In this document: piece after piece, positions 1 to 64,000 of the stretch
Position numbering within the stretch: position 1 is the first letter of the stretch
Layout of the letters: each line of letters opens with the position of its first letter
Assembly (NCBI GenBank): GCA_007134775.1
Contig: SLKC01000009.1
Coordinates: 1-64,000, forward strand
DNA length: 64,000 nucleotides
Reading direction: 5' to 3'
Source of the DNA: Ectothiorhodospiraceae bacterium
GTDB lineage: Bacteria > Pseudomonadota > Gammaproteobacteria > XJ16 > Halofilaceae
Position numbers and translations under genes: made by a program
The notes under the pieces: model-generated
The model's database searches: none
Told to the model about the DNA's origin: nothing
What the model saw: only the letters and a program-made list of their open reading frames with translations

Positions 1-111
1 CACAGGGATGTGCCGGCAGATCAACGACTGCAAGTCGTTGATCTGAAGGGCCATGAAAATCGCATTTTCATGGCCCGTATCTGAACAAGGCCAGGATGGC
101 CTTTGTTCAGA
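1..111. repeat. Array of four consecutive stem-loops
   Basis: Four inverted repeats follow one another. CACA-GGGA-TGTG lies at 1-12, possibly cut by the window edge. A 13-bp perfect stem spans 17-29/33-45 with loop GCA. Another 13-bp perfect stem spans 48-60/64-76 with loop CGC. A 13/14-bp stem with one bulged A spans 81-93/97-110 with loop GGA, and T80-A111 can extend it. Every complete stem has a three-base loop. A palindrome CCCTAGGG at 116-123 follows. No open reading frame with coding character covers this block. It looks like a composite palindromic repeat element or the 3' processing region of an upstream transcript. No U-run follows, so it is not a textbook terminator. Confidence 0.85.
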
Positions 112-331
112 GGGTCCCTAGGGGCCGTCCGCGCAACCATGCCATGGCCGCGTCTGGAGGGGCTCGCGTGCACTGTGGCTGGCCTCCTCGTGCAGTCGTG
201 GAGGCATTGATCCGTGGCTGGGTGCACGTTATCGAGCGCGACGGTGTCGGGCGTAATACAATCGAGCTACTAGTGTAGCGGCCCGGACAGGCTGGTGCCG
301 CGGTCATTCATGACGAGTGTTGGAGAGGGTT
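112..331 (+). other. Intergenic leader upstream of the barrel gene
   Basis: No convincing gene is present between the hairpin array and the barrel gene. A possible -10 element TACAAT is at 257-262, but I see no good -35 at the right distance. A GGAGAGGG ribosome-binding site at 322-329 serves the ATG at 332. Confidence 0.4.
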
Positions 332-862
332 ATGGTGAAAAAGGCTCTGCTTGGTGCGGTGTTGCTAGCGGTGGCATCGCCGGCGGCGGCAAAGGATTTC
401 CTGCGCGAGGGGCGCAGCTTCGGTGGTGGTCAGGTCGCGGCGTTCTCGATCGACCAGGACAATGGCTCCGACGCCCAGCCCACCGCCGTGATTGGCCGGG
501 TCGGGACGTTTGTGGGTAATCAGCTCGCGATCGAGGGGCGTTTCGGACTGGGTGCCGGCGACGACACCGTGGATGGCGTCGAGGTCGATATCGACCGCTT
601 GGTAGGCGTCTACGGCAGTGGCCATATACCGGTGGGGGGGCGTTCGTCGCTCTACGGGATACTGGGCTACACCGATCTGAAGGCCACGTTCACCGGTACG
701 GATTTCGAGGAGACGGACAGTGAGAGCGGGCTCTCCTACGGTTTCGGCGCCGACATCGGTATTACGCGTTATCTCGCGCTGAACGTCGAGTACATGCGCT
801 ATCTCGACAAGTCGGACGCCGAGGCCGAGGCGTTGAGTGTCGGTATGCACTACCGCTTCTGA
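332..862 (+). CDS. Small outer-membrane beta-barrel protein
   Basis: A 176-residue secreted protein. Residues 1-20 form a signal peptide: two basic residues after the start, a hydrophobic core, and a cleavage region ending ASPAAA. The rest alternates polar and hydrophobic residues in short strands joined by acidic loops, and the chain ends in HYRF. A terminal aromatic residue is typical of proteins inserted by the BAM complex. Size and pattern fit the OMP_b-brl/OmpW-like eight-strand barrels. The ATG at 332 is chosen over the upstream in-frame GTG at 317 because GGAGAGGG precedes it directly and the signal peptide then starts correctly. The 3' end overlaps the convergent MFS gene by 13 bases. 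The ligand or exact role cannot be told; the acidic loops suit a salt-adapted cell. Confidence 0.8.
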   Translation: MVKKALLGAVLLAVASPAAAKDFLREGRSFGGGQVAAFSIDQDNGSDAQPTAVIGRVGTFVGNQLAIEGRFGLGAGDDTVDGVEVDIDRLVGVYGSGHIPVGGRSSLYGILGYTDLKATFTGTDFEETDSESGLSYGFGADIGITRYLALNVEYMRYLDKSDAEAEALSVGMHYRF

Positions 863-2202
863 GGCGTGCCGGCGGTGCCTTCTCCGTCGTCGTTGTCTTC
901 AATTTCGCTATCTCCGTCATCGGTTTCGCTATGGTCGGTCACCTCCTCGACCCAGGATTCACTGAGCTCGCCGGTGCGGCCGGGCAGCGGGGCGTAGTGG
1001 ACCTGTTCGTCCGGTTGCGGTGACTCTGTGCGCGTCATCCGGTACAGGGTGAAGGCGACCATCGCCAGGTGTGTGGCGATGAAGAAGACGAGGAAGCCGC
1101 TCGGGCCGAACCAGTCCATCAGCCAGCCGGTGAGGGCGGGGCCGAGCACCGCACCCGAGGCCACGGCGGTGTAGAGTCCGCTGTTTGCCGCCACCATCTG
1201 ACTCGGCCGGAGGTGGTCGTTGGTATAGGCGGCGTAGAGCGAGTACATCGGCAGCACGGCGCCACCGAAGAGGATGCCGAGCACGATGAGCGCGGTATGG
1301 GAGGCCTGAGCGACCGGGATGGCGATGCCGGCGAGCAGGGCGACCCCCAGGCTGACGCCCACGATGACGCGCCGGCGATCCATGCCGTCGGAGAGACGCC
1401 CGATCGGCCATTGCAGCAGCGCGCCGCCGGCGATCAGCGCCGCCATGAAGATCGAGACCTGAAAGACCGAAAAATCGTAACCGCGGGCGAACACGGCGCC
1501 CATGCTGAACAGGGCGCCGTGGGCCATGCCGGTGGCGAAGGCGCCGACCGTGCCCACCGGCGAGATGCGAAACAGCTCACGCAGCTTGAGGCCTTCGGGG
1601 GCGGTCTGGGTTGGCTCGTTGTTGGCGCTCAGCAGGATCGGTACCAGGGCCACGGACAGGATGATGGCGTTGATCAGGAACAGCTCGTACTCGCTCGGCG
1701 AGGCGATGTTCATCGTCAGCTGTCCCCCACCCATGCCGACATAGGTAATGATCAGATAGACCGACAGCAGCCGTCCGCGCGATTCGTTGGTGGCGCGGTC
1801 GTTGAGCCAGCTCTCGGTGACGATGTAGAGGCCGCAGTAGGCGAATCCGGTCAGGATGCGCATGGCTGCCCAGACCGATGGCGTCACGAGCATGGCGTGC
1901 ACCAGGATGGCGACCGATGCGAGTGACGCCATGGCAGCGAAAACGCGGACATGGCCGGCTTTGCGGATGATCGCGGGCGCCAGGGCGGCACCGCCGAGGA
2001 AGCCGACAAAATAGCCCGACATCACCAGTCCGGTGATCGTCCCGGAGAATCCTTCGTCGGAGGCACGCAGGCCCAGCAGCGTACCCTGCATGCCGTTGCC
2101 CATCATGAGCAGGCCCATGCCGAGCAACAGGGCCCATACGCTCCAGGCCGTGGTGGCAGTGACGCCGGGTTCGGGCAGCTTGCGCGCGAGGGTGCGCCTC
2201 AT
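850..2202 (-). CDS. MFS transporter (YcaD-like)
   Basis: A 450-residue polytopic membrane protein with about twelve hydrophobic helices. The first begins near residue 15 (VWALLLGMGLLMMGNGMQGT). The loop between helices 2 and 3 (APAIIRKAGHVRVF) and the central IGRLSDGMDRRRVI stretch are the two MFS A-like loops. These give the N- and C-terminal six-helix halves. Overall character matches the YcaD-type branch of MFS_1; the substrate is unknown. The C-terminus is a strongly acidic cytoplasmic tail of about 40 residues. The start at 2202 is preceded by GGAGG at a spacing of eight; upstream in-frame codons extend the frame to 2316 without a ribosome-binding site. It is divergent from the receptor-channel gene across about 280 bp that holds no evident gene. 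Confidence 0.82.
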   Translation of the reverse strand: MRRTLARKLPEPGVTATTAWSVWALLLGMGLLMMGNGMQGTLLGLRASDEGFSGTITGLVMSGYFVGFLGGAALAPAIIRKAGHVRVFAAMASLASVAILVHAMLVTPSVWAAMRILTGFAYCGLYIVTESWLNDRATNESRGRLLSVYLIITYVGMGGGQLTMNIASPSEYELFLINAIILSVALVPILLSANNEPTQTAPEGLKLRELFRISPVGTVGAFATGMAHGALFSMGAVFARGYDFSVFQVSIFMAALIAGGALLQWPIGRLSDGMDRRRVIVGVSLGVALLAGIAIPVAQASHTALIVLGILFGGAVLPMYSLYAAYTNDHLRPSQMVAANSGLYTAVASGAVLGPALTGWLMDWFGPSGFLVFFIATHLAMVAFTLYRMTRTESPQPDEQVHYAPLPGRTGELSESWVEEVTDHSETDDGDSEIEDNDDGEGTAGTPQKR

Positions 2203-2482
2203 CGACCGGGCCTCCGCTGAATGGGTGCGGCCCACTCCGTGGGGCTGCGCCGGCCGGCCTGGCCGAAGTCGGGATCTTCTTCGGGCGCGAACCGACGCGC
2301 CCCATTTCTTCTCCAAACGCTAAACGAGTGCGGGACTTGAGTGCAATCCGTTGGCGGCGTTGCGGATGCCCGTTCGGCGTTGCACGCGAGCTCAACGGCA
2401 CAAGCTGTTACCCTCACGCCATCGTTGGGTGGTGGCCCCTGAGTGGTAGCAGCCGGGTGGTCGCGTTCAGCCGCAAGGGGGG

Positions 2483-4708
2483 ATGATGGATCGATGCTTG
2501 CGTAAAGGGGTTTTGCTGGCGCTTATGCTGTGGCTCGCACCCGCCATGGCACTGGCGGATGAGCCCGTGCGACTCGCCGTGAGCGGGCCCATGAGCGGTG
2601 AGGATGCGACCAGCGGGCGAGCCATGGCCGATGCGGCCCGGTTGCTAGCCGAACAGGTCAACGCCGCGGGTGGGATCAATGGCCGGCCCGTGGAAGTGGT
2701 CACCTTCGACAACCAGCGTAGCGAGGAGCGCGCGCGGGCCAACGCCCGTGAGATCGGTGACGGCGATTTCGCCGCCGTGCTCGGGCACTACTACAGCTTC
2801 ATCGCACTCGCGGCGGCACCGATCTACAGTGAGCACGGCATCCCCGCGATTACCGGCAGCGCGACCGCGCCTGCGCTGACCGCTGACCACGACACCTACT
2901 TCCGCGTCATCGCCGACAACGACATCAAGGGGCGGCTGGCGGCGCAGTACATTGCCAGTTTTCTTGAGCGCGAGCGCGTGCACATCGCCTACGAGGATGA
3001 CGCCTACGGTCGCACGCTGATGGCATCGCTCGCCGAAGCCGCACCTGAGGTCGGTGTCGAGGTCAGGCGGCAGTGGGCGGTGGCGTCGGGTAGCGACGGA
3101 CTCGATGAGCAGCTCGACGATATCGTGCTCGATCTACTTACCGCGGACGATGACGCCGTGTTGTTCCTCGGGACCCTGGCCGGTGAATCGGCGGGGCTGG
3201 TTGCGCGGCTGCGCGATACCGGCGTCGACCTGCCGATCCTGGGAGGCGATTCGGTCGGACTCGGCGCCTTTCCGCAGGCACTGGAGGAGCGCGTCGGTGG
3301 TGATCGCTTGCGCGACTACATCGACGGCATCCATGCCACCACCTATTTCATCCCCGACGTCGGCAACCGCGCCGCACGCCGTTTCGTCACCGCTTTCGAA
3401 GAGCGCTTCGAGCGCCGCCCGGACGCGCTGGCGGCAACCTACTACGAGGCCGCGGCCATCGCGCTCGCCGCCTACGAAGCGGGAGAGGGCGCGTCCGCGG
3501 CTACCACCACGGAACAGCGTCAGGCCATTCTCGAGGGACTGCAGGGCTTCGATGGACCCGCTTCGCACTATCCGGGCATCACGGGGCGGATCCACTTCGA
3601 TGCGCTCGGCAATGCCGTGATGTCGGCGCCCTTTGGCGTCTATCGCAATACCGAGCTGATTTCGGCGCCGGGCCAGCTCACGCCGGTGCCCAATCCCGAA
3701 ACCATGATCGACCTCGATGCCCAGCTCGCTGCGGGCAACGTGGTCGAACTCGGCGACCAGCACCTCTACGCCACCGATGTCGTCTATACCGGATTCGACC
3801 TCAATGCGATTGATGCCATCGACCAGGAGGGGGGGACGTTCGATGCGGATTTCTACCTCTGGCTGCGCCACAGCCGGCCGCTCGATCACGACCGCATCGA
3901 GTTCACCAATGCCGTCAGCGAGATCGACCTTGAGGCGGGCAGGCTGATTACGCAGGAGACCGAGGAGGGCTATTACACGGCTTATCGGGTCACGGGCACA
4001 TTCAGCCATCAGTTCGATTTCCGGGCCTACCCGGTCGATAGCCAGGCCTTGCCGATCCGCCTGCGCCATCCGGCGAATACGCTCGAGCGCCTGGTCTTTG
4101 TCGCCGACGATCACGGCATGCGGGGGGCGCATGCGAGCGATGACGGGGGCGGAGCGGCACGCCGGACCGAGGTCCAGGATAGCGAGTGGGAGCTCGACCG
4201 GCTGGTCGTCTTCTCCGATGTGCGCGAGACCGCTTCGACGCTGGGCAACCCGCTGCTGATCGCTGCGGAGAATGCGGAGACGCTGAGCTTTTCGCAGTTC
4301 AACGTGCAGGCGGATATCGACCGCGACCCGACCAGCTACATGCTGAAGAACATGGTGCCCCTCGCCCTGTTCGTCCTGCTTGGCTACTGCATGATGTTCA
4401 TCCATCCGACCGGGCCCGCCTTCGTCGGCCGGCTCAGTCTCGGCGTGACGGCGCTGCTGACCACGGTCTTCCAGAGTCAGCGCGCGGCCGACGAGTTGCC
4501 CGATATCGGCTATCTGGTCGCGATGGACTACATGTACTACGCGGTCTACGCCTACTTCCTGGTGGGGATTGCACTGACAGTGGCGGAGCACTACGCCCTC
4601 GTGCACTACTCGGAAGAGAGCTACCAGAAGATGGACCGATTCGGCCGCCAGTTCATGCCGGTGCTGATGGTTGGCATCTTGGCGCTGGGGCTGGTGCTCT
4701 TCCGCTGA
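2483..4708 (+). CDS. Periplasmic-binding-protein domain fused to a pentameric ligand-gated ion channel
   Basis: A 741-residue predicted receptor-channel. Residues 1-25 are a signal peptide ending AMALA. Residues about 28-395 form a type I periplasmic-binding domain of the LivJ/Peripla_BP_6 kind: the NAAGGINGRPVEV stretch, then GHYYSF near 101-106, and a YFR motif near 139. Residues about 425-615 look like the extracellular beta-sandwich of the Cys-loop/Pro-loop family: FDADFYLWLR near 453, then the Pro-loop with core YPVDSQ near 516 and no flanking cysteines. Four helices follow: M1 619-640, M2 648-668 (RLSLGVTALLTTVF), M3 676-700, M4 722-741. The M2-M3 link (ELPDIGY) and the Asp starting M3 match ELIC-type channels. 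By alignment with ELIC, M2 has Ser 2', Thr 6', Leu 9' and Phe 13', and no Glu at -2'. An AAGGGGGG ribosome-binding site sits at 2475-2482; ATG 2486 is an equal start. Inference: an inner-membrane channel gated by a solute bound in the tethered domain. Confidence 0.88.
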   Translation: MMDRCLRKGVLLALMLWLAPAMALADEPVRLAVSGPMSGEDATSGRAMADAARLLAEQVNAAGGINGRPVEVVTFDNQRSEERARANAREIGDGDFAAVLGHYYSFIALAAAPIYSEHGIPAITGSATAPALTADHDTYFRVIADNDIKGRLAAQYIASFLERERVHIAYEDDAYGRTLMASLAEAAPEVGVEVRRQWAVASGSDGLDEQLDDIVLDLLTADDDAVLFLGTLAGESAGLVARLRDTGVDLPILGGDSVGLGAFPQALEERVGGDRLRDYIDGIHATTYFIPDVGNRAARRFVTAFEERFERRPDALAATYYEAAAIALAAYEAGEGASAATTTEQRQAILEGLQGFDGPASHYPGITGRIHFDALGNAVMSAPFGVYRNTELISAPGQLTPVPNPETMIDLDAQLAAGNVVELGDQHLYATDVVYTGFDLNAIDAIDQEGGTFDADFYLWLRHSRPLDHDRIEFTNAVSEIDLEAGRLITQETEEGYYTAYRVTGTFSHQFDFRAYPVDSQALPIRLRHPANTLERLVFVADDHGMRGAHASDDGGGAARRTEVQDSEWELDRLVVFSDVRETASTLGNPLLIAAENAETLSFSQFNVQADIDRDPTSYMLKNMVPLALFVLLGYCMMFIHPTGPAFVGRLSLGVTALLTTVFQSQRAADELPDIGYLVAMDYMYYAVYAYFLVGIALTVAEHYALVHYSEESYQKMDRFGRQFMPVLMVGILALGLVLFR

Positions 4709-4717
4709 GCGGTGCCA

Positions 4718-7618
4718 TTACGGCGCCTCGGGCACGGCCTGGAGGTGGCGCTGGAGGTCCTCGGTGCGGATCGTCTCGCCGGCGAGGATGGCGTCGATCA
4801 GGGGAGCCAGATCGCCCGTCAGCCGCACCCCGTGGTCTGCCGTCTCGCCGTCGGCGACCGCGGGGTTGCGCCCGCGCGCCTGGATGCGCAGCTCGTCGTT
4901 GCGTTCAAGGTCCTGATCGATCGCAATGAACAGATGGTCGTAATCGAGGTCGGTGAACGCGTGTGCCGTGGTGTCGGTCGTTGTGTCGGCCCACTCACCG
5001 GCTCCGCCACGGAAGGCAACCCGCCCGTCCTGGCCGCGCAGTTGCGCATCGCGGATGACGATGCGGTCCTCGATGAGATTGACGGGCAGCCGCCCCGCGA
5101 TCCGGCCGCTGGCGTCGAGATCTGCGATTGCCAGGTCGTCGACGAGGGCGTCGAGCGCGATTGGGCCCGCCTCAATAGCAAAGGAGTGGGTGGTTGCGGC
5201 GGGATCGAACGTCCAGCTAGGCATGTAGAGCCGGTCACCACCGAAGTCGCCGGCCGCTTCGGCGATTTCGACGACCCCGCCGCGGCCCGGGCGCGGGTCA
5301 ATGGTGAAGCGGGCGCGCGGGTCGTCGATACCGAGGCCCAGTTCGAGGTGGTCGGCGTCGAGGCGCTGTGTCCCGTCGCTGCGCCAGGGCCGGAAGCCCG
5401 CAAGGTCGATGGTGCCCCGAAGGCCTTCGATCCGGGCGCGCCCGAGATCGAGGTCGACACCCGCGCTGCGTGCTTGTCCCCGCCCGTCGAGGCCATCGCC
5501 AGCGAGGACGAGGTCGGCGCTGGCCGAGACTTCGCCCGTGACGTTGTCGGGACCGCGCAGTCGTGGCAACAGGTCACTCGGTTGCAGGCCGTTCGGTTCG
5601 AAGACCAGAGCAGGCCAGTCGAGTTCGAACTCGGGCGGAGCGCCGTCAGCGCCCGCGAGGTGGCTGCTGAATTCCAGGTCGGCTGCACCATCGGCCATCG
5701 TGCCGCTGCCGTGCAGCCTGTGGCCCTCATCGGCCCAATCGTCGATCTGCCCGCTCAGGCGGATGGGGCTGAGCGGCAATGGGTCCGCGTCGACGAGAAC
5801 GCGTTCGGCGGTAAATTGCGCCCAGCGCTGAATCCGCCCGGGCCGAAGGTCCAGGTCGACCCCCTGCGCAACGAGCGCGGGCTCGTCGGCGCGTAGGTCG
5901 AGGCCATCGAGGCGGGCACGGGCCAGAGGGAACAGCGGACTGGGGCCCGAGAGACGCAGCCGGTGAGCACTGCTGGTGAGATCGATCGTGTCTTCTGCCC
6001 CGATTCGGCCTTGCCATGCACCCGCTTCGGCATCGAAGTCGAACGACCATTCCGGCGAGGCGCCCGGATCGATCGCGCCCGATTGCAGCGACGCGCGCAG
6101 CGGGGCTGTGCTGACCAGCCTCTCTCCCCATGCCACGACATCGGCCGTGAACCGGCCATCATCGCCGGCTTCCAGTCGCAGGGCATCCTCCGTGGTCACG
6201 AGATCGAAACCGGCTGCGAACGTGACCGCCTCTGCTGTCAACGGCTTGAGGTGCAGGTGCGGCAGCTCTCCCGCGAAGGTGATACGGCCGCCATCGGCCG
6301 GCAGATCGCCGCTGACCTCGAGTTGAGCGATCTCGACGGCATCGGTGACGGCGTCGGTGAGCCCGAGTTGGAAAGCGCGGGGGACGAGTCCGCTGTCGCG
6401 CTCCCAGAAGCCATCCGCGCTGAGGCGCAGCCGCGTGGGCTCGTCGCGGTAGGTGATGTCGAACTCGGGGTGGGCCGCGATGCGCACGGGCGGGCCGCTC
6501 TGCAGGCGCGCGACGGGGCGTGCCGGCCACTCCATGCGCACCGGACTGGCAAGCAGCAGTCGGGCGAGATCATCGGGCAGGGGCAGGCGTCGAGCCTGTT
6601 GCGGGTTGATCGTGGCGATGTCGATTTCGCCACTGCCATCGGTTGTGAGCACGAGCGAGTGGTCGGCGATCGTGAAGCCACCGCGTGCGGCGATATCGAC
6701 GCCGGTGACTTGGTCGTTGACGCTCAGGTCGTCGCCGACGACGCGCCACGGGCCCGACCAGTCGCCCGCAATCAGGCGGTCAATGAGCCCGCCGAGGCTG
6801 CTGGGCACGGTCGGTTCGCCCGCCATGCCCTCGAGTTCGCCGCGGAGTTCCACCTCACCCGCCGTGGGCCAGGGCAGCGGCCACCAATCGGGGGCGGGGC
6901 CCACGGTGCCGTCGAGCCGGACCCGGTAGTAGACCTGCGCATGGGCATCGTCCCAGGGTGGGTCGAGCCGCAAATCCATCTGCCCTTCGAGCCCGCTGCC
7001 CATCGGTAGCAGTCCGAGGCTGCCCCGGATCTTCTCGCCGGTATGGCGTACCGCGAGGGTCACCGCGAGATCCTGCTCGCGGTCGTCGATCTGGCCATTG
7101 ATCTCGGCGCTCTGGAGACCGTCGGCGCTACCACTGATGAATCCATTGAATTCGAGGCGCCAGTCCTGTCCGGGCGGACTGGGCAGGCGAACAAGTCCGT
7201 CGGAGATCTCGATGCGAGCAAGCCCGACGAGCGTGGCCACGAGCCCGTCGTGCGTAGGGTCGTCGGGGACTACCTCCTCCGCCTCGCGATCGAGCGGGAT
7301 GCGGTCAAGGTGGGCACGGAGGCCGTCGATCCGTGCCTCCACACCGTGGATGTCCCCTTGCAGGACTTCGAACAGCGGATAGAGCAGATCGATCTGGCGG
7401 GCGGAGGGGCCGGTGTCGGGCTCCAATTCGACCCGCTCGAGCGTTGCCTGGTGTAGCGACAGGGCGGTGACTTCCAGGCTTGCCTCGGGGTAGCCACGCG
7501 CGGCCAGTTCGCGCTCCAGAGCGCGTTCCGCCAAGGGTAGACGGAATGTCCAGGCCAACGCTGCAGCGACGGCGAGGAGAACGGCGACGATTATCGCGAA
7601 GCGCAGCATGCGAGCCAT
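4718..7618 (-). CDS. ydbH: YdbH-like AsmA-family inner-membrane protein
   Basis: A 966-residue protein with one N-terminal transmembrane anchor (residues 5-25, IIVAVLLAVAAALAW). A very long periplasmic region follows, rich in beta-strand repeats of the AsmA/TamB type (LSGDLP, LRLSADGFW and similar). The last 125 residues contain the conserved YdbH C-terminal domain: IEDRIVIRDAQLRG, a DYDHLF stretch and the ELRIQARGRNP motif. In E. coli, YdbH works with TamB and YhdP as a periplasmic bridge moving phospholipids to the outer membrane; E. coli YdbH is about 880 residues. The 3' end stops nine bases from the convergent receptor-channel gene. Only a weak ribosome-binding site (GGGA) precedes ATG 7618. 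An acyltransferase gene lies upstream on the same strand, which fits a lipid theme, but the 233-bp gap argues against tight coupling. Confidence 0.8.
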   Translation of the reverse strand: MARMLRFAIIVAVLLAVAAALAWTFRLPLAERALERELAARGYPEASLEVTALSLHQATLERVELEPDTGPSARQIDLLYPLFEVLQGDIHGVEARIDGLRAHLDRIPLDREAEEVVPDDPTHDGLVATLVGLARIEISDGLVRLPSPPGQDWRLEFNGFISGSADGLQSAEINGQIDDREQDLAVTLAVRHTGEKIRGSLGLLPMGSGLEGQMDLRLDPPWDDAHAQVYYRVRLDGTVGPAPDWWPLPWPTAGEVELRGELEGMAGEPTVPSSLGGLIDRLIAGDWSGPWRVVGDDLSVNDQVTGVDIAARGGFTIADHSLVLTTDGSGEIDIATINPQQARRLPLPDDLARLLLASPVRMEWPARPVARLQSGPPVRIAAHPEFDITYRDEPTRLRLSADGFWERDSGLVPRAFQLGLTDAVTDAVEIAQLEVSGDLPADGGRITFAGELPHLHLKPLTAEAVTFAAGFDLVTTEDALRLEAGDDGRFTADVVAWGERLVSTAPLRASLQSGAIDPGASPEWSFDFDAEAGAWQGRIGAEDTIDLTSSAHRLRLSGPSPLFPLARARLDGLDLRADEPALVAQGVDLDLRPGRIQRWAQFTAERVLVDADPLPLSPIRLSGQIDDWADEGHRLHGSGTMADGAADLEFSSHLAGADGAPPEFELDWPALVFEPNGLQPSDLLPRLRGPDNVTGEVSASADLVLAGDGLDGRGQARSAGVDLDLGRARIEGLRGTIDLAGFRPWRSDGTQRLDADHLELGLGIDDPRARFTIDPRPGRGGVVEIAEAAGDFGGDRLYMPSWTFDPAATTHSFAIEAGPIALDALVDDLAIADLDASGRIAGRLPVNLIEDRIVIRDAQLRGQDGRVAFRGGAGEWADTTTDTTAHAFTDLDYDHLFIAIDQDLERNDELRIQARGRNPAVADGETADHGVRLTGDLAPLIDAILAGETIRTEDLQRHLQAVPEAP

Positions 7619-7851
7619 AGTCTATCCCGGCCGACAATGGATGCAGGGCCGCGTTGGGCGGCGGGTGGCCGCGGCGGCCGGACTACCGGTCAGCCAGTGT
7701 ATCAGGCCCGCGTCGAACTGCACCGTCACGTATGGTTTGCAGCCTCCGCGATCGCCGCACGCTGCGGAGTGCGCGCGACGGCCGGAGTCAGCCACCGCTA
7801 CTGCGACCTGTTCGGCCACAGCCCGCGCGCGGCGCGTCGCCCCGCGGCCGG

Positions 7852-9354
7852 TCAGCGCCGCCGGGTGTCCTGCGTTTCGCCCGCAGCCAACGCGGTCGCT
7901 GCCGTGCGACAGGGGGCTTCGACGCCGTTTTCCGCACCGTCCGCGAGCAGCAGGTGGCGCAAGCTGTTGGCGTAGAAGCCGAGCACGGGCTCCTCGCCAG
8001 GGGTGATCCGGAAGCCGTTGGCTTCGGCCTGGATGAGCTGGCGCACGCGCAGCATGCGCAGGCCCGCCTGCACTGCGTACACGGGGCGGCGCCGCGGGAT
8101 GAAGGCCAGCGGGGCGCGTTCGTCGAGGCGGTCGATGATCTCGGCGTAGCGCCGTTGGAGTTCCTCCCGATCCCAGGCACGGCCCGGCTCCGATAGCAGG
8201 ATGGTGGCCAGTACGGGCACGGGCAGCACCGGCATGACCTGGCCGACTTCGTCCATCAGAAAGCGGGTGAAGCGCCGCGTGTACACCAGGCGCCGTGAGC
8301 GCCTGAGGTGACGCGGATCGAGGTCCTGCTCGCGGCACCACTCGTTCAGCGATACCGGCTGGCCGAAGCTCGCCGCGGCATATCCCATGCGGTAGAAACG
8401 ACCCCGCCAGCGGCGGCGCAGGCTGCGTCCGAGAATAATGAGCGTGCCCAGGGCTGCCGACAGCGCCGAGCGCCGGCGGCGCCTGCGTGCGGGGTCGGCC
8501 AGCAGGCTGCGATCCTCGATCACGCGGTCGTAGTTGATGGCAACGGGTACGAACAGGATATCGCGCGGGCCGTTCGGATCGTGGGCACGCACCATGTAGT
8601 CGATCAGCCCGTAGCGGGGGTCGCGGAACGCACCGTCGCGGGTGAGCCCGCCCTCGGGGAAGACCGCCTGGACGACGCCGTTCGCCACCGCCATCTGCAC
8701 GTAACGCTCAAGGACCCGGCGGTAGAGTGGTGAACTCGAATGGCGGCGCACGAAGTACCCGCCCATGGCCCGCACGAGCGGGCGCAGCGGCCATACGCGG
8801 GCCCATTCGCCCACGGCATACGACAAGGCCGTGAAACGCTGGGCGAGATAGGCGATGAGCACATAGTCCATGTTGCTGCGGTGGTTGATCACGAACACGA
8901 TCGAGGTGTTCGCGGGTAGGTCCTGCTGCAGGGCGCGCTGCGTCCCGCGCGCCAGGCGTACCCGGTAGAGGCGCTGCACCAGTCGGCGGGAGAATTCCGT
9001 ACCCCAGCGGAAATAGATCCAGGCGTTGAATGCGGGGATGATCTCGCGGGCGTAGCGCTCGATCTCGTCGAGCGCGACCTCCCAGGGCTTGCCCGTCTCC
9101 TCGCAGTGGTGGCGGACGGTCTCCAGGAGTTCGGGATCGTAGACCAGTCGGTCGATCAGGACGCGGCGTTTGGTCAGAGAGAAGGTCGGGATGCGCAGGT
9201 GGGTACGGCGGTTGATTTCGCTGATCACCGCATTGACCCGGCGGCGGAAGAACCAGCGCACACCGGGGACGAGCAGGCGCTCGAGCACGACCCAGGCGGC
9301 GAGCAGGCCGACGATGACCAGCAGCCAGATGGGCAGCTCGATGGTTTGGGTCAA
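7852..9354 (-). CDS. PlsB/PlsC-family glycerolipid acyltransferase
   Basis: A predicted membrane-bound acyltransferase of 500 residues that transfers an acyl chain to glycerol phosphate or lysophosphatidate. Block I is NHRSNMD, with His 158 and Asp 163 of the HX4D motif. Block II is GGYFVRR near 198-204, block III is FPEGGLTR near 232, and block IV is FVPVAINYDRV. The SNMDY spacing and GGYFVRR resemble PlsB more than short PlsC enzymes, but the length is well below the roughly 800 residues of E. coli PlsB. One N-terminal helix (IELPIWLLVIVGLLAAWVVL) anchors it. The start is uncertain: no ATG is available, TTG at 9354 follows a GGGGGG run, and TTG at 9384 would add ten residues without a ribosome-binding site. 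The acceptor substrate cannot be told from sequence. Confidence 0.8.
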   Translation of the reverse strand: MTQTIELPIWLLVIVGLLAAWVVLERLLVPGVRWFFRRRVNAVISEINRRTHLRIPTFSLTKRRVLIDRLVYDPELLETVRHHCEETGKPWEVALDEIERYAREIIPAFNAWIYFRWGTEFSRRLVQRLYRVRLARGTQRALQQDLPANTSIVFVINHRSNMDYVLIAYLAQRFTALSYAVGEWARVWPLRPLVRAMGGYFVRRHSSSPLYRRVLERYVQMAVANGVVQAVFPEGGLTRDGAFRDPRYGLIDYMVRAHDPNGPRDILFVPVAINYDRVIEDRSLLADPARRRRRRSALSAALGTLIILGRSLRRRWRGRFYRMGYAAASFGQPVSLNEWCREQDLDPRHLRRSRRLVYTRRFTRFLMDEVGQVMPVLPVPVLATILLSEPGRAWDREELQRRYAEIIDRLDERAPLAFIPRRRPVYAVQAGLRMLRVRQLIQAEANGFRITPGEEPVLGFYANSLRHLLLADGAENGVEAPCRTAATALAAGETQDTRRR

Positions 9355-9490
9355 TGCTTGCCCCCCGCGCTTCGGCCGTGCCAAGGGGCTGCGTGCGGGC
9401 GGCGCTCAGAGGCCGGCGCCCGCTCGCTATCCCCCTGCCGGTGGGCACACGGGGGGGCGGTCATGGTGTGATTCGCTGTTCCGTCCGCTC

Positions 9491-9802
9491 TCAGTGGAAG
9501 CGCGGCGGCGCTTCGAGGATCCACGCCCGGGCGACCGCGACCGCATGTTCGGTATCGTTGGTCTCCAAGGGGTAGAAGCCGGCGAACTCGCCGTCTTCGT
9601 CGACCGCGACCCCCTCGTATTCGCCGGCGTGGTCGCGGAAGAGTACGACGCGGGGGGCGTCCGGATTGCGGGCATAGAGCTGGTCGAGCACGGATTCGAT
9701 CGACTCCCGCGCCGACGGGCCTTCGTGGTCGTGATCGGAGATAACCACCACGTCGTCGCGTACGTGGATCCGCACGGTGACCTGTTCGCCTTCAGCAGTC
9801 AT
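9491..9802 (-). CDS. Small acidic hypothetical protein
   Basis: A 103-residue soluble protein without signal peptide or membrane segment. I do not recognise the family. It is rich in Asp, Glu and Val, with a probable alternating strand-helix layout (VTVRIHVRDDVVVISDHDHE, then a helix through SARESIESVLDQLYAR). It ends in an amphipathic helix (AVAVARAWILEAPP). The ATG at 9802 follows GGAG at nine bases; the frame extends back to 9823 without a better site. It lies between an acyltransferase and a membrane protein in a region of unlinked small genes. Confidence 0.6.
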   Translation of the reverse strand: MTAEGEQVTVRIHVRDDVVVISDHDHEGPSARESIESVLDQLYARNPDAPRVVLFRDHAGEYEGVAVDEDGEFAGFYPLETNDTEHAVAVARAWILEAPPRFH

Positions 9803-9991
9803 ATGGTTGGGTCTCCATTGCAACGCTCAGTCCACATGTTGGGACTTTTTCCGCAGAGTGCAAGGGGGGTGGGGAAATTGCCGGTCACGCCGGTCCAAGC
9901 GGGGCAGGGGCGCTGCGCGGTTGTCGGTCTTCGCCCCGTCAACGCGGTGCGCTACCATTTGCCGCTGCGCGCGCAAACCGGGAGTCCCGCG

Positions 9992-10618
9992 GTGAACAAG
10001 ATCCTGCTCGTAGCGGAAGCCACCTTCGACCGGGCAGCACCCCATATCGGTGGGGTGGCGGCCGGTATGTCGGCTGCACTCGTTCTCGGTGTGGTGATCC
10101 TCAACCTCGGGCTTCCCGGCTGGCTGACGGTGGTGCTCATTGTCGCCCTGTTAGTGGGACTGGCGCTGCTGAAGGCACGTTTCGGGCCCTGCGAAATGCG
10201 GGTGGAGACCTTCGATGATGAGGCGGGCGCGCGGATCGCTGGGCGTTTCGCCAATGCCACGGTCTCGGACAAGGCGTCGCGAGATGTCGACACGGCCGTG
10301 ATCGAGGCCAATGGGGACTTGCGCATCGATCTGGCTGATGAGGGGGAGCCCGCGAGCCTGTATCTGCGCCAGCCGGCCTTCAAGGGCGTGTCGCTGAGCA
10401 TGCTCGCCGACGTCATTAATGACCTTACCCATCGTTCACGGGCCGAGATGCAGGAGCGGTACGACCGCAGCCACAATGAGCTGAAGGTGTACAACGCCAA
10501 GAACATGTTCCTCATGCGGTATACGGAACGCCCGAGCTACATGGCCATGATGTGGCTCGTCTCCGCCATTACAGTGCTCTTCTGGCTTGCCCTGCTGCCC
10601 GCTTTCATGGGGGGCTGA
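9992..10618 (+). CDS. Hypothetical membrane protein
   Basis: A 208-residue protein I do not recognise. Two hydrophobic segments near the N-terminus (VAAGMSAALVLGVVILNLGL and WLTVVLIVALLVGLALL) flank a short turn. A soluble mixed region of about 110 residues follows, and a last helix (MMWLVSAITVLFWLALLPAF) sits at the C-terminus. The start is GTG 9992, with GGAG seven bases upstream; the frame is open far upstream but has no coding character there. The soluble part contains HRSRAEMQERYDRSHNELK, probably helical and facing the cytoplasm. No neighbour suggests a function. Confidence 0.65.
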   Translation: MNKILLVAEATFDRAAPHIGGVAAGMSAALVLGVVILNLGLPGWLTVVLIVALLVGLALLKARFGPCEMRVETFDDEAGARIAGRFANATVSDKASRDVDTAVIEANGDLRIDLADEGEPASLYLRQPAFKGVSLSMLADVINDLTHRSRAEMQERYDRSHNELKVYNAKNMFLMRYTERPSYMAMMWLVSAITVLFWLALLPAFMGG

Positions 10619-10729
10619 GGGGTTGCGTGATTCCCCGGCATCGCAGATGGGTCGTGCCCGCCGGCGTACTGCTGTCCGGCGGTGCGTCGGCTGCGGCTCG
10701 CCGATGGCCCGCCACGCTCGGCTCGATCC

Positions 10730-12073
10730 GTGAGTGAAGCCCGCCGAGCGCACCGGTCGATCCCCGTCACCCGGCGCGAGATCTTCGGCTGGGCGATGTT
10801 CGATTTCGCCAATCAGGCCTATACCCTGCTGATCATCACCGTCGTCTTCGGTGATCTCTTTACCACCGTGATCGTCGGCGATCGCGGCGATGACTACCGC
10901 CTCGGTAATCTGCTGTGGAGCCTGTCGCTGGCGACGAGCTATCTCATGGTCGTGCTCAGCGCCCCTGTGCTCGGCGCGATCATGGACTACTCTGCCGCGC
11001 GTAAGCACTTCCTTTTCGCGAGCTACGTCGTCACGGTGGCCGCCACGGCGATGCTCTACTTCGTCGAGCCGGGCTGGATACTGCTCGCCTGCCTGCTCGT
11101 GATCGTCTCCAACTACAGCTATTCGGTCGGGGAATCCTTCATCGCCAGCTTCCTGCCCGATCTCGCGCCACGGGAGAAGCTGGGCCGCGTCTCCGGGCTC
11201 GGCTGGGCGCTGGGCTATATCGGTGGGCTGGTAGCGGCGAGTTTTACACTGGTCTTCCTCGGCGAGGTTAGTCGCGAGAACTACGACACAATCCGCTGGG
11301 TCGGCCCCTTTGCGGGCGCATTCTTCCTGTTCGCGGCGATCCCGACCTTCCTTTGGGTGCATGAGCGCCGTCAGGGTCAGCTGTTGCCCCTCGGTCGCTC
11401 GCACTTTCAGGTCGGCGTCGAGCGGATGCTCGGTACGCTGCGCGATCTGCGCAGTTACCGCGATCTCGCACTGCTGCTCGCGTCCATATTCTTCACTATG
11501 GCGGGTATCTACATCATCATCAGCTTTTCGTTCATCTATGGCGCGCAGGTGATCGACTGGGACGAGCACGTTCGGACCCTGATGTTCATCGTGGTCCAGA
11601 TCACCGCCGCTGCCGGCGCGCTCTTCTTCGGGCTGTTGCAGCACCGCATCGGTGCCCGCCGGACCTACCTGCTGACACTGAGTCTGTGGTTGATCGCGAT
11701 TCTCGCGATCTACGCGACCCCACAGGTGACGGCGGTGCTGCACGTGCTGGCGGGGATCGATGTCGAGGCCCAGTATCTGTTCCTCGGGGCGGGCTGCCTC
11801 GCCGGCCTCAGTCTGGGCTCGGCGCAGTCGGCTGGCCGGGCGCTCGTCGGGATGTTGGCACCGCGGGACAAGGCGGGCGAGTTCTTTGGCTTCTGGGGTG
11901 TGGCGGCGAAGCTCGCGGCGGTGCTCGGGCTGGTCGGCCTCGGGGCCCTGCAGGCCGTTTTCGGCCTGCAGCCGGCTATCCTGTTCTGTCTGCTGCTCTT
12001 CGGTACAGCGATCGCGATCTGCCTGGGTGTCGATGTCGACCGTGGCATCCGCCGCGCCACTGATCCTGCTTGA
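10730..12073 (+). CDS. MFS transporter of the UMF1/Atg22-like family
   Basis: A 447-residue polytopic membrane protein with about twelve helices. The N-terminal signature EIFGWAMFDFANQAYTLLI is the hallmark of the UMF1 family, the bacterial relatives of yeast vacuolar amino acid effluxer Atg22. A second conserved stretch, SYSVGESFIASFLPDLAP, and the late region LAGLSLGSAQSAGRALV also fit. The probable role is export or exchange of small metabolites; the substrate is not shown. The start is GTG 10730, which gives the family's usual N-terminus. In-frame codons upstream to 10682 extend it by 16 residues without a good ribosome-binding site. The next gene begins 46 bases downstream, so they may be co-transcribed. 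Confidence 0.83.
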   Translation: MSEARRAHRSIPVTRREIFGWAMFDFANQAYTLLIITVVFGDLFTTVIVGDRGDDYRLGNLLWSLSLATSYLMVVLSAPVLGAIMDYSAARKHFLFASYVVTVAATAMLYFVEPGWILLACLLVIVSNYSYSVGESFIASFLPDLAPREKLGRVSGLGWALGYIGGLVAASFTLVFLGEVSRENYDTIRWVGPFAGAFFLFAAIPTFLWVHERRQGQLLPLGRSHFQVGVERMLGTLRDLRSYRDLALLLASIFFTMAGIYIIISFSFIYGAQVIDWDEHVRTLMFIVVQITAAAGALFFGLLQHRIGARRTYLLTLSLWLIAILAIYATPQVTAVLHVLAGIDVEAQYLFLGAGCLAGLSLGSAQSAGRALVGMLAPRDKAGEFFGFWGVAAKLAAVLGLVGLGALQAVFGLQPAILFCLLLFGTAIAICLGVDVDRGIRRATDPA

Positions 12074-12119
12074 GCGACGCGGCAAGCCAGCGCTGGTCCA
12101 ATCGGGGAGGTTTGGGGTA

Positions 12120-12248
12120 ATGGATGTGTTTTGGTTCGTCTTCTGGCTGATCGTGTTCCTCGGCGTGGCGGTTGCGGCCGTCTGGTGGTTCGAGAAGCGA
12201 TTGCGCCGACGCCTGAAGCAGCGCAAGAAGAAGCGACGTCGCAGGTAA
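12120..12248 (+). CDS. Small single-helix membrane protein
   Basis: A 42-residue open frame: one hydrophobic helix (residues 2-24, VFWFVFWLIVFLGVAVAAVWWF) followed by a highly basic tail ending RKKKRRRR. A GGGGAGG ribosome-binding site at 12104-12110 lies nine bases before ATG 12120. The pattern, with a Trp/Phe-rich helix and a positive cytoplasmic tail, is typical of real bacterial small membrane proteins, and codon use is not random. It follows the UMF1 transporter and ends 53 bases before the efflux operator region. No function can be assigned. Confidence 0.5.
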   Translation: MDVFWFVFWLIVFLGVAVAAVWWFEKRLRRRLKQRKKKRRRR

Positions 12249-12300
12249 CCGTTCCGGCCGGCGGTCAGGGACCGGTCTTCGCCTTGACGGCTTTGGGTGG

Positions 12301-12321
12301 TACACTGACCGGCCGGTCAGT
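12301..12321 (+). promoter_or_regulatory. Operator-like 18-bp palindrome before an RND efflux operon
   Basis: A perfect 18-bp palindrome, ACTGACCGGCCGGTCAGT, occupies 12304-12321. It overlaps a -10-like TACACT at 12301-12306 and ends 46 bases before the adaptor start. TetR/AcrR-type repressors bind symmetric sites of this length in front of RND pump genes. No tetR gene is adjacent, so the regulator would have to act from elsewhere. The operator role is inferred from symmetry and position only. Confidence 0.6.
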
Positions 12322-12367
12322 CCAGGTAGGGCTGACCGTTGCGTTCGGGTATCGCCGGAGATCCTGC

Positions 12368-13486
12368 ATGAAGCCATCCAACCATTCGGGCCGCCGCGGC
12401 CGATCGCCCGCGGTTGCTGTCGCAGCAGCGCTCGCGCTCGCGGGCTGTGGCGCCGATGATGACAACGGTGATAACGCCGATAATGGCGGTGGTGGTCAGG
12501 CCGTATCGGTTACCGCCGTCGAAGTCGATAGCCGGGAGATCGAGACGCTCCACACCGCCCTCGGCACGGTTGCGACGAAGACCGATCCGCGCGTGGCGGC
12601 CGAGGTGGGCGGGCGCATTGAAGAGCTGACGGTCGACGAGGGAGATCGCGTCGCCGCGGGTGACGTCATTGCGCGACTCGATCCGACGGATTATGAGATC
12701 GGGCTCGAGCAGGCCGATGCAGAGATCGACCGCCTGCAGGCGCGTATCCGGCTGCAGGAGGCGACGGTCGCACGCAACCAGGCACTGCAGGCGAGCGACT
12801 ACGTTTCCGCGCAGGAGCTGGACGAGGCCGAGGCGGAACTCGACACGCTGCGCGAGGAGCTGGTCGCGGCGCGGCTCATGCGGCGCTCGGCCGAGCGCGA
12901 TCTGGCGCGCACGGAGATCCGGGCCCCCTTCGACGCGGCCGTAGAAGAACGCCTGGCCAGCGAAGGCGACTACGCCCAGGCGGGGCGCGAACTCTATCAC
13001 CTGGCGACGGACACGGCCCTGAAGGTCCGCGTCAGCTTTCCCGAAACCCTGGCCCGCGAACTGGAACCGGGCATGACGCTCCATGTGCACAATCGCTCGG
13101 CGCCGCAGCGGGAGCTGTCCACGCAGATCACGGAGATCCGCCCTGTTATCAGCGAGGGTGCACGCGCGGTCCGGGTGATCGCGGCGATCGATAATCCCGG
13201 TGGGTGGCGATCGGGTGCCAGCGTCAATGCCGAAGTGGTCACCGATGTGCGCGAGAATGTCACGGTGCCGAACCAAGCCCTGGTACGCCGCCCCGATGGC
13301 GAGACCGTGTATGTGCTCGACGCCGACGAAGAGGTGGTAGAGGCCCGCCAGGTCGAGCCCGGGCGCCGTACCAGCGAGTGGGTCGAGATTCGCGAGGGCC
13401 TGGAGGCCGGCGAGCGCGTAGCGGTCGATGGCGCGGGCTTTCTCACCGATGGCGCATCGGTTTCGGTGACCGACGACGAGGACTGA
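12368..13486 (+). CDS. RND efflux periplasmic adaptor lipoprotein
   Basis: The membrane-fusion subunit of an RND pump, 372 residues. It has a lipoprotein signal with lipobox LAGC (Cys near residue 28), then a short Asp/Asn/Gly linker of about 17 residues. A lipoyl-type half motif (VAAEVGGRIEELTVDEGDRV) is followed by a helical hairpin near 95-165 (DRLQARIRLQEATVARNQAL) and the second lipoyl half (AERDLARTEIRAPFDAAVEE). A beta-barrel and membrane-proximal domain end the protein. GGAG lies six bases before ATG 12368. The inner-membrane pump gene starts seven bases downstream, so the two form an operon. No outer-membrane TolC-type partner is encoded here; a distant one must serve. Substrates are unknown. 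Confidence 0.88.
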   Translation: MKPSNHSGRRGRSPAVAVAAALALAGCGADDDNGDNADNGGGGQAVSVTAVEVDSREIETLHTALGTVATKTDPRVAAEVGGRIEELTVDEGDRVAAGDVIARLDPTDYEIGLEQADAEIDRLQARIRLQEATVARNQALQASDYVSAQELDEAEAELDTLREELVAARLMRRSAERDLARTEIRAPFDAAVEERLASEGDYAQAGRELYHLATDTALKVRVSFPETLARELEPGMTLHVHNRSAPQRELSTQITEIRPVISEGARAVRVIAAIDNPGGWRSGASVNAEVVTDVRENVTVPNQALVRRPDGETVYVLDADEEVVEARQVEPGRRTSEWVEIREGLEAGERVAVDGAGFLTDGASVSVTDDED

Positions 13487-13492
13487 CGCACG

Positions 13493-16400
13493 ATGACGCT
13501 GTCCGAGCTCTCAATTCGCCGCCATGTCCTGGCGGTGATGATCAGTGCCGTGATCGTGCTCTTCGGGCTGATCTCGCTGCAGGACGTCGGCACCGACCGC
13601 ATTCCGAACATCGACTTCCCGGTCATCAGTGTCACAGTCATCCAGCCCGGTGCCGACCCGGAAATCATCGATGCCTCGATCACCAACGAGGTCGAGCGCG
13701 CGGTCAACACGGTGCCAGGGATCGACAACATCACTTCGACGTCGGTCCCCGGTGCAGCGATCATCAACATCACGTTCGATCTCGACCGCGATGTCGATGT
13801 CGCGTTCAACGAGGTCCAGTCCGAAGTCACCCAGATCGTCGCCGAGCTGCCGCGGGACGCCGAGCAGCCCGTGGTCGAGAAGGTGGAGTTCGATGCCCAG
13901 CCGGTGATGTGGATGTCGCTGCAGGGCGATCGTACGCGCCAGCAGCTCGATACCTATGCCCGGGAGCAGATCCGGCCCGAGATCGAGAACATCACGGGCG
14001 TGGGCGAGGTCCGCATCGGCGGCGGTCGCGAGCGCACGATCCGCATCGAGATCGATCCCGAGCGGCTCAACGCGCACAACATCACCGTCCCCGAGCTGCG
14101 CGCGGCCTTCGACGAGGAGCACTTCCAGCTCGCAGGCGGATTCCTCGTCGGCGGGGAGCGCGAGGAGCAGCTCCAGCTCGATCTGGAATACTCGGATCCC
14201 GACGAGCTCGCGCGCATGGTCGTCGGTGAGGAGAACGGCTCGCAGGTCCGGCTCGAGGATGTCGCCGAGGTGGTCGATGGTCTTGAAGATGAACGCTCGC
14301 TAGCGCGCTTCAACCGCGAGCCGACCATCGGCCTCGGTGTGGTGAAAGTCTCCGGCGCCAACACGGTGGCCATCATCGACGAGGTACGCAATGAGCTCGA
14401 TGAGACCATCCGCCCGCAGCTGCCGCCGGGCATGGAGATCCATATCTCTTCGGATGAATCGATCTTCATCCTCGAGCAGATCGACTCACTCTATCTGACG
14501 TTGGCCCTGGGTGTCGTATTCGCGGCGCTGGTGATGTGGCTCTTTCTCAAGAACCTGCGATCGACGCTGATCATTGCCACCGCGATCCCGGTGTCGCTGC
14601 TCGCCGCGGTGGCCGTCGTCTATTTCTTCGGTTATACCCTGAACTCGATCACGATGCTGGCGATGCTGCTGCTCATTGGTGTGGTCGTCGATGACGCCAT
14701 CGTGGTGCTGGAGAACATCTACCGCCATCGCGAGCAGTACAGGGAAGGCCGGGTGCAGGGCGCGATCTCGGGCTCGCGTGAGGTCTTCTTCGCGGTTGTG
14801 GCCTCGACCCTTGCCCTGGTGTCGATCTTCGCCTCCGTGCTCTTCATGGAGGCGGTCATCGGGCGTTTCTTCGAATCCTTTGCGGTGGTGGTCGCCTTCG
14901 GGGTGCTCGCCTCGAGCCTGGTTGCGCTCACACTGATCCCCATGCTCTGTTCGCGTTTCCTGGTCGTGCGTACCGAGCATGGTCGTGTGTACAACGCGCT
15001 CGAGGCCGGCTTCCGCGGTATCGAGCGCGCTTATCGGGCCCTGCTCGGCGGGGCACTGCGCTGGCGCTGGAGTGTGCTCGTCGTCACGCTGGCGGCGCTC
15101 GGGGTCACCATCGCGCTGGTCTTCCCGCGCGTCGGAGGCGAATTCGCCCCCGCCGAGGATACGGGGCAGTTCCTGGTCAGCTTCCAGACCCCGCTGGGCT
15201 CAAGTATCGGTTATACGGACGAGAAGCTGCGCGAGGTCGAGGAGGTCATCTTCGATCAGCCCGAGGTGGATCGCGCGTTCACCGCGATCGGCCTGGGCGA
15301 TGCGGGTCAGGTGTACCAGGGCATCGGCTTCGTCCGCCTCGTCGACCGTGACGAGCGTGAGGCGAGTCAGCAGGACATGATGGCGCGAATGCAGCCCGAG
15401 CTGGGCGAACTCGCGGGGATCCGCGCCTTCGCTTCCGATGTGCCCTTCGTGCCGGGCCAGCGGGGTGAGCCGCTGCAGTTCGCTGTGACCGGCCCCGATG
15501 TCTTCGAGGTGGGCGAACTCGCCCAGGAGATGCAACGACGCCTGGAGGCCGAGGAGGGCATGGGCCGGCTCGATCTCGATCTCGATCTGGAGCTGCCGCA
15601 GCTCAATCTCGCCGTCGACCGCGAGCGCGTGCGCGATCTTGGGATGTCCACGCGGATGGTGGCCGAGACCATCGAGGCGATGGTCAGTGGTGTCGACATC
15701 GCGCGCTACAGCGACGATGTGGGCGGCGGCGAGCGCTACGATATCCGCCTCAAGGGCGATGAGTCCGCCTTCACCGCGATGGAGGACCTGCAGAAGGTCT
15801 ACCTGCCGTCGGCCTCGGGCGAGCTGGTGCGTCTCGACACGGTGGCCGAGCTCCGACCGGGCGTCGGTCCCGCGATCATCAACCGGTACAACCTCGCCTA
15901 TTCGGCGAACTTCTTCGGCGATCCCGATCTGCCGCTCGCCGAAGCGGTCGAGGTCATCGACGAGGTGGCCGACGAGGTGCTACCGCTCGGTTACCAGGTG
16001 CAGCTGCAGGGGCAGGCCGAGGAGATGGAGCGCGCGATCGGCGCCATGCTCTTCGTGCTCTTCCTTGCGGTGACGCTCGTCTACATCGTCCTCGCGAGCC
16101 AGTTCAACTCCTTCATCCAGCCGCTGATCATCATGGCGGCGCAGCCCATTGCGCTGATCGGCGGGATCGTCGGGCTGTGGCTCGGGGGGTTCACCATGAA
16201 CATCTTCTCGATGATCGGGATGGTCCTGCTGATGGGACTGGTAACCAAGAACGGCATCCTGCTGGTTGACCTGACCAACCAGTATCGCCGCTTCCAGGGC
16301 ATGGACGTCGACGAGGCCCTGCGCGCGGCCTGTCCGGTGCGGCTACGGCCCGTGATGATGACCTCATTGACCCTGATCCTTGCGCTGACACCTGCAGTCG

Positions 16401-16594
16401 CGGGTCTCGGTGCCGGGGCGGAGACCAACGCCCCCATGGCTGCGGCGATCATCGGGGGGATGGTCACCTCATTTCTGCTGACTCTGGTTGTCGTGCCAGC
16501 GGCCTACTCGCTGTTGGAGAATTTCCTGGCAAGGTACGGCTTTGGGCGGCGAACGCAGGAGATCGCGAACAGCATCGAGCACCCGGCATCATGA
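13493..16594 (+). CDS. RND efflux pump, inner-membrane subunit (HAE1 type)
   Basis: A proton-driven trimeric exporter of 1033 residues, the usual RND length. The N-terminal helix is followed by the family motif VGTDRIPNIDFPVISVTV. Large periplasmic loops lie between helices 1-2 and 7-8. Helix 4 carries VVVDDAIVVLENIYRHRE with the adjacent acidic pair Asp 400/Asp 401 that relays protons in AcrB. The C-terminal half repeats the fold, with GLVTKNGILLVDLTNQYRRF and the RLRPVMMTSLTLILALTP stretch. It pairs with the adaptor immediately upstream. Export of hydrophobic or amphiphilic compounds is likely from the family; the sequence does not tell which. Confidence 0.9.
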   Translation: MTLSELSIRRHVLAVMISAVIVLFGLISLQDVGTDRIPNIDFPVISVTVIQPGADPEIIDASITNEVERAVNTVPGIDNITSTSVPGAAIINITFDLDRDVDVAFNEVQSEVTQIVAELPRDAEQPVVEKVEFDAQPVMWMSLQGDRTRQQLDTYAREQIRPEIENITGVGEVRIGGGRERTIRIEIDPERLNAHNITVPELRAAFDEEHFQLAGGFLVGGEREEQLQLDLEYSDPDELARMVVGEENGSQVRLEDVAEVVDGLEDERSLARFNREPTIGLGVVKVSGANTVAIIDEVRNELDETIRPQLPPGMEIHISSDESIFILEQIDSLYLTLALGVVFAALVMWLFLKNLRSTLIIATAIPVSLLAAVAVVYFFGYTLNSITMLAMLLLIGVVVDDAIVVLENIYRHREQYREGRVQGAISGSREVFFAVVASTLALVSIFASVLFMEAVIGRFFESFAVVVAFGVLASSLVALTLIPMLCSRFLVVRTEHGRVYNALEAGFRGIERAYRALLGGALRWRWSVLVVTLAALGVTIALVFPRVGGEFAPAEDTGQFLVSFQTPLGSSIGYTDEKLREVEEVIFDQPEVDRAFTAIGLGDAGQVYQGIGFVRLVDRDEREASQQDMMARMQPELGELAGIRAFASDVPFVPGQRGEPLQFAVTGPDVFEVGELAQEMQRRLEAEEGMGRLDLDLDLELPQLNLAVDRERVRDLGMSTRMVAETIEAMVSGVDIARYSDDVGGGERYDIRLKGDESAFTAMEDLQKVYLPSASGELVRLDTVAELRPGVGPAIINRYNLAYSANFFGDPDLPLAEAVEVIDEVADEVLPLGYQVQLQGQAEEMERAIGAMLFVLFLAVTLVYIVLASQFNSFIQPLIIMAAQPIALIGGIVGLWLGGFTMNIFSMIGMVLLMGLVTKNGILLVDLTNQYRRFQGMDVDEALRAACPVRLRPVMMTSLTLILALTPAVAGLGAGAETNAPMAAAIIGGMVTSFLLTLVVVPAAYSLLENFLARYGFGRRTQEIANSIEHPAS

Positions 16595-16604
16595 TGGGTT
16601 GCTC

Positions 16605-16625
16605 GCGGCGCCCTTCGGGCGCCGC
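16605..16625. terminator. Hairpin between convergent genes
   Basis: A perfect 9-bp stem, GCGGCGCCC/GGGCGCCGC, with loop TTC lies just after the RND pump gene and before the end of the convergent patatin gene. Position suggests a bidirectional end-of-transcript structure, but neither side has a U-run. Confidence 0.55.
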
Positions 16626-16681
16626 TGTCACGCCCGGGAGATCGTGGAAGAGTCGCCACCGACCCTTTTCGGGGGACTAGG

Positions 16682-18928
16682 CTAGAACTGGTGTCCCAGG
16701 ACCAGGTAGCCGCTGTCGTTACCCTGATCGGTGCGCCCCCAGGCGAGAAACAGCGGGCCCAGCAGGGTATCCGTGGCCGCGATGAGGGTGCCACTGGCGA
16801 TCAGGTCGGAGGTATCGCGCTCGTCGCGATCGTCCCAAGTATTGCCGGCTTCGATGGCACCGCCGAGAAAGACGGGCAGGCCGCCCACGGTGCGATAGCC
16901 GGCGAACTCACGCAGGTAGACCACCTGGCCGAGCACCACCTCGCTGCCCGTCAGCTCGTCGCGCTGGAAGCCGCCCAGATTGAGGAACCCGCCCAGGGTC
17001 TGGAGGGCCTCCACGGGCGGCTCCTCGGTCCCCCGCGTGGTGCCGGCGCGGACCCCGAAGATCCAGCGACTGCGTCGGTGGGACAGGGCAGTGGTGGCGT
17101 CGACCGTGATGCGCTCGAAGCGGTCGTCGGCGCCGAGCCGGGGACTGCTGCGCCGCCATTCGACGGCGGCGCTGCTGCCGCGCCCCGGAAAACCGGCGTG
17201 ATCCAGGCTGTCCCAGCGTAGATGCGAGATGGCACGCCCGGTGCTGAAGCGCCGGTCGGGGATCGCCGCGGGGCCAACGAGGCGCTCGGTCTCGGCCCGA
17301 CCGCCCTCGATGCCCGCGCGGAGTTCGGCGTTGGGCCCCAGTTCACGGCCCACGTGGAGGCCGAATTCACCCCGGGTGAACCGGACAGCGCCGATTCGCT
17401 CGCCTTCGGCAAAGAGGTCAAGGTCGCGTCGCGAGAACGTCAGCCGTGATGCGCCGAACCAGGGCGAGCCGGCACCGAGTGGCTGCCAGAACTCGCCGGC
17501 GATGCGTGGATTGCTGCCCAGTTCGAGATCGCCCTGGAGTTCCGCGCCCCACGGGTTGACCTCGGTGAGCAGATAGCTGGCGCCGGCGCGGAAGCTGGAG
17601 CGGGTGTCGAAGTCGTCCTCGATCGCGAGACCGAAGCGCAGGTAGGCCGGCCCCCAGGACTGGGGCACGGCGACGAGGTCGAGGCGAGCCCTGCCATCGT
17701 CCAGCGAGTGCAGGCGATAATCCACCCGCTCGAAATAGCCCAGCCCGTGGATCCGGTCGATCGATCGGTTGAGCGCTTCGCGGTCGAGCGGTTCCCCCGG
17801 TTCGATGGCCAGATGGCGCAGCAGAACGCGGTCGTCGAGCGTGGAGCGGTTGTCGAGCCGGATCTCCGCTATCACGGGCTCGGCAGGCCGGGTCTCGGGG
17901 CGCAGACGCGCCAGGTGGCGGGCATGCGCCTGCGCGGGCAGGGCGAGGTCGGCGAGTTCGGGCGCCGCTCGCCGGGCGCGCTGCGCGCCCATTGCGATGG
18001 CCCGCTCGGCCGCGCCGAAATCGGTAGCGCTGATATCGTCGACATCGACGCGGATATAGGCATCGCCGGCGTCGAGCGTGCTCACGGAGGCAAGTACGTT
18101 GCGTCGCACCAGGACGTTGATGGCTTGATCCATCACCCCAAAGGGGCCGGTGAGGTCGGCCTCTCGCGGTCGGCTGCGGCCGACGTCGACGGCGATGATG
18201 ACGTCGGCGCCGAGCGCCCGCGCCGCCTCGACGGGCAGGTTGGCGCGCAGGGCGCCATCAACGAGCAGGTGTCCATCCCAGTCCACCGGCGCGACGACGC
18301 CCGGGATGGCCATGCTCGCGCGGATGGCAAGGGCGAGGTCGCCCGTTCGGGGGGTTACCGGCTCGCCGGTGCGCAGGTCGGCCGCTACGGCGCGGAAGGG
18401 GATGGCGAGATCGTCAAAATCCTCGACCAGGCCCGCCGGGCCGAGGTGCTCCCGCAGTAGTTGGGTGAGGCGCTGCCCCTGGATTGCACCGCGGGGGAGT
18501 TCGAAGCCGTCGAAGCCGATGCCGAGACCGATCTGACCGGCGAGTTCGCGGTCGTCGCGCTTGCGGCGCATGCTGCGCAGTGCCCGTGGGCTCTGGTCGC
18601 GGAAGGCCGCGGCCCAGTCGATTTCGTGCGCGGCGGTCTCGAGCTCGGCCGGGCTGTTTCCGGCGGCGTAGAGGCCGCCGACCACGGCACCCATGCTGGT
18701 GCCGACCACGAGATCGATCGGCACCCCCTGCGCCTCCAGGGCCTGCAGGACGCCGATGTGGGCGAAGCCCTTCGCCCCGCCACCGCTGAGCACAAGTCCG
18801 ACGGTCGGTCGATCGGCTGGTGGCTCGTCGGCGGCCGTAGTGGCTTGTGCGGCCGACGCGCCGGCGACGGCCATGCCGAGCACCGCCAGCGCCGTGCCCG
18901 CCCAGCGCAGCGTGGCGGCTGCGCTCAG
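16682..18928 (-). CDS. Patatin-like phospholipase with POTRA and outer-membrane barrel (PlpD-like)
   Basis: About 748 residues in three parts. The patatin domain follows a signal sequence ending ASAAQA and has the oxyanion motif SGGGAKG (48-54), nucleophile motif GTSMG (Ser 78) and the catalytic Asp in VDGALRANLP near 235. A POTRA-like repeat follows at about 355-425. The last 320 residues form a BamA/TpsB-like barrel ending LGHQF, a BAM-recognised C-terminus. This is the type Vd autotransporter plan; such lipases are secreted across or displayed on the outer membrane. No ATG, GTG or TTG gives a complete signal peptide. CTG at 18928, overlapping the upstream stop as CTGA and preceded by GGGG, gives a good one, so I propose a CTG start by translational coupling. 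GTG further inside is possible but would shorten the signal peptide. Confidence 0.82.
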   Translation of the reverse strand: MSAAATLRWAGTALAVLGMAVAGASAAQATTAADEPPADRPTVGLVLSGGGAKGFAHIGVLQALEAQGVPIDLVVGTSMGAVVGGLYAAGNSPAELETAAHEIDWAAAFRDQSPRALRSMRRKRDDRELAGQIGLGIGFDGFELPRGAIQGQRLTQLLREHLGPAGLVEDFDDLAIPFRAVAADLRTGEPVTPRTGDLALAIRASMAIPGVVAPVDWDGHLLVDGALRANLPVEAARALGADVIIAVDVGRSRPREADLTGPFGVMDQAINVLVRRNVLASVSTLDAGDAYIRVDVDDISATDFGAAERAIAMGAQRARRAAPELADLALPAQAHARHLARLRPETRPAEPVIAEIRLDNRSTLDDRVLLRHLAIEPGEPLDREALNRSIDRIHGLGYFERVDYRLHSLDDGRARLDLVAVPQSWGPAYLRFGLAIEDDFDTRSSFRAGASYLLTEVNPWGAELQGDLELGSNPRIAGEFWQPLGAGSPWFGASRLTFSRRDLDLFAEGERIGAVRFTRGEFGLHVGRELGPNAELRAGIEGGRAETERLVGPAAIPDRRFSTGRAISHLRWDSLDHAGFPGRGSSAAVEWRRSSPRLGADDRFERITVDATTALSHRRSRWIFGVRAGTTRGTEEPPVEALQTLGGFLNLGGFQRDELTGSEVVLGQVVYLREFAGYRTVGGLPVFLGGAIEAGNTWDDRDERDTSDLIASGTLIAATDTLLGPLFLAWGRTDQGNDSGYLVLGHQF

Positions 18929-19377
18929 CGGTCGACCCCGGGGTCGGCGTAGCCGAGTTCGCGTGCGCGCAGCAGGATGGCCTCGTGGTCGAGCGCTTCC
19001 CACGTCGCCCCGATGGGCTGCGTCATGATCATCTGCCAGATCTGTAGCGGGACCCGGTATCCGGAGCGGCGATGCCCGCGCCGACCCACGGCGGTGGCGG
19101 CACCGACATCGTCGATCGGGCCGATCGATGCGTAATCGCGCACCATCTCGGTGACCGCACGGATCAACTCGTCGTGCTCCACCGTGGTGCGCCAGTCGGT
19201 CGGGATCTCGATCCACTCGAGGCGTCCACGCCGCACGCGGCGCCATTCCGGGGCGATCTCCTCGAGCAGCAGATCGCGGGCGCGAGGTTCGTGCTCGCCG
19301 TCACGCCAGTACCAGCCGCGGCTGTTGCGTCGCAGGGCCCCATTGAGTTCGGTGATTTCGGGTGGCCGATAGCTCAT
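18925..19377 (-). CDS. Hypothetical protein coupled to the patatin gene
   Basis: A 150-residue soluble protein I do not recognise. It is rich in Arg, Trp and Glu, with no signal peptide or membrane helix. Notable stretches are NSRGWYWRDGEHEPRARDLL near the N-terminus and IWQMIMTQPIGATWEALDHE near the C-terminus. Its stop overlaps the proposed start of the patatin gene, so the two are transcribed together and possibly translationally coupled. The ATG at 19377 begins 134 bases from the divergent efflux adaptor. Confidence 0.65.
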   Translation of the reverse strand: MSYRPPEITELNGALRRNSRGWYWRDGEHEPRARDLLLEEIAPEWRRVRRGRLEWIEIPTDWRTTVEHDELIRAVTEMVRDYASIGPIDDVGAATAVGRRGHRRSGYRVPLQIWQMIMTQPIGATWEALDHEAILLRARELGYADPGVDR

Positions 19378-19511
19378 TGCGTTCGCCTGCTAAGGACGGT
19401 CGATCGTTTGCACATTAGGGTACGAAAGTTGATAGCCTGTCGCCAGACAATCCGATCCGCGGCCGAAGTGGGTCGGTTACCGCCGGCCATTGGCCGCTCT
19501 GCACCCTCTCC

Positions 19512-20621
19512 GTGACGCCCGCGATGCCCTCGTCCCCGCTCCGCCTGGTTCCATGCGTCGGCCGCCGACGAACCCTTCCCCGCTGCGTGGCGACCCTCGC
19601 TGCGTTACTCCTGCTGACCGCCTGCACCGGCGCCGATGAAACCGACGGGGCGGCGGCGCAGGAGGAGGCGACGGCGGTGGCGGCGGTCGAGATCCAGCCG
19701 CGGGATCTGTCACGCGAGCTCGCCGTCTCGGCGACGGTGGAGCCGCGACGGACCATCCGGGTGGCAAGTCGGGCCACGGGGACGCTCGACGCGGTGGGCC
19801 CGGAGATCGGTGACCGCGTCGCCGCCGATGACGTGCTTGCTCGGGTGAACCGCGACGAGCAGCGCGCCGAGCTGCAACGCGCGCGCTCCCGCGTCGAGGA
19901 CGCCGAACTGGCGTATGAACGCTCCCGCGAGCTGCGTGAGCGCGAGTCGATCAGTGCGGCCGAGTATGAGCGTACGCGCATCGACCTCGCCATCGCGCGC
20001 AGCGAACAGCTACTGCATGCCACCCGGGTGGAGTACGGGCGTGTGCGCGCCCCGCGTGATGGCGTTGTCAGCGCGCGCGCTGTCGAGCCGGGCGAGGCCG
20101 TCGCTTCGGAGGATACACTGCTCGAACTCGTGTCGATGGACCATCTGGTGATTCGGCCCGGGATCTCGGAGCGCGACGTGGGTGATCTGGAGCGGGGCCA
20201 GACGGTGCCGATCCGCATCGATGCGCTGCCCGACGACGTCATCGAGGGACGCGTCGCCCGCATCTTCCCGACCGCAGAGCGCGATAGCCGCCAGGTGACG
20301 GTGGAGATCGACCTGCCCCCCGATGCGGCGGACAACGGCATCCGTCCGGGTTATCTCGCCCGTATCCGCATGCCTGTCGATCACCGCCCCGATGCGCTCG
20401 CGGTGCCGGCCGAATCGATCGGCGAGGACGAGGAGGGTGAGCCCTACGTCTACGTCATTGATGACGAGGAGTTGGTGCGGCGAACCGTCGAACGCGGCGT
20501 CGCGCGCGGCGGTTGGACCGAGATCCGTGCGGGGCTCGAGGTCGGCGAGGTGGTGCTCGCCAGCAATCCGCTCGACAGGGTGGCGGGCGAGCGCGTACGC
20601 ATCGTCGGCTGGCGGGGCTGA
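19512..20621 (+). CDS. RND efflux periplasmic adaptor lipoprotein (second pump)
   Basis: A 369-residue adaptor of the HlyD/MFP family. The lipoprotein signal has lipobox LLTAC near residue 38, an unusually late position that suggests the true start may be ATG 19524 or a later codon. Lipoyl halves (ASRATGTLDAVGPEIGDRV and VRAPRDGVVSARAVEPGEAV) flank a short helical hairpin (LQRARSRVEDAELAYERSR). The C-terminus is a small barrel and membrane-proximal domain. The cognate pump follows eight bases after the stop. No outer-membrane channel gene is adjacent. It is about as long as the first adaptor, but its coiled-coil is shorter and its linker differs, so this is a distinct pump rather than a recent duplicate. 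Confidence 0.85.
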   Translation: MTPAMPSSPLRLVPCVGRRRTLPRCVATLAALLLLTACTGADETDGAAAQEEATAVAAVEIQPRDLSRELAVSATVEPRRTIRVASRATGTLDAVGPEIGDRVAADDVLARVNRDEQRAELQRARSRVEDAELAYERSRELRERESISAAEYERTRIDLAIARSEQLLHATRVEYGRVRAPRDGVVSARAVEPGEAVASEDTLLELVSMDHLVIRPGISERDVGDLERGQTVPIRIDALPDDVIEGRVARIFPTAERDSRQVTVEIDLPPDAADNGIRPGYLARIRMPVDHRPDALAVPAESIGEDEEGEPYVYVIDDEELVRRTVERGVARGGWTEIRAGLEVGEVVLASNPLDRVAGERVRIVGWRG

Positions 20622-20629
20622 TTGCGGTG

Positions 20630-23600
20630 ATGCAGCGGGGCTCGCGCCAGCGCGGCGGTCCTGCCGGGCTCGCCATCCGGCGACCCGTCGGCACCCTCGC
20701 CATCGCCTCCGTGGTTGTCGTCCTCGGTCTGTTCTTCGTCGAGCGCCTGCCGGTCGATCTGCTGCCGAACATCGAGTACCCGCACCTGCGGGTGACGGTG
20801 AACTACCCCGGTACGGCGCCCGAGGTCATGGAGGACCAGGTCACGCGCGTGCTCGAGCAGAACCTGGCGGCGACGGAGAACCTCGAGCGCATCTACAGCC
20901 GCGCCTCGGAGGGCCGGACCAACGTCAATCTGCTGTTCAATTACGGCACGAACCTCGACCTCGCCCTGCAGGATGCCTCGCGCCATCTGGAGCTGGCCCG
21001 GACGCAGTTGCCGAGCGATATCGAGCCGCCGCGGCTGTACAAGTTCGATCCATCGCAGGATCCGGTCTGGCAGGCCGGCTTCTCCTCGCCCGTGCGCTCC
21101 GAGGTCGAGGTCCGCGACTGGGTCGAGCACGAGCTCACGCCGCAGTTGCTGGCGCTGGAAGGAGCGTCCGGGGTCGAGGCGGCGGGCGGCATGGTCCGCG
21201 AGATGGAGGTGATTCTCGACCAACAGCGCCTGGCCTCGTACGACCTGGTGTTGCGTGATGTCCTCGACCGTGTGGCCGCCGGCAACGTCGATATGGCGGC
21301 CGGCTGGCTCACTTCCGAGACCTTCGACGTGATGGCGAAGACGGACGCGCTGTTCGGCTCTGCAGAGGAGATCGGCGAGACACGCCTCTCCCTGCCCGGC
21401 AGCGACGGTCGCCGGATCCCGCTGTCCGAGGTCGCCAACGTCCGCGATGGCCATCGCGAGCAGCGTCTGTGGACACGCCTCAATGGCACACCGGCCTCGC
21501 AGGTGTCGGTGTTCAAACTCCCGGAGGCCAATACCGTCGATGTGGTCGACGATGTCCAGTCAACCATGGCGAGCCTGGAGCGATCCGGCTTTATTCCGGA
21601 AGACATCGAGTACGAGGCGGTGCGCGACCCCGCCTACTTCATTCGCGGCGCGATCCAGGCGGTCGGCACGGCGGCGGCGATCGGTGGACTGCTCGCCATG
21701 GCCGTCGTGTTCGTCTTCCTCGGGAGTCTGCGCAAGAGCTTCGTCATCGGCCTGTCGATCCCCATCGCGATTCTGGCGACGTTCGCCATGATGGGTATGG
21801 GCGGACTGACGCTGAACGTGATCAGCCTCGGCGGGCTCGCGCTCGGCGTCGGGCTGCTGCTCGACAATGCCATCGTCATGCTCGAGAACATCTACCGCCA
21901 CCGCGAGGCGTTGCGGCGGCCGCCCGATGATGCGGCGCGCGAGGGGGCGCGCGAGGTCGTCTCGGCGATTACCGCGGGGACAATGACCAACCTCGCCGCG
22001 GTCCTGCCTTTCCTGCTGGTCACCGGCATCGCTGCGCTCATCTTCCGGGAGATGATCCTGACCATCGCCTTTGCCATGCTCGCCACACTGGCCGTGGCGC
22101 TGACACTGGTGCCCATGCTCGCGGCACAGCTCGCGCGTGTGCGCTTTGCTTCCGGTCTCGATCGCAGCATGCCGCTGCGCGCCTTCAACCGGGGACTGGG
22201 CTGGCTCCGCGGACGCTACCGGCGGTTGCTGCCGCGCGTGCTGCGCTGGCGTTGGGGCGTGATCGCTGCCGCGGTACTCGCGTTCTTCGGTGCCGTGCAG
22301 GTCACCGGCGATCTGGGCCAGGAGTTCCTGCCCCAGGTCGATGACGGCAACGTCTTTGTCCACATCTCGTTGGCGCCGGGTACGCCGCCGCAGGCCACGG
22401 ATGAGGCCAAGCGCCAGGCAGAGGCCGTCATCGACGAGATGTCGCATGTCGAGAGCGTGTTCACGATGGTCGGCGGCCACCTCGGTGGCGGCATCATCAA
22501 CGAACGGCCAGGTACGGCACGCAGCACGGTCCAGCTCACGTCGGCGAGCGAGCGGCCGCAGATGTCGGCCGGCGAGTGGGTGGACGAGCTGCAGCAACGA
22601 CTTGCGGCACTCGATCTGCCCGGTGCGACGATCACCGTGCGTCCGCCGAGCATCGATGGTCTCCAGTTCACACTGACTGGCGATGACCTGTCGATCGGCG
22701 TCGTCGGTGAGGACATCCGCGAGATGCGCCGCCATGCCCGCGAACTCGCGGGGCAGTTGCAGGGCATCGAAGGCCTGGAGGGGGTGGAGCTGGCGCGTGA
22801 GGACGAGAGCCCGTTGATGCGGGTACGGGTCGACCGCGAGCGCGCCGCCGATCTCGGTCTCGATGTCACCGAGGTGGGCGAATCCCTGCGCGCGGCCGTC
22901 GACGGCGAGGTCGTCACGCAGTTCCGCAGTCGCAACCGCGAATACGATGTCCGCGTACGCCTGCCGCGTGACCAGGTGCGCGACCAGGATACGCTGTCGA
23001 GCCTGCTGCTCTTTCGCGAAGAGGGCCGGCCTGTGCAGTTGGGCGATGTCGCCGAGTTCCACCTGGGGGAGGGGCCGGCGCATATCGAGCGCGAGAACCA
23101 GAGCCGGATCGTGCGCGTGAACGGCACAATCAACACCCGCGTGACGGACACAGGTACGGTGATGTCGGCGGTCGACGAGCGCATCGCCGGCTTCGATTTG
23201 CCCGACGACTACACTCTGTTGATCGGCGGCGAGTGGGAGACCATCCAGGAGACGCGCGAGGAACTCGGGCTGGTGATCACGCTTGCGATCTTCCTGGTCT
23301 TCGTTGTGCTGGCGGTACAGTACGAGCGCCTGAGCAATCCGTTGGTGATCCTGGCCGCCGCGCCGCTGGCGCTGATCGGTGTCGTCGGCATGCTGGCGCT
23401 GACGGCGACGCCGCTGTCGACCCCCGTGATGGTCGGCACCATCCTGCTGATCGGCATCGTCGTGAACAACGCCATCCTGCTCGTCGAATACATCGAGCTC
23501 GGCCGGCGCGAGCGCGGGCTGGGCACCGTACGCGCGATCGTGGCCGCCGGCACCATCCGTCTGCGGCCGATCCTGATGACCACGCTGACCACGGTGCTGG

Positions 23601-23809
23601 GGATGACGCCACTCGCGCTGGGCCTGGGGGAGGGTACGGAGATCATGCGGCCGCTGGCCCTGAGCGTTGCGGGTGGCCTGCTGGTCGCGATGGTGCTGAC
23701 GCTGTTCGTGGTGCCCGGTCTCTACCTGATCGTGAGCCGCGCCGGGGAGGCGATGCACCGCTGGCTGGTCGGTTCGGGCGCGACTTCGGCGCGGGCCTCG
23801 TCCGGTTGA
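20630..23809 (+). CDS. RND efflux pump, inner-membrane subunit (second pump)
   Basis: A 1059-residue RND transporter. The N-terminal motif (VDLLPNIEYPHLRVTVNYPG), two periplasmic porter regions and about twelve helices are present. Helix 4 carries LLLDNAIVMLEN with Asp 412 followed by Asn 413, where AcrB has Asp-Asp; one carboxylate of the proton relay is thus replaced. The Asp-Asn form is common in a subgroup of RND permeases, so function need not be lost. The start ATG 20630 follows the adaptor stop by eight bases; the frame extends upstream inside the adaptor gene and that extension is not coding. The low similarity between the two pumps suggests different substrate ranges. Confidence 0.88.
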   Translation: MQRGSRQRGGPAGLAIRRPVGTLAIASVVVVLGLFFVERLPVDLLPNIEYPHLRVTVNYPGTAPEVMEDQVTRVLEQNLAATENLERIYSRASEGRTNVNLLFNYGTNLDLALQDASRHLELARTQLPSDIEPPRLYKFDPSQDPVWQAGFSSPVRSEVEVRDWVEHELTPQLLALEGASGVEAAGGMVREMEVILDQQRLASYDLVLRDVLDRVAAGNVDMAAGWLTSETFDVMAKTDALFGSAEEIGETRLSLPGSDGRRIPLSEVANVRDGHREQRLWTRLNGTPASQVSVFKLPEANTVDVVDDVQSTMASLERSGFIPEDIEYEAVRDPAYFIRGAIQAVGTAAAIGGLLAMAVVFVFLGSLRKSFVIGLSIPIAILATFAMMGMGGLTLNVISLGGLALGVGLLLDNAIVMLENIYRHREALRRPPDDAAREGAREVVSAITAGTMTNLAAVLPFLLVTGIAALIFREMILTIAFAMLATLAVALTLVPMLAAQLARVRFASGLDRSMPLRAFNRGLGWLRGRYRRLLPRVLRWRWGVIAAAVLAFFGAVQVTGDLGQEFLPQVDDGNVFVHISLAPGTPPQATDEAKRQAEAVIDEMSHVESVFTMVGGHLGGGIINERPGTARSTVQLTSASERPQMSAGEWVDELQQRLAALDLPGATITVRPPSIDGLQFTLTGDDLSIGVVGEDIREMRRHARELAGQLQGIEGLEGVELAREDESPLMRVRVDRERAADLGLDVTEVGESLRAAVDGEVVTQFRSRNREYDVRVRLPRDQVRDQDTLSSLLLFREEGRPVQLGDVAEFHLGEGPAHIERENQSRIVRVNGTINTRVTDTGTVMSAVDERIAGFDLPDDYTLLIGGEWETIQETREELGLVITLAIFLVFVVLAVQYERLSNPLVILAAAPLALIGVVGMLALTATPLSTPVMVGTILLIGIVVNNAILLVEYIELGRRERGLGTVRAIVAAGTIRLRPILMTTLTTVLGMTPLALGLGEGTEIMRPLALSVAGGLLVAMVLTLFVVPGLYLIVSRAGEAMHRWLVGSGATSARASSG

Positions 23810-23850
23810 CCGCAGCGTTGGGCTTAGTCCAGCGATCGCGCAGTCTCGGC

Positions 23851-24435
23851 TCAGTCCTCGTCGCGCTCAAGCAGCAGGTCGACGTAGACCTCGGTCTCGC
23901 GGCCGATGTCGCCATCCTTGACCCACTCTTCCTCGCCGACGTCCCAGTCGAGCGGTTCCATCGTCAGACCACCCTCCATGACGGCGGTCACGGCACCGTT
24001 GACCTGCGCGGTATTGCCGTCCTCTTCCCAGGTGAACGGCAGCGTCACCTCATGCGTGATGTCGCGGATGGTGAGCTCGCCGTGGGCCTTGTAGGTGTCG
24101 CTGTCGCCTGCTTCGATCGAGGTCGTGCGGAAGTAGGCCCTGGGGAACTCATCGAAATGGAAGAATTCCGGTTCGGCCAGCGCGCGGTCGCGGTCGCGCA
24201 CACCGGTCTCGACGCTGGTGACGTCGATGGTGACATCGAAGGCGGCATTGTCGAGGTCGTCGGCGTTGAAGCGCATCTCGGCCTCGAAGTCGAAGCTGCC
24301 GTCGAACGGGCGGCCCTGTTGCGTTGTGGTGAAACCGAGCACGCTCTCGTCGTGGATGACCTGCCACTCGTGCGCCGCAGCGGCGAGCGGCAGCAGGGCG
24401 ACGATGACAGCGGCGATACTGGGTGCGGACCTCAT
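23851..24435 (-). CDS. YceI family periplasmic protein
   Basis: A 194-residue secreted protein of the YceI lipocalin-like fold, which binds isoprenoid or other lipids in characterised members. It has a signal peptide ending PLAAAAH, then the family pattern VIHDESVLGFTTTQQGRPFDG, a DVTIDVTSVETG strand, the FFHFDEFPRAYFRTT motif, and GELTIRDITHEVTLPFTW. ATG 24435 is preceded by GGGGAGAG and directly abuts the stop of the cytochrome b561 gene, so the two are one transcription unit. The YceI plus cytochrome b561 pairing is common in proteobacteria. Confidence 0.87.
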   Translation of the reverse strand: MRSAPSIAAVIVALLPLAAAAHEWQVIHDESVLGFTTTQQGRPFDGSFDFEAEMRFNADDLDNAAFDVTIDVTSVETGVRDRDRALAEPEFFHFDEFPRAYFRTTSIEAGDSDTYKAHGELTIRDITHEVTLPFTWEEDGNTAQVNGAVTAVMEGGLTMEPLDWDVGEEEWVKDGDIGRETEVYVDLLLERDED

Positions 24436-25017
24436 TTACTCTCCCCGGATGGGATCACTGGCGCGGGTAAACGGCAGCATGCGCACGAGGACAGTGTCGC
24501 CATCGATCATGTGGTGTTTGAGCGCCGCCAGGACGTGCAACACCACTAGCGCGCTGATGGCGACAAAGAGCCAGTAGTGCACCACTGCTGCACCATCCTG
24601 GACGGCGGATTCATCCGCGGATTCCGGGACGATGTTGGGTACCTCGAACAGACCGTAGAGTTCCAGATAGAATCCCGACGCCGAGTGGATCACCCAGCCC
24701 GACAGGGGAAGGGCAACCATCAGGATATACAGGCCGAAGTGGCTCAGGCCCGAGGCGATTCGCTGCCAGCGCGGCATGCCCGGTGGCGGGCGGGGCACGG
24801 GGGTGGCGACGCGCCACAGAATCCGCAATACGACCAGTCCCAGGACCGTGAGGCCCACGGTCTTGTGCCAATAAAAGGCATCCGCCTGCGCGGGTGACAG
24901 CGGTAAACCCGCCGCGTAGATACCCAGCGCGATATTGCCGAGGATCGCGATCGCGATCACCCAGTGCAGGAGCTTGGCGATTGCCCCCCAGTTGGCCGAG
25001 GTGTTGCGCCAGCGCAT
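24436..25017 (-). CDS. Cytochrome b561 family protein
   Basis: A four-helix di-haem inner-membrane protein of 193 residues. Candidate haem ligands are His in KLLHWVIAI (helix 1), FYWHKTVGL (helix 2), GLSHFGLYI (helix 3) and LHVLAALKHHM (helix 4). Family members pass electrons between quinol and periplasmic or superoxide acceptors. A strong GGGAGAG site precedes ATG 25017; the frame is open to 25071 but lacks signals there. The YceI gene directly downstream shares the transcript, and a second YceI gene lies 215 bp upstream on the same strand. Confidence 0.9.
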   Translation of the reverse strand: MRWRNTSANWGAIAKLLHWVIAIAILGNIALGIYAAGLPLSPAQADAFYWHKTVGLTVLGLVVLRILWRVATPVPRPPPGMPRWQRIASGLSHFGLYILMVALPLSGWVIHSASGFYLELYGLFEVPNIVPESADESAVQDGAAVVHYWLFVAISALVVLHVLAALKHHMIDGDTVLVRMLPFTRASDPIRGE

Positions 25018-25232
25018 GTTCTCTCCCTTTCCCCGCCTGCGTGGACCCGGCGGATCCAGCAGCGGTGTCACGCAGGCAACGCCTGCTCACGACGGTACGG
25101 CCCATCTCCGCAGCGCCCGGCGACCGTCTTCCGCACTGCGGTCGAGTCATCGCCGGGCTGCAGGGATACGGGTGGAGCGAAACCGCGCCCCGGTGACAAC
25201 ACCACGAGCAGCCCGGTCCGGCCTGTTCGGAC

Positions 25233-25823
25233 TCAGTCGAGATCGGCCTCGTGGATCATCTCAGAGGAGACCTCGATGGTGACTTCGTCGCCGACCATGG
25301 GGGTGTACATGCCCATGTCGAAATCGCTGCGGAGCACGTCCGTGGCGGCGTCGAATCCGATCGTTCGGTCCCCGGAAATGGGATTCTCGCCGATATTGTT
25401 GATTGTGACATCCAGCGTCACGTCTTGGGTGATTTCGCGCAGCGTCAGCTCGCCCTCGACGCGGTAGCGGTTATCCCCGTCACTGTGGATCGCCGTACTG
25501 CGAAAATGCCCTTCCGGGTAGGTATCGGCTTCGAAGAAGTCCTCGCTCAGCAGGTGCTCCGTAAACTCGGGTCGCCCCGTATCCAGGCCATTGATCGGGA
25601 GCGTCATCTCCAGTTCGCTCGCGGTGGGGTTGTCTTCGTCGAAGTGCAGCGTGCCGCTGACCTCGCGGAAATAGGCGCTGGTGGTCGAGAAACCGAGGTG
25701 GTCCCAACTGAAACGGATCTCGGTGTGGTTCTCGTCGAATACATAGGGTTCGTCCGCCATGGCCAGGGGGGCCGTGACGCTGGCGACAACTCCGGCCGTG
25801 ATCGCTAGTGAGCGTTTGTTCAT
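25233..25823 (-). CDS. YceI family periplasmic protein (second copy)
   Basis: A 196-residue YceI-fold protein with signal peptide ending PLAMA. Family stretches are FSWDHLGFSTTSAYFREVSG, the FFEADTYPEGHFRST motif, and GELTLREITQDVTLDV. It is closer to the classical E. coli YceI pattern than the copy at 23851. It is acidic throughout. GGAG precedes ATG 25823 at a good distance. The intervening 215 bp before the cytochrome gene contain only a small 6-bp stem (25072-25086), so it may be read separately or with the b561-YceI pair. Confidence 0.88.
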   Translation of the reverse strand: MNKRSLAITAGVVASVTAPLAMADEPYVFDENHTEIRFSWDHLGFSTTSAYFREVSGTLHFDEDNPTASELEMTLPINGLDTGRPEFTEHLLSEDFFEADTYPEGHFRSTAIHSDGDNRYRVEGELTLREITQDVTLDVTINNIGENPISGDRTIGFDAATDVLRSDFDMGMYTPMVGDEVTIEVSSEMIHEADLD

Positions 25824-25835
25824 GGTTGAGTCTCC

Positions 25836-27428
25836 TTATCGGGCTTCTGTTTCGGTCGATTCCGACGACGGGCTCACGGGAATCGGTGAAGGGGCCTCGC
25901 TGTCGGGCAGCACGCGCTCGGGTCCAAAGTCGACATCCAGCCCCCGCAGGCCATCGGCCAGCGGGTCTCTGGCGAGTCGGCCACGTTGTTGCGTGCGCGC
26001 ATCGTCGAGGCGGGATCGCAGCCGGTGGGCGGCATTCGAGTCGCTGTCGACTTCCTCCAGCGCCAGCTCGAGCTGCCGGACCGCCTCGTCGTATCGGTGC
26101 GAACGAGTGTACCACTCGGCCAGCGCCTCCCGGCTGGCGGTCCTGTTTCCGGCCTCATCGTGGGCGCGCGCTTTCTCCCGCCACACCACTGCCGGTATCC
26201 GCTCATGCTCACGGAGAAACCGCCGCAGGGTCCCCGCTGCCTGTTCGGGGCGCCCCTGCTGACGGAGCAGGTCTGCGTGGTCGAGGGCCGCGGGCCAGGA
26301 TGAAGGGTGCAGGTCGCGCGCCTGGCGATAGCGCTCGTCCGCCTGTTCGAAGTCCCCCATCGCGCGGTCCGCCTGCGCGGCGGCCAGCAGCAGGTGCAGA
26401 TTGTCGCGGTCGTCGGCGCGCAAGCGGGCGATTCGCTCCGCGGCGGCGCCGGGCTCATTGATCTCGAGTTCGATCAGCGCCATACCGTACTGGCGCGCGG
26501 TTTCGCGCGCAGGGTCTTCGTGCGCGCCCTGCGCCGACCAGCGTGCCAGCCGCTCGCGCGGTGACTGGCCCTCCAGGGCGAGCAGTCGGTGGCGCATCAG
26601 TTGAAACGTCGGCGTATCCCGCCGCATGTCCGTGTCCGCCATCTCGCGGGCACGGTCGCGTGCTTCGGCGACGCGTCGCGATGAGAGTGGGTGCGTCCGC
26701 AAGTATTCGGGGGCGGCATCGACGGCCCCCAGCTCCTGGCGCAGGAGGATCTCGAAGAACTCGGCCATGCCTTCGGGATGGAATCCGGCGCGGGCCATGA
26801 TGCCGATACCGACACGGTCCGCTTCCGCTTCGATCGATCGAGTGAAGTCGAGCTGGCGTTGAGCGTCCCGCCCAATGCCGGTGATGATGGCGGCCTGCCC
26901 GGCCTGCGGATTGACGGTGCCGATGAGGATGCCGGCGACGATCTGCGCCAGTGAGGCCGGTGCAGCGGCCTGCTGGTCCACGATGCGGCGCGCGATATGG
27001 CGCTGACTGACGTGTGCGATCTCGTGGGCTAGCACCCCCGCGAGCTGGGCCTCGTTCTCTGCTTCCGCAATCAGGCCCGTGTTCATGCCGATGTAGCCCC
27101 CGGGCGCGGCTAGGGCGTTGATCTCCGGCGCGTGGATGACGAAGAAGGTATAGCCATCGATGGGCTCGTGGCCCGCATGCGTGGCGAGCTGCTGACCCAG
27201 ACTGTCGAGATAGGCACTGATTTGGTGGTCGCGATCGATGTCGAGGGTGCGTCGGGCGTGGATCATCAGGTTGCGCCCGACGCGCGCCTCGTCACGCGGC
27301 GACAGCGCCTGATCGGCGGGCTCGCCCATCTGCGGCAGGCGCACGTCGGCATGCGGGCTCGCCGATGGTAGTGGCGTTATCCACAAGAGCAGGCCGAGGA
27401 GTAGGACTGTCAGCGGCGCCTGGTTCAT
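25836..27428 (-). CDS. bepA: BepA-like M48 metalloprotease with TPR domain
   Basis: A 530-residue periplasmic zinc protease. The signal peptide spans about residues 1-24. The M48 domain has HEIAH at 135-139 and the downstream zinc ligand motif E200-xxx-D204 (SIEAEADRVG). From about 300 to the end the chain is helical, with TPR-type spacing (ADERYRQARDLHPSSWPAAL). This is the BepA/YfgC plan: BepA in E. coli helps assemble or degrade LptD and other outer-membrane proteins. The length is a little above E. coli BepA (487) owing to an acidic C-terminal tail. The gene ends 12 bases before the YceI start and is divergent from the ilv operon. Confidence 0.86.
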   Translation of the reverse strand: MNQAPLTVLLLGLLLWITPLPSASPHADVRLPQMGEPADQALSPRDEARVGRNLMIHARRTLDIDRDHQISAYLDSLGQQLATHAGHEPIDGYTFFVIHAPEINALAAPGGYIGMNTGLIAEAENEAQLAGVLAHEIAHVSQRHIARRIVDQQAAAPASLAQIVAGILIGTVNPQAGQAAIITGIGRDAQRQLDFTRSIEAEADRVGIGIMARAGFHPEGMAEFFEILLRQELGAVDAAPEYLRTHPLSSRRVAEARDRAREMADTDMRRDTPTFQLMRHRLLALEGQSPRERLARWSAQGAHEDPARETARQYGMALIELEINEPGAAAERIARLRADDRDNLHLLLAAAQADRAMGDFEQADERYRQARDLHPSSWPAALDHADLLRQQGRPEQAAGTLRRFLREHERIPAVVWREKARAHDEAGNRTASREALAEWYTRSHRYDEAVRQLELALEEVDSDSNAAHRLRSRLDDARTQQRGRLARDPLADGLRGLDVDFGPERVLPDSEAPSPIPVSPSSESTETEAR

Positions 27429-27783
27429 GCAGGTCCGGGATGCGGTGGCGCACGATACAAGTTACTCTCCGACTGATGGCTGTCCGGCGTGGTTCCGTCG
27501 TTTCAACCGGCGCCACGCACGCCCATTATGCCGCGGTACCGGTCTCGGTGGCATCCGTGGAATTGCGGGCGGCGAATGGGATGGGGGCGGGTGGTCGTTT
27601 CGATGGACCGTGCTGTTGCTTCCGCGGGCTTGGAAGCCACGTCGATTTGATCGGGACCCCGTGAAATCCGGCGATCGCCGTATTACACTGGCGGATGGCG
27701 CCCAAGCGCGACATAGCGCGCCTGACGAGGTATGGGTGACTCGGGCGTGGATTGTTTACACACAACTCTGAGGAGTGCAAGCC
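27429..27783. other. 355-bp divergent intergenic region (bepA / ilvI)
   Basis: No gene or convincing leader peptide was found. I looked for an Ile/Val/Leu-rich leader before ilvI and saw none. A -10-like TATTAC at 27681 lacks a matching -35. AGGAG at 27771-27775 is the ilvI ribosome-binding site. Confidence 0.4.
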
Positions 27784-29511
27784 GTGGAATTGTCCGGTGG
27801 CGAAATCGTGATGGAAGCCCTCCGTCGCGAGGGTGTTGAGCACATTTTCGGTTACCCCGGGGGTGCGGCGCTTCATATCTATGATGCGCTGTATCAGCAG
27901 GATGCGGTAGAGCACATCCTCGTACGCCACGAGCAGGGTGCGGTTCACGCGGCGGACGGCTATGCCCGCTCCACCGGCAAGCCCGGCGTGGTGCTGGTGA
28001 CCTCGGGTCCCGGGATCACCAACTGCGTGACCGGTATCGCGACCGCGCACATGGACTCGATCCCGATGGTCGTGCTCTCGGGCCAGGTGCCCACCCGAGC
28101 GATCGGCTCGGACGCCTTCCAGGAGTGCGATGCGACGGGCATCACCCGGCCCTGCGTCAAGCACAATTTCATGGTGACGCGGCTGGAGGACCTGGCTGAG
28201 ACCATGCGCAAGGCCTTCTACGTGGCGACCAGTGGGCGGCCCGGCCCCGTGGTGGTCGATATCCCGAAGGATGTGACGGCGCCGAACGTGAAGATCCCGT
28301 TCGAGTACCCCGAGGATCTGCGGATGCGCTCGTACAATCCGACGATCAAGGGGCACCCCGGACAGATCCGCAAGGCGGTTGACCTGCTGATCTCCGCGCA
28401 GCGGCCGATGATCTACACCGGCGGCGGCGTCGTACTGAGTAACGCCTCGGCGGAACTGACCGAGCTGACCCGGGAGCTGGGCTATCCGATCACGAATACG
28501 CTGATGGGGCTCGGCGCCTACCCGGCGACCGACCCACAATTCCTCGGCATGCTCGGCATGCACGGCACGTACGAGGCCAACATGGCCATGCATGAGTGCG
28601 ATGTCCTGCTCGCCATTGGTGCGCGTTTCGACGACCGGGTCACAGGCGAGATCGAGCACTTCTGTCCACATGCGCGCATCATCCACGTCGATGTCGATCC
28701 CTCGTCGATCTCCAAGACCGTGAACGTCGATGTCCCGATCGTCGGGGATGTCAAGCACGTCCTGCGCGACATGCTCGGTGTCTTGCGTGCCAGCGAGCGC
28801 CGCGCCGATGCCCAGGCGATCGCGACCTGGTGGGAGCAGATTGGGCGCTGGGCGGCGACCGACTGCCTCGCCTACGACCGGGACAGCGAGCTGATCAAGC
28901 CGCAGTACGTGCTGGAGCGGCTCAACGAGCTGACCCGGGAGACCGGACGTGACACGTTCGTGACCTCGGACGTGGGCCAGCACCAGATGTGGGCGGCGCA
29001 GTTCTACCAGTTCGACAAGCCGCGGCGTTGGATCAACTCCGGTGGGCTCGGCACCATGGGCTTCGGCCTGCCGGCCGCGATGGGCGTGAAGCTGGCGCAT
29101 CGGGATGCGGACGTGGTCTGTGTCACGGGCGAGGCGAGCATCCAGATGTGTATCCAGGAGCTGTCGACGATGAAGCAGTACGATCTGCCCTGCATTGTCG
29201 TCAACCTGAACAATCGCTACATGGGCATGGTTCGGCAGTGGCAGGAGTTTTTCTACTCGAAGCGCTACTCGCACTCCTATGTCGACGCCCTGCCGGACTT
29301 CAAGGCCTTGGCCGAGAGCTACGGCCATATCGGCGTGCGTATCGAGCACAAGGGCGAGGTCGACGGCGCCATTCGCGAGGCGCTGGCCAACCGCGATCGC
29401 TTGACGTTCCTGGACTTCATCACTGACCAGTCGGAGAACGTCTACCCGATGATCGCCCAGGGCAAGGGCCACCACGAGATGCACCTCGCCTCCGAGCGTG
29501 AACTCGCGTAA
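27784..29511 (+). CDS. ilvI: Acetolactate synthase large subunit
   Basis: A thiamine-diphosphate enzyme condensing pyruvate with pyruvate or 2-oxobutyrate, the first common step of Val, Leu and Ile synthesis. It has 575 residues, usual for the family. Visible marks are the activating Glu in VRHEQGAVHAADGYA (about residue 48), the FAD/central domain with GLGAYPATDPQFLGMLG, and the diphosphate-binding stretch GEASIQMCIQELSTMKQ ending in NNRYMGMV. The start GTG 27784 lies eight bases after AGGAG; GTG 27775 overlaps that site. The small subunit begins ten bases downstream. The symbol ilvI is used because it pairs with ilvH; ilvB is also used for this gene in related genomes. Confidence 0.95.
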   Translation: MELSGGEIVMEALRREGVEHIFGYPGGAALHIYDALYQQDAVEHILVRHEQGAVHAADGYARSTGKPGVVLVTSGPGITNCVTGIATAHMDSIPMVVLSGQVPTRAIGSDAFQECDATGITRPCVKHNFMVTRLEDLAETMRKAFYVATSGRPGPVVVDIPKDVTAPNVKIPFEYPEDLRMRSYNPTIKGHPGQIRKAVDLLISAQRPMIYTGGGVVLSNASAELTELTRELGYPITNTLMGLGAYPATDPQFLGMLGMHGTYEANMAMHECDVLLAIGARFDDRVTGEIEHFCPHARIIHVDVDPSSISKTVNVDVPIVGDVKHVLRDMLGVLRASERRADAQAIATWWEQIGRWAATDCLAYDRDSELIKPQYVLERLNELTRETGRDTFVTSDVGQHQMWAAQFYQFDKPRRWINSGGLGTMGFGLPAAMGVKLAHRDADVVCVTGEASIQMCIQELSTMKQYDLPCIVVNLNNRYMGMVRQWQEFFYSKRYSHSYVDALPDFKALAESYGHIGVRIEHKGEVDGAIREALANRDRLTFLDFITDQSENVYPMIAQGKGHHEMHLASERELA

Positions 29512-29521
29512 AGGATACTGC

Positions 29522-31131
<1,610 letters not shown>

Positions 31132-31166
31132 CGCGATTTGGTCCCTGCTAGCAGGCTCCGGTCGCG

Positions 31167-31781
31167 ATGAAGCTGCTGACGCTGTTTCGCCTGCCGTTCT
31201 TCGCGGCCGTGCTGATCGCGTTGGCAGCGATGGTGGCGAGTGCCTGGGTCCTCGGGATCGCGGCGTTCATCGTGGCTGCCGCTCTCTTCGTTCTCGGCCG
31301 CGATCCCGACCGGCATGTGCCTTCCCGACCACTGGGCGTAGTCAGTCCAGTCGATGGACACGCCATCGACACCGGCGAGGTGGAAGATCCGTTCCTGGAA
31401 CGCAAAGCGGTCGTTGTGCGTTTGCGCCAGGGCATCCTCTCGCCCGCGGTGCTGCACAGCCCGGTCCAAGGCCGTGTTGAGCAGATCTGGTGCGGAGCCT
31501 CGATACCCGATGGCGCTGAGGGCAGTGTGGTCGGCATCCACATCCGGACCGACGAGCGTGATGACGTGGTATTTGCCCTCGGGCCGGCCTGTCTGCCCGG
31601 GCCGTTGCGCTGGACGGTGCAGCCTGGTGAACGGGTAGGGCAGGGATTGCGGCGCGGCCTGGCCGGTTGGGGACGGCGTGTTGTCCTCTATCTGCCGGTG
31701 GGCACCCGTCCTACGGTAGAATCGGGAGCGGTCGTCCACGCCGGTGCCGATGTCGTGGGACGATTCCCGTCACGCGATTGA
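31167..31781 (+). CDS. Phosphatidylserine decarboxylase-like protein lacking the pyruvoyl serine
   Basis: A 204-residue homologue of the short bacterial Psd proteins. Two membrane helices at the N-terminus (8-40) are followed by a conserved VSPVDGHAIDTGEVED stretch and HSPVQGRVEQIW. The end has VQPGERVGQG followed by VVLYLPVGTRPTVESGAVVHAG. In active members the segment before this reads FGSR and is cut at Gly-Ser so that Ser becomes the pyruvoyl group. Here the aligned residues are W-G-R-R, so Ser is replaced by Arg. The DVHVNR-type His also seems to be missing (LSPAVLHSP). Position between ilvC and pssA is the usual psd place. I infer a protein without decarboxylase activity or one that works differently; a true psd would need to exist elsewhere. 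Confidence 0.72.
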   Translation: MKLLTLFRLPFFAAVLIALAAMVASAWVLGIAAFIVAAALFVLGRDPDRHVPSRPLGVVSPVDGHAIDTGEVEDPFLERKAVVVRLRQGILSPAVLHSPVQGRVEQIWCGASIPDGAEGSVVGIHIRTDERDDVVFALGPACLPGPLRWTVQPGERVGQGLRRGLAGWGRRVVLYLPVGTRPTVESGAVVHAGADVVGRFPSRD

Positions 31782-31879
31782 GGGCCTCCACGTCGGGTGG
31801 GCCGCTGTGCGGGGCGCGCACCCCTGCCGCGTTGCGATGACGGGCAGACATACGTGCAAAGGCGCGTAGGGAGCGTGAT

Positions 31880-32719
31880 GTGACCGAGAACGAGCGTCGC
31901 GATGATACCACGATGCCCCCCGGGGAGGGCTGGCGCGGTCGCTTCGGCCGCAAGCGGCGACGCGGCATCTATCTCCTGCCCAGCCTCTTTACCACAGGGG
32001 CGCTGTTTGCCGGTTTCTATGCAATGGTCGCGGCCCTGCAAGGGGATTTCGCGCTCGCGGCGATCGCGATCCTGGTTGCACTCATCCTCGATGGCCTCGA
32101 TGGCCGTGTGGCGCGATTGACCAACACCCAGAGCGAGTTCGGTGCCGAGTACGATAGCCTTTCCGACATGGTCTCCTTTGGCGTCGCGCCCGCGTTGATC
32201 GTCTACCTCTGGTCCCTACAGCACTTCTCCGATATTACCCTGGCATGGGGGCACCTGGGCTGGCTGGTGGCTTTTGTCTACGCGGCCTGCGCCGCATTGC
32301 GTCTGGCTCGCTTTAACACCAATGTCGGCACGACCGACAAGCGCTTCTTCCAGGGCCTGGCGAGCCCCTCGGCCGCCATGCTGTTGGCCTGGTATGTCTG
32401 GTTCTCCCGCGATCTCGGCATTACCGGGGAGGATGCCGTGATCTTTTCCCTGGTCATCACGCTCGTCGCCGGGCTGCTCATGGTGAGCAATCTGCCCTAT
32501 TACAGTTTCAAGGATATCGGCTCGGCCCGTCGCGTGCCTTTGTTCAGTATCCTGGCCGTTGTCGGCGCCCTCGTGCTGGCGACGCTGGATCCGCCCAAGG
32601 TGATTTTCACCGGTTTCGCCCTCTATGTCTTGTCTGGCCCCGCCTGGTGGCTCTGGCGCCGCGGGCGCAGATGGCAACGGCGCCCCGGCAGCCCGCCCGA
32701 CGACGATGGGGTGCCATGA
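31880..32719 (+). CDS. pssA: CDP-diacylglycerol-serine O-phosphatidyltransferase
   Basis: Makes phosphatidylserine from CDP-diacylglycerol and serine in the inner membrane. It has 279 residues with about eight helices. The CDP-alcohol phosphotransferase signature is complete: LDGLDGRVARLTNTQSEFG followed by AEYDSLSD, giving the D-G-x2-A-R-x8-G-x3-D-x3-D pattern. This is the membrane type II enzyme, unlike the soluble E. coli PssA. A basic stretch RKRRRGIYLLPS precedes the first helix. GTG 31880 is the start, with GGGAGC upstream. It overlaps the next gene by four bases (ATGA). Its usual partner Psd is represented only by the degenerate neighbour. Confidence 0.9.
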   Translation: MTENERRDDTTMPPGEGWRGRFGRKRRRGIYLLPSLFTTGALFAGFYAMVAALQGDFALAAIAILVALILDGLDGRVARLTNTQSEFGAEYDSLSDMVSFGVAPALIVYLWSLQHFSDITLAWGHLGWLVAFVYAACAALRLARFNTNVGTTDKRFFQGLASPSAAMLLAWYVWFSRDLGITGEDAVIFSLVITLVAGLLMVSNLPYYSFKDIGSARRVPLFSILAVVGALVLATLDPPKVIFTGFALYVLSGPAWWLWRRGRRWQRRPGSPPDDDGVP

Positions 32720-33414
32720 TGTCGCCGACGGACGAACCCAGCGCGATCGCCTTTGATGTGTTCGGCACGCTGGTGGATCCGGGCGGGCTGACGCAGGCGC
32801 TGGAGCTGCAGCTCGGTGAGGCCGCGGCCGGGTTTGCGGCCGAGTGGCGTCGCACGCAGGTCGAATACCTGCTCCGCCACGCGGCGATGGGGACGCATCG
32901 ACCCTTCAGTGCCGTCACGGCTGCGGCCCTCATCGACTGCCTTGCGCGGGCCGGCATTGCCCTGGAACCTTCGGAGCGGGAGGCGCTGCTGGACCAATGG
33001 TGGCGGCTGCCGGCGTTCCCCGACGCCGGAGTCACCCTGCAGGCCGTTGCTGCGGCCGGCTATTCCGTGGTCGCCTTCTCCAATGGGGAGAGCGAACGCG
33101 TCGATGAACTGCTGCGGACAGCGGGCCTGCGTGCGCCCCTTTCCGCCGTGCACGGGGTTGCGGCTGCAGGCACGTACAAGCCCGCGCCGGTCGTGTATCG
33201 GCAGCTGACGCGATCGTTGGGCATCGATGCGGGCCGGGTGTGGCTGGTCTCGGCAAACTATTGGGATGCGCTGGGGGCAAGTGCGGCCGGCCTGCGCTCG
33301 GTCTGGATTGCGCGCGGACGCCCGGTGGAGAGCTGGGATTGGCAACCCGACGTGATGGTCGACGAACTCGCGGGACTGCAGAGTCATCCGCTGCTGGTGC
33401 CGCCGAAGCCATGA
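32716..33414 (+). CDS. HAD-superfamily hydrolase, haloacid dehalogenase type II-like
   Basis: A 232-residue HAD hydrolase. Motif I is FDVFGTLVD (nucleophile Asp near residue 13), motif II is FSNGE, motif III Lys is in GTYKPAPVVYRQL, and motif IV appears as VSANYWDALGASAAGL. The pattern FDVFGT plus KPAP resembles (S)-2-haloacid dehalogenases, but many relatives act on other substrates, so the reaction is not fixed. ATG 32716 overlaps the pssA stop, suggesting translational coupling; its own stop overlaps the next small gene in the same way. Confidence 0.82.
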   Translation: MMSPTDEPSAIAFDVFGTLVDPGGLTQALELQLGEAAAGFAAEWRRTQVEYLLRHAAMGTHRPFSAVTAAALIDCLARAGIALEPSEREALLDQWWRLPAFPDAGVTLQAVAAAGYSVVAFSNGESERVDELLRTAGLRAPLSAVHGVAAAGTYKPAPVVYRQLTRSLGIDAGRVWLVSANYWDALGASAAGLRSVWIARGRPVESWDWQPDVMVDELAGLQSHPLLVPPKP

Positions 33415-33632
33415 GGCGTTTCCGTGACAACGCGGGAGGCGAATGGACCGCTGCGCTCTGGTGCGGCTCCTACGGTGAGGTTCTGCTTGTCTTCTCGGCG
33501 GCGGGTCGCTCCGATGTGTTCAGTCTACCGCTCGAGGCAGAATCGCTAGCCGCCGCCGAGTCGCTGCTGCTCACGCTCGATGACCCCGAGTTGGTCCGGC
33601 GACTCGCTGAGGCCCGGCCCTGGGAGCATTAG
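33411..33632 (+). CDS. Small hypothetical protein
   Basis: A 73-residue protein I do not recognise. It begins at ATG 33411, overlapping the HAD gene stop (ATGA), so it is probably translationally coupled. A predicted strand region (EWTAALWCGSYGEVLLVFSA) is followed by an amphipathic helix (EAESLAAAESLLLTLDDPEL). It has no membrane segment. It ends the pssA-HAD transcription unit. Confidence 0.6.
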   Translation: MRRFRDNAGGEWTAALWCGSYGEVLLVFSAAGRSDVFSLPLEAESLAAAESLLLTLDDPELVRRLAEARPWEH

Positions 33633-33657
33633 GTGACTGATGGGTGGCGTGGGCTCC

Positions 33658-33684
33658 TTGGCCGCTCGGCATCACTGTTATAAT
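33658..33684 (+). promoter_or_regulatory. Predicted sigma-70 promoter of the aldolase gene
   Basis: A perfect -10 TATAAT lies at 33679-33684, with TTGGCC at 33658-33663 as -35 (15-bp spacer, slightly short). The transcript would start about 115 bases before the aldolase ATG. Confidence 0.6.
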
Positions 33685-33808
33685 CCGGGGCTGGAGGCAG
33701 CGCACGGGCCAGTGCCGGCCCTTCCCGTATTCGTGCAGGCCGCTTTCCCAAACGATGAGTTGAGCGGTCCCCGCCCATTACCGCGAGTGAACGAGAGGAC
33801 GGATCTTC

Positions 33809-34828
33809 ATGGTTACCAGTGATTTGATCACCAACGCGAATACCCTGGTGGAACCAGGACGCGGTCTGTTGGCCGCTGACGAGAGCAATCCAACCATTGA
33901 AAAGCGCCTGGACAGCATCGGCGTGGAGAATACGCCCGAGAACCGGCTCGCCTATCGGCGTATCCTCCTGACGGCGCCTTCGATCGAGGAGTTTCTCAGT
34001 GGCGTGATCCTGTTCGACGAGACCATCCGCCAGGCCGACGCCAGCGGCACGCCATTGCCCGAAGTGCTCACCCGCAAGGGCATTATTCCCGGGATCAAAG
34101 TCGATAAGGGGGCGAAGGCGCTCGCGGGCCACGAGGGCGAGAAGGTGACCGAAGGGCTCGATGGCCTGCGTGAGCGCCTGGAGGAATACTACAAGCTCGG
34201 TGCGCGCTTCGCCAAGTGGCGGGCGGTGATCGCGATCGGGCCCGGCAAGCCGACCGCGGCCTGCCTCGAAGCGAACGCCCATGCGCTGGCGCGTTATGCC
34301 GCTCTCTGCCAGGAAGCGGATATCGTACCCGTGGTCGAGCCCGAGGTGCTGATCGACGGCGATCACACGATTGACCAGTGTCGGGCGGTGACCGCCGAAA
34401 CCTGGTATCACCTTTTCTCCCAGCTCCATCGCCAGGGTGTGATGCTGGAGGGGACCGTGCTCAAGGCCAGCATGGTGATCGCTGGCAAGGCGTGCCCCCA
34501 GCAGGCGTCGGCGGAGGAAGTCGCGGAGCAAACCGTTTCGCTTGCTCGCGAGTACGTACCGGCAGCGCTGCCCGGCATCGTTTTCCTCTCCGGCGGCCAG
34601 ACGCCGGTACAGGCAACCGAGAACCTCAATGCGATGAATCAGCTCGGCCCACAACCGTGGCGGCTCAGCTTTTCGTATGCCCGGGCACTGCAGGAGCCGG
34701 TGATGCAGAGTTGGCGCGGCAACTCGGCGAACGCCGAGGCGGCGCAGAATGCCCTCTACCATCGCGCCAAGCTCAACAGCCAGGCCGCGCTTGGGCGGTA
34801 TACCAGCGACATGGAGAAGGCCGCGTAG
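33809..34828 (+). CDS. Class I fructose-bisphosphate aldolase
   Basis: Cleaves or forms fructose 1,6-bisphosphate by a Schiff base. It has 339 residues and resembles eukaryotic-type class I aldolases rather than the zinc class II enzyme usual in E. coli. The N-terminal stretch GRGLLAADESNPTIEKRL is conserved. The VVEPEVLIDGDH strand carries acidic catalytic residues, and the Schiff-base Lys is in TVLKASMVIAG (Lys 219). The C-terminal ALGRYTSDMEKAA fits the flexible tail. An AGAGGA site precedes ATG 33809. A GC hairpin follows the stop. The gene stands alone, with its own promoter. Confidence 0.93.
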   Translation: MVTSDLITNANTLVEPGRGLLAADESNPTIEKRLDSIGVENTPENRLAYRRILLTAPSIEEFLSGVILFDETIRQADASGTPLPEVLTRKGIIPGIKVDKGAKALAGHEGEKVTEGLDGLRERLEEYYKLGARFAKWRAVIAIGPGKPTAACLEANAHALARYAALCQEADIVPVVEPEVLIDGDHTIDQCRAVTAETWYHLFSQLHRQGVMLEGTVLKASMVIAGKACPQQASAEEVAEQTVSLAREYVPAALPGIVFLSGGQTPVQATENLNAMNQLGPQPWRLSFSYARALQEPVMQSWRGNSANAEAAQNALYHRAKLNSQAALGRYTSDMEKAA

Positions 34829-34846
34829 GCAAGGGATCGCTGCAAG

Positions 34847-34869
34847 GCCGGCCGCCTCCGGCGGCCGGC
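34847..34869 (+). terminator. Hairpin after the aldolase gene
   Basis: A perfect 10-bp stem, GCCGGCCGCC/GGCGGCCGGC, with loop TCC lies between the aldolase stop and the ClC gene. No U-run follows, so termination strength is uncertain. Confidence 0.6.
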
Positions 34870-34891
34870 GTGCGGCGGGGCGCTGGCGCGA

Positions 34892-36667
34892 ATGGATCGC
34901 GACTCCGAGAATGTAGTCGTCGAGGCGCTCGCCCCGGTGGGCGAGGTCATGCGGCGCGCGCTTGGCGTCATCGGCTTCGGCGCCACCACTGGCGCCCTAG
35001 CGGCCCTCGCCTCACTGGCCTTCATCGATGCCTACCAGTGGTTGAATGCGCTCCTGCTCGTGGCCCCACACGCACGGGCCGAGGTGGCCGACTGGATACT
35101 GCTGGCCGGCGCGACCGTAGCGGTGCCGACGCTCGGCGGTCTCGTCGTCGGCCTGTTCAACCGCTTCCTGTTGCGTGGCGGCCGTGCCCAGGGGCCGCCC
35201 CACGTGATCCGTGAAGCCCAGTCCGGGACCGGTCAGGTCGGCTTGCGCGGTGGACTCGCGAGTGCGACGGCGGCCGTGCTTTCGCTGGGCAGTGGCGCTT
35301 CCGTCGGACAGTACGGTCCGCTGGTCCATCTCGGCAGTACGCTCGGTTCCGCAATCGGGCGCTGGAGCCGGGCGGGTACGGGGCTGGGCACGATCGGAAT
35401 CGGCTGCGGTGTTGCCGCCGCCATCTCGACGGCCTTCAGTGCACCGATCGCCGGGATCCTGTTCGCCCACGAGGTTGTTCTTCGCCATTACTCGCTGAAG
35501 GCGTTTGCACCCATCACGGTCGCCTCCTCGCTCGGCTACTTTCTGACCGAGAACGTCTTCCTGCGCGAGCCGCTATTCCGCATTACCGGCATCCCCGAAC
35601 TCGGTGGACCGGACTTCACACTATTTGTGCTGCTCGGTATCGCGGGAGCGGGGGTAGCAGTCCTGTACATGAACGCCGTGCTCTACATGGGCCGACTCGC
35701 GGGGCGCACCGCGATTCCCGACTGCGTCAAACCGGCCGTTGCGGGCATGGCACTGGGGCTGCTGGCGCTGGGTACGCCCGAGGTGCTGGGCATGGGATTT
35801 GAGACCCTGCGTACCGCGCTCGATCCGGAGGGCTTCGGAGCCGGTGAACTCGGGGTGATCCTGCTGGCCAAGATCGCGGCGACCGCGCTCTGCCTCGGGT
35901 TCGGCTTCGCTGGAGGCGTGACCGGGCCGGCGCTGGTCATCGGCACCCTGTTCGGTGCCTTGCTGGGACAGGGCTTGACCCTGCTCTCCGGGGGAGAGCC
36001 CGGCGTCGTGACGGTCTATGCCATCGTGGGGATGGCCGCGGTGACGGGGCCGGTAATGGGGGCGCCGCTGTCGACGATCCTCATCGTGTTCGAACTCACC
36101 CGCAACTATGAACTAACCACGGCGGTGATGGTCGCTGTGGTCTTCTCCAACCTCGTGGCCTATCGCCTGTTCGGCCGTTCCATGTTCGATGTCCAGCTCC
36201 ACCGGGCCGGTTTCGACCTGCGTTTCGGCCGCGACAAGGTGGTGCTCGACCGCACGCCGATTGCGCCGTGGGTTTCGGACGACTATCTGCGGGTCACGCC
36301 CGACCTGTCGTGCGCCCGAGCCCGCGAGATCGTCATCGCCGCCGGCGCCGAAGAGGCACAGGTTGTGGCGGCCGACGACAGCTACCTGGGTGTGGTCGAT
36401 CTCGCGAGCCTGGATGTCGCCATGGATCGGGGCGAAGGCCGTGGGCCGCTCGCGGGCCACGTGCGGCGCCCGGCGGTTGTCCTCGATACCCGGACCAGTA
36501 TATGGCGGGCCTTCGACAGCGTGCGCGGCTTCAATGGCCACGCCGTGCCCGTCATCGCACCTGGGAGCAGCGAGCGCCTGGCCGGTGTCGTGCATGAACC
36601 GGCCCTCATCCAGGCTTATCTTGATACCATCGCCCGGATTCGCGACGAGGAGAACGCCACGCCGTAG
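34892..36667 (+). CDS. ClC-family anion channel/transporter with CBS domains
   Basis: A 591-residue membrane protein. The ClC core has [16 protein letters not shown] (133-148), where E. coli ClC has [26 protein letters not shown]; and [14 protein letters not shown] with the second anion-binding motif. A cytoplasmic region from about 450 shows a CBS-pair layout. The extracellular gating Glu (E148 in E. coli) is Tyr 141, and the internal proton Glu (E203) aligns with Val 195, while E202 is kept as Glu 194. Loss of both proton-path glutamates suggests passive anion conduction or altered coupling, an inference from homologues. ATG 34892 has only a weak GGGGCG-like site. It could be co-transcribed with the aldolase through the hairpin. 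Confidence 0.85.
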
Positions 36668-36674
36668 ATTGTAC

Positions 36675-36702
36675 TTGCGAGCGGGGCGCAACGCGCTACG
36701 AT
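36675..36702 (+). promoter_or_regulatory. Predicted promoter of msrA
   Basis: TTGCGA at 36675-36680 and TACGAT at 36697-36702 are separated by 16 bp, ending 36 bases before the msrA start. Confidence 0.5.
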
Positions 36703-36738
36703 GGCGGGCGTACGAAGAGACTTGGAGGGCCGAATACC

Positions 36739-37206
36739 ATGGCGACCGCTACGTTTGCCGCCGGCTGCTTCTGGCACGTTGAGCACGCCTTTCGTCAGGT
36801 CCCGGGTGTGATCGATGCCGAAGTCGGTTATACCGGTGGGCACCTGGATGAGCCTACCTACCGCGACGTGTGCCGCGGCGATACCGGTCATGCCGAGGCC
36901 GTACGCGTGACCTTCGATACGGAACGCGTCTCCTACGACGAGCTGCTGGCTGTCTTCTGGCAGTGCCATGATCCGACACAGCGCAACCGCCAGGGGCCCG
37001 ATATCGGTAGCCAGTACCGCTCCGCCATCTTTTGGCACGATGAGGATCAGCTTGCGCGCGCCGAGGCGTCGAAGCGGGATCTGGAATGGTCGGACCGCTA
37101 TCGCGATCCCGTGGTCACGGAGATCGCCCCGGTCAGGACCTTCTGGCGAGCCGAGGAATACCATCAGCGCTATTTCGCCAAGAACGGCATTGCCTGCGGT
37201 GCATGA
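36739..37206 (+). CDS. msrA: Peptide-methionine (S)-S-oxide reductase
   Basis: Repairs oxidised methionine (S-sulfoxide) in proteins and free methionine. It has 155 residues, a compact cytoplasmic form. The catalytic motif GCFW carries Cys 10. Further conserved parts are [20 protein letters not shown] with GHAEAVRV, and [23 protein letters not shown]. The likely recycling cysteine is near the C-terminus (GIACGA). Its start ATG 36739 follows GGAGGG at ten bases. The leucine promoter and leader follow directly downstream. Confidence 0.95.
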
Positions 37207-37210
37207 CCCT

Positions 37211-37239
37211 TTGCACGAGGGGTTTTGACGCGCTATATT
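37211..37239 (+). promoter_or_regulatory. Promoter of the leucine operon
   Basis: TTGCAC at 37211-37216 and TATATT at 37234-37239 are separated by exactly 17 bp, one of the best sigma-70 matches in the window. The predicted start site near 37246 lies about 23 bases before the leader peptide. Confidence 0.75.
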
Positions 37240-37268
37240 GCAGTTACCACCTTGATGGCGGCGACGCG

Positions 37269-37391
37269 ATGCATGTAACCGAGCACAGTCATGCTCCTGC
37301 CGATTCGGCCCGCCCGGGCCCGGCCGGCGTGGCTGTGGTGCGTCTGCCGCATGCCCTCCTGCTTCTGCTTGCGCTCCTCCTCCTGCCCTGA
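37269..37391 (+). CDS. leuL: Leucine-rich leader peptide of leuA
   Basis: A 40-residue open frame between the leucine promoter and leuA. Ten of its last fifteen residues are Leu ([12 protein letters not shown] at the end), the hallmark of a leucine attenuation leader. It starts at ATG 37269; no strong ribosome-binding site is seen, and internal GTG codons offer shorter forms. The stop codon lies in the loop of the hairpin at 37380-37400, so a ribosome stalled on the Leu codons would keep that hairpin open. It is longer than E. coli leuL (28 residues). The assignment rests on composition and position; the RNA mechanism is inferred. Confidence 0.75.
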
Positions 37392-37400
37392 GGGCAGGAG
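37380..37400 (+). promoter_or_regulatory. Attenuator hairpin over the leader stop codon
   Basis: A perfect 9-bp stem, CTCCTGCCC/GGGCAGGAG, has loop TGA, which is the leader stop codon; its left arm is the last Leu codons. A second stem CCAGCC/GGCTGG lies at 37446-37464. Neither has a U-run, so termination would need Rho, or control could act on translation of leuA. Confidence 0.6.
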
Positions 37401-37525
37401 AGATGACCTGGCGAGGCCAAACGCACCCAATCCAGCAGATCCAGACCAGCCTTCCAGGGGCTGGAGCCGCTACATGTCCCCGCCGCTCACACTGGCAGCG
37501 GACAAGCGACCCGATGGAGAAGGCC

Positions 37526-39076
37526 ATGAGCACTGACAGACTGTATATTTTCGATACGACGCTGCGCGACGGCGAACAGAGCCCCGGAGCGTCGATGACG
37601 CGTGAGGAGAAGGTACGCATCGCCCGCTCCCTTGATCGGTTGCGGGTGGATATTATCGAGGCGGGTTTCCCCGCCGCGAGCAAGGGTGACTTCGAGGCCG
37701 TACAGGCTGTCGCCCGTACCGTGGAGTACAGCACGGTGGCAGGGCTCGCACGCACCACCCCGAATGACATCGACCGCGCCGGTGAAGCCGTGCAACCCGC
37801 TCCGCGGAGCCGGGTGCATACGTTCATCGGGACCTCGCCGATTCATATGGAGGCAAAGCTGCGCATGCAGCCCGATGACGTTATTGAGGCTGCGGTGACG
37901 GCGGTTCGCCGGGCGGGGCGCTGGACCGACGATATTGAGTTTTCTTGCGAGGACGCGGGGCGTTCCGAAGTCGACTTCCTCTGCCGCATCATTGAACAGG
38001 CGATCGACGCGGGCGCGCGCACCGTGAATATCCCGGATACGGTCGGCTACAACGTGCCGGCTCAGTATGGCGATCTGATCCGGACCTTGCGCGAGCGTGT
38101 GCCGAACTCAGACAAGGCGGTCTGGTCGGTGCACTGCCACGATGACCTCGGCATGGCGGTGGCGAACTCGCTGGCCGGTGTCATGGCGGGAGCCCGCCAG
38201 GTCGAGTGCACGATCAATGGCCTCGGTGAGCGTGCCGGCAACGCGTCGCTCGAGGAGCTGGTGATGGCGGTGCGCACGCGCCAGGACTACTTCCCCTGCG
38301 ATACCGGCATCGAGACCACCGAGATCCTGCCGACATCGCGGCTGGTCGCCAACGTCACCGGTTTCCACATTCAGCCGAACAAGGCCATCGTCGGCGCCAA
38401 TGCCTTCGCCCACGAGTCGGGCATCCACCAGGATGGCGTGCTCAAGGCCCGCGAGACCTACGAAATCATGCGCGCCCAGGATGTGGGCTGGAACAACAAT
38501 CGCATGGTCATGGGCAAGCACTCCGGGCGCAACGCCTTTCGCTCGAAGCTTGAGGAGATGGGCATCAAGTTCGAGACCGCCGCCGAACTCGATGAGGTCT
38601 TCGCCCGCTTCAAGGATCTGGCGGACAAGAAGCACGAGATCTTCGACGAGGACCTGCAGGCGTTGGTGACCGAGGTCTATGCGCAGGAGGTTAACGAGGT
38701 CTACCAGCTGCAGCACATGCGTGTCTGCTGCGAAAACGACGTCATTCCCGAGGCGGAGGTGACCCTGCTCGTGCGCGGCGAGCCCCAGACGGCCACGGCT
38801 CGCGGCGATGGCCCTGTGGATGCTGCGTTCAAGGCGATCGAGAAGATCGTGGGCAGTGATGCCGAGCTCCGGCTCTATTCGGTCAACAGCATCACGGGCG
38901 GCACGGATGCGCAGGGCGAGGTGACGGTGCGCCTGCAGGAGGGCAACAGCGTGGTCAATGGCCAGGCCGCTGATACCGACATCGTCATCGCCTCGGCGAA
39001 GGCTTTCGTCAACGGGCATAACAAGCTGGCCCAGCGCGAGTTTCGCGAGCATCCCCAGCTCGCCGCCGATCTGTGA
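37526..39076 (+). CDS. leuA: 2-isopropylmalate synthase
   Basis: First enzyme of leucine synthesis, condensing acetyl-CoA with 2-oxoisovalerate. It has 516 residues, close to E. coli LeuA (523). The catalytic barrel begins [17 protein letters not shown]; metal-binding His residues lie in [36 protein letters not shown] and the [12 protein letters not shown] stretch follow. The C-terminal regulatory domain ([18 protein letters not shown]) binds leucine for feedback inhibition. GGAGAAGG precedes ATG 37526. Upstream in-frame codons run to 37403 through the leader region and are rejected. Expression is probably attenuated by leucine through the leader. It supplies the leucine branch from the ilv products made at 27784-31131. 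Confidence 0.95.
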
Positions 39077-39882
39077 ATAGCGGGCAGGGCGGTCGCGCGC
39101 CGCCGCCGCTGCCCGAGGCAGCGCGGCGGGCGTGGCTGGAAGCGATGGGCATCCCCTGCTGGGTGCCGCGGCAGACGCCGCCGGTGCCATCGTTGGCGGA
39201 TCGCGTCGAGGCCGCCGACCGCGACGCACGGCCGGCGCACGGCACGGCTGGGGCGGCGAGCGGTACTGACGCCGTTGAGCAGCCGGTGGACGAGGTTGGG
39301 GACGGGGCAAGAGCGGCTGTTGCCCGGATGGACTGGGAGGCCCTGCACACGACGGTCCTCGGCTGTCGCCTTTGTGGGCTGTGTGCGGGGCGTACCCAGG
39401 CGGTCTTTGGTGTCGGCAGCCGCGAGGCGGATCTGCTGGTCATCGGGGAGGCGCCGGGCCAGGAAGAGGATCGCGAGGGCGAGCCCTTCGTGGGCCCGGC
39501 AGGCCAACTCCTCGATCGGATGCTCTCCGCCATCGGCCTCGATCGGCAGTCGGTCTACATCACCAACGTGCTCAAGTGCCGGCCGCCGCGCAATCGCGAT
39601 CCGCAAGCCGAGGAGGCGCAAGCCTGTGCGCCCTATCTGCGGCGACAGATCGAGCTGCTGGAGCCGCGCGTGATCCTCGCCGTCGGCCGAATCTCCTGTC
39701 AGCAACTGCTCGAGACCGACGCATCGATCGGCCGCCTGCGCGGTCGCTGGCACCGGTACGGACCGCGCGATACGCCGTTGCGGGTGACGTATCACCCGGC
39801 CTATCTGCTGCGCCGGCCGCCGGAGAAGGCAAAGGCCTGGGCGGATCTGTGTGCGGTACGCGCGGCGCTGGATCCGGCGTGA
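39073..39882 (+). CDS. Family 4-type uracil-DNA glycosylase (Fe-S)
   Basis: Removes uracil from DNA. It has 269 residues: a low-complexity Pro/Ala/Asp N-terminal part of about 90, then the UDG fold. Iron-sulfur cluster cysteines appear in [11 protein letters not shown] and later in [12 protein letters not shown] and ACAPYLRRQ. The active-site motif is [17 protein letters not shown], and the second is [14 protein letters not shown]. This is the UdgA/family 4 pattern, the sequence type also fused to or confused with phage SPO1 polymerase segments. GTG 39073 overlaps the leuA stop (GTGA), so it may be translationally coupled to leuA. The pairing of this UDG with rimI downstream is common in gammaproteobacteria. 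Confidence 0.88.
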
Positions 39883-40098
39883 GAGGGAACCGCTGCTACC
39901 CACTCGCGCGGTGGGGGGCCATACGGGCTCGTGGCGAGCGCGAGCGCGAGCGTGATGCCGAGGGCGGGGCTTGCCTGGTTGAGGCACCGCCGCCGCCGGC
40001 GTACCTTTGACTTCGTACCGCTGGATGGTTGGTCATGCGGCGAGGTTCACCCACCCCGGCATGGCGCCGGTTGTTCAACCGGGGTTACGAGGTTCTTC

Positions 40099-40578
40099 AT
40101 GGTTGCGGTGGTCGAGCGTCCCTGGCAATTCCGACCGATGGTGGCTGAGGATCTGGTCAGCGTCGTCGGTGTCGAACAGGCCTGCTACCCCTATCCCTGG
40201 TCGCGTGGGATCTTCGAGGACTGCCTGCGCGTGGGCTACTGCTGTCTGGTCGTTGAAGGCGCAGCCGAGGGGATCTGTGCCCACGGCATCATGATGGTGC
40301 GTGCGCGCGAGGCGCATGTGCTCAATCTCTGTGTGGCGCCCGCTGCACGCCGCCGCGGCATTGCTCGAGCCTTGCTCGCCGAGCTGCTCGATGTCGCCGC
40401 GCGCATGAATGCCCAGAGTGCCTTCCTCGAGGTCCGGCCATCGAATACCGGCGCAGTCGCGCTCTATCACGAGGCGGGATTCCACGTCATCGGGCAACGT
40501 CCCGACTACTATCCGGCGCCTTTCGGCCGCGAGGATGCCCTGGTCATGGCGCGCGATTTGGCAGCCGCGACCCACTGA
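40099..40578 (+). CDS. rimI: Ribosomal protein S18 alanine N-acetyltransferase
   Basis: A GNAT enzyme of 159 residues. Marks of RimI are VEQACYPYPWSRGIFEDCLR, the acetyl-CoA loop LCVAPAARRRGIARALLAEL, and LEVRPSNTGAVALYHEAGF followed by YYPAPFGREDALVM. E. coli RimI (148 residues) acetylates the N-terminal Ala of S18. The start ATG 40099 follows a weak AGG site; the longer open frame upstream to 39931 has no coding pattern. The 216-bp gap before it holds only GC-rich sequence with a short GCGAGC repeat. Confidence 0.9.
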   Translation: MVAVVERPWQFRPMVAEDLVSVVGVEQACYPYPWSRGIFEDCLRVGYCCLVVEGAAEGICAHGIMMVRAREAHVLNLCVAPAARRRGIARALLAELLDVAARMNAQSAFLEVRPSNTGAVALYHEAGFHVIGQRPDYYPAPFGREDALVMARDLAAATH

Positions 40579-40604
40579 TCCCTGCGCGCGCGCAGGTGCC
40601 GCGT

Positions 40605-40610
40605 TATAAT
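40605..40610 (+). promoter_or_regulatory. Perfect -10 element before prfC
   Basis: TATAAT at 40605-40610 lies 60 bases before prfC. The -35 region is not well conserved, so the promoter is proposed from the -10 alone. Confidence 0.45.
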
Positions 40611-40670
40611 CGCGCGCCCTGATGGGCATGTGCCCACACTCACCGCTCCCTGCGCGTACAGGCGATATTC

Positions 40671-42272
40671 ATGGCAGTACAGGCTGAAGAAACCGCCCGT
40701 CGGCGGACGCTGGCGATCATCTCCCATCCCGATGCCGGCAAGACGACCGTCACCGAGAAGCTGCTGCTGTTTGGCGGCGCCATCCAGCAGGCCGGTACGG
40801 TCAAGGGGCGCAAGGCGGCACGCCATGCCACCGCCGACTGGATGCAGATGGAGCAGCAGCGCGGAATCTCGGTTACCTCGGCCGTGATGCAGTTCCCTTA
40901 CCGCGAGCGCATCGTCAACCTGCTGGACACGCCCGGCCACGAGGACTTCTCTGAGGATACCTACCGCACACTGACGGCCGTTGATTCGGCGCTGATGGTC
41001 ATCGATGTTGCGAAGGGGGTGGAGGAGAGAACGGAGAAACTGATGGAGGTCTGCCGGCTGCGTACGACGCCGGTGATGACGCTGATCAACAAGCTCGACC
41101 GGGAAGGCCGCGATCCGATGGAGCTGCTCGACGAGGTCGAACGCACCCTCGGTATCCGTTGTGCGCCGGTGACCTGGCCGATCGGCATGGGTAAGGGGTT
41201 CCAGGGGGTGTTCCATCTCTGGAAGGAGCAGGTCCATCTCTTTTCGGCGCGCCACGATGGCGGCATCGTCGAGGGCGAAAAGATCGCGGGGCTGGACAAC
41301 CCGCGCCTCGACGAGGTGCTGGGGAGTCAGGCCGGGGAGTTGCGCGAGGAGATCGAGCTGGTCCGGGGAGCGAGTCACGAGTTCGACGAAGCGGCCTTCC
41401 TCAGGGGTGAGCTGTCACCGGTCTTCTTCGGTTCAGCAATCAACAACTTCGGCATTCAGGAGCTGCTCGATGAGTTCGTGCGCTATGCCCCGGCGCCGCA
41501 ACCGCGTTCGTCGACGCGGCGCACGGTCCACCCCGAGGAGGAGAAATTCTCCGGCTTTGTCTTCAAGATCCAGGCGAACATGGACCCGCAGCATCGCGAC
41601 CGGGTCGCTTTCTTGCGCATCTGTTCGGGCCGTTTCGCCAAGGGCATGAAGGTGTACAACACGCGCGTGGGTAAGGAGACGAAGATCAGCCAGGCACTGA
41701 CCTTCATGGCGGCGGAACGGGGGCGAACCGAGGAGGCCTATCCCGGAGACGTCATCGGCGTGCCCAACCACGGCACAATCCGGATCGGAGACACCTTTAC
41801 CGAGGGTGAGCGCTTTGCCTTCACCGGGATCCCGAACTTCGCGCCGGAGCTGTTCCGACGCGCGCAGCTCAAGGATCCGATGAAGATGAAGGCGCTGCAG
41901 AAAGGCCTGGAGCAGTTGTGCGAGGAGGGCGCCACCCAGCTCTTTCGGCCGCTGAACAATAACGATCTCATCCTGGGGGCGGTCGGGGTGTTGCAGTTCG
42001 ATGTGGTAGCACAGCGTCTGCGCGACGAGTACGGCGTTGACTGCCGGTTCGAGCCGGTGGGTGTGCAGACGGCGCGCTGGGTGGACTGTGGTGACCAGCG
42101 GCGCGAACGGGAGTTTCGCGAGCGGGTAACGGAGAATCTGGCGGAGGATCACGCCGGTGAACTGGTCTATCTGGCGCCGACGCGGGTCAATCTGGAGATG
42201 ACGCAGGAGCGGTGGCCCGATATCGCTTTGCGGGCCACGCGCGAGCAGGGAGGCTTGTCCGGGCAGGCTTGA
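40671..42272 (+). CDS. prfC: Peptide chain release factor 3
   Basis: A GTPase that removes RF1/RF2 from the ribosome after termination. It has 533 residues, close to E. coli RF3 (529). GTP-binding motifs are SHPDAGKTT (G1), ISVTSAVM (switch I region), [16 protein letters not shown] (G3) and LINKLDREG (G4). Domain II ([20 protein letters not shown]) and the C-terminal domain ending with [14 protein letters not shown] fit. ATG 40671 has a weak ribosome-binding site. The gene stands alone with its own probable promoter. Confidence 0.95.
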
Positions 42273-42437
42273 TGTGGCCGTGTCGCTCCGGCCAGGGGGC
42301 CGTGCGGGGCCATTCCCGGGCGAGCACGCCCCCTGCGCAACGTCCCCCGGGCGCATCGACGGGTCGCGGTGGCGGAGGGCGGGTTCCGTGCTGAGCTGGA
42401 TGCGCTACCATGCCCGCGGAATGGTTCGGAGCATGGC

Positions 42438-43232
42438 ATGATGGCCTTCAGCCCCGTACAGTGGATGGGCCGCGCGCTGGCCCGATTCCTCTCGCGCGAG
42501 CGACCGCAGGAAATATCGACGGCGACGACACGCCCCGACCTCCTCTTTGACGCGCTGGAGCCAGGGGATGTGCTGCTCGTCGAGGGCACCAGTCGGATCA
42601 GTGGGGCGATCAAGTACCTGACGCAGTCGACCTGGTCCCATGCGGCGCTCTATGTAGGGGACGCGATCGATGGCGACAGTCTCTCCAGTGAGCGGCGCTC
42701 GCTCGTCGAGGCGGATTTGAACGACGGCGTCCGGGCGGTACCGCTCGGTCTCTACGCGCATTATCACACCCGCATCTGCCGCCCAGTCGGGCTGACTCCA
42801 GCGGAAAACGAGCAGGTGATTCGTTACGCGATCGAGCGTCTCGGGCATCAGTACGACCTGCGCAATATCTTCGACCTCGCGCGCTATCTCATCCGCAACC
42901 CGCCTGTTCCGGGCCACCTCAAACGCCGCATGCTAACCTTCGGCAGTGGGGATCCCACACGCGCGATCTGCTCATCGCTAATCGCGCAGGCCTTCCAATC
43001 GATCCGCTATCCGATACTGCCCGCGATCGATTATCTGGAGCCGGCCGCGCACCACCCGCCGGGCTATCTGCGCGAGATCTACCGGATCCGCCACCATTCG
43101 ATGTATGCACCGCGCGATTTCGACGTTTCGCCCTTTTTCGACGTCGTCAAGCCACGAGTGGTTGATGGCTTCAATTTCCGCGCCTTTGACTGGTTCGAGG
43201 ACGAAGGTAGCGACACTTCGGCCGAGCACTGA
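42438..43232 (+). CDS. YiiX/YebB-like permuted papain-fold hydrolase
   Basis: A 264-residue protein resembling the YiiX/YaeF permuted NlpC/P60 (C92-type) family. The first conserved piece is ALEPGDVLLVEGTSRISGAI. The catalytic His is in TWSHAALYVG (His 68), followed by an acidic residue in SLVEADLNDG. The Cys lies in the later motif AICSSLIAQAF, the permuted order. The probable activity is amide or ester hydrolysis on envelope molecules, but no substrate is known from sequence. No obvious signal peptide is seen. The start at ATG 42438 is chosen because GGAG stands six bases before it; the open frame to 42369 lacks a site. It lies 165 bp after prfC and 72 bp before the sodium channel. Confidence 0.7.
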   Translation: MMAFSPVQWMGRALARFLSRERPQEISTATTRPDLLFDALEPGDVLLVEGTSRISGAIKYLTQSTWSHAALYVGDAIDGDSLSSERRSLVEADLNDGVRAVPLGLYAHYHTRICRPVGLTPAENEQVIRYAIERLGHQYDLRNIFDLARYLIRNPPVPGHLKRRMLTFGSGDPTRAICSSLIAQAFQSIRYPILPAIDYLEPAAHHPPGYLREIYRIRHHSMYAPRDFDVSPFFDVVKPRVVDGFNFRAFDWFEDEGSDTSAEH

Positions 43233-43241
43233 TTCGCATCG

Positions 43242-43269
43242 CTGCCACCGTGGCGCGAATCCGTATAAT
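43242..43269 (+). promoter_or_regulatory. Promoter of the sodium channel gene
   Basis: CTGCCA at 43242-43247 and a perfect TATAAT at 43264-43269 are separated by 16 bp. The transcript start would lie about 30 bases before the channel ATG. Confidence 0.65.
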
Positions 43270-43304
43270 GGCCCGCCGTTGAGCCACCAACCGTTGGAAC
43301 CCCG

Positions 43305-44135
43305 ATGGACCCGACAGCCCGAGATGAGGAAAGACCCTCCTTCCGCAAGGGGGTAAGGGACTGGATCGAGAGCTCGCGTATCCAGAATCTCATCATCGCG
43401 GTGATCGTGTTCAACGCCATCACACTCGGGCTCGAGACGTCGGTGATGGTCCGCGCCCATGTCGGCGATTGGCTCTGGTGGATCGAGCGGATCGTGCTGA
43501 CGATCTTTGTCGTCGAGATCCTGATCAAGCTGTATGCCCACCGGCTGTACTTCTTCCGTAGCGGCTGGAACGTCTTCGACTTCGTGATCGTCGGCGTATC
43601 GCTTGTGCCGGACGCGGGCCCGCTGGCGATCCTGCGTGCACTGCGCATCCTCAGGCTGCTACGGCTGGTAACGAAGATGCAGCGGTTGCGCCGTATCGTC
43701 GAGTCGCTGCTGCGCGCGATCCCCAGTATCGGGTGGATCGCCGTGTTGCTGTTGATGGTGTTCTACATCTTCGCCGTGATGGGGACCAAGCTCTTCGGCG
43801 AGGCGTTCCCCGGTGATTTCGGCCACCTGGGTCTATCGATGTATTCGCTGTTCCAGGTCATGACGCTGGAGAGCTGGTCGGAGGAGATCGCGCGCCCCAT
43901 CATGGAGCGCTACCCCCTTGCCTGGCTCTATTTCGTCACCTTTATTCTGGTTACCGCCTTCACGGTGCTGAACCTCTTCATCGGTATCATCGTCAGCGCC
44001 ATGCAGGAGCAGCACTACGAAGAGGAGGAGGCACGGCGCGAGGCCAGCGAGGCGAAGGCGCACGCCGAGCGCGAGGAGTTGCTGGACCTCATGCGCCGCA
44101 TCGACGATCGCCTCGCCCGTCTAGAGCGCCGCTAG
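43305..44135 (+). CDS. Bacterial voltage-gated sodium channel (BacNav)
   Basis: A 276-residue single-domain voltage-gated channel that would act as a homotetramer. S1 is 27-45, S2 58-78, S3 88-102. S4 carries arginines every third residue, Arg 111, 114, 117 and 120. S5 spans about 143-160. The selectivity filter is TLESWS at 187-192 followed by Glu 193; Glu 189 is the key sodium-selecting residue in NaChBac and NavAb. S6 is 208-232. A C-terminal acidic/basic helix (EEEEARREASEAKAHAERE, then LLDLMRRIDDRLARLERR) is the coiled-coil bundle of this family. The TLESWSE filter matches the group containing NavAe1 of Alkalilimnicola. In bacteria these channels are tied to sodium-driven motility and pH homeostasis. 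The promoter and ATG are close, and the gene is monocistronic. Confidence 0.92.
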   Translation: MDPTARDEERPSFRKGVRDWIESSRIQNLIIAVIVFNAITLGLETSVMVRAHVGDWLWWIERIVLTIFVVEILIKLYAHRLYFFRSGWNVFDFVIVGVSLVPDAGPLAILRALRILRLLRLVTKMQRLRRIVESLLRAIPSIGWIAVLLLMVFYIFAVMGTKLFGEAFPGDFGHLGLSMYSLFQVMTLESWSEEIARPIMERYPLAWLYFVTFILVTAFTVLNLFIGIIVSAMQEQHYEEEEARREASEAKAHAEREELLDLMRRIDDRLARLERR

Positions 44136-44142
44136 TGCGCGC

Positions 44143-45027
44143 CTAGTCGACACGCGAGACCGTGTAGCCGCGTCCCTCGAGTAGCCGGATGCTTCCCTGC
44201 TCGCCGGGTAGATGGAGTGCGCCGATGGCGATGAAGGTACCGCCCGTGCGCAGATCCGCATCCATGCGCGTGACCATGATCTGGTTGCGCTCGACGACCA
44301 GGCGGCGCATGAAGGCTTCCTGATCCTCCAGCCCAGGCAGGGCCGGATGCTCCTCGGCCACGCGCACCAGGCCCGCGAGGTCGCCATCGAGGTAGAGTGA
44401 CACCATTTTCTCATAGAGCTCTTGGACACGGTCCTCCTCGACATACTCGACGGCGCGTTCCAGCATGGCGATCTGCTGTTCCAGGGGCAGATCGTCGAAG
44501 ATGCCGAGCTGTTCATCGAGCGTCTCCAGACCCTCGACGGAGGCCTCGCGCGCCTGGGCGCGCTCGAAGAGTTGGTAGTCGAGGATCTCGGTGGGGTCCT
44601 CGTCGGGCACGCTCATGATGGTAGCCAGGGCCCACGGGCGCATGCGGGGCAGCGTCTCCTCGGCGAGCCCGACCTTGGCGGCGGCCTGCCGGGTCCGCTC
44701 CCAGAGCGCCTCATCCAGCTTGTCCGGCAGGGTACGACCATCGAGGTAGAACATCCGCATCATGGCCGGGTCCTCGAGCAAATCGGCGAAGTCGAGCTCG
44801 AAGCGGTAGCGCTGGGCGTTGTCGAATGCGGTTTCTACGGCATCGGGGAGATCAAGTACGCGCTCATCGGCGCTGTGGATCGTGCCGAAGAGATAACTCG
44901 GCTCATCGGCCTCGGCGTGATCGATCTGCCACAACAACCCCTCGTCGATTCCGTCGGTTGCCTGGGCGACGGGGATGAACGCGAGCAGGATCGCGACCGC
45001 GATGCTACGGGACAGGGTACGGGGCAT
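44143..45027 (-). CDS. TraB/GumN family protein
   Basis: A 294-residue secreted protein of the TraB/GumN (PrgY-like) superfamily, which has a metal-binding metalloprotease-like fold. The signal peptide ends IPVAQA. The conserved first motif is SYLFGTIHSADERVLDLP (GTIH), and the last is GGTFIAIGALHLPGEQGSI followed by LLEGRGYTVSRVD. The middle is helical and acidic. ATG 45027 has GGAG nine bases upstream; the frame extends to 45069 without a better site. It is convergent with the sodium channel across seven bases. Confidence 0.85.
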   Translation of the reverse strand: MPRTLSRSIAVAILLAFIPVAQATDGIDEGLLWQIDHAEADEPSYLFGTIHSADERVLDLPDAVETAFDNAQRYRFELDFADLLEDPAMMRMFYLDGRTLPDKLDEALWERTRQAAAKVGLAEETLPRMRPWALATIMSVPDEDPTEILDYQLFERAQAREASVEGLETLDEQLGIFDDLPLEQQIAMLERAVEYVEEDRVQELYEKMVSLYLDGDLAGLVRVAEEHPALPGLEDQEAFMRRLVVERNQIMVTRMDADLRTGGTFIAIGALHLPGEQGSIRLLEGRGYTVSRVD

Positions 45028-45058
45028 TTGCAGGCTCTCCACTCGACCGAGCCTCAGG

Positions 45059-46414
45059 TTACCCTGCATCGGCGGCTGTCCGCGAGTCCCCGAGGTGGCG
45101 GTAGAGGCGGGGCATGTAGTAAAGCAGCGTCAGAGCGCGCACGGCGAGGAAGACTGTCATGGCGAGCCAGAGTCCATGATTGGCCAGCAGCGGCACGAGT
45201 AGCGCGGTAGCAGCGAGGAACAGCGCCGTCGAGACCAGCATGGCATTGCGCATCTCGACCGTGCGCGTGGTGCCGATGAAGATGCCATCGAGCTGGAAGC
45301 TCCAGACCGCGACCAGTGGGATCAGGATCATCCAGGGGAGGTAGGTCGATGCGGCCTGCCGCACGGTATCGAGATCGGTGAGCCAGCCGATAAACAGCGG
45401 GCCGAGGCCGGCGTAGGTTACGCTGAATAACCCGGCCACGGCGACGGCCGAGACCGTAGTCGTGCGCAGCGAAGCTGTGAAGTGGCGGTGGCTGCGCCGT
45501 CCCCAGGCGGCGCCGGCCAGGCCTTCGGCGGCGTGGGCGAAGCCGTCCAGCCCGTAGGCTAGGAAGAAGAAGAACTGCAGCAGGACCGCATTGGCTGCCA
45601 GTTCGATCTCCCCGATCCGGCCACCGCTTGCGGTGAACCAGAAGAAACTGCCCACAAGGCAGAGCGTGCGGAGCAGGATATTGCCGTTGACGGTGATCAG
45701 CGCTCGCAGTCCGTCCCCCGCGAGCAGGGCGGGGCGCCGCCCCGCTGTTGGCAGCTTATGCAGTGCATGGAGCACGAGCCAGAGCCCGAGGCCCACGGCG
45801 GTGAATTCCGCGATCACGGAGGCGAGGGCGACTCCCTCGATGCCCATGCCCAGAACGGGGACGAAGAGCAGATCGAGGCCGACGTTGGTGCCATTGAGCA
45901 CGAGCTGGTGGACGAGGAGTGCCCGCGTGCGCTGCAGCCCGATCAAGGCGCCGAGCAGGGCGTAGTTGGCGAAGGTCGCCGGTGCGCTCCAGATCCGGAT
46001 GTCGAAGTAGGCGCGCGCGAAGGCCTTGACCGACTCGCTCGCCTCGATGATCGTAAAGGCGACGTACGCGACCGGCCATTGCAGCGCCAGCATCAGCAGG
46101 GCCAATGCGAGGGCGAGCAGGAGCGCGCGCGCGATGGCGACGCGCACGTTGTCGCCCTGTCCGGCGCCGTAACTCTGGGCGACGAAGCCCGTAGTGCCCA
46201 TGCGCAGGAAGCCGAAGGTCCAGAACAGGACGCTGAACAGGCTTGAGCCGATGGCGACCGCACCGATGTAGGCGGCCCCCGACATGTGGCCCATCACCGC
46301 GGTATCGACGGCACCGACCAGAGGAATTGAGAGGTTCGACAGGATGATCGGCCACGCCAGCGCCCAGACATAGCGGTAGCTTGGCGGCCGATCGTCAGCG
46401 TGGGCTGCGGTCAC
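45059..46414 (-). CDS. MATE family efflux transporter (DinF-like)
   Basis: A 451-residue polytopic protein with twelve helices in two halves. The first half starts ALAWPIILSNLSIPLVGAVD then TAVMGHMSGAAYIGAVAIGS. The family signature FLRMGTTGFVAQSYGAGQGD is clear and closest to DinF-type members. The second half has GGRIGEIELAANAVLLQF and YGLDGFAHAAEGLAGAAWGR. It would export cationic or other compounds using Na+ or H+ gradients. The start is not clear: GTG 46414 gives the normal distance to helix 1, while GTG 46489 gives 25 extra residues. The stop lies 31 bases before the TraB/GumN start, so the two may be one operon. Confidence 0.83.
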   Translation of the reverse strand: MTAAHADDRPPSYRYVWALAWPIILSNLSIPLVGAVDTAVMGHMSGAAYIGAVAIGSSLFSVLFWTFGFLRMGTTGFVAQSYGAGQGDNVRVAIARALLLALALALLMLALQWPVAYVAFTIIEASESVKAFARAYFDIRIWSAPATFANYALLGALIGLQRTRALLVHQLVLNGTNVGLDLLFVPVLGMGIEGVALASVIAEFTAVGLGLWLVLHALHKLPTAGRRPALLAGDGLRALITVNGNILLRTLCLVGSFFWFTASGGRIGEIELAANAVLLQFFFFLAYGLDGFAHAAEGLAGAAWGRRSHRHFTASLRTTTVSAVAVAGLFSVTYAGLGPLFIGWLTDLDTVRQAASTYLPWMILIPLVAVWSFQLDGIFIGTTRTVEMRNAMLVSTALFLAATALLVPLLANHGLWLAMTVFLAVRALTLLYYMPRLYRHLGDSRTAADAG

Positions 46415-46542
46415 GGTAGGGATTACCCGTATCGGATGCTCAGCAATGGCCGCGACCGGTTCGGGCCGTGACCGCGAGTCCGCCCGCACTGCCCCGACCG
46501 GCGTAACGGCCGGCCCGGGGCACTGTGGGCATTAGGCGGAGG

Positions 46543-48003
46543 CTACGATAGCTCGGGGTCGATGCCGCCCATGCAGAGATACTTGATCTCGAGGTAGTCT
46601 TCGATGCCGTACTTCGAGCCTTCGCGGCCGAGTCCGGACTCCTTCAGCCCGCCGAAGGGCGCGACGGCCGTGGAGATGATGCCGGTGTTGATCCCGACGA
46701 TGCCGTAGTCGAGATGCCGGCCGATGCGCCAAGCGCGACCGAAGTCACGGGTATAGAAGTACGCGGCTAGGCCCGCCGTGGTGTCGTTGGCGAGCCGGAT
46801 CGCTTCGCTCTCCGTGGTGAAGCGCAGCAGTGGCGAGACCGGACCGAAGGTCTCTTCCTGGCAGACCAGCATGTCATGGGTTACGTCGGTCAGCACCGTG
46901 GGTTCGAAGAATGTGCCGCCCAGTGCGTGGCGGCTGCCGCCGGTCAGTAGACGTGCGCCACCCGCCACGGCGTTACTGATGTGCTGCTCGACCTTCTCCA
47001 CCGCGCGTTCGTCAATGAGCGGACCCTGCTGAACGCCCTCGCCGAAGCCGTCGCCGACGTTGAGTTCCCGCACGCGCTCGGCCAGGCGTTCAGCGAAGGC
47101 GTCGTGGATCCCGTCCTGGACGAGGATGCGGTTGGCGCAGACACAAGTCTGGCCCATGTTGCGATACTTCGAGCCGATGGCGCCGTCCACCGCGGCCTCA
47201 AGGTCGGCATCATCGAAGACCAGGAACGGGGCGTTGCCGCCAAGTTCCAGTGAAATCTTCTTCACTGTGTCGGCGCTCTGCTTCATCAGCAGCTTGCCGA
47301 CCGCGGTGGAGCCGGTAAAGGAGACCTTGCGCACACTCGGGTTGCGGGTGAACTCTTCGCCGAGGGTCGCCGCGTCACCGACCACGACACTGAATACGCC
47401 CGCGGGCAGGCCTGCACGCTGGCCTAGCTCCGCCAGCGCCAATGCCGACAAGGGCGTCTCGGCTGCCGGTTTGGCCACCATCGTGCAGCCGGCTGCCAGG
47501 GCCGCACCGGCTTTGCGCGTGATCATTGCCTGGGGGAAGTTCCAGGGTGTGATCGCCGCACAGACCCCGATCGGCTCCTTGACGACCACGATTCGCTTGT
47601 CTGGCTGGTGCGCGGGAATCACATCGCCGTAGACCCGTTTGCCCTCTTCGGCGAACCACTCCAGGAAGGAGGCGGCGTAGGCGACCTCACCGCGCGACTC
47701 GGCGAGCGGCTTGCCCTGCTCCGCGGTCATCAGGTGCGCCAGGTCGTCGACATGCTCGTGCATTAGATCGTGCCAGCGCCGCAGGATGGTGGCCCGTTCC
47801 CCTGCGGTTCGCTCGCGCCAGGCAAGCAGGGCCTGTTCCGCGGCTTCGATCGCCTCACGCGCGCCTGCGGCGTCGACCGTCGCCACGCGCGCGAGCTCCT
47901 CCCCTGTCGATGGGTTCGTCACGGGCAGAGCGGCCGCATTGCCGGTCCATTCGCCGGCGATGTGGCAGTGCGAGCGCAGCAGATTCGGATCCTGGAGTTT
48001 CAC
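46543..48003 (-). CDS. gabD: Succinate-semialdehyde dehydrogenase (NAD(P)+)
   Basis: Oxidises succinate semialdehyde to succinate, the last step of GABA use. It has 486 residues, close to E. coli GabD (482). The cofactor site is TPWNFPQAMITRKAGAALAAG; the NAD(P) loop is GSTAVGKLL. The catalytic Glu is in LELGGNAPFLVF and the catalytic Cys in MGQTCVCANRILVQ. PFGGLKESGLGREGSKYGI near the end is typical of GabD. The second Cys two residues after the catalytic Cys is the redox pair known in GabD. GTG 48003 follows GGGGAG at seven bases; the extension to 48024 has no site. No GABA transaminase gene is adjacent. Confidence 0.88.
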   Translation of the reverse strand: MKLQDPNLLRSHCHIAGEWTGNAAALPVTNPSTGEELARVATVDAAGAREAIEAAEQALLAWRERTAGERATILRRWHDLMHEHVDDLAHLMTAEQGKPLAESRGEVAYAASFLEWFAEEGKRVYGDVIPAHQPDKRIVVVKEPIGVCAAITPWNFPQAMITRKAGAALAAGCTMVAKPAAETPLSALALAELGQRAGLPAGVFSVVVGDAATLGEEFTRNPSVRKVSFTGSTAVGKLLMKQSADTVKKISLELGGNAPFLVFDDADLEAAVDGAIGSKYRNMGQTCVCANRILVQDGIHDAFAERLAERVRELNVGDGFGEGVQQGPLIDERAVEKVEQHISNAVAGGARLLTGGSRHALGGTFFEPTVLTDVTHDMLVCQEETFGPVSPLLRFTTESEAIRLANDTTAGLAAYFYTRDFGRAWRIGRHLDYGIVGINTGIISTAVAPFGGLKESGLGREGSKYGIEDYLEIKYLCMGGIDPELS

Positions 48004-48110
48004 ACCGTTCTCCCCGTTGTCCACTGATCCCTAGGATAGCGCAATCGGCCACCGGCTCGGGAGGGTAGAAACAAGCGCGGAGGTGGCGCACCCTGCGGAT
48101 GATGCCGCTG

Positions 48111-50234
48111 TCACGGTTCGCGGGGAGCGTCCTGCGTCTCGTCACCGGGTGTTTCGGTGGCGTCCTGCGCTCGCGTGCCCGGGTCTTCCGGCGTGGTCTC
48201 GCCGCGCTCGGGGGGCGGGATCGGGGTGTCCAGGACGGCGGCGATGGTGCGCAAGAGTTCCGCCTCCTGTGCGCTGATGTGGCCGTCGCTGGTGACGCAG
48301 GCCAGACAGGCGGCCAGGAACCGCTTCCGTGAGCGCGGTTGCAGACCGGAAAGTTTCTCCAGGGCCTGGGAGAATTCGCGCAGCGAGCAGGCTTCGCGGG
48401 GGGTGGGCTCGCTCGCGGCTGCCTGTTCGCCAGCGAGTTCACGCATCGCCTTGTCCCAGGCGTCACGGCGCGCTTCATCGTCGGTCTTCATTGCATGGCA
48501 GAGCAGCGAGAGCACACAACGCGCCTCGTCGAGATGCCTCTTCACTCCGCCAGGGCCGATGCCCGGGCGATCACGCTCGAACAGGTAGTGCAGGAGCAGG
48601 GTGCGCAGCGTGTATTCGTGGATTGCCAGGCGGCCGTCGGCGCGGATCAGGTTGTCGAGTGATTCCACGAGCGTGCGCCGATCGTCCTGTTCGAGTTGTC
48701 GCAGCGCGGGCATGGCGAGTTCGAGTAGCGGAAGTCGGATGTGCGGCTGCAGCCCGCCGCTGCCGTCTCCCCATGTGTTTTCGAGCCGTTCGCGCAGCGC
48801 CAGTGTCGGCCCCGATTCCGCGGCCGGGAGTTGGTCGGCATAGTCCGGCTGGTGCAGTAGCAGCGCCCACATCAGTCGCCGCGCGTCCTCGGGCTGATGC
48901 AGGGCTTGGTACAGCGGCGTGGGGATCTCGGCGAGCAGAGAGCGCGCTGCCGTGAGGCGATTTGCGCCCGGATTGCCCGCCAGGGCGCCAATGGCGGCAA
49001 TAGAGAGTAGAGCGGCGACCTGTCCCGGCGTGTCCGCGTCGAGTGGGTCCGGCACATGCTCGGTCAGCGGACTCAATGACCCCGTTGACGAAGCGCCCTG
49101 GCTGGTTTGGGCCTCGCTGCCCTGCGGCTTGCGTTGGTCGCGTTCACGCCGGCGCTCGCGCTTGCTGGCGCGCTCCTGCTGACGGTACTCAACCAGAAAT
49201 TGCGGCCCGATCGCGCGCAGGCGCTCCTTGAGCGGCGGGTGTGTCGCCGTGAGGCCGCTGAGCCCGCCGACGGTGCGGCTGAAGCCCATGTGCGAGATCT
49301 CTTCGGCGTGGCTGGCGGCGAGCTTGCCACCGTGGCGCTGGTTGCCGATCTTCATCAGCGCACCCGCTATCCCGCGCGGATTCCGGGTGAATTGTACCGC
49401 GGCGGCATCGGCCAGGAATTCCCGGTGCCGGGAGACCGCTGCCTTGATGATGCGTCCGATGAAGACGCCGATCCAGCCGATGATGATCAATAGCAGCCCC
49501 AGGAGGAGCATGGCGATGGCCGCCCGGGCGTCGCCGCCGCCGCGCCCTTGGCGACGACTGCGCATGCCTCCGCCTCGACCCGCACCCATGAACATCGCGC
49601 GCCAGACCGACCCCCCCATCTCGCCGATCAGGGTGATGCCGGCGAGCAGGGCGAGCAGGTGCACGTTGATGCGCATGTCGCCGTTGGCGATGTGACTGAA
49701 CTCGTGGGCAACAACGCCTTGCAGTTCGTCGCGATCGAGCTGCTCCAGCGCCCCTCGGGTTATGCCGATTACCGCGTTGCCCGGCTGCATGCCGGCCGCG
49801 AAGGCGTTGATGCCCTGTTCGTGATCGAGGATGTAGAGATCCGGCGGCGGCATGCCCGAGGCGATGGCGATCTCCTCGACTACGTTGACAAGGCGGCGTT
49901 CGGCAGGGTCGCTGGTTTCGGGGTCGACGATGCGGCCGCCCATCAACATGGCCACACGGCCGCCACCACCGCGGGCCAGTTGCGAGACCCGCACGACCGA
50001 GCCGCCTGCAATCACCCCGAAGGTGATGAGCGCAGTCCAGCCAGCGGCGGGCGAGGTGACCCATTCACGCAGCGTCCACGGGCCGTTGTCAGCAAACGTC
50101 AAGATCGCGACGAGCCAGACCGCGAGATTGACCGCGACGATCACCCCGGCGACGGCGAGGATGAAGCCACCGATCAGCAGCGCAGTCTGGCGCCGGGCCT
50201 CGTCCTGGCGCTCGAAGAAATCCTTCCTGGCCAT
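48111..50234 (-). CDS. HtpX-like M48 metalloprotease with a TerB-like C-terminal domain
   Basis: A 707-residue membrane protease, much longer than HtpX (about 290). Two N-terminal helices (20-45 and 65-85) are followed by the M48 core with zinc motif HEFSH at 177-181 and the third ligand Glu 272 in SRHREFLADAAAVQF. Two more helices lie between them, with a Gly/Arg-rich loop (GAGRGGGMRSRRQGRGGGD). THPPLKERLRAIG ends the protease domain near 345. A charged linker leads to about 280 helical residues; their end (ACVTSDGHISAQEAELLRTI) looks like the acidic metal-binding segment of TerB/DjlA domains. LemA lies 27 bases upstream, the usual LemA-HtpX pairing. Likely membrane-protein quality control; the TerB-like part may sense or scaffold. 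Confidence 0.8.
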   Translation of the reverse strand: MARKDFFERQDEARRQTALLIGGFILAVAGVIVAVNLAVWLVAILTFADNGPWTLREWVTSPAAGWTALITFGVIAGGSVVRVSQLARGGGGRVAMLMGGRIVDPETSDPAERRLVNVVEEIAIASGMPPPDLYILDHEQGINAFAAGMQPGNAVIGITRGALEQLDRDELQGVVAHEFSHIANGDMRINVHLLALLAGITLIGEMGGSVWRAMFMGAGRGGGMRSRRQGRGGGDARAAIAMLLLGLLLIIIGWIGVFIGRIIKAAVSRHREFLADAAAVQFTRNPRGIAGALMKIGNQRHGGKLAASHAEEISHMGFSRTVGGLSGLTATHPPLKERLRAIGPQFLVEYRQQERASKRERRRERDQRKPQGSEAQTSQGASSTGSLSPLTEHVPDPLDADTPGQVAALLSIAAIGALAGNPGANRLTAARSLLAEIPTPLYQALHQPEDARRLMWALLLHQPDYADQLPAAESGPTLALRERLENTWGDGSGGLQPHIRLPLLELAMPALRQLEQDDRRTLVESLDNLIRADGRLAIHEYTLRTLLLHYLFERDRPGIGPGGVKRHLDEARCVLSLLCHAMKTDDEARRDAWDKAMRELAGEQAAASEPTPREACSLREFSQALEKLSGLQPRSRKRFLAACLACVTSDGHISAQEAELLRTIAAVLDTPIPPPERGETTPEDPGTRAQDATETPGDETQDAPREP

Positions 50235-50261
50235 TCCCCCAGTCCCTCTCCGCAGGCGTCG

Positions 50262-50858
50262 TTACTCGAAGGAGACCCTCACCGGCTGGCGTGCCGCCTC
50301 CGGCTCCTCAAGTTGGAGCTGTTGCGCCGGCTGAAAGCCGGTCGGGAGGGCGACCATGATGTTGGGGAATTGCTCGCGGTAGGTGTTGTAGTGCATCACC
50401 GCATCGTTGAAATGCTGACGGGCGAACGAGACCTTGTTCTCGGTCGATGAGAGTTCTTCCATCAAATCACGCATGGTGCCGTCCGCCTTGAGATCGGGAT
50501 AGTTCTCCGATAGGGCGAACAGCCGGCCCAGCGCCTGGCCGAGCCCCCCTTCGGCTTGGGCGAGTTCCCGCATCCGGGCGGCGTTCTCCGGCTGCTGGGC
50601 AGCCGACTCTTCAGCGGCCTTGGCCTGGTTGCGTGCCTCGATGACTTGCGTGAGCGTCTCGCGCTCATGCTTCATGTAGCTCTTCGCCGTCTCGACCAGA
50701 TTGGGGATGAGCTCGTAGCGGCGCTGGAGCTGGACGTCGATCTGGGCGAAGCCGTTACGGACCCGGTTACGGTGACTAACCAGGCGGTTGTAGATCATGA
50801 CGCCGTAGGCGATCACGGCCAGCAGCAGAATCAGGAAGACAATCAGTGCAATGGTCAT
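50262..50858 (-). CDS. lemA: LemA family protein
   Basis: A 198-residue protein with one N-terminal helix (residues 2-22) and a helical-bundle periplasmic or cytoplasmic domain. Family stretches are RNGFAQIDVQLQRRYELIPN with LVETAKSYMKHERETL, FALSENYPDLKADGTMRDLMEELSS with TENKVSFARQHFNDAVMHYN, and FPNIMVALPTGFQP near the end. LemA genes often precede an M48 membrane protease, as here with a 27-base gap, so they form an operon. The exact role is not known in any organism; a scaffold or partner role for the protease is inferred from gene order. Confidence 0.9.
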   Translation of the reverse strand: MTIALIVFLILLLAVIAYGVMIYNRLVSHRNRVRNGFAQIDVQLQRRYELIPNLVETAKSYMKHERETLTQVIEARNQAKAAEESAAQQPENAARMRELAQAEGGLGQALGRLFALSENYPDLKADGTMRDLMEELSSTENKVSFARQHFNDAVMHYNTYREQFPNIMVALPTGFQPAQQLQLEEPEAARQPVRVSFE

Positions 50859-50910
50859 CGCGCGGTTCCCTTCGTTGTTGTAATCGATTATCGGCCTGCT
50901 GGCCCGGCCA

Positions 50911-51540
50911 TCAAGGCTCCCGGGCCTCTTCCAGCTCGGCCTCCGCTTCTTTCACTTCGATTTCGGCCTCGCGGCGTTTCGCCTCGGCCCGCGCCTCCAG
51001 GGCCTCAGCCTCGCGATCGGCGAATTCGAGCTCCTCTTCGGCCTCGCGGCGCTTGCGCTCGGCCTCGCTCTCGAGCTCGCGTGCTTCGCGTTCGGCCTCC
51101 TCAAGCTCGCGCTTGGCTTCCTCGACACGGCGTTCGGGCTCGTCAAGCGGCGCCTCCGCCTCGGCCCGCGCTGCCTCGAGCTCGCGTTCGGCGCTGTCGA
51201 GCTCCGCTTCGGCCTCCCGCTCCCGCGCCTCCGCCTCTCGTTCGAGCTGGGTCGCCTCCCGTTCGACACGCTCGAGTTCGGCTTCGGCCTCGCGGCGCTT
51301 GCGCTCGGCTTCGTGCTCGAGTTCGCGCGCCTCTTCCTCGACCTCTTCCTGCTGGCGTTCCGCTGCTCGTAGCTCGTGTTCGGCTTCCTCGACCGCGCCC
51401 TCGGCGTCTTCCCGCGCCTCGTCAACGCGCTCTTCCGCTTCGTCACGGAGGTCGTCGAGGAAGGCAGCGGCTGGTGGCGCGGCAGCGAGTATACCGGTGG
51501 CGAGCATCAGCCCGAGCAGGCGTGGGCTTGTTGCGGTCAT
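50911..51540 (-). CDS. Secreted single-long-helix Glu/Arg/Ala-rich protein
   Basis: A 209-residue protein I cannot place in a family. It has a signal peptide (about residues 1-25, ending APPAAA). The remaining 180 residues are almost only Glu, Arg, Ala, Lys, Leu and Asp, with no Pro or Gly over long stretches except one APLDEP break. They predict a charged single alpha-helix or coiled coil. The stretch ELE-EAERKRREAE occurs twice, 70-80 residues apart, with a third related copy (EAKRREAEIEV), pointing to internal duplication. ATG 51540 follows GGGGAAG. It lies immediately upstream of lemA on the same strand, so it may belong with lemA and the M48 protease. A stiff periplasmic spacer is a reasonable guess. 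Confidence 0.7.
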   Translation of the reverse strand: MTATSPRLLGLMLATGILAAAPPAAAFLDDLRDEAEERVDEAREDAEGAVEEAEHELRAAERQQEEVEEEARELEHEAERKRREAEAELERVEREATQLEREAEAREREAEAELDSAERELEAARAEAEAPLDEPERRVEEAKRELEEAEREARELESEAERKRREAEEELEFADREAEALEARAEAKRREAEIEVKEAEAELEEAREP

Positions 51541-51652
51541 GGCGGCTTCCCCCGGTGATCCGCTGTCCAGCGGCAAGGCGACGTGTGCGGATGCATGCAG
51601 AGTCTAGTGTCGGCGAGCGCGTGCTGCAATTCCGCCACCGGGGAGGGCAATC

Positions 51653-53083
51653 TCACAGAACTTCCGAGGCGTAGTCGGCCAAGCGTGAACGCTCCCCGCG
51701 TGTGAGAATGATGTGCCCGGAATGCGGCCAGCCACGAAAACGGTCGACCACATAGGTCAGGCCCGATGTCGTCGCGCTCAGATAGGGGGTGTCGATCTGG
51801 GCGATATTGCCTAGACAAACGATCTTCGTGCCTGGCCCGGCGCGCGTGATGAGGGTCTTCATCTGTTTCGCCGTCAGGTTCTGGGCCTCGTCGATGATCA
51901 GATACCGGTTGAGGAAGGTGCGGCCACGCATGAAGTTCACCGAACGCACCTTGATGCGGCTCTGTAGCAGGTCGTGCGTGGCCTGGCGCTCCCAGATGCC
52001 GTCGTGGCTGGTTGCGGTCAGGACCTCGAGGTTGTCCATCAGCGCGCCCATCCACGGCGTCATCTTCTCTTCCTCCGTTCCGGGGAGGAAACCGATGTCC
52101 TCACCGACCGGCACGGTGACCCGCGTCATGATGATCTCGCTGTAGCGTCGATCCTCCAGCGTCTGCTCCAGCCCCGCTGCCAGAGTGAGCAAGGTCTTGC
52201 CGGTGCCGGCGACGCCGATCAGGGTGACGAATTCGATTTCGGGATCGGTGAGCAGGTTCAGCGCGAAATTCTGCTCGCGGTTGCGCGCCTGGATACCCCA
52301 GATGGCCTGTGGCTCCGAGTAGAACGAGCGCGCAAGCTCAAGCGTGGCCGTATTGCCCTCGACACGGCGTACAAGGGCCTCGAACGGACGCTCGCCAGCG
52401 AGATAGAGGCACTCGTTGGGCGTCCACTCCGCGGCGTCCGCTCCCGTTAGCCGATAGTAACTGCGGTCGCCGGCGTGCCACGCCTCGACGCCAGCGTCGT
52501 CTCGATCCCAGAAGTCGGCTGGCAGTGCCCGCTGGCCCGCGTAGAGCAGATTGGCGTCATCGAGGACCTGGTCGCTCGAGTAATCTTCGGCGTGTACGCC
52601 GAGTACGCTCGCCTTGATCCGCAGGTTAATGTCCTTGGATACGAGCGTGACCTGGCCTTCCGGGCGCTCTGCCATCAGCGCTAGCACGGTGCCCAGGATG
52701 GAGTTGTCCGGGCGATTACCCGGCAGCGACTCCGGCAGGTGCCCGCTGTGATCCTGCATCTCGAACAGCAGGCGACCGGCAGGGGGCTGCTCGGGTGCGC
52801 CGATGTCGGTGCCGTTGCCCAGCGCGCGATAACGAGTGACGGCGAGCGGGATGCCCTCGTGGATCGGGGCTGAGCGGTGTGCCTGCATCAACTCGTCAAT
52901 GAACCGCGACGATTGCCGCGCGTTGCGCGCGGTTTCGGAGAGGCCCTTCTTGCCCGCGTCGAGTTCTTCGAGCACAACCATCGGCAGATAGACATCGTGT
53001 TCCTGGAAGCGGAAGAGTGCGGCCGGGTCGTGCATCAGCACGTTGGTATCGAGGACAAACAGGCGTTGATCGCCGGCATTCAT
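51653..53083 (-). CDS. PIN domain-PhoH family ATPase
   Basis: A 476-residue two-domain protein. The N-terminal PIN nuclease domain (1 to about 150) begins FVLDTNVLMHDP with acidic metal ligands, including later VTLVSKDINLRIKA. The C-terminal PhoH ATPase domain has Walker A GVAGTGKTLLTLAAGLEQ, Walker B YLIIDEAQNLTAKQMKTLI, and the R-rich FMRGRTFLNR motif. Family members (PhoH2/YlaK type) couple RNA unwinding to RNA cleavage. No separate antitoxin gene is seen upstream. It is divergent from dapA across 211 bp. Confidence 0.9.
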   Translation of the reverse strand: MNAGDQRLFVLDTNVLMHDPAALFRFQEHDVYLPMVVLEELDAGKKGLSETARNARQSSRFIDELMQAHRSAPIHEGIPLAVTRYRALGNGTDIGAPEQPPAGRLLFEMQDHSGHLPESLPGNRPDNSILGTVLALMAERPEGQVTLVSKDINLRIKASVLGVHAEDYSSDQVLDDANLLYAGQRALPADFWDRDDAGVEAWHAGDRSYYRLTGADAAEWTPNECLYLAGERPFEALVRRVEGNTATLELARSFYSEPQAIWGIQARNREQNFALNLLTDPEIEFVTLIGVAGTGKTLLTLAAGLEQTLEDRRYSEIIMTRVTVPVGEDIGFLPGTEEEKMTPWMGALMDNLEVLTATSHDGIWERQATHDLLQSRIKVRSVNFMRGRTFLNRYLIIDEAQNLTAKQMKTLITRAGPGTKIVCLGNIAQIDTPYLSATTSGLTYVVDRFRGWPHSGHIILTRGERSRLADYASEVL

Positions 53084-53235
53084 GAATGGAGTTCCTGCAT
53101 GGAGTATCCGCCGGCCCTCGCCGGTGCGCGGGGTGGATACGGGTGAGTGGCCGCTGTGTCGACCTACCGCTCCGCATCGGTTGCGCGCCGAGTGTACTGT
53201 GTGGAAGGGCGCCAGGGAACGGGCGCGTAAGGCGG

Positions 53236-53264
53236 TTGTCTCTATTCAGGCGTGTGCGTAACAT
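53236..53264 (+). promoter_or_regulatory. Promoter of dapA-bamC
   Basis: TTGTCT at 53236-53241 and TAACAT at 53259-53264 are separated by 17 bp. An AGGAA ribosome-binding site follows about 20 bases further, just before dapA. Confidence 0.6.
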
Positions 53265-53294
53265 TGCGGGCTTGATTCCCTGCAGGAATTTCCC

Positions 53295-54170
53295 ATGTTT
53301 CAAGGCAGTATGGTGGCGCTCGTGACGCCGATGACGGCGGGCGGCGACGTTGATGACGAAGCGCTCGGGCGCCTCGTCGAATTTCACGTTGACAACGGTA
53401 CCGATGCGATTATCTCGGTGGGCACCACGGGGGAGTCGCCGACCCTGGACCCGGAAGAGCACATCCGGGTAGTGCAGCGAACCGTGGATTTCGCTGCCGG
53501 GCGCTTGCCCGTCATAGCGGGCGCGGGCGCGAATTCCACCACCGAAGCGGTTCATCTCGCGCGCGCTTCGATGGATGCGGGCGCCGACGCTACCCTGCAG
53601 GTGACTCCCTATTACAACAAGCCGACGCAGGAGGGCATGTATCTCCATTTCCGGCACGTGGCCGAGGCCGTGCCCTGTCCGCATATTCTGTACAACGTGC
53701 CTGGGCGGACCGGCGTCGATCTGCTCCCGGAGACCGTGGAGCGCCTCTCCCGTTTGGAGAATATCGTCGGCATCAAGGAGGCGACGGGGGATCCGGCACG
53801 AGCGAGGGAGATCCTGGATCGCTGCGGCGAACGGATGCGTGTCTACAGCGGCGAGGACCCGACTGCGATGGAGCTCATGCTCGTCGGTGGGCATGGTGAT
53901 ATCTCGGTGACCGCCAATGTTGCGCCGCGACAGATGCAGGCGCTGTGCGCGCATGCGATCGCTGGGGACCGCGCCGAGGCGGAGGCGATCAACCGCCGCT
54001 TGTCTGATCTCCACGCGGCCCTGTTCTGCGAGCCCAGCCCCATACCCGTGAAGTGGGCACTGTACTATCTCGGCCTGATCGACAGCGGCATCCGGTTGCC
54101 GCTGACCCCGCTCACGGAAGCCAATCAACCCCGCGTGATCGAGGCCCTGCGTAATGCCGATGTGCTTTGA
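53295..54170 (+). CDS. dapA: 4-hydroxy-tetrahydrodipicolinate synthase
   Basis: Condenses pyruvate with aspartate semialdehyde in lysine and diaminopimelate synthesis. It has 291 residues, E. coli length. The substrate loop GTTGESPTL is at 43-51, the catalytic Tyr 133 and Arg 138 are in LYNVPGRTG, and the Schiff-base Lys 161 is in VGIKEATGD; residue numbers match E. coli. The VTPYYNKPTQEGMYLHF stretch is conserved. ATG 53295 follows AGGAA. The stop overlaps the bamC start by 17 bases, as in the dapA-bamC pair of many gammaproteobacteria. Confidence 0.96.
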   Translation: MFQGSMVALVTPMTAGGDVDDEALGRLVEFHVDNGTDAIISVGTTGESPTLDPEEHIRVVQRTVDFAAGRLPVIAGAGANSTTEAVHLARASMDAGADATLQVTPYYNKPTQEGMYLHFRHVAEAVPCPHILYNVPGRTGVDLLPETVERLSRLENIVGIKEATGDPARAREILDRCGERMRVYSGEDPTAMELMLVGGHGDISVTANVAPRQMQALCAHAIAGDRAEAEAINRRLSDLHAALFCEPSPIPVKWALYYLGLIDSGIRLPLTPLTEANQPRVIEALRNADVL

Positions 54171-55401
54171 CACCCGCACGTTCGCGGTCGTCTCACTGAT
54201 CGCGGGTGTGCTCGTCGCTGCATCGTGCACACCCGGAAGCGGCAGCCCACAGGTCGCGTACAAGGATGCGGAAATCGAGCAACCGCTGGAGGTCCCTCCC
54301 GATCTCACGCGCAATCGAGTCGAGGGAGCCGCCGAAGTACCGACGCTGGATGAGTCGGGAGAGCGGCTGCTCCCGCAGTTCCGCAATATCGAACTGCGCC
54401 GTGCGGGGCCGAACAGCTGGCTGGAGATGCAGGGGGCGCAGCCCGAAGAGGTCTGGCCCGAGATCGAGGCCTTCCTGCGCTCACAGGGGCTGACGGTACG
54501 TAACGCCGAGCCCGCCATGGGCGTCATCGAGACCGACTGGGTGCGGCGCTACGATTCACCGCCGCGCAGCGGCATCGCGGGCATACTCGATAGTCTCTTT
54601 GGCATTGGTCAGACCGATTTCAGCGACCGCTACCAGTTCCGTCTTGAGCGCATGCGCGGTGATGCCGGCACGCGCTTGTTCGTCAGCCATTGGGTGGCCG
54701 AGGATCAGGCTCGGGGCGACGGTGGCGTACAACGTCATCGCGGCTATGAATGGCAGCATCTGGCCGGTGATCCTGCGGTGGTCGCGGAAATCCAGCAGCG
54801 TCTGCTCCTCTATATCGGCCTGCGCGAGGCAGAGGCGGTGCGCATCGTCGCCGCCGAGACAGGGGACGAGGCCGTCCGCTACGAGGCCGACTACGAGGAA
54901 TCCAACGGGATCGGATCGGTGTTCCTCGATACCCGCGATTGGGACGGTGCCTGGGGGCGACTCGGCGACTCCCTCGGACAGCTCGGGGGCCGCATCGCAG
55001 AGCAGGATCCGGACGCCGGGCTCTATCATGTGCGCTGGGTCCCGCCGGACGCGGCGCACGCGGGCAGTGGCGGGATCATGGCGGTTTTCGAGGATGACGA
55101 GGCGCCGGAACCCGGTGATTTCCTGGTCCAGTTGCGTGAGGACGAGGATGAGTCCGGGCTGCGCATCGTAGTGGCAGACGCAGAGGCGGGCCTCGATACG
55201 GCCGCATACGGCTTCGGCGGCGTCCCCTCGAGCCGCACGGCCGACAAGGCGCTGCTGCAGCAGCTCGCCGATCACCTCAGCGGCGTGGTGTTGCCGGGTA
55301 CGGTGGTCGCCGGGGTCGAGGACGACGGGGGGCCGCGCGAGGTGGAGCGGGACGAAGCTGAATCGCCCGGCACCGGCGCGACCGGGCGGCGCGGTTACTG
55401 A
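54154..55401 (+). CDS. bamC: BAM complex lipoprotein BamC
   Basis: A 415-residue outer-membrane lipoprotein of the beta-barrel assembly machine. The signal peptide ends with lipobox AASC (Cys 25). The N-terminal lariat-like segment (PLEVPPDLT near 46-54) is what binds BamD in E. coli. Two helix-grip domains follow: ELRRAGPNSWLEMQGAQPEE with WVRRYDSPPRSGIAGILDS, and a second starting near VFLDTRDWDGAWGRLGDSLG. The C-terminus is an acidic low-complexity tail. It is longer and more acidic than E. coli BamC (344). The start overlaps the dapA stop, so it is translationally coupled. Assignment rests on gene order plus the PPDL segment and domain layout. Confidence 0.85.
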   Translation: MPMCFDTRTFAVVSLIAGVLVAASCTPGSGSPQVAYKDAEIEQPLEVPPDLTRNRVEGAAEVPTLDESGERLLPQFRNIELRRAGPNSWLEMQGAQPEEVWPEIEAFLRSQGLTVRNAEPAMGVIETDWVRRYDSPPRSGIAGILDSLFGIGQTDFSDRYQFRLERMRGDAGTRLFVSHWVAEDQARGDGGVQRHRGYEWQHLAGDPAVVAEIQQRLLLYIGLREAEAVRIVAAETGDEAVRYEADYEESNGIGSVFLDTRDWDGAWGRLGDSLGQLGGRIAEQDPDAGLYHVRWVPPDAAHAGSGGIMAVFEDDEAPEPGDFLVQLREDEDESGLRIVVADAEAGLDTAAYGFGGVPSSRTADKALLQQLADHLSGVVLPGTVVAGVEDDGGPREVERDEAESPGTGATGRRGY

Positions 55402-55429
55402 ACCCTGCCATGCCGTGCGCTTGGGGGGA

Positions 55430-55459
55430 GGCCCCGTACCTGGATGTACGTACGGGGCC
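55430..55459. terminator. Hairpin between convergent bamC and folE2
   Basis: A 10-bp stem GGCCCCGTAC/GTACGGGGCC with a 10-base loop that can itself fold (GTAC repeats) lies between the two convergent stops. No U-run is present. It is probably a two-way transcript end. Confidence 0.6.
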
Positions 55460-55480
55460 GCGCGCGCTCCGCTGGTGGCG

Positions 55481-56284
55481 TCAGGCGGCGTCCTTGTCCT
55501 TGTGGATGCGAGCGTATGCCTGGTGATTGTGGATCGCCTCGAAGTTCTCTGCTTCCAGGGTGTAGGCCCGGATGCGCTCATCACCGTTTAATCGAGAGGC
55601 GACGTCGCGGATCATGTCCTCGACGAACTTCGGGTTGTCGTAGGCCTGCTCGGTTACGTACTTCTCATCCGGGCGCTTGAGCACTGCGTAGAGTTCGGCC
55701 GAGGAGGACTCTTCGACCATGTCCACGATGTCCTGAATCCAGATCGGGCCGTCGACCCGGGCGTCCACGGTTACGTGGGCGCGCTGGTTGTGGGCGCCGT
55801 AATCGGATATCTCCTTCGAGCAGGGGCAGAGGCTGGTGACCGGAATCAGCACGCCGATATAGAAGCGTCGCACGCCGTGTGTATCCACGTCACCGGTCAG
55901 TGTGACCTCGTAGTCCATCAGGCTCTCGACGCCGCTGACCGGCGCCTTCTTGCGCGCGAAGAAGGGGAATGAGAGCGCGATTCGCCCCGCAGATGCGTTG
56001 AGGCGCGCGAGCATGTCCTCGAGCAGGGCGCCGAAGGTGTCCGCGGACAGGGGGGCGTTGTGTTCGTGGAGGAGCTGGATGAATCGCGACATGTGCGTGC
56101 CCTTGAACTCCTGGGGTAGGTGCACGGTCATGGTCGCATGCGCGACGGTCGGCAGTGCCTCGCCGTGGCGGTCGCGCACGGTGATGGGGTAACGGATATC
56201 CTTGATTCCGACCTGGTCGATCGCGATTCGCCGGGTATCAGGAGTTCCCTGGATGTCCGGGATTTCGTTCATCTTGGCAACCAT
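55481..56284 (-). CDS. folE2: GTP cyclohydrolase FolE2 (type IB)
   Basis: Converts GTP to dihydroneopterin triphosphate, the entry to folate and, through QueD, queuosine. It has 267 residues of the FolE2 family, which does not need zinc specifically, unlike FolE. Conserved segments are QEFKGTHMSRFIQLLHEH, the strand with FPFFARKKAPVSGVESLMDY, and PVTSLCPCSKEISDYGAHNQ; the Cys in this last motif binds the metal. AAGGAGG lies inside the end of queD, seven bases before the gene, so folE2 is coupled to it. Pairing FolE2 with QueD fits a shared product-substrate route. No other cyclohydrolase is seen in the window. Confidence 0.93.
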   Translation of the reverse strand: MVAKMNEIPDIQGTPDTRRIAIDQVGIKDIRYPITVRDRHGEALPTVAHATMTVHLPQEFKGTHMSRFIQLLHEHNAPLSADTFGALLEDMLARLNASAGRIALSFPFFARKKAPVSGVESLMDYEVTLTGDVDTHGVRRFYIGVLIPVTSLCPCSKEISDYGAHNQRAHVTVDARVDGPIWIQDIVDMVEESSSAELYAVLKRPDEKYVTEQAYDNPKFVEDMIRDVASRLNGDERIRAYTLEAENFEAIHNHQAYARIHKDKDAA

Positions 56285-56291
56285 TCTGGCT

Positions 56292-56681
56292 TCAAGCCTC
56301 CTTTTGTTCCGTGTAGCGCACGCTGGCGCGGTCGTTTTCCCAGACGCTCACGGCGTGAACGCGGATGCCGGGCGTATCGAGGCGCTCGGCCAGCTCGCGG
56401 AAGAAGTGCCTGGCAATGTTCTCGGCAGTCGGGTTGTACACATCGAACGGCGCAACCTCATTCAGGTGGCGATGGTCCAGTCGCCCCGCGATCGCGCGCA
56501 GGTGGCCGCGGATCTCGCGAAAGTCCATGCCCATGCCGACCGAATCGAGTTCGTGGGCGGCGATCTCCGCTTCTACCCGCCAGTTATGGCCATGCAGGCG
56601 ATTGCAGTCGCCCGCGTAGCCACGTAAGTGGTGTGCGGCGGCGAACTCACAAACGACGCGCATGATATAGGTCGAGGTCAT
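56292..56681 (-). CDS. queD: 6-carboxy-5,6,7,8-tetrahydropterin synthase
   Basis: Uses the FolE2 product dihydroneopterin triphosphate to make 6-carboxytetrahydropterin for queuosine. It has 129 residues. The zinc-binding His residues are in FAAAHHLRG and RLHGHNWRVE, and the catalytic Cys is in GDCNRLHGH. The acidic MGMDFREIRGHL stretch and the PTAENIARHFFREL motif with its Glu are conserved. ATG 56681 gives a family-like N-terminus; TTG 56702 is a longer option. The gap to folE2 is seven bases. Confidence 0.9.
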   Translation of the reverse strand: MTSTYIMRVVCEFAAAHHLRGYAGDCNRLHGHNWRVEAEIAAHELDSVGMGMDFREIRGHLRAIAGRLDHRHLNEVAPFDVYNPTAENIARHFFRELAERLDTPGIRVHAVSVWENDRASVRYTEQKEA

Positions 56682-56793
56682 ATCGACGTTTACCGGGATC
56701 AAACCTTAGGATTCTACGGGAGTTTGTGGGGACCGCTCAATGCCACTTCCACGGTCTCCTGCTCGCAGTCGCCCGGCCTGGAGGTCGACCCCG

Positions 56794-58692
56794 TCAGCTC
56801 CCGACTCCCTGAGCCCGTTCGTCGGTCAGTAGCTCGCGGATGTCGGCGAGCAAGGACTCGGCATCGAGTCGGGCGGCGGCGAGTTGGTCACCGCGGCTGC
56901 CCTGGCCGATGAAGCGGTCGGGCAGGCCGATCGTGTGGGTGCGTATCCGGCTGCCGTGGGCGGCGAGGCAGCTGTTGACTGCCTCACCCGCGCCGCCCGC
57001 GATGGCGTTTTCCTCCAGCGTGATGAGGTGATCGTGATAGCCGGCGGCAGCGAGGACGGTGGCCTCATCGAGCGGTTTGACGAAGCGCATGTTGACCACT
57101 GTGGCGTCGAGTTCGGCGCCGATCTCCGCGGCCGGGGCCACCATGCTGCCGAACGCGAGAAGCGCCACACGCCGGCCCTCGCGGCGGATCTCGGCGCGGC
57201 CGATGGGTAGTGCCGACATGGCTTCGTCGACGCTGACGCCGGGGCCGTTGCCCTTCGGGTAGCGCACGGCCGCAGGGCCGTCGAGCTGCAATCCGGTGTA
57301 GAGCATCTGTCGGCATTCGTTCTCGTCGGCCGGTGCCATGATGGTCATACCGGGCAGGCAGCGCAGCATGCTGTAGTCGAAGCTCCCCGCATGGGTCGGG
57401 CCATCTTCGCCGACCAGGCCCGCGCGGTCGATCGCGAACAGCACGGGCAGCCCCTGTACGGCGACGTCATGCACCACCTGGTCGTAGGCGCGCTGCAGGA
57501 ATGTCGAGTAGATGGCGACCACCGGGCGCTGGCCCTCGCAGGCGAGGCCGGCGGCGAAGGTGACCGCGTGTTGTTCGGCAATGCCGGTATCGAAATAGCG
57601 TTCCGGGAACTGCTGCTCGAACTCGACCAGGCCGGAGCCCTCGCGCATCGCCGGGGTGATCCCCACGACGCGGCTGTCCGTGGCGGCGATGTCGCAGAGC
57701 CAACGCCCGAATACCTCGGTATAGGTCGGGCCCGCCGCCGGGGTCGAGGATGAGCCGAGTTTCTTCCCTGTGCGGGGATCGAACGGTTTAACACCGTGGT
57801 AGCTGACGGGGTTGTCCTCGGCTAGCGCATAGCCCTTGCCCTTCTGCGTCACGATGTGCAGCAGCCGGGGCCCGCCCAGTTCCCGCAGATTACGCAAAGT
57901 CTTGACGAGGTTCGGCAGATCGTGACCGTCCACGGGGCCGTAATAGTTGAAGCCGAACTCCTCAAACATTGTTCCGGGCACGACCATGCCCTTGAAATGC
58001 TCCTCGGTGCGACGGGCTAGCTCCCACATCGGCGGCATCGCGCGCAGCACCTTCTTGCCCCCTTCGCGCGCCTGTGAGTAGAGTCGGCCGGAGAGCAGTC
58101 GCGTTAGGTACTTGTTCAGCGCGCCGACATTGGGCGAGATCGACATGTCATTGTCGTTGAGGATGACGAGCAGGTCGGCGCCGAGGTCGCCCGCGTTATT
58201 GAGTGCCTCGTAGGCCATGCCCGCGGTCATGGCGCCGTCGCCGATGACGGCGACGACCTGGCGGTTCTCGCCCTTCTGGCGCGCGGCCACGGCCATGCCG
58301 AGTGCAGCGCTGATCGAGGTCGATGAGTGGCCGACGCCGAAGGTGTCATACTCGCTCTCGCCGCGCTTGGTGAAGCCCGCGAGCCCCTGCCACTTGCGCA
58401 TTGTGCCCATGCGCTCGCGCCGGCCGGTGAGGATCTTGTGGGGGTAGGTCTGGTGGCCGACATCCCAGACTATACGGTCGCGCGGGGTCTCGAAGACCGT
58501 GTGCAGGGCCACGGTGAGTTCGACCGCGCCGAGACCGGCGGCGAGGTGACCGCCCGTGGCGGCCACGGACTCGATGTGGAAGGCGCGCAGCTCGTCGTTG
58601 AGTCGCTGCAGCTCATCGCCATCCATCACCCGCAGGTCCGCAGGGGAGGCAACTTGCTCAAGAAGATCGAAACGCTTCGGGCGCTCCGGCAT
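56794..58692 (-). CDS. dxs: 1-deoxy-D-xylulose-5-phosphate synthase
   Basis: First enzyme of the MEP isoprenoid pathway: condenses pyruvate with glyceraldehyde 3-phosphate using thiamine diphosphate. It has 632 residues, usual for DXS. Visible parts: [18 protein letters not shown] near the N-terminus, the diphosphate motif [36 protein letters not shown], and the pyrimidine domain [16 protein letters not shown] transketolase C-terminal domain follows ([12 protein letters not shown] region). It is divergent from the GNAT-nitrilase gene, and upstream of queD on the same strand with a 112-bp gap. Confidence 0.95.
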
Positions 58693-58841
58693 GGCGAGCC
58701 CGGCAGGCAGAGAAGTGGACCACGATTATCGCGACCCCGGCGAGGCTAGGCAAGGCCCAGGGGGTTCGCCCCGGCGCCTGCACGCCCGTTGAGCATCACA
58801 GGGCGGAGGGGCGTGGCCCCGACAGATGGGCTCCGATCCGG

Positions 58842-58847
58842 TATAAT
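58842..58847 (+). promoter_or_regulatory. Perfect -10 element before the GNAT-nitrilase gene
   Basis: TATAAT at 58842-58847 ends 27 bases before ATG 58875. A start near 58854 would leave a very short leader; no clear -35 is visible. It argues against TTG 58857 as the start. Confidence 0.5.
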
Positions 58848-58874
58848 TGCGTCCTTTTGCTGGACCCGAAGACG

Positions 58875-60428
<1,554 letters not shown>

Positions 60429-60469
60429 GCGGCGCTCGCTATTACCCAATTCCTGCTGGAGGGACGGCA

Positions 60470-61300
60470 ATGGAGCATGATGGACGGGAAGTGGTCGAGC
60501 GGATCGCACCGATCGCGGTCGACCTGGGGGGAAGTGTACTCAGCGCATTGTTTCTGGTCGTCCTTGGCTGGGTGGTGGCCGGCTGGGCCCAGCGCGGCGT
60601 CCGTCGCGGTCTCGGGCGGATCGAGCGCATGGACCCAACGCTGACGGGCATCATCGCGGCGGTCGTGCGCTACTTCATACTGATCACTGTGCTGATTATG
60701 GTGTTGGCGCAGTTCGGCGTGCAGACGGCTAGCATCCTCGCCGCGCTCGGTGCGCTCGGCCTGGCGATCGGATTGGCGCTGCAGGGCACGCTGGCGAACA
60801 TCGCGTCGGGTGTCATGCTGCTGTTCCTGCGGCCGTTCGGGGTGGGCGATTACGTCAATGCGAATGGCCACGAAGGGACGGTCGAGGAAGTCGGCCTGTT
60901 CACCACGGAGATGACCACGTTCGACGGGATCTATCAGTCGGTGCCCAATGCGGGACTCTGGGGCGGGCGCATCATCAATTACTCGCGCAACCCGAACCGG
61001 CGCCACGATATCGTCGTTGGTATCCATTACGCTGACGACATCGACCAGGCGCAGCGGGTCCTTCGCGATGTGCTCGCAACGGATGAACGGGTCCACTCGG
61101 ACCCCGCGCCACAGATTCTGGTCCGCGAGCTTGCCGATTCGTCGGTGAATCTCGGCATGCGGTTCTGGACGAGCGGCGACGATTACTGGCCGGCCAACTT
61201 TGAATTGCGCAAGCAGGCAAAGCTGGCTCTGGACCGTAATGGCATCACCATCCCGTTCCCGCAACAGGATATCCATCTCCACCAAAAGGGTGTGGCGTGA
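60470..61300 (+). CDS. mscS: Small-conductance mechanosensitive channel (MscS)
   Basis: A 276-residue channel that opens under membrane tension and releases solutes during osmotic downshock. The first helix starts near LGGSVLSALFLVVLGWVVAG; the second is near residue 60. The pore helix is Gly/Ala-rich: SILAALGALGLAIGLALQGT followed by LANIASGVMLLFLRPFGVGD. The beta domain carries EGTVEEVGLFTTEMTTFDG and the mixed C-terminal domain ends near NGITIPFPQQDIHLHQKG. It is close to E. coli MscS (286). GGAGGG lies six bases before ATG 60470. It follows the GNAT-nitrilase by 41 bases and may share its transcript. Confidence 0.93.
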   Translation: MEHDGREVVERIAPIAVDLGGSVLSALFLVVLGWVVAGWAQRGVRRGLGRIERMDPTLTGIIAAVVRYFILITVLIMVLAQFGVQTASILAALGALGLAIGLALQGTLANIASGVMLLFLRPFGVGDYVNANGHEGTVEEVGLFTTEMTTFDGIYQSVPNAGLWGGRIINYSRNPNRRHDIVVGIHYADDIDQAQRVLRDVLATDERVHSDPAPQILVRELADSSVNLGMRFWTSGDDYWPANFELRKQAKLALDRNGITIPFPQQDIHLHQKGVA

Positions 61301-61334
61301 CGGGGATTCGATCCCTGTCGGGAAGTAGGCGGTT

Positions 61335-63914
61335 ATGACGGAATTCGCAAAGGAAGTCTTCCCGGTCAATCTCGAAGAGGAGATGCGCCAGTCCTACCTC
61401 GATTACGCCATGAGCGTGATCGTGGGACGGGCGTTGCCCGACGTACGCGACGGTCTCAAACCGGTGCATCGACGTGTGCTGCACGCTATGCGTGAGCTGG
61501 GCAACGACTGGAACAAGCCCTACAAGAAGTCCGCCCGCGTGGTGGGTGACGTCATCGGTAAGTACCACCCACACGGTGACTCCGCGGTCTACGACACCAT
61601 CGTGCGCATGGCCCAGCCCTTCTCCATGCGCTATCCGCTGGTTGATGGTCAGGGCAACTTCGGTTCGATCGATGGAGATGCTGCGGCGGCGATGCGGTAT
61701 ACGGAGGTGCGCATGGCGCGCATCGCCCACGAGCTGCTCGCTGACATCGACAAGGAGACCGTCGATTTCGTCCTCAACTACGACGAGACCGAGCACGAGC
61801 CGGCGGTGTTGCCGACACGGGTGCCCCATCTGCTGGTCAACGGTTCAGCAGGCATTGCGGTGGGGATGGCGACCAACATCCCCCCACACAATCTACGCGA
61901 GATCATCGCCGCGACCGTAGCCTTGATTGATGATCCGGATCTCGGCGTGGACGATCTCATGCGCTATGTGCCAGGTCCCGACTTCCCGACGCTGGGCCTG
62001 ATCAACGGCTCGCGCGGCATCCGCGAGGCCTACCGCACGGGGCGCGGCCGCATCGAGATCCGCGCCCGGACCCATGTCGAGACCGACGAGCGTGGTGGTC
62101 GCGAGCGTATCGTCGTCACCGAACTGCCCTACCAGGTCAACAAGGCGCGCCTGCTTGAGAAGATCGCCGAGTTGGTCAAGAACAAGCGGATCGAGGGCAT
62201 CACCGAACTGCGCGACGAGTCTGACAAGGAAGGCCTGCGTGTGGCGATTGAGCTACGCCGCGGCGAGATGGCCGATGTCGTGCTGAACAACCTGTTCAAG
62301 CACACGCAGATGGCGCTGGTTTTCGGTATCAACATGGTTGCCCTGGAGGAGGGCCAGCCGCGGCAGTTGGACTTGCGCCAGATCCTGCAGGCCTTTATCC
62401 GGCACCGGCGGGAGGTCGTCACGCGGCGCAGCATCTATGAGTTGCGCAAGGCGCGTGAGCGCGCCCACGTGCTGGAGGGGTTGGCGGTTGCGCTGGCGAA
62501 CATTGATCCCGTGATCGAGCTGATCAAGGCCTCACCCAGTCCGGCCGCGGCGAAGGCGGGCTTGGTTGAGCGGGTCTGGGCCGCGGGCGTGGTTTCGGAC
62601 ATGCTCGCCCGTGCCGGTAGCGAGGCGTCTCGTCCCGAGGGCCTCGCTGCCGAATATGGCCTACACGAGGATGGTTATCGCCTCTCCGCGGAACAGGCCC
62701 AGGCGATCCTCGATCTCCGTCTGCACCGGCTGACAGGGCTCGAACAGGACAAGGTCGTCGAGGAGTACAGCGGCATCCTCGATCGCATCGCCGAGCTTAT
62801 CGAGATCCTGGAGAATCCGGATCGTCTCATGGCGGTGATCCGCGAGGAGCTGGTCGCCGTAGGTGAGCAGTTCGGTGACGAACGCCGCACCGAGATCCAG
62901 AGCCGACAGGACGAGCTGACCGTTGAGGATCTGATCTCGGACGAGGAGGTGGTCGTGACCATCTCGCATGCCGGCTATGCCAAGGCGCAGCCGCTCAGCG
63001 ATTACGGCACGCAGCGCCGCGGCGGTCGCGGCAAGTCGGCGACCCGGATGAAGGACGAAGACTTCGTCGACAAGCTCTTCGTCGCCGCGACGCACGACAC
63101 GCTGCTGTGCTTCACCAATCATGGCAAGGTCTACTGGAAGAAGGTCTGGGAGCTCCCGCTCGCCTCACGCGGCGCCCGTGGCCGGCCGATGAACAATCTG
63201 CTACCGCTTGACGAGGGTGAGCGCGTCAACGCGGTGCTACCCGTGCGCGAGTTCCCCGAGGATCGCTATGTCTTCATGGCGACGCGTTCCGGCATCGTGA
63301 AGAAGACACCGCTGTCGCACTTCTCGAGACCGCGCACGAGCGGGATTATCGCGCTCGACCTGCGCATCGATGACTGGTTGGTTGATGTCGCACTCACCGA
63401 TGGCGAGCGCGACGTGATGCTGTTCTCGTCGGGGGGCAAGGCCATCCTGTTCGAGGAGGGCGAGGTGCGGCCGATGGGACGTACGGCGACGGGCGTTCGC
63501 GGTATGAACCTCGGCAGTGGTGAACATGTCATCGCCCTGATCATTGTCGGCGACGGGGAGATCCTCACCGCGACCGAACACGGTTACGGCAAGCGCACGC
63601 CGGTCTCTGCCTACCGACGCATTGGTCGTGGCGGCAGGGGAGTGCGCTCGATCCAGACCACCCCGCGCAATGGGCGTGTCGTCGGTGCGGTCCAGGTCGG
63701 CGAAGACGACGAGCTCATGCTGATCTCGAATGCGGGGACCCTGGTGCGCACGCCGGCCGCCGATGTCTCGGTGATGGGGCGTGATGCGCAGGGGGTCCGC
63801 CTGATCCGCCTGGCCGAGGGGGAGCAGCTGGTCCAGATCGCGCGCGTGCAGACCCTGACAGGCGAGGATGGATCCGCAGATAATGGCGAGAATGGTGCGG
63901 GAGAATTGGCGTGA
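61335..63914 (+). CDS. gyrA: DNA gyrase subunit A
   Basis: The DNA-breaking subunit of gyrase, 859 residues. The catalytic Tyr 122 is in [12 protein letters not shown]. In the quinolone-determining region Ser 83 and Asp 87 are both present ([17 protein letters not shown]), so no classic resistance change is seen. The GyrA box QRRGGRG lies near 556, which identifies gyrase rather than topoisomerase IV. The C-terminal wrapping domain has six blade repeats, such as [17 protein letters not shown] and [17 protein letters not shown]. An acidic tail follows. ATG 61335 is the start, as in E. coli. Confidence 0.97.
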
Positions 63915-63966
63915 TGACAGCTCGGGTGTCTTTCGGTGCCCACCGGCTCGGTAGGGGGTTGTGGTG

Positions 63967-64000
63967 ATGGCGAGCGAGGAGCCAAGCGGGGAGTCGGAGC
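63967..64000 (+). CDS. Start of an unidentified gene, cut by the window end
   Basis: An open frame begins at ATG 63967 (in-frame GTG at 63961 and 63964), about nine bases after an AGGGGG site. Eleven codons are visible, reading MASEEPSGESE. In many gammaproteobacteria the gene after gyrA is serC, but the visible residues cannot test that. Confidence 0.4.
   Translation, partial: MASEEPSGESE

Follow-up and report, generated by a model that had tools for sequence, protein, structure and literature searches.

The window, by which we mean the whole stretch of 64,000 nucleotides that was analysed, encodes a 741-residue protein that is a real and intact fusion of a type I periplasmic-binding protein (PBP-I) with a pentameric ligand-gated ion channel (pLGIC), of a kind that is known but uncharacterised. 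Its predicted fold, the order of its domains, a partly conserved ligand cradle and the conserved gating motifs are supported directly. We propose that the protein is probably a homopentameric Pro-loop channel, gated by the binding of a ligand to its periplasmic LivJ-type domain; an alpha-amino acid or one of its close analogues is the likeliest ligand.

Architecture of the receptor-channel

The frame runs through 741 codons without a stop (Table 1), and the preliminary description, which had placed a signal peptide, a LivJ-like PBP-I, a pLGIC beta-sandwich and four helices on this one chain, proved correct on every structural point according to Pfam, the PDB and AlphaFold2. Among the domains it expected to be recognised on the chain by profile search, Peripla_BP_6 was recovered over residues 28-360 (E 6e-46) and Neur_chan_memb over residues 650-720, the latter with E 2.6e-4 and a score of 21.8 bits, which falls short of the curated cut-off of 28.1, a value exceeded in the relatives L061 and L077; Neur_chan_LBD had no match in the single-sequence Pfam search of the protein. 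A search with Pfam PF02931 against its own genome gave no match either, but since no control was matched it carries no weight. The NCBIfam model LIC covers residues 597-711 (E 3e-8). A PDB search with the single sequence returned LivJ-type proteins together with ELIC (residues 471-738, E 2.7e-9), and a profile of the channel half, built from five sequences over residues 396-741, matched ELIC, GLIC and GABA-A chains across the beta-sandwich and the membrane domain with E values down to 4e-22. GLIC was also matched by a profile of the extracellular domain alone (E 7e-4). The AlphaFold2 monomer, predicted with 27 homologues (mean pLDDT 86, pTM 0.81), shows the PBP, the beta-sandwich and helices at residues 616-639, 645-671, 677-708 and 711-740. 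The PBP half of the model matches LivJ 4gnr in Foldseek (E 1.6e-24, TM 0.91 by target); the best 50 matches of the full model are type I PBP folds only and bear on that half alone. The Pro-loop proline and aspartate are P517 and D519, the pre-M1 arginine is R614, and the Cys-loop cysteines are absent, as had been described for the YPVDSQ core.

Table 1. Features of the 741-residue protein in the window, and relatives carrying related domain combinations
Feature	Position	Strand	Basis or remark
Whole gene, PBP-I/pLGIC receptor-channel, 741 aa	2483..4708	+	Open frame; same architecture in 30+ homologues
Signal peptide, residues 1-25	2483..2557	+	By eye: basic start, hydrophobic core, AMALA-D; model helix 2-21
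LivJ-like type I periplasmic-binding domain, residues 27-392	2561..3658	+	Pfam Peripla_BP_6; Foldseek to LivJ 4gnr
Ser105, equivalent of LivJ Ser79	2795..2797	+	Alignment to E. coli LivJ/LivK
Thr128, equivalent of LivJ Thr102	2864..2866	+	Alignment to E. coli LivJ/LivK
Asp256, equivalent of LivJ Glu226	3248..3250	+	Alignment to E. coli LivJ/LivK
pLGIC beta-sandwich (ligand-binding/extracellular domain), residues 420-614	3740..4324	+	Model strands; profile matches to GLIC/ELIC
Pro-loop core YPVDSQ, residues 516-521	4028..4045	+	Pro invariant, Asp 32/33 in PBP-headed pLGICs
LGNP, residues 587-590, part of STLGNP motif near beta9-beta10 turn	4241..4252	+	Gly588 kept in 14/14 MscS-type heads
Four-helix membrane domain M1-M4, residues 616-740	4328..4702	+	Neur_chan_memb; model helices
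M2 pore helix, residues 645-671	4415..4495	+	R0', S2', T6', L9', F13', Q16', D20'; no acid at -2'/-1'
MscS-type loci with PBP-I and pLGIC-type beta-sandwich head	L015:327-3830, L016:2750-6547, L031-L037, L042, L043, L047, L049, L107:4798-8169		
pLGICs with N-terminal type I PBP and SBP_bac_1-type (type II) PBP after M4	L060:4609-8373, L061:4780-8343, L064:4786-8328, L072:1-2961		

The weak Pfam score of the channel half taken alone, and the fact that this half was not found in two congeneric genomes, could suggest an artefact of assembly or frame, or a pseudogene. We regard this as extremely improbable, and reject a chimera: pLGIC domains are present, the frame is uninterrupted, and the two halves are joined in more than 30 collinear homologues, those in several Desulfobacterota being about 42% identical to the 741-residue protein. 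The absence from the two congeners may fit a horizontal gain or a loss alike; the genes flanking the locus sit on different contigs in G001 and G002, and no syntenic empty site is readable there.

The gene stands alone between genes of the opposite strand, and a partner transporter would therefore not be needed nearby. A cognate operon partner was considered and rejected, the neighbours being an outer-membrane barrel, an MFS transporter, a YdbH-like protein and GPAT. The window also carries, on the forward strand, a CLC-type chloride channel or antiporter (34892-36667; Pfam Voltage_CLC, E 2e-68) and a 276-residue single-domain Ion_trans protein (43305-44135; E 5e-48) that resembles bacterial voltage-gated sodium channels. 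The whole genome yielded a single methyl-accepting chemotaxis signalling domain (L135, G000:C94:1254-1805).

Ligand pocket, pore and proposed mechanism

The residues by which LivJ anchors its ligand are in contact with it, and their conservation was read from an alignment to LivJ and LivK of E. coli MG1655. LivJ Ser79, Thr102, Tyr150 and Glu226 correspond to S105, T128, Y175 and D256, the last being a conservative equivalent, and among 22 relatives the serine is kept in 21, the threonine and the tyrosine in 17 each and the aspartate in 19. Since the anchoring positions are mostly kept, a solute of the amino-acid or amide type is plausible. The side-chain contact Tyr202 of LivJ is not kept, and its position varies in the relatives, as expected if specificity varies. 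In a larger set of 33 pLGIC-type heads the serine is kept in 29, the threonine in 26 and Asp or Glu in 27; in the 14 heads on MscS-type channels described below the counts are 10, 7 and 5. The anchors are thus not universal, and some heads may therefore bind something other than amino acids. Our best guess from these alignments is an amino-acid-like ligand for the 741-residue protein, with diverse specificity across the family.

On the pore side, the Pro-loop proline is invariant in PBP-headed pLGICs and the Pro-loop aspartate and the pre-M1 arginine are each found in 32/33; given the proline and the arginine, the usual coupling of pLGICs looks intact. The M2 segment reads AFVG-R-LSLGVTALLTTVFQ, and the residues preceding R0' are AFVG, which bears out the earlier observation that M2 is without an acid at its inner mouth. 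In pLGICs, cation selectivity is associated with acidic residues just inside M2. Such an acid stands at -2' or -1' in 8 of 34 PBP-headed pLGICs as opposed to 26 of 30 headless relatives, a difference whose Fisher p of 3e-7 is inflated by shared ancestry and in which L103 (Magnetococcales), scored as headless, is probably a truncated PBP-headed gene. Cation selectivity is therefore not to be assumed, and the doubt already voiced on this point for the single protein holds for most PBP-headed pLGICs. Their M2 sequences suggest that many of these channels may conduct anions or have weak selectivity.

The missing pore acid, together with the bulky F13' and Q16' and the presence of one chemoreceptor in the genome, could also be read as the mark of a signalling receptor with little or no current, whose membrane domain would relay a conformational change to partners, for instance that chemoreceptor. 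This is improbable, however: M2 retains the R0', T6', L9' pattern of working channels, and the protein is without a cytoplasmic domain for protein-protein signalling.

For the ligand-gated channel that we favour, we infer a pentamer and the following sequence of events. The N-terminal LivJ-type clam-shell, lying in the periplasm, would take up a small solute, for which an alpha-amino acid or a close analogue is the likeliest candidate. Its closure would be passed to the beta-sandwich beneath, from there to the salt bridge between the Pro-loop and the pre-M1 arginine, and on to M2, whose movement would open or close the pore; the membrane potential or the ion content of the cell could in this way shift with nutrients. 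To our knowledge, few natural ligands or roles of bacterial pLGICs are known. A LivJ-type binder lends itself to ligand screening in soluble form, and the physiological agonist of such a channel would thereby become directly testable.

Relatives with the same head

The distribution of the architecture was evaluated by running the channel half against 84,980 species genomes, a census that gives the reach of one peptide pattern and not a total. According to frame reading and BLAST, a PBP-I head is present in 36 of the 68 named loci that were matched, and the architecture set out in the preliminary description is thereby found to recur. These 36 comprise 29 plain PBP-I/pLGIC genes, four with a C-terminal SBP_bac_1 domain, one of MscS type and two cut by contig ends. 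They span about seven phyla, including Desulfobacterota, SAR324, Cyanobacteriota, Chloroflexota, Verrucomicrobiota and Actinomycetota, with Thiotrichaceae, Magnetococcales, Mariprofundaceae and Acetobacteraceae among the Pseudomonadota. The Desulfobacterota proteins mentioned above, collinear over the full length, are the nearest relatives, and matches of lower identity occur in many other genomes; on the tree of heads the protein groups with Desulfohalobiaceae and Desulfobacterales (SH-aLRT 97, and 100 for the larger set). Several relatives have features of their own. The PBP-pLGICs of a verrucomicrobial and a Pseudonocardiaceae genome (L073:3808-6387 and L077:4435-6972) carry 110-125 extra residues before the PBP, without a Pfam match there. 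In a gammaproteobacterial relative, the PBP-pLGIC gene adjoins one (L030:6706-7722) for a 338-residue protein that by eye resembles a secreted solute-binding protein. One Parabeggiatoa contig (NBMI01000126.1) holds two PBP-headed pLGIC genes (L063 and L064), one of them with a C-terminal type II PBP, and their products could be subunits of a hetero-oligomer.

The four twin-PBP proteins are found in Pseudanabaenaceae (L060), Parabeggiatoa (L061, L064) and Anaerolineales (L072), their SBP_bac_1 domain being assigned by Pfam in L060 and L061 and by sequence reading in L064 and L072. In L061 this domain scores E 3e-37, and Neur_chan_memb, at 1.4e-7, lies above the cut-off. The C-terminus of pLGICs is extracytoplasmic, and a second binder after M4 would for this reason sit in the periplasm. 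The four proteins are not united on the tree of heads, and several gains or losses are therefore possible. In its set of domains, the twin-PBP form naturally parallels the glutamate receptors of animals.

Searches of 369 class and 399 phylum genomes further revealed frames of about 950-1270 residues that match the 741-residue protein only to about residue 510-640 and belong to MscS-type channels. Pfam finds both Peripla_BP_6 and MS_channel_2nd in L107, L015, L034 and L047, with cNMP_binding in addition in L107 and L015; a cyclic-nucleotide-binding domain is present in some of these headed proteins and absent from others. Their beta-sandwich taken alone matched no pLGIC in the PDB, and its kinship is drawn from full-length BLAST and from hhalign to pLGIC-type heads (probability 100, E 2.9e-44). 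The equivalents of W460, R462, G588 and S604 are kept in 14/14 of these heads, and the Y-P-x-D motif is largely lost. An AlphaFold2 model of L107 (mean pLDDT 62 overall, confident in the head only) has the strand order of the pLGIC-type head. On the tree, 13 of the 14 form one clade (SH-aLRT 100) beside the pLGIC-type heads, with L047 unplaced, and the simplest reading of the tree would be one transfer of the head onto MscS-type channels. Both forms occur in G034, and long and short forms lie side by side in several phylum genomes, as read from the match table and from part of the frames.

The retention of the PBP and the beta-sandwich together on MscS, with a decayed Pro-loop, is consistent with a head acting as a single sensory unit. 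It also bears on the proposal that the PBP concentrates or presents the ligand to the inter-subunit site of the pLGIC, or modulates it slowly, the true agonist acting on the beta-sandwich. This reading, put forward by Tasneem et al. 2004 (PMC549065) and resembling the case of DeCLIC, whose N-terminal domain speeds both activation and deactivation, is possible but rather unlikely; the MscS-type proteins keep an intact PBP fold without the membrane domain of a pLGIC, and direct signalling by the head fits better. Beyond direct gating by the head, we see about an even chance that the PBP-I and the beta-sandwich form a portable two-domain sensor, which serves pLGIC pores, was moved once onto MscS with loss of the Pro-loop, and gained in some proteins a type II PBP after M4. 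If so, a single movement driven by the ligand can open pores of two unrelated architectures, and both PBP types stand on one chain, as in NMDA receptors, but with a Cys-loop-type pore. The common head would allow one sensor to be compared as it drives two unrelated gates. No description of either the MscS-headed or the twin-PBP form was found in the open-access literature that was covered, which is weak evidence of their novelty.

Comparison with known systems

The PBP-I/pLGIC architecture itself, the novelty of which had been implied by the preliminary description, is already known and is uncharacterised in the literature examined; the present protein adds a member. Fusions of an N-terminal PBP-I to a pLGIC core were described in Magnetospirillum and Bradyrhizobium by a study that also noted Cache/MCP-N fusions and operons containing PBP-II genes, and suggested that the proteins serve in chemotaxis as receptors whose extra domains concentrate or sense the ligand (Tasneem et al. 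2004, PMC549065). Such domain associations are evidenced at the genome level only (Jaiteh et al. 2016, PMC4795631). Those fusions likewise unite a signal peptide, a type I PBP and the pLGIC ligand-binding and 4-TM domains on one chain, but belong to another lineage, and the likeness is drawn from their description only. ELIC and GLIC share with the 741-residue protein the beta-sandwich, the Pro-loop, the pre-M1 arginine and the four helices, but are without an N-terminal PBP, and the headless relatives usually keep the acid just inside M2 that is missing here. According to the papers on DeCLIC, no pLGIC other than DeCLIC itself has an N-terminal domain that has been characterised. DeCLIC is, like the present protein, a bacterial pLGIC whose N-terminal domain is large and periplasmic; in DeCLIC this domain tunes gating and consists of a pair of jelly-roll, calcium-binding lobes, whereas the protein described here has a PBP. 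In the NMDA, AMPA and metabotropic glutamate receptors of animals, a type I PBP fold also serves as the extracellular ligand domain of a signalling membrane protein, although neither the pore nor the output domains of these receptors are related to pLGICs. E. coli LivJ and LivK share with the protein the PBP-I fold and, for the most part, the residues that anchor the amino acid, but are free periplasmic proteins that feed an ABC transporter, and MscS-type or bacterial cyclic-nucleotide-gated (bCNG) channels provide the pore module of the relatives that carry its head.
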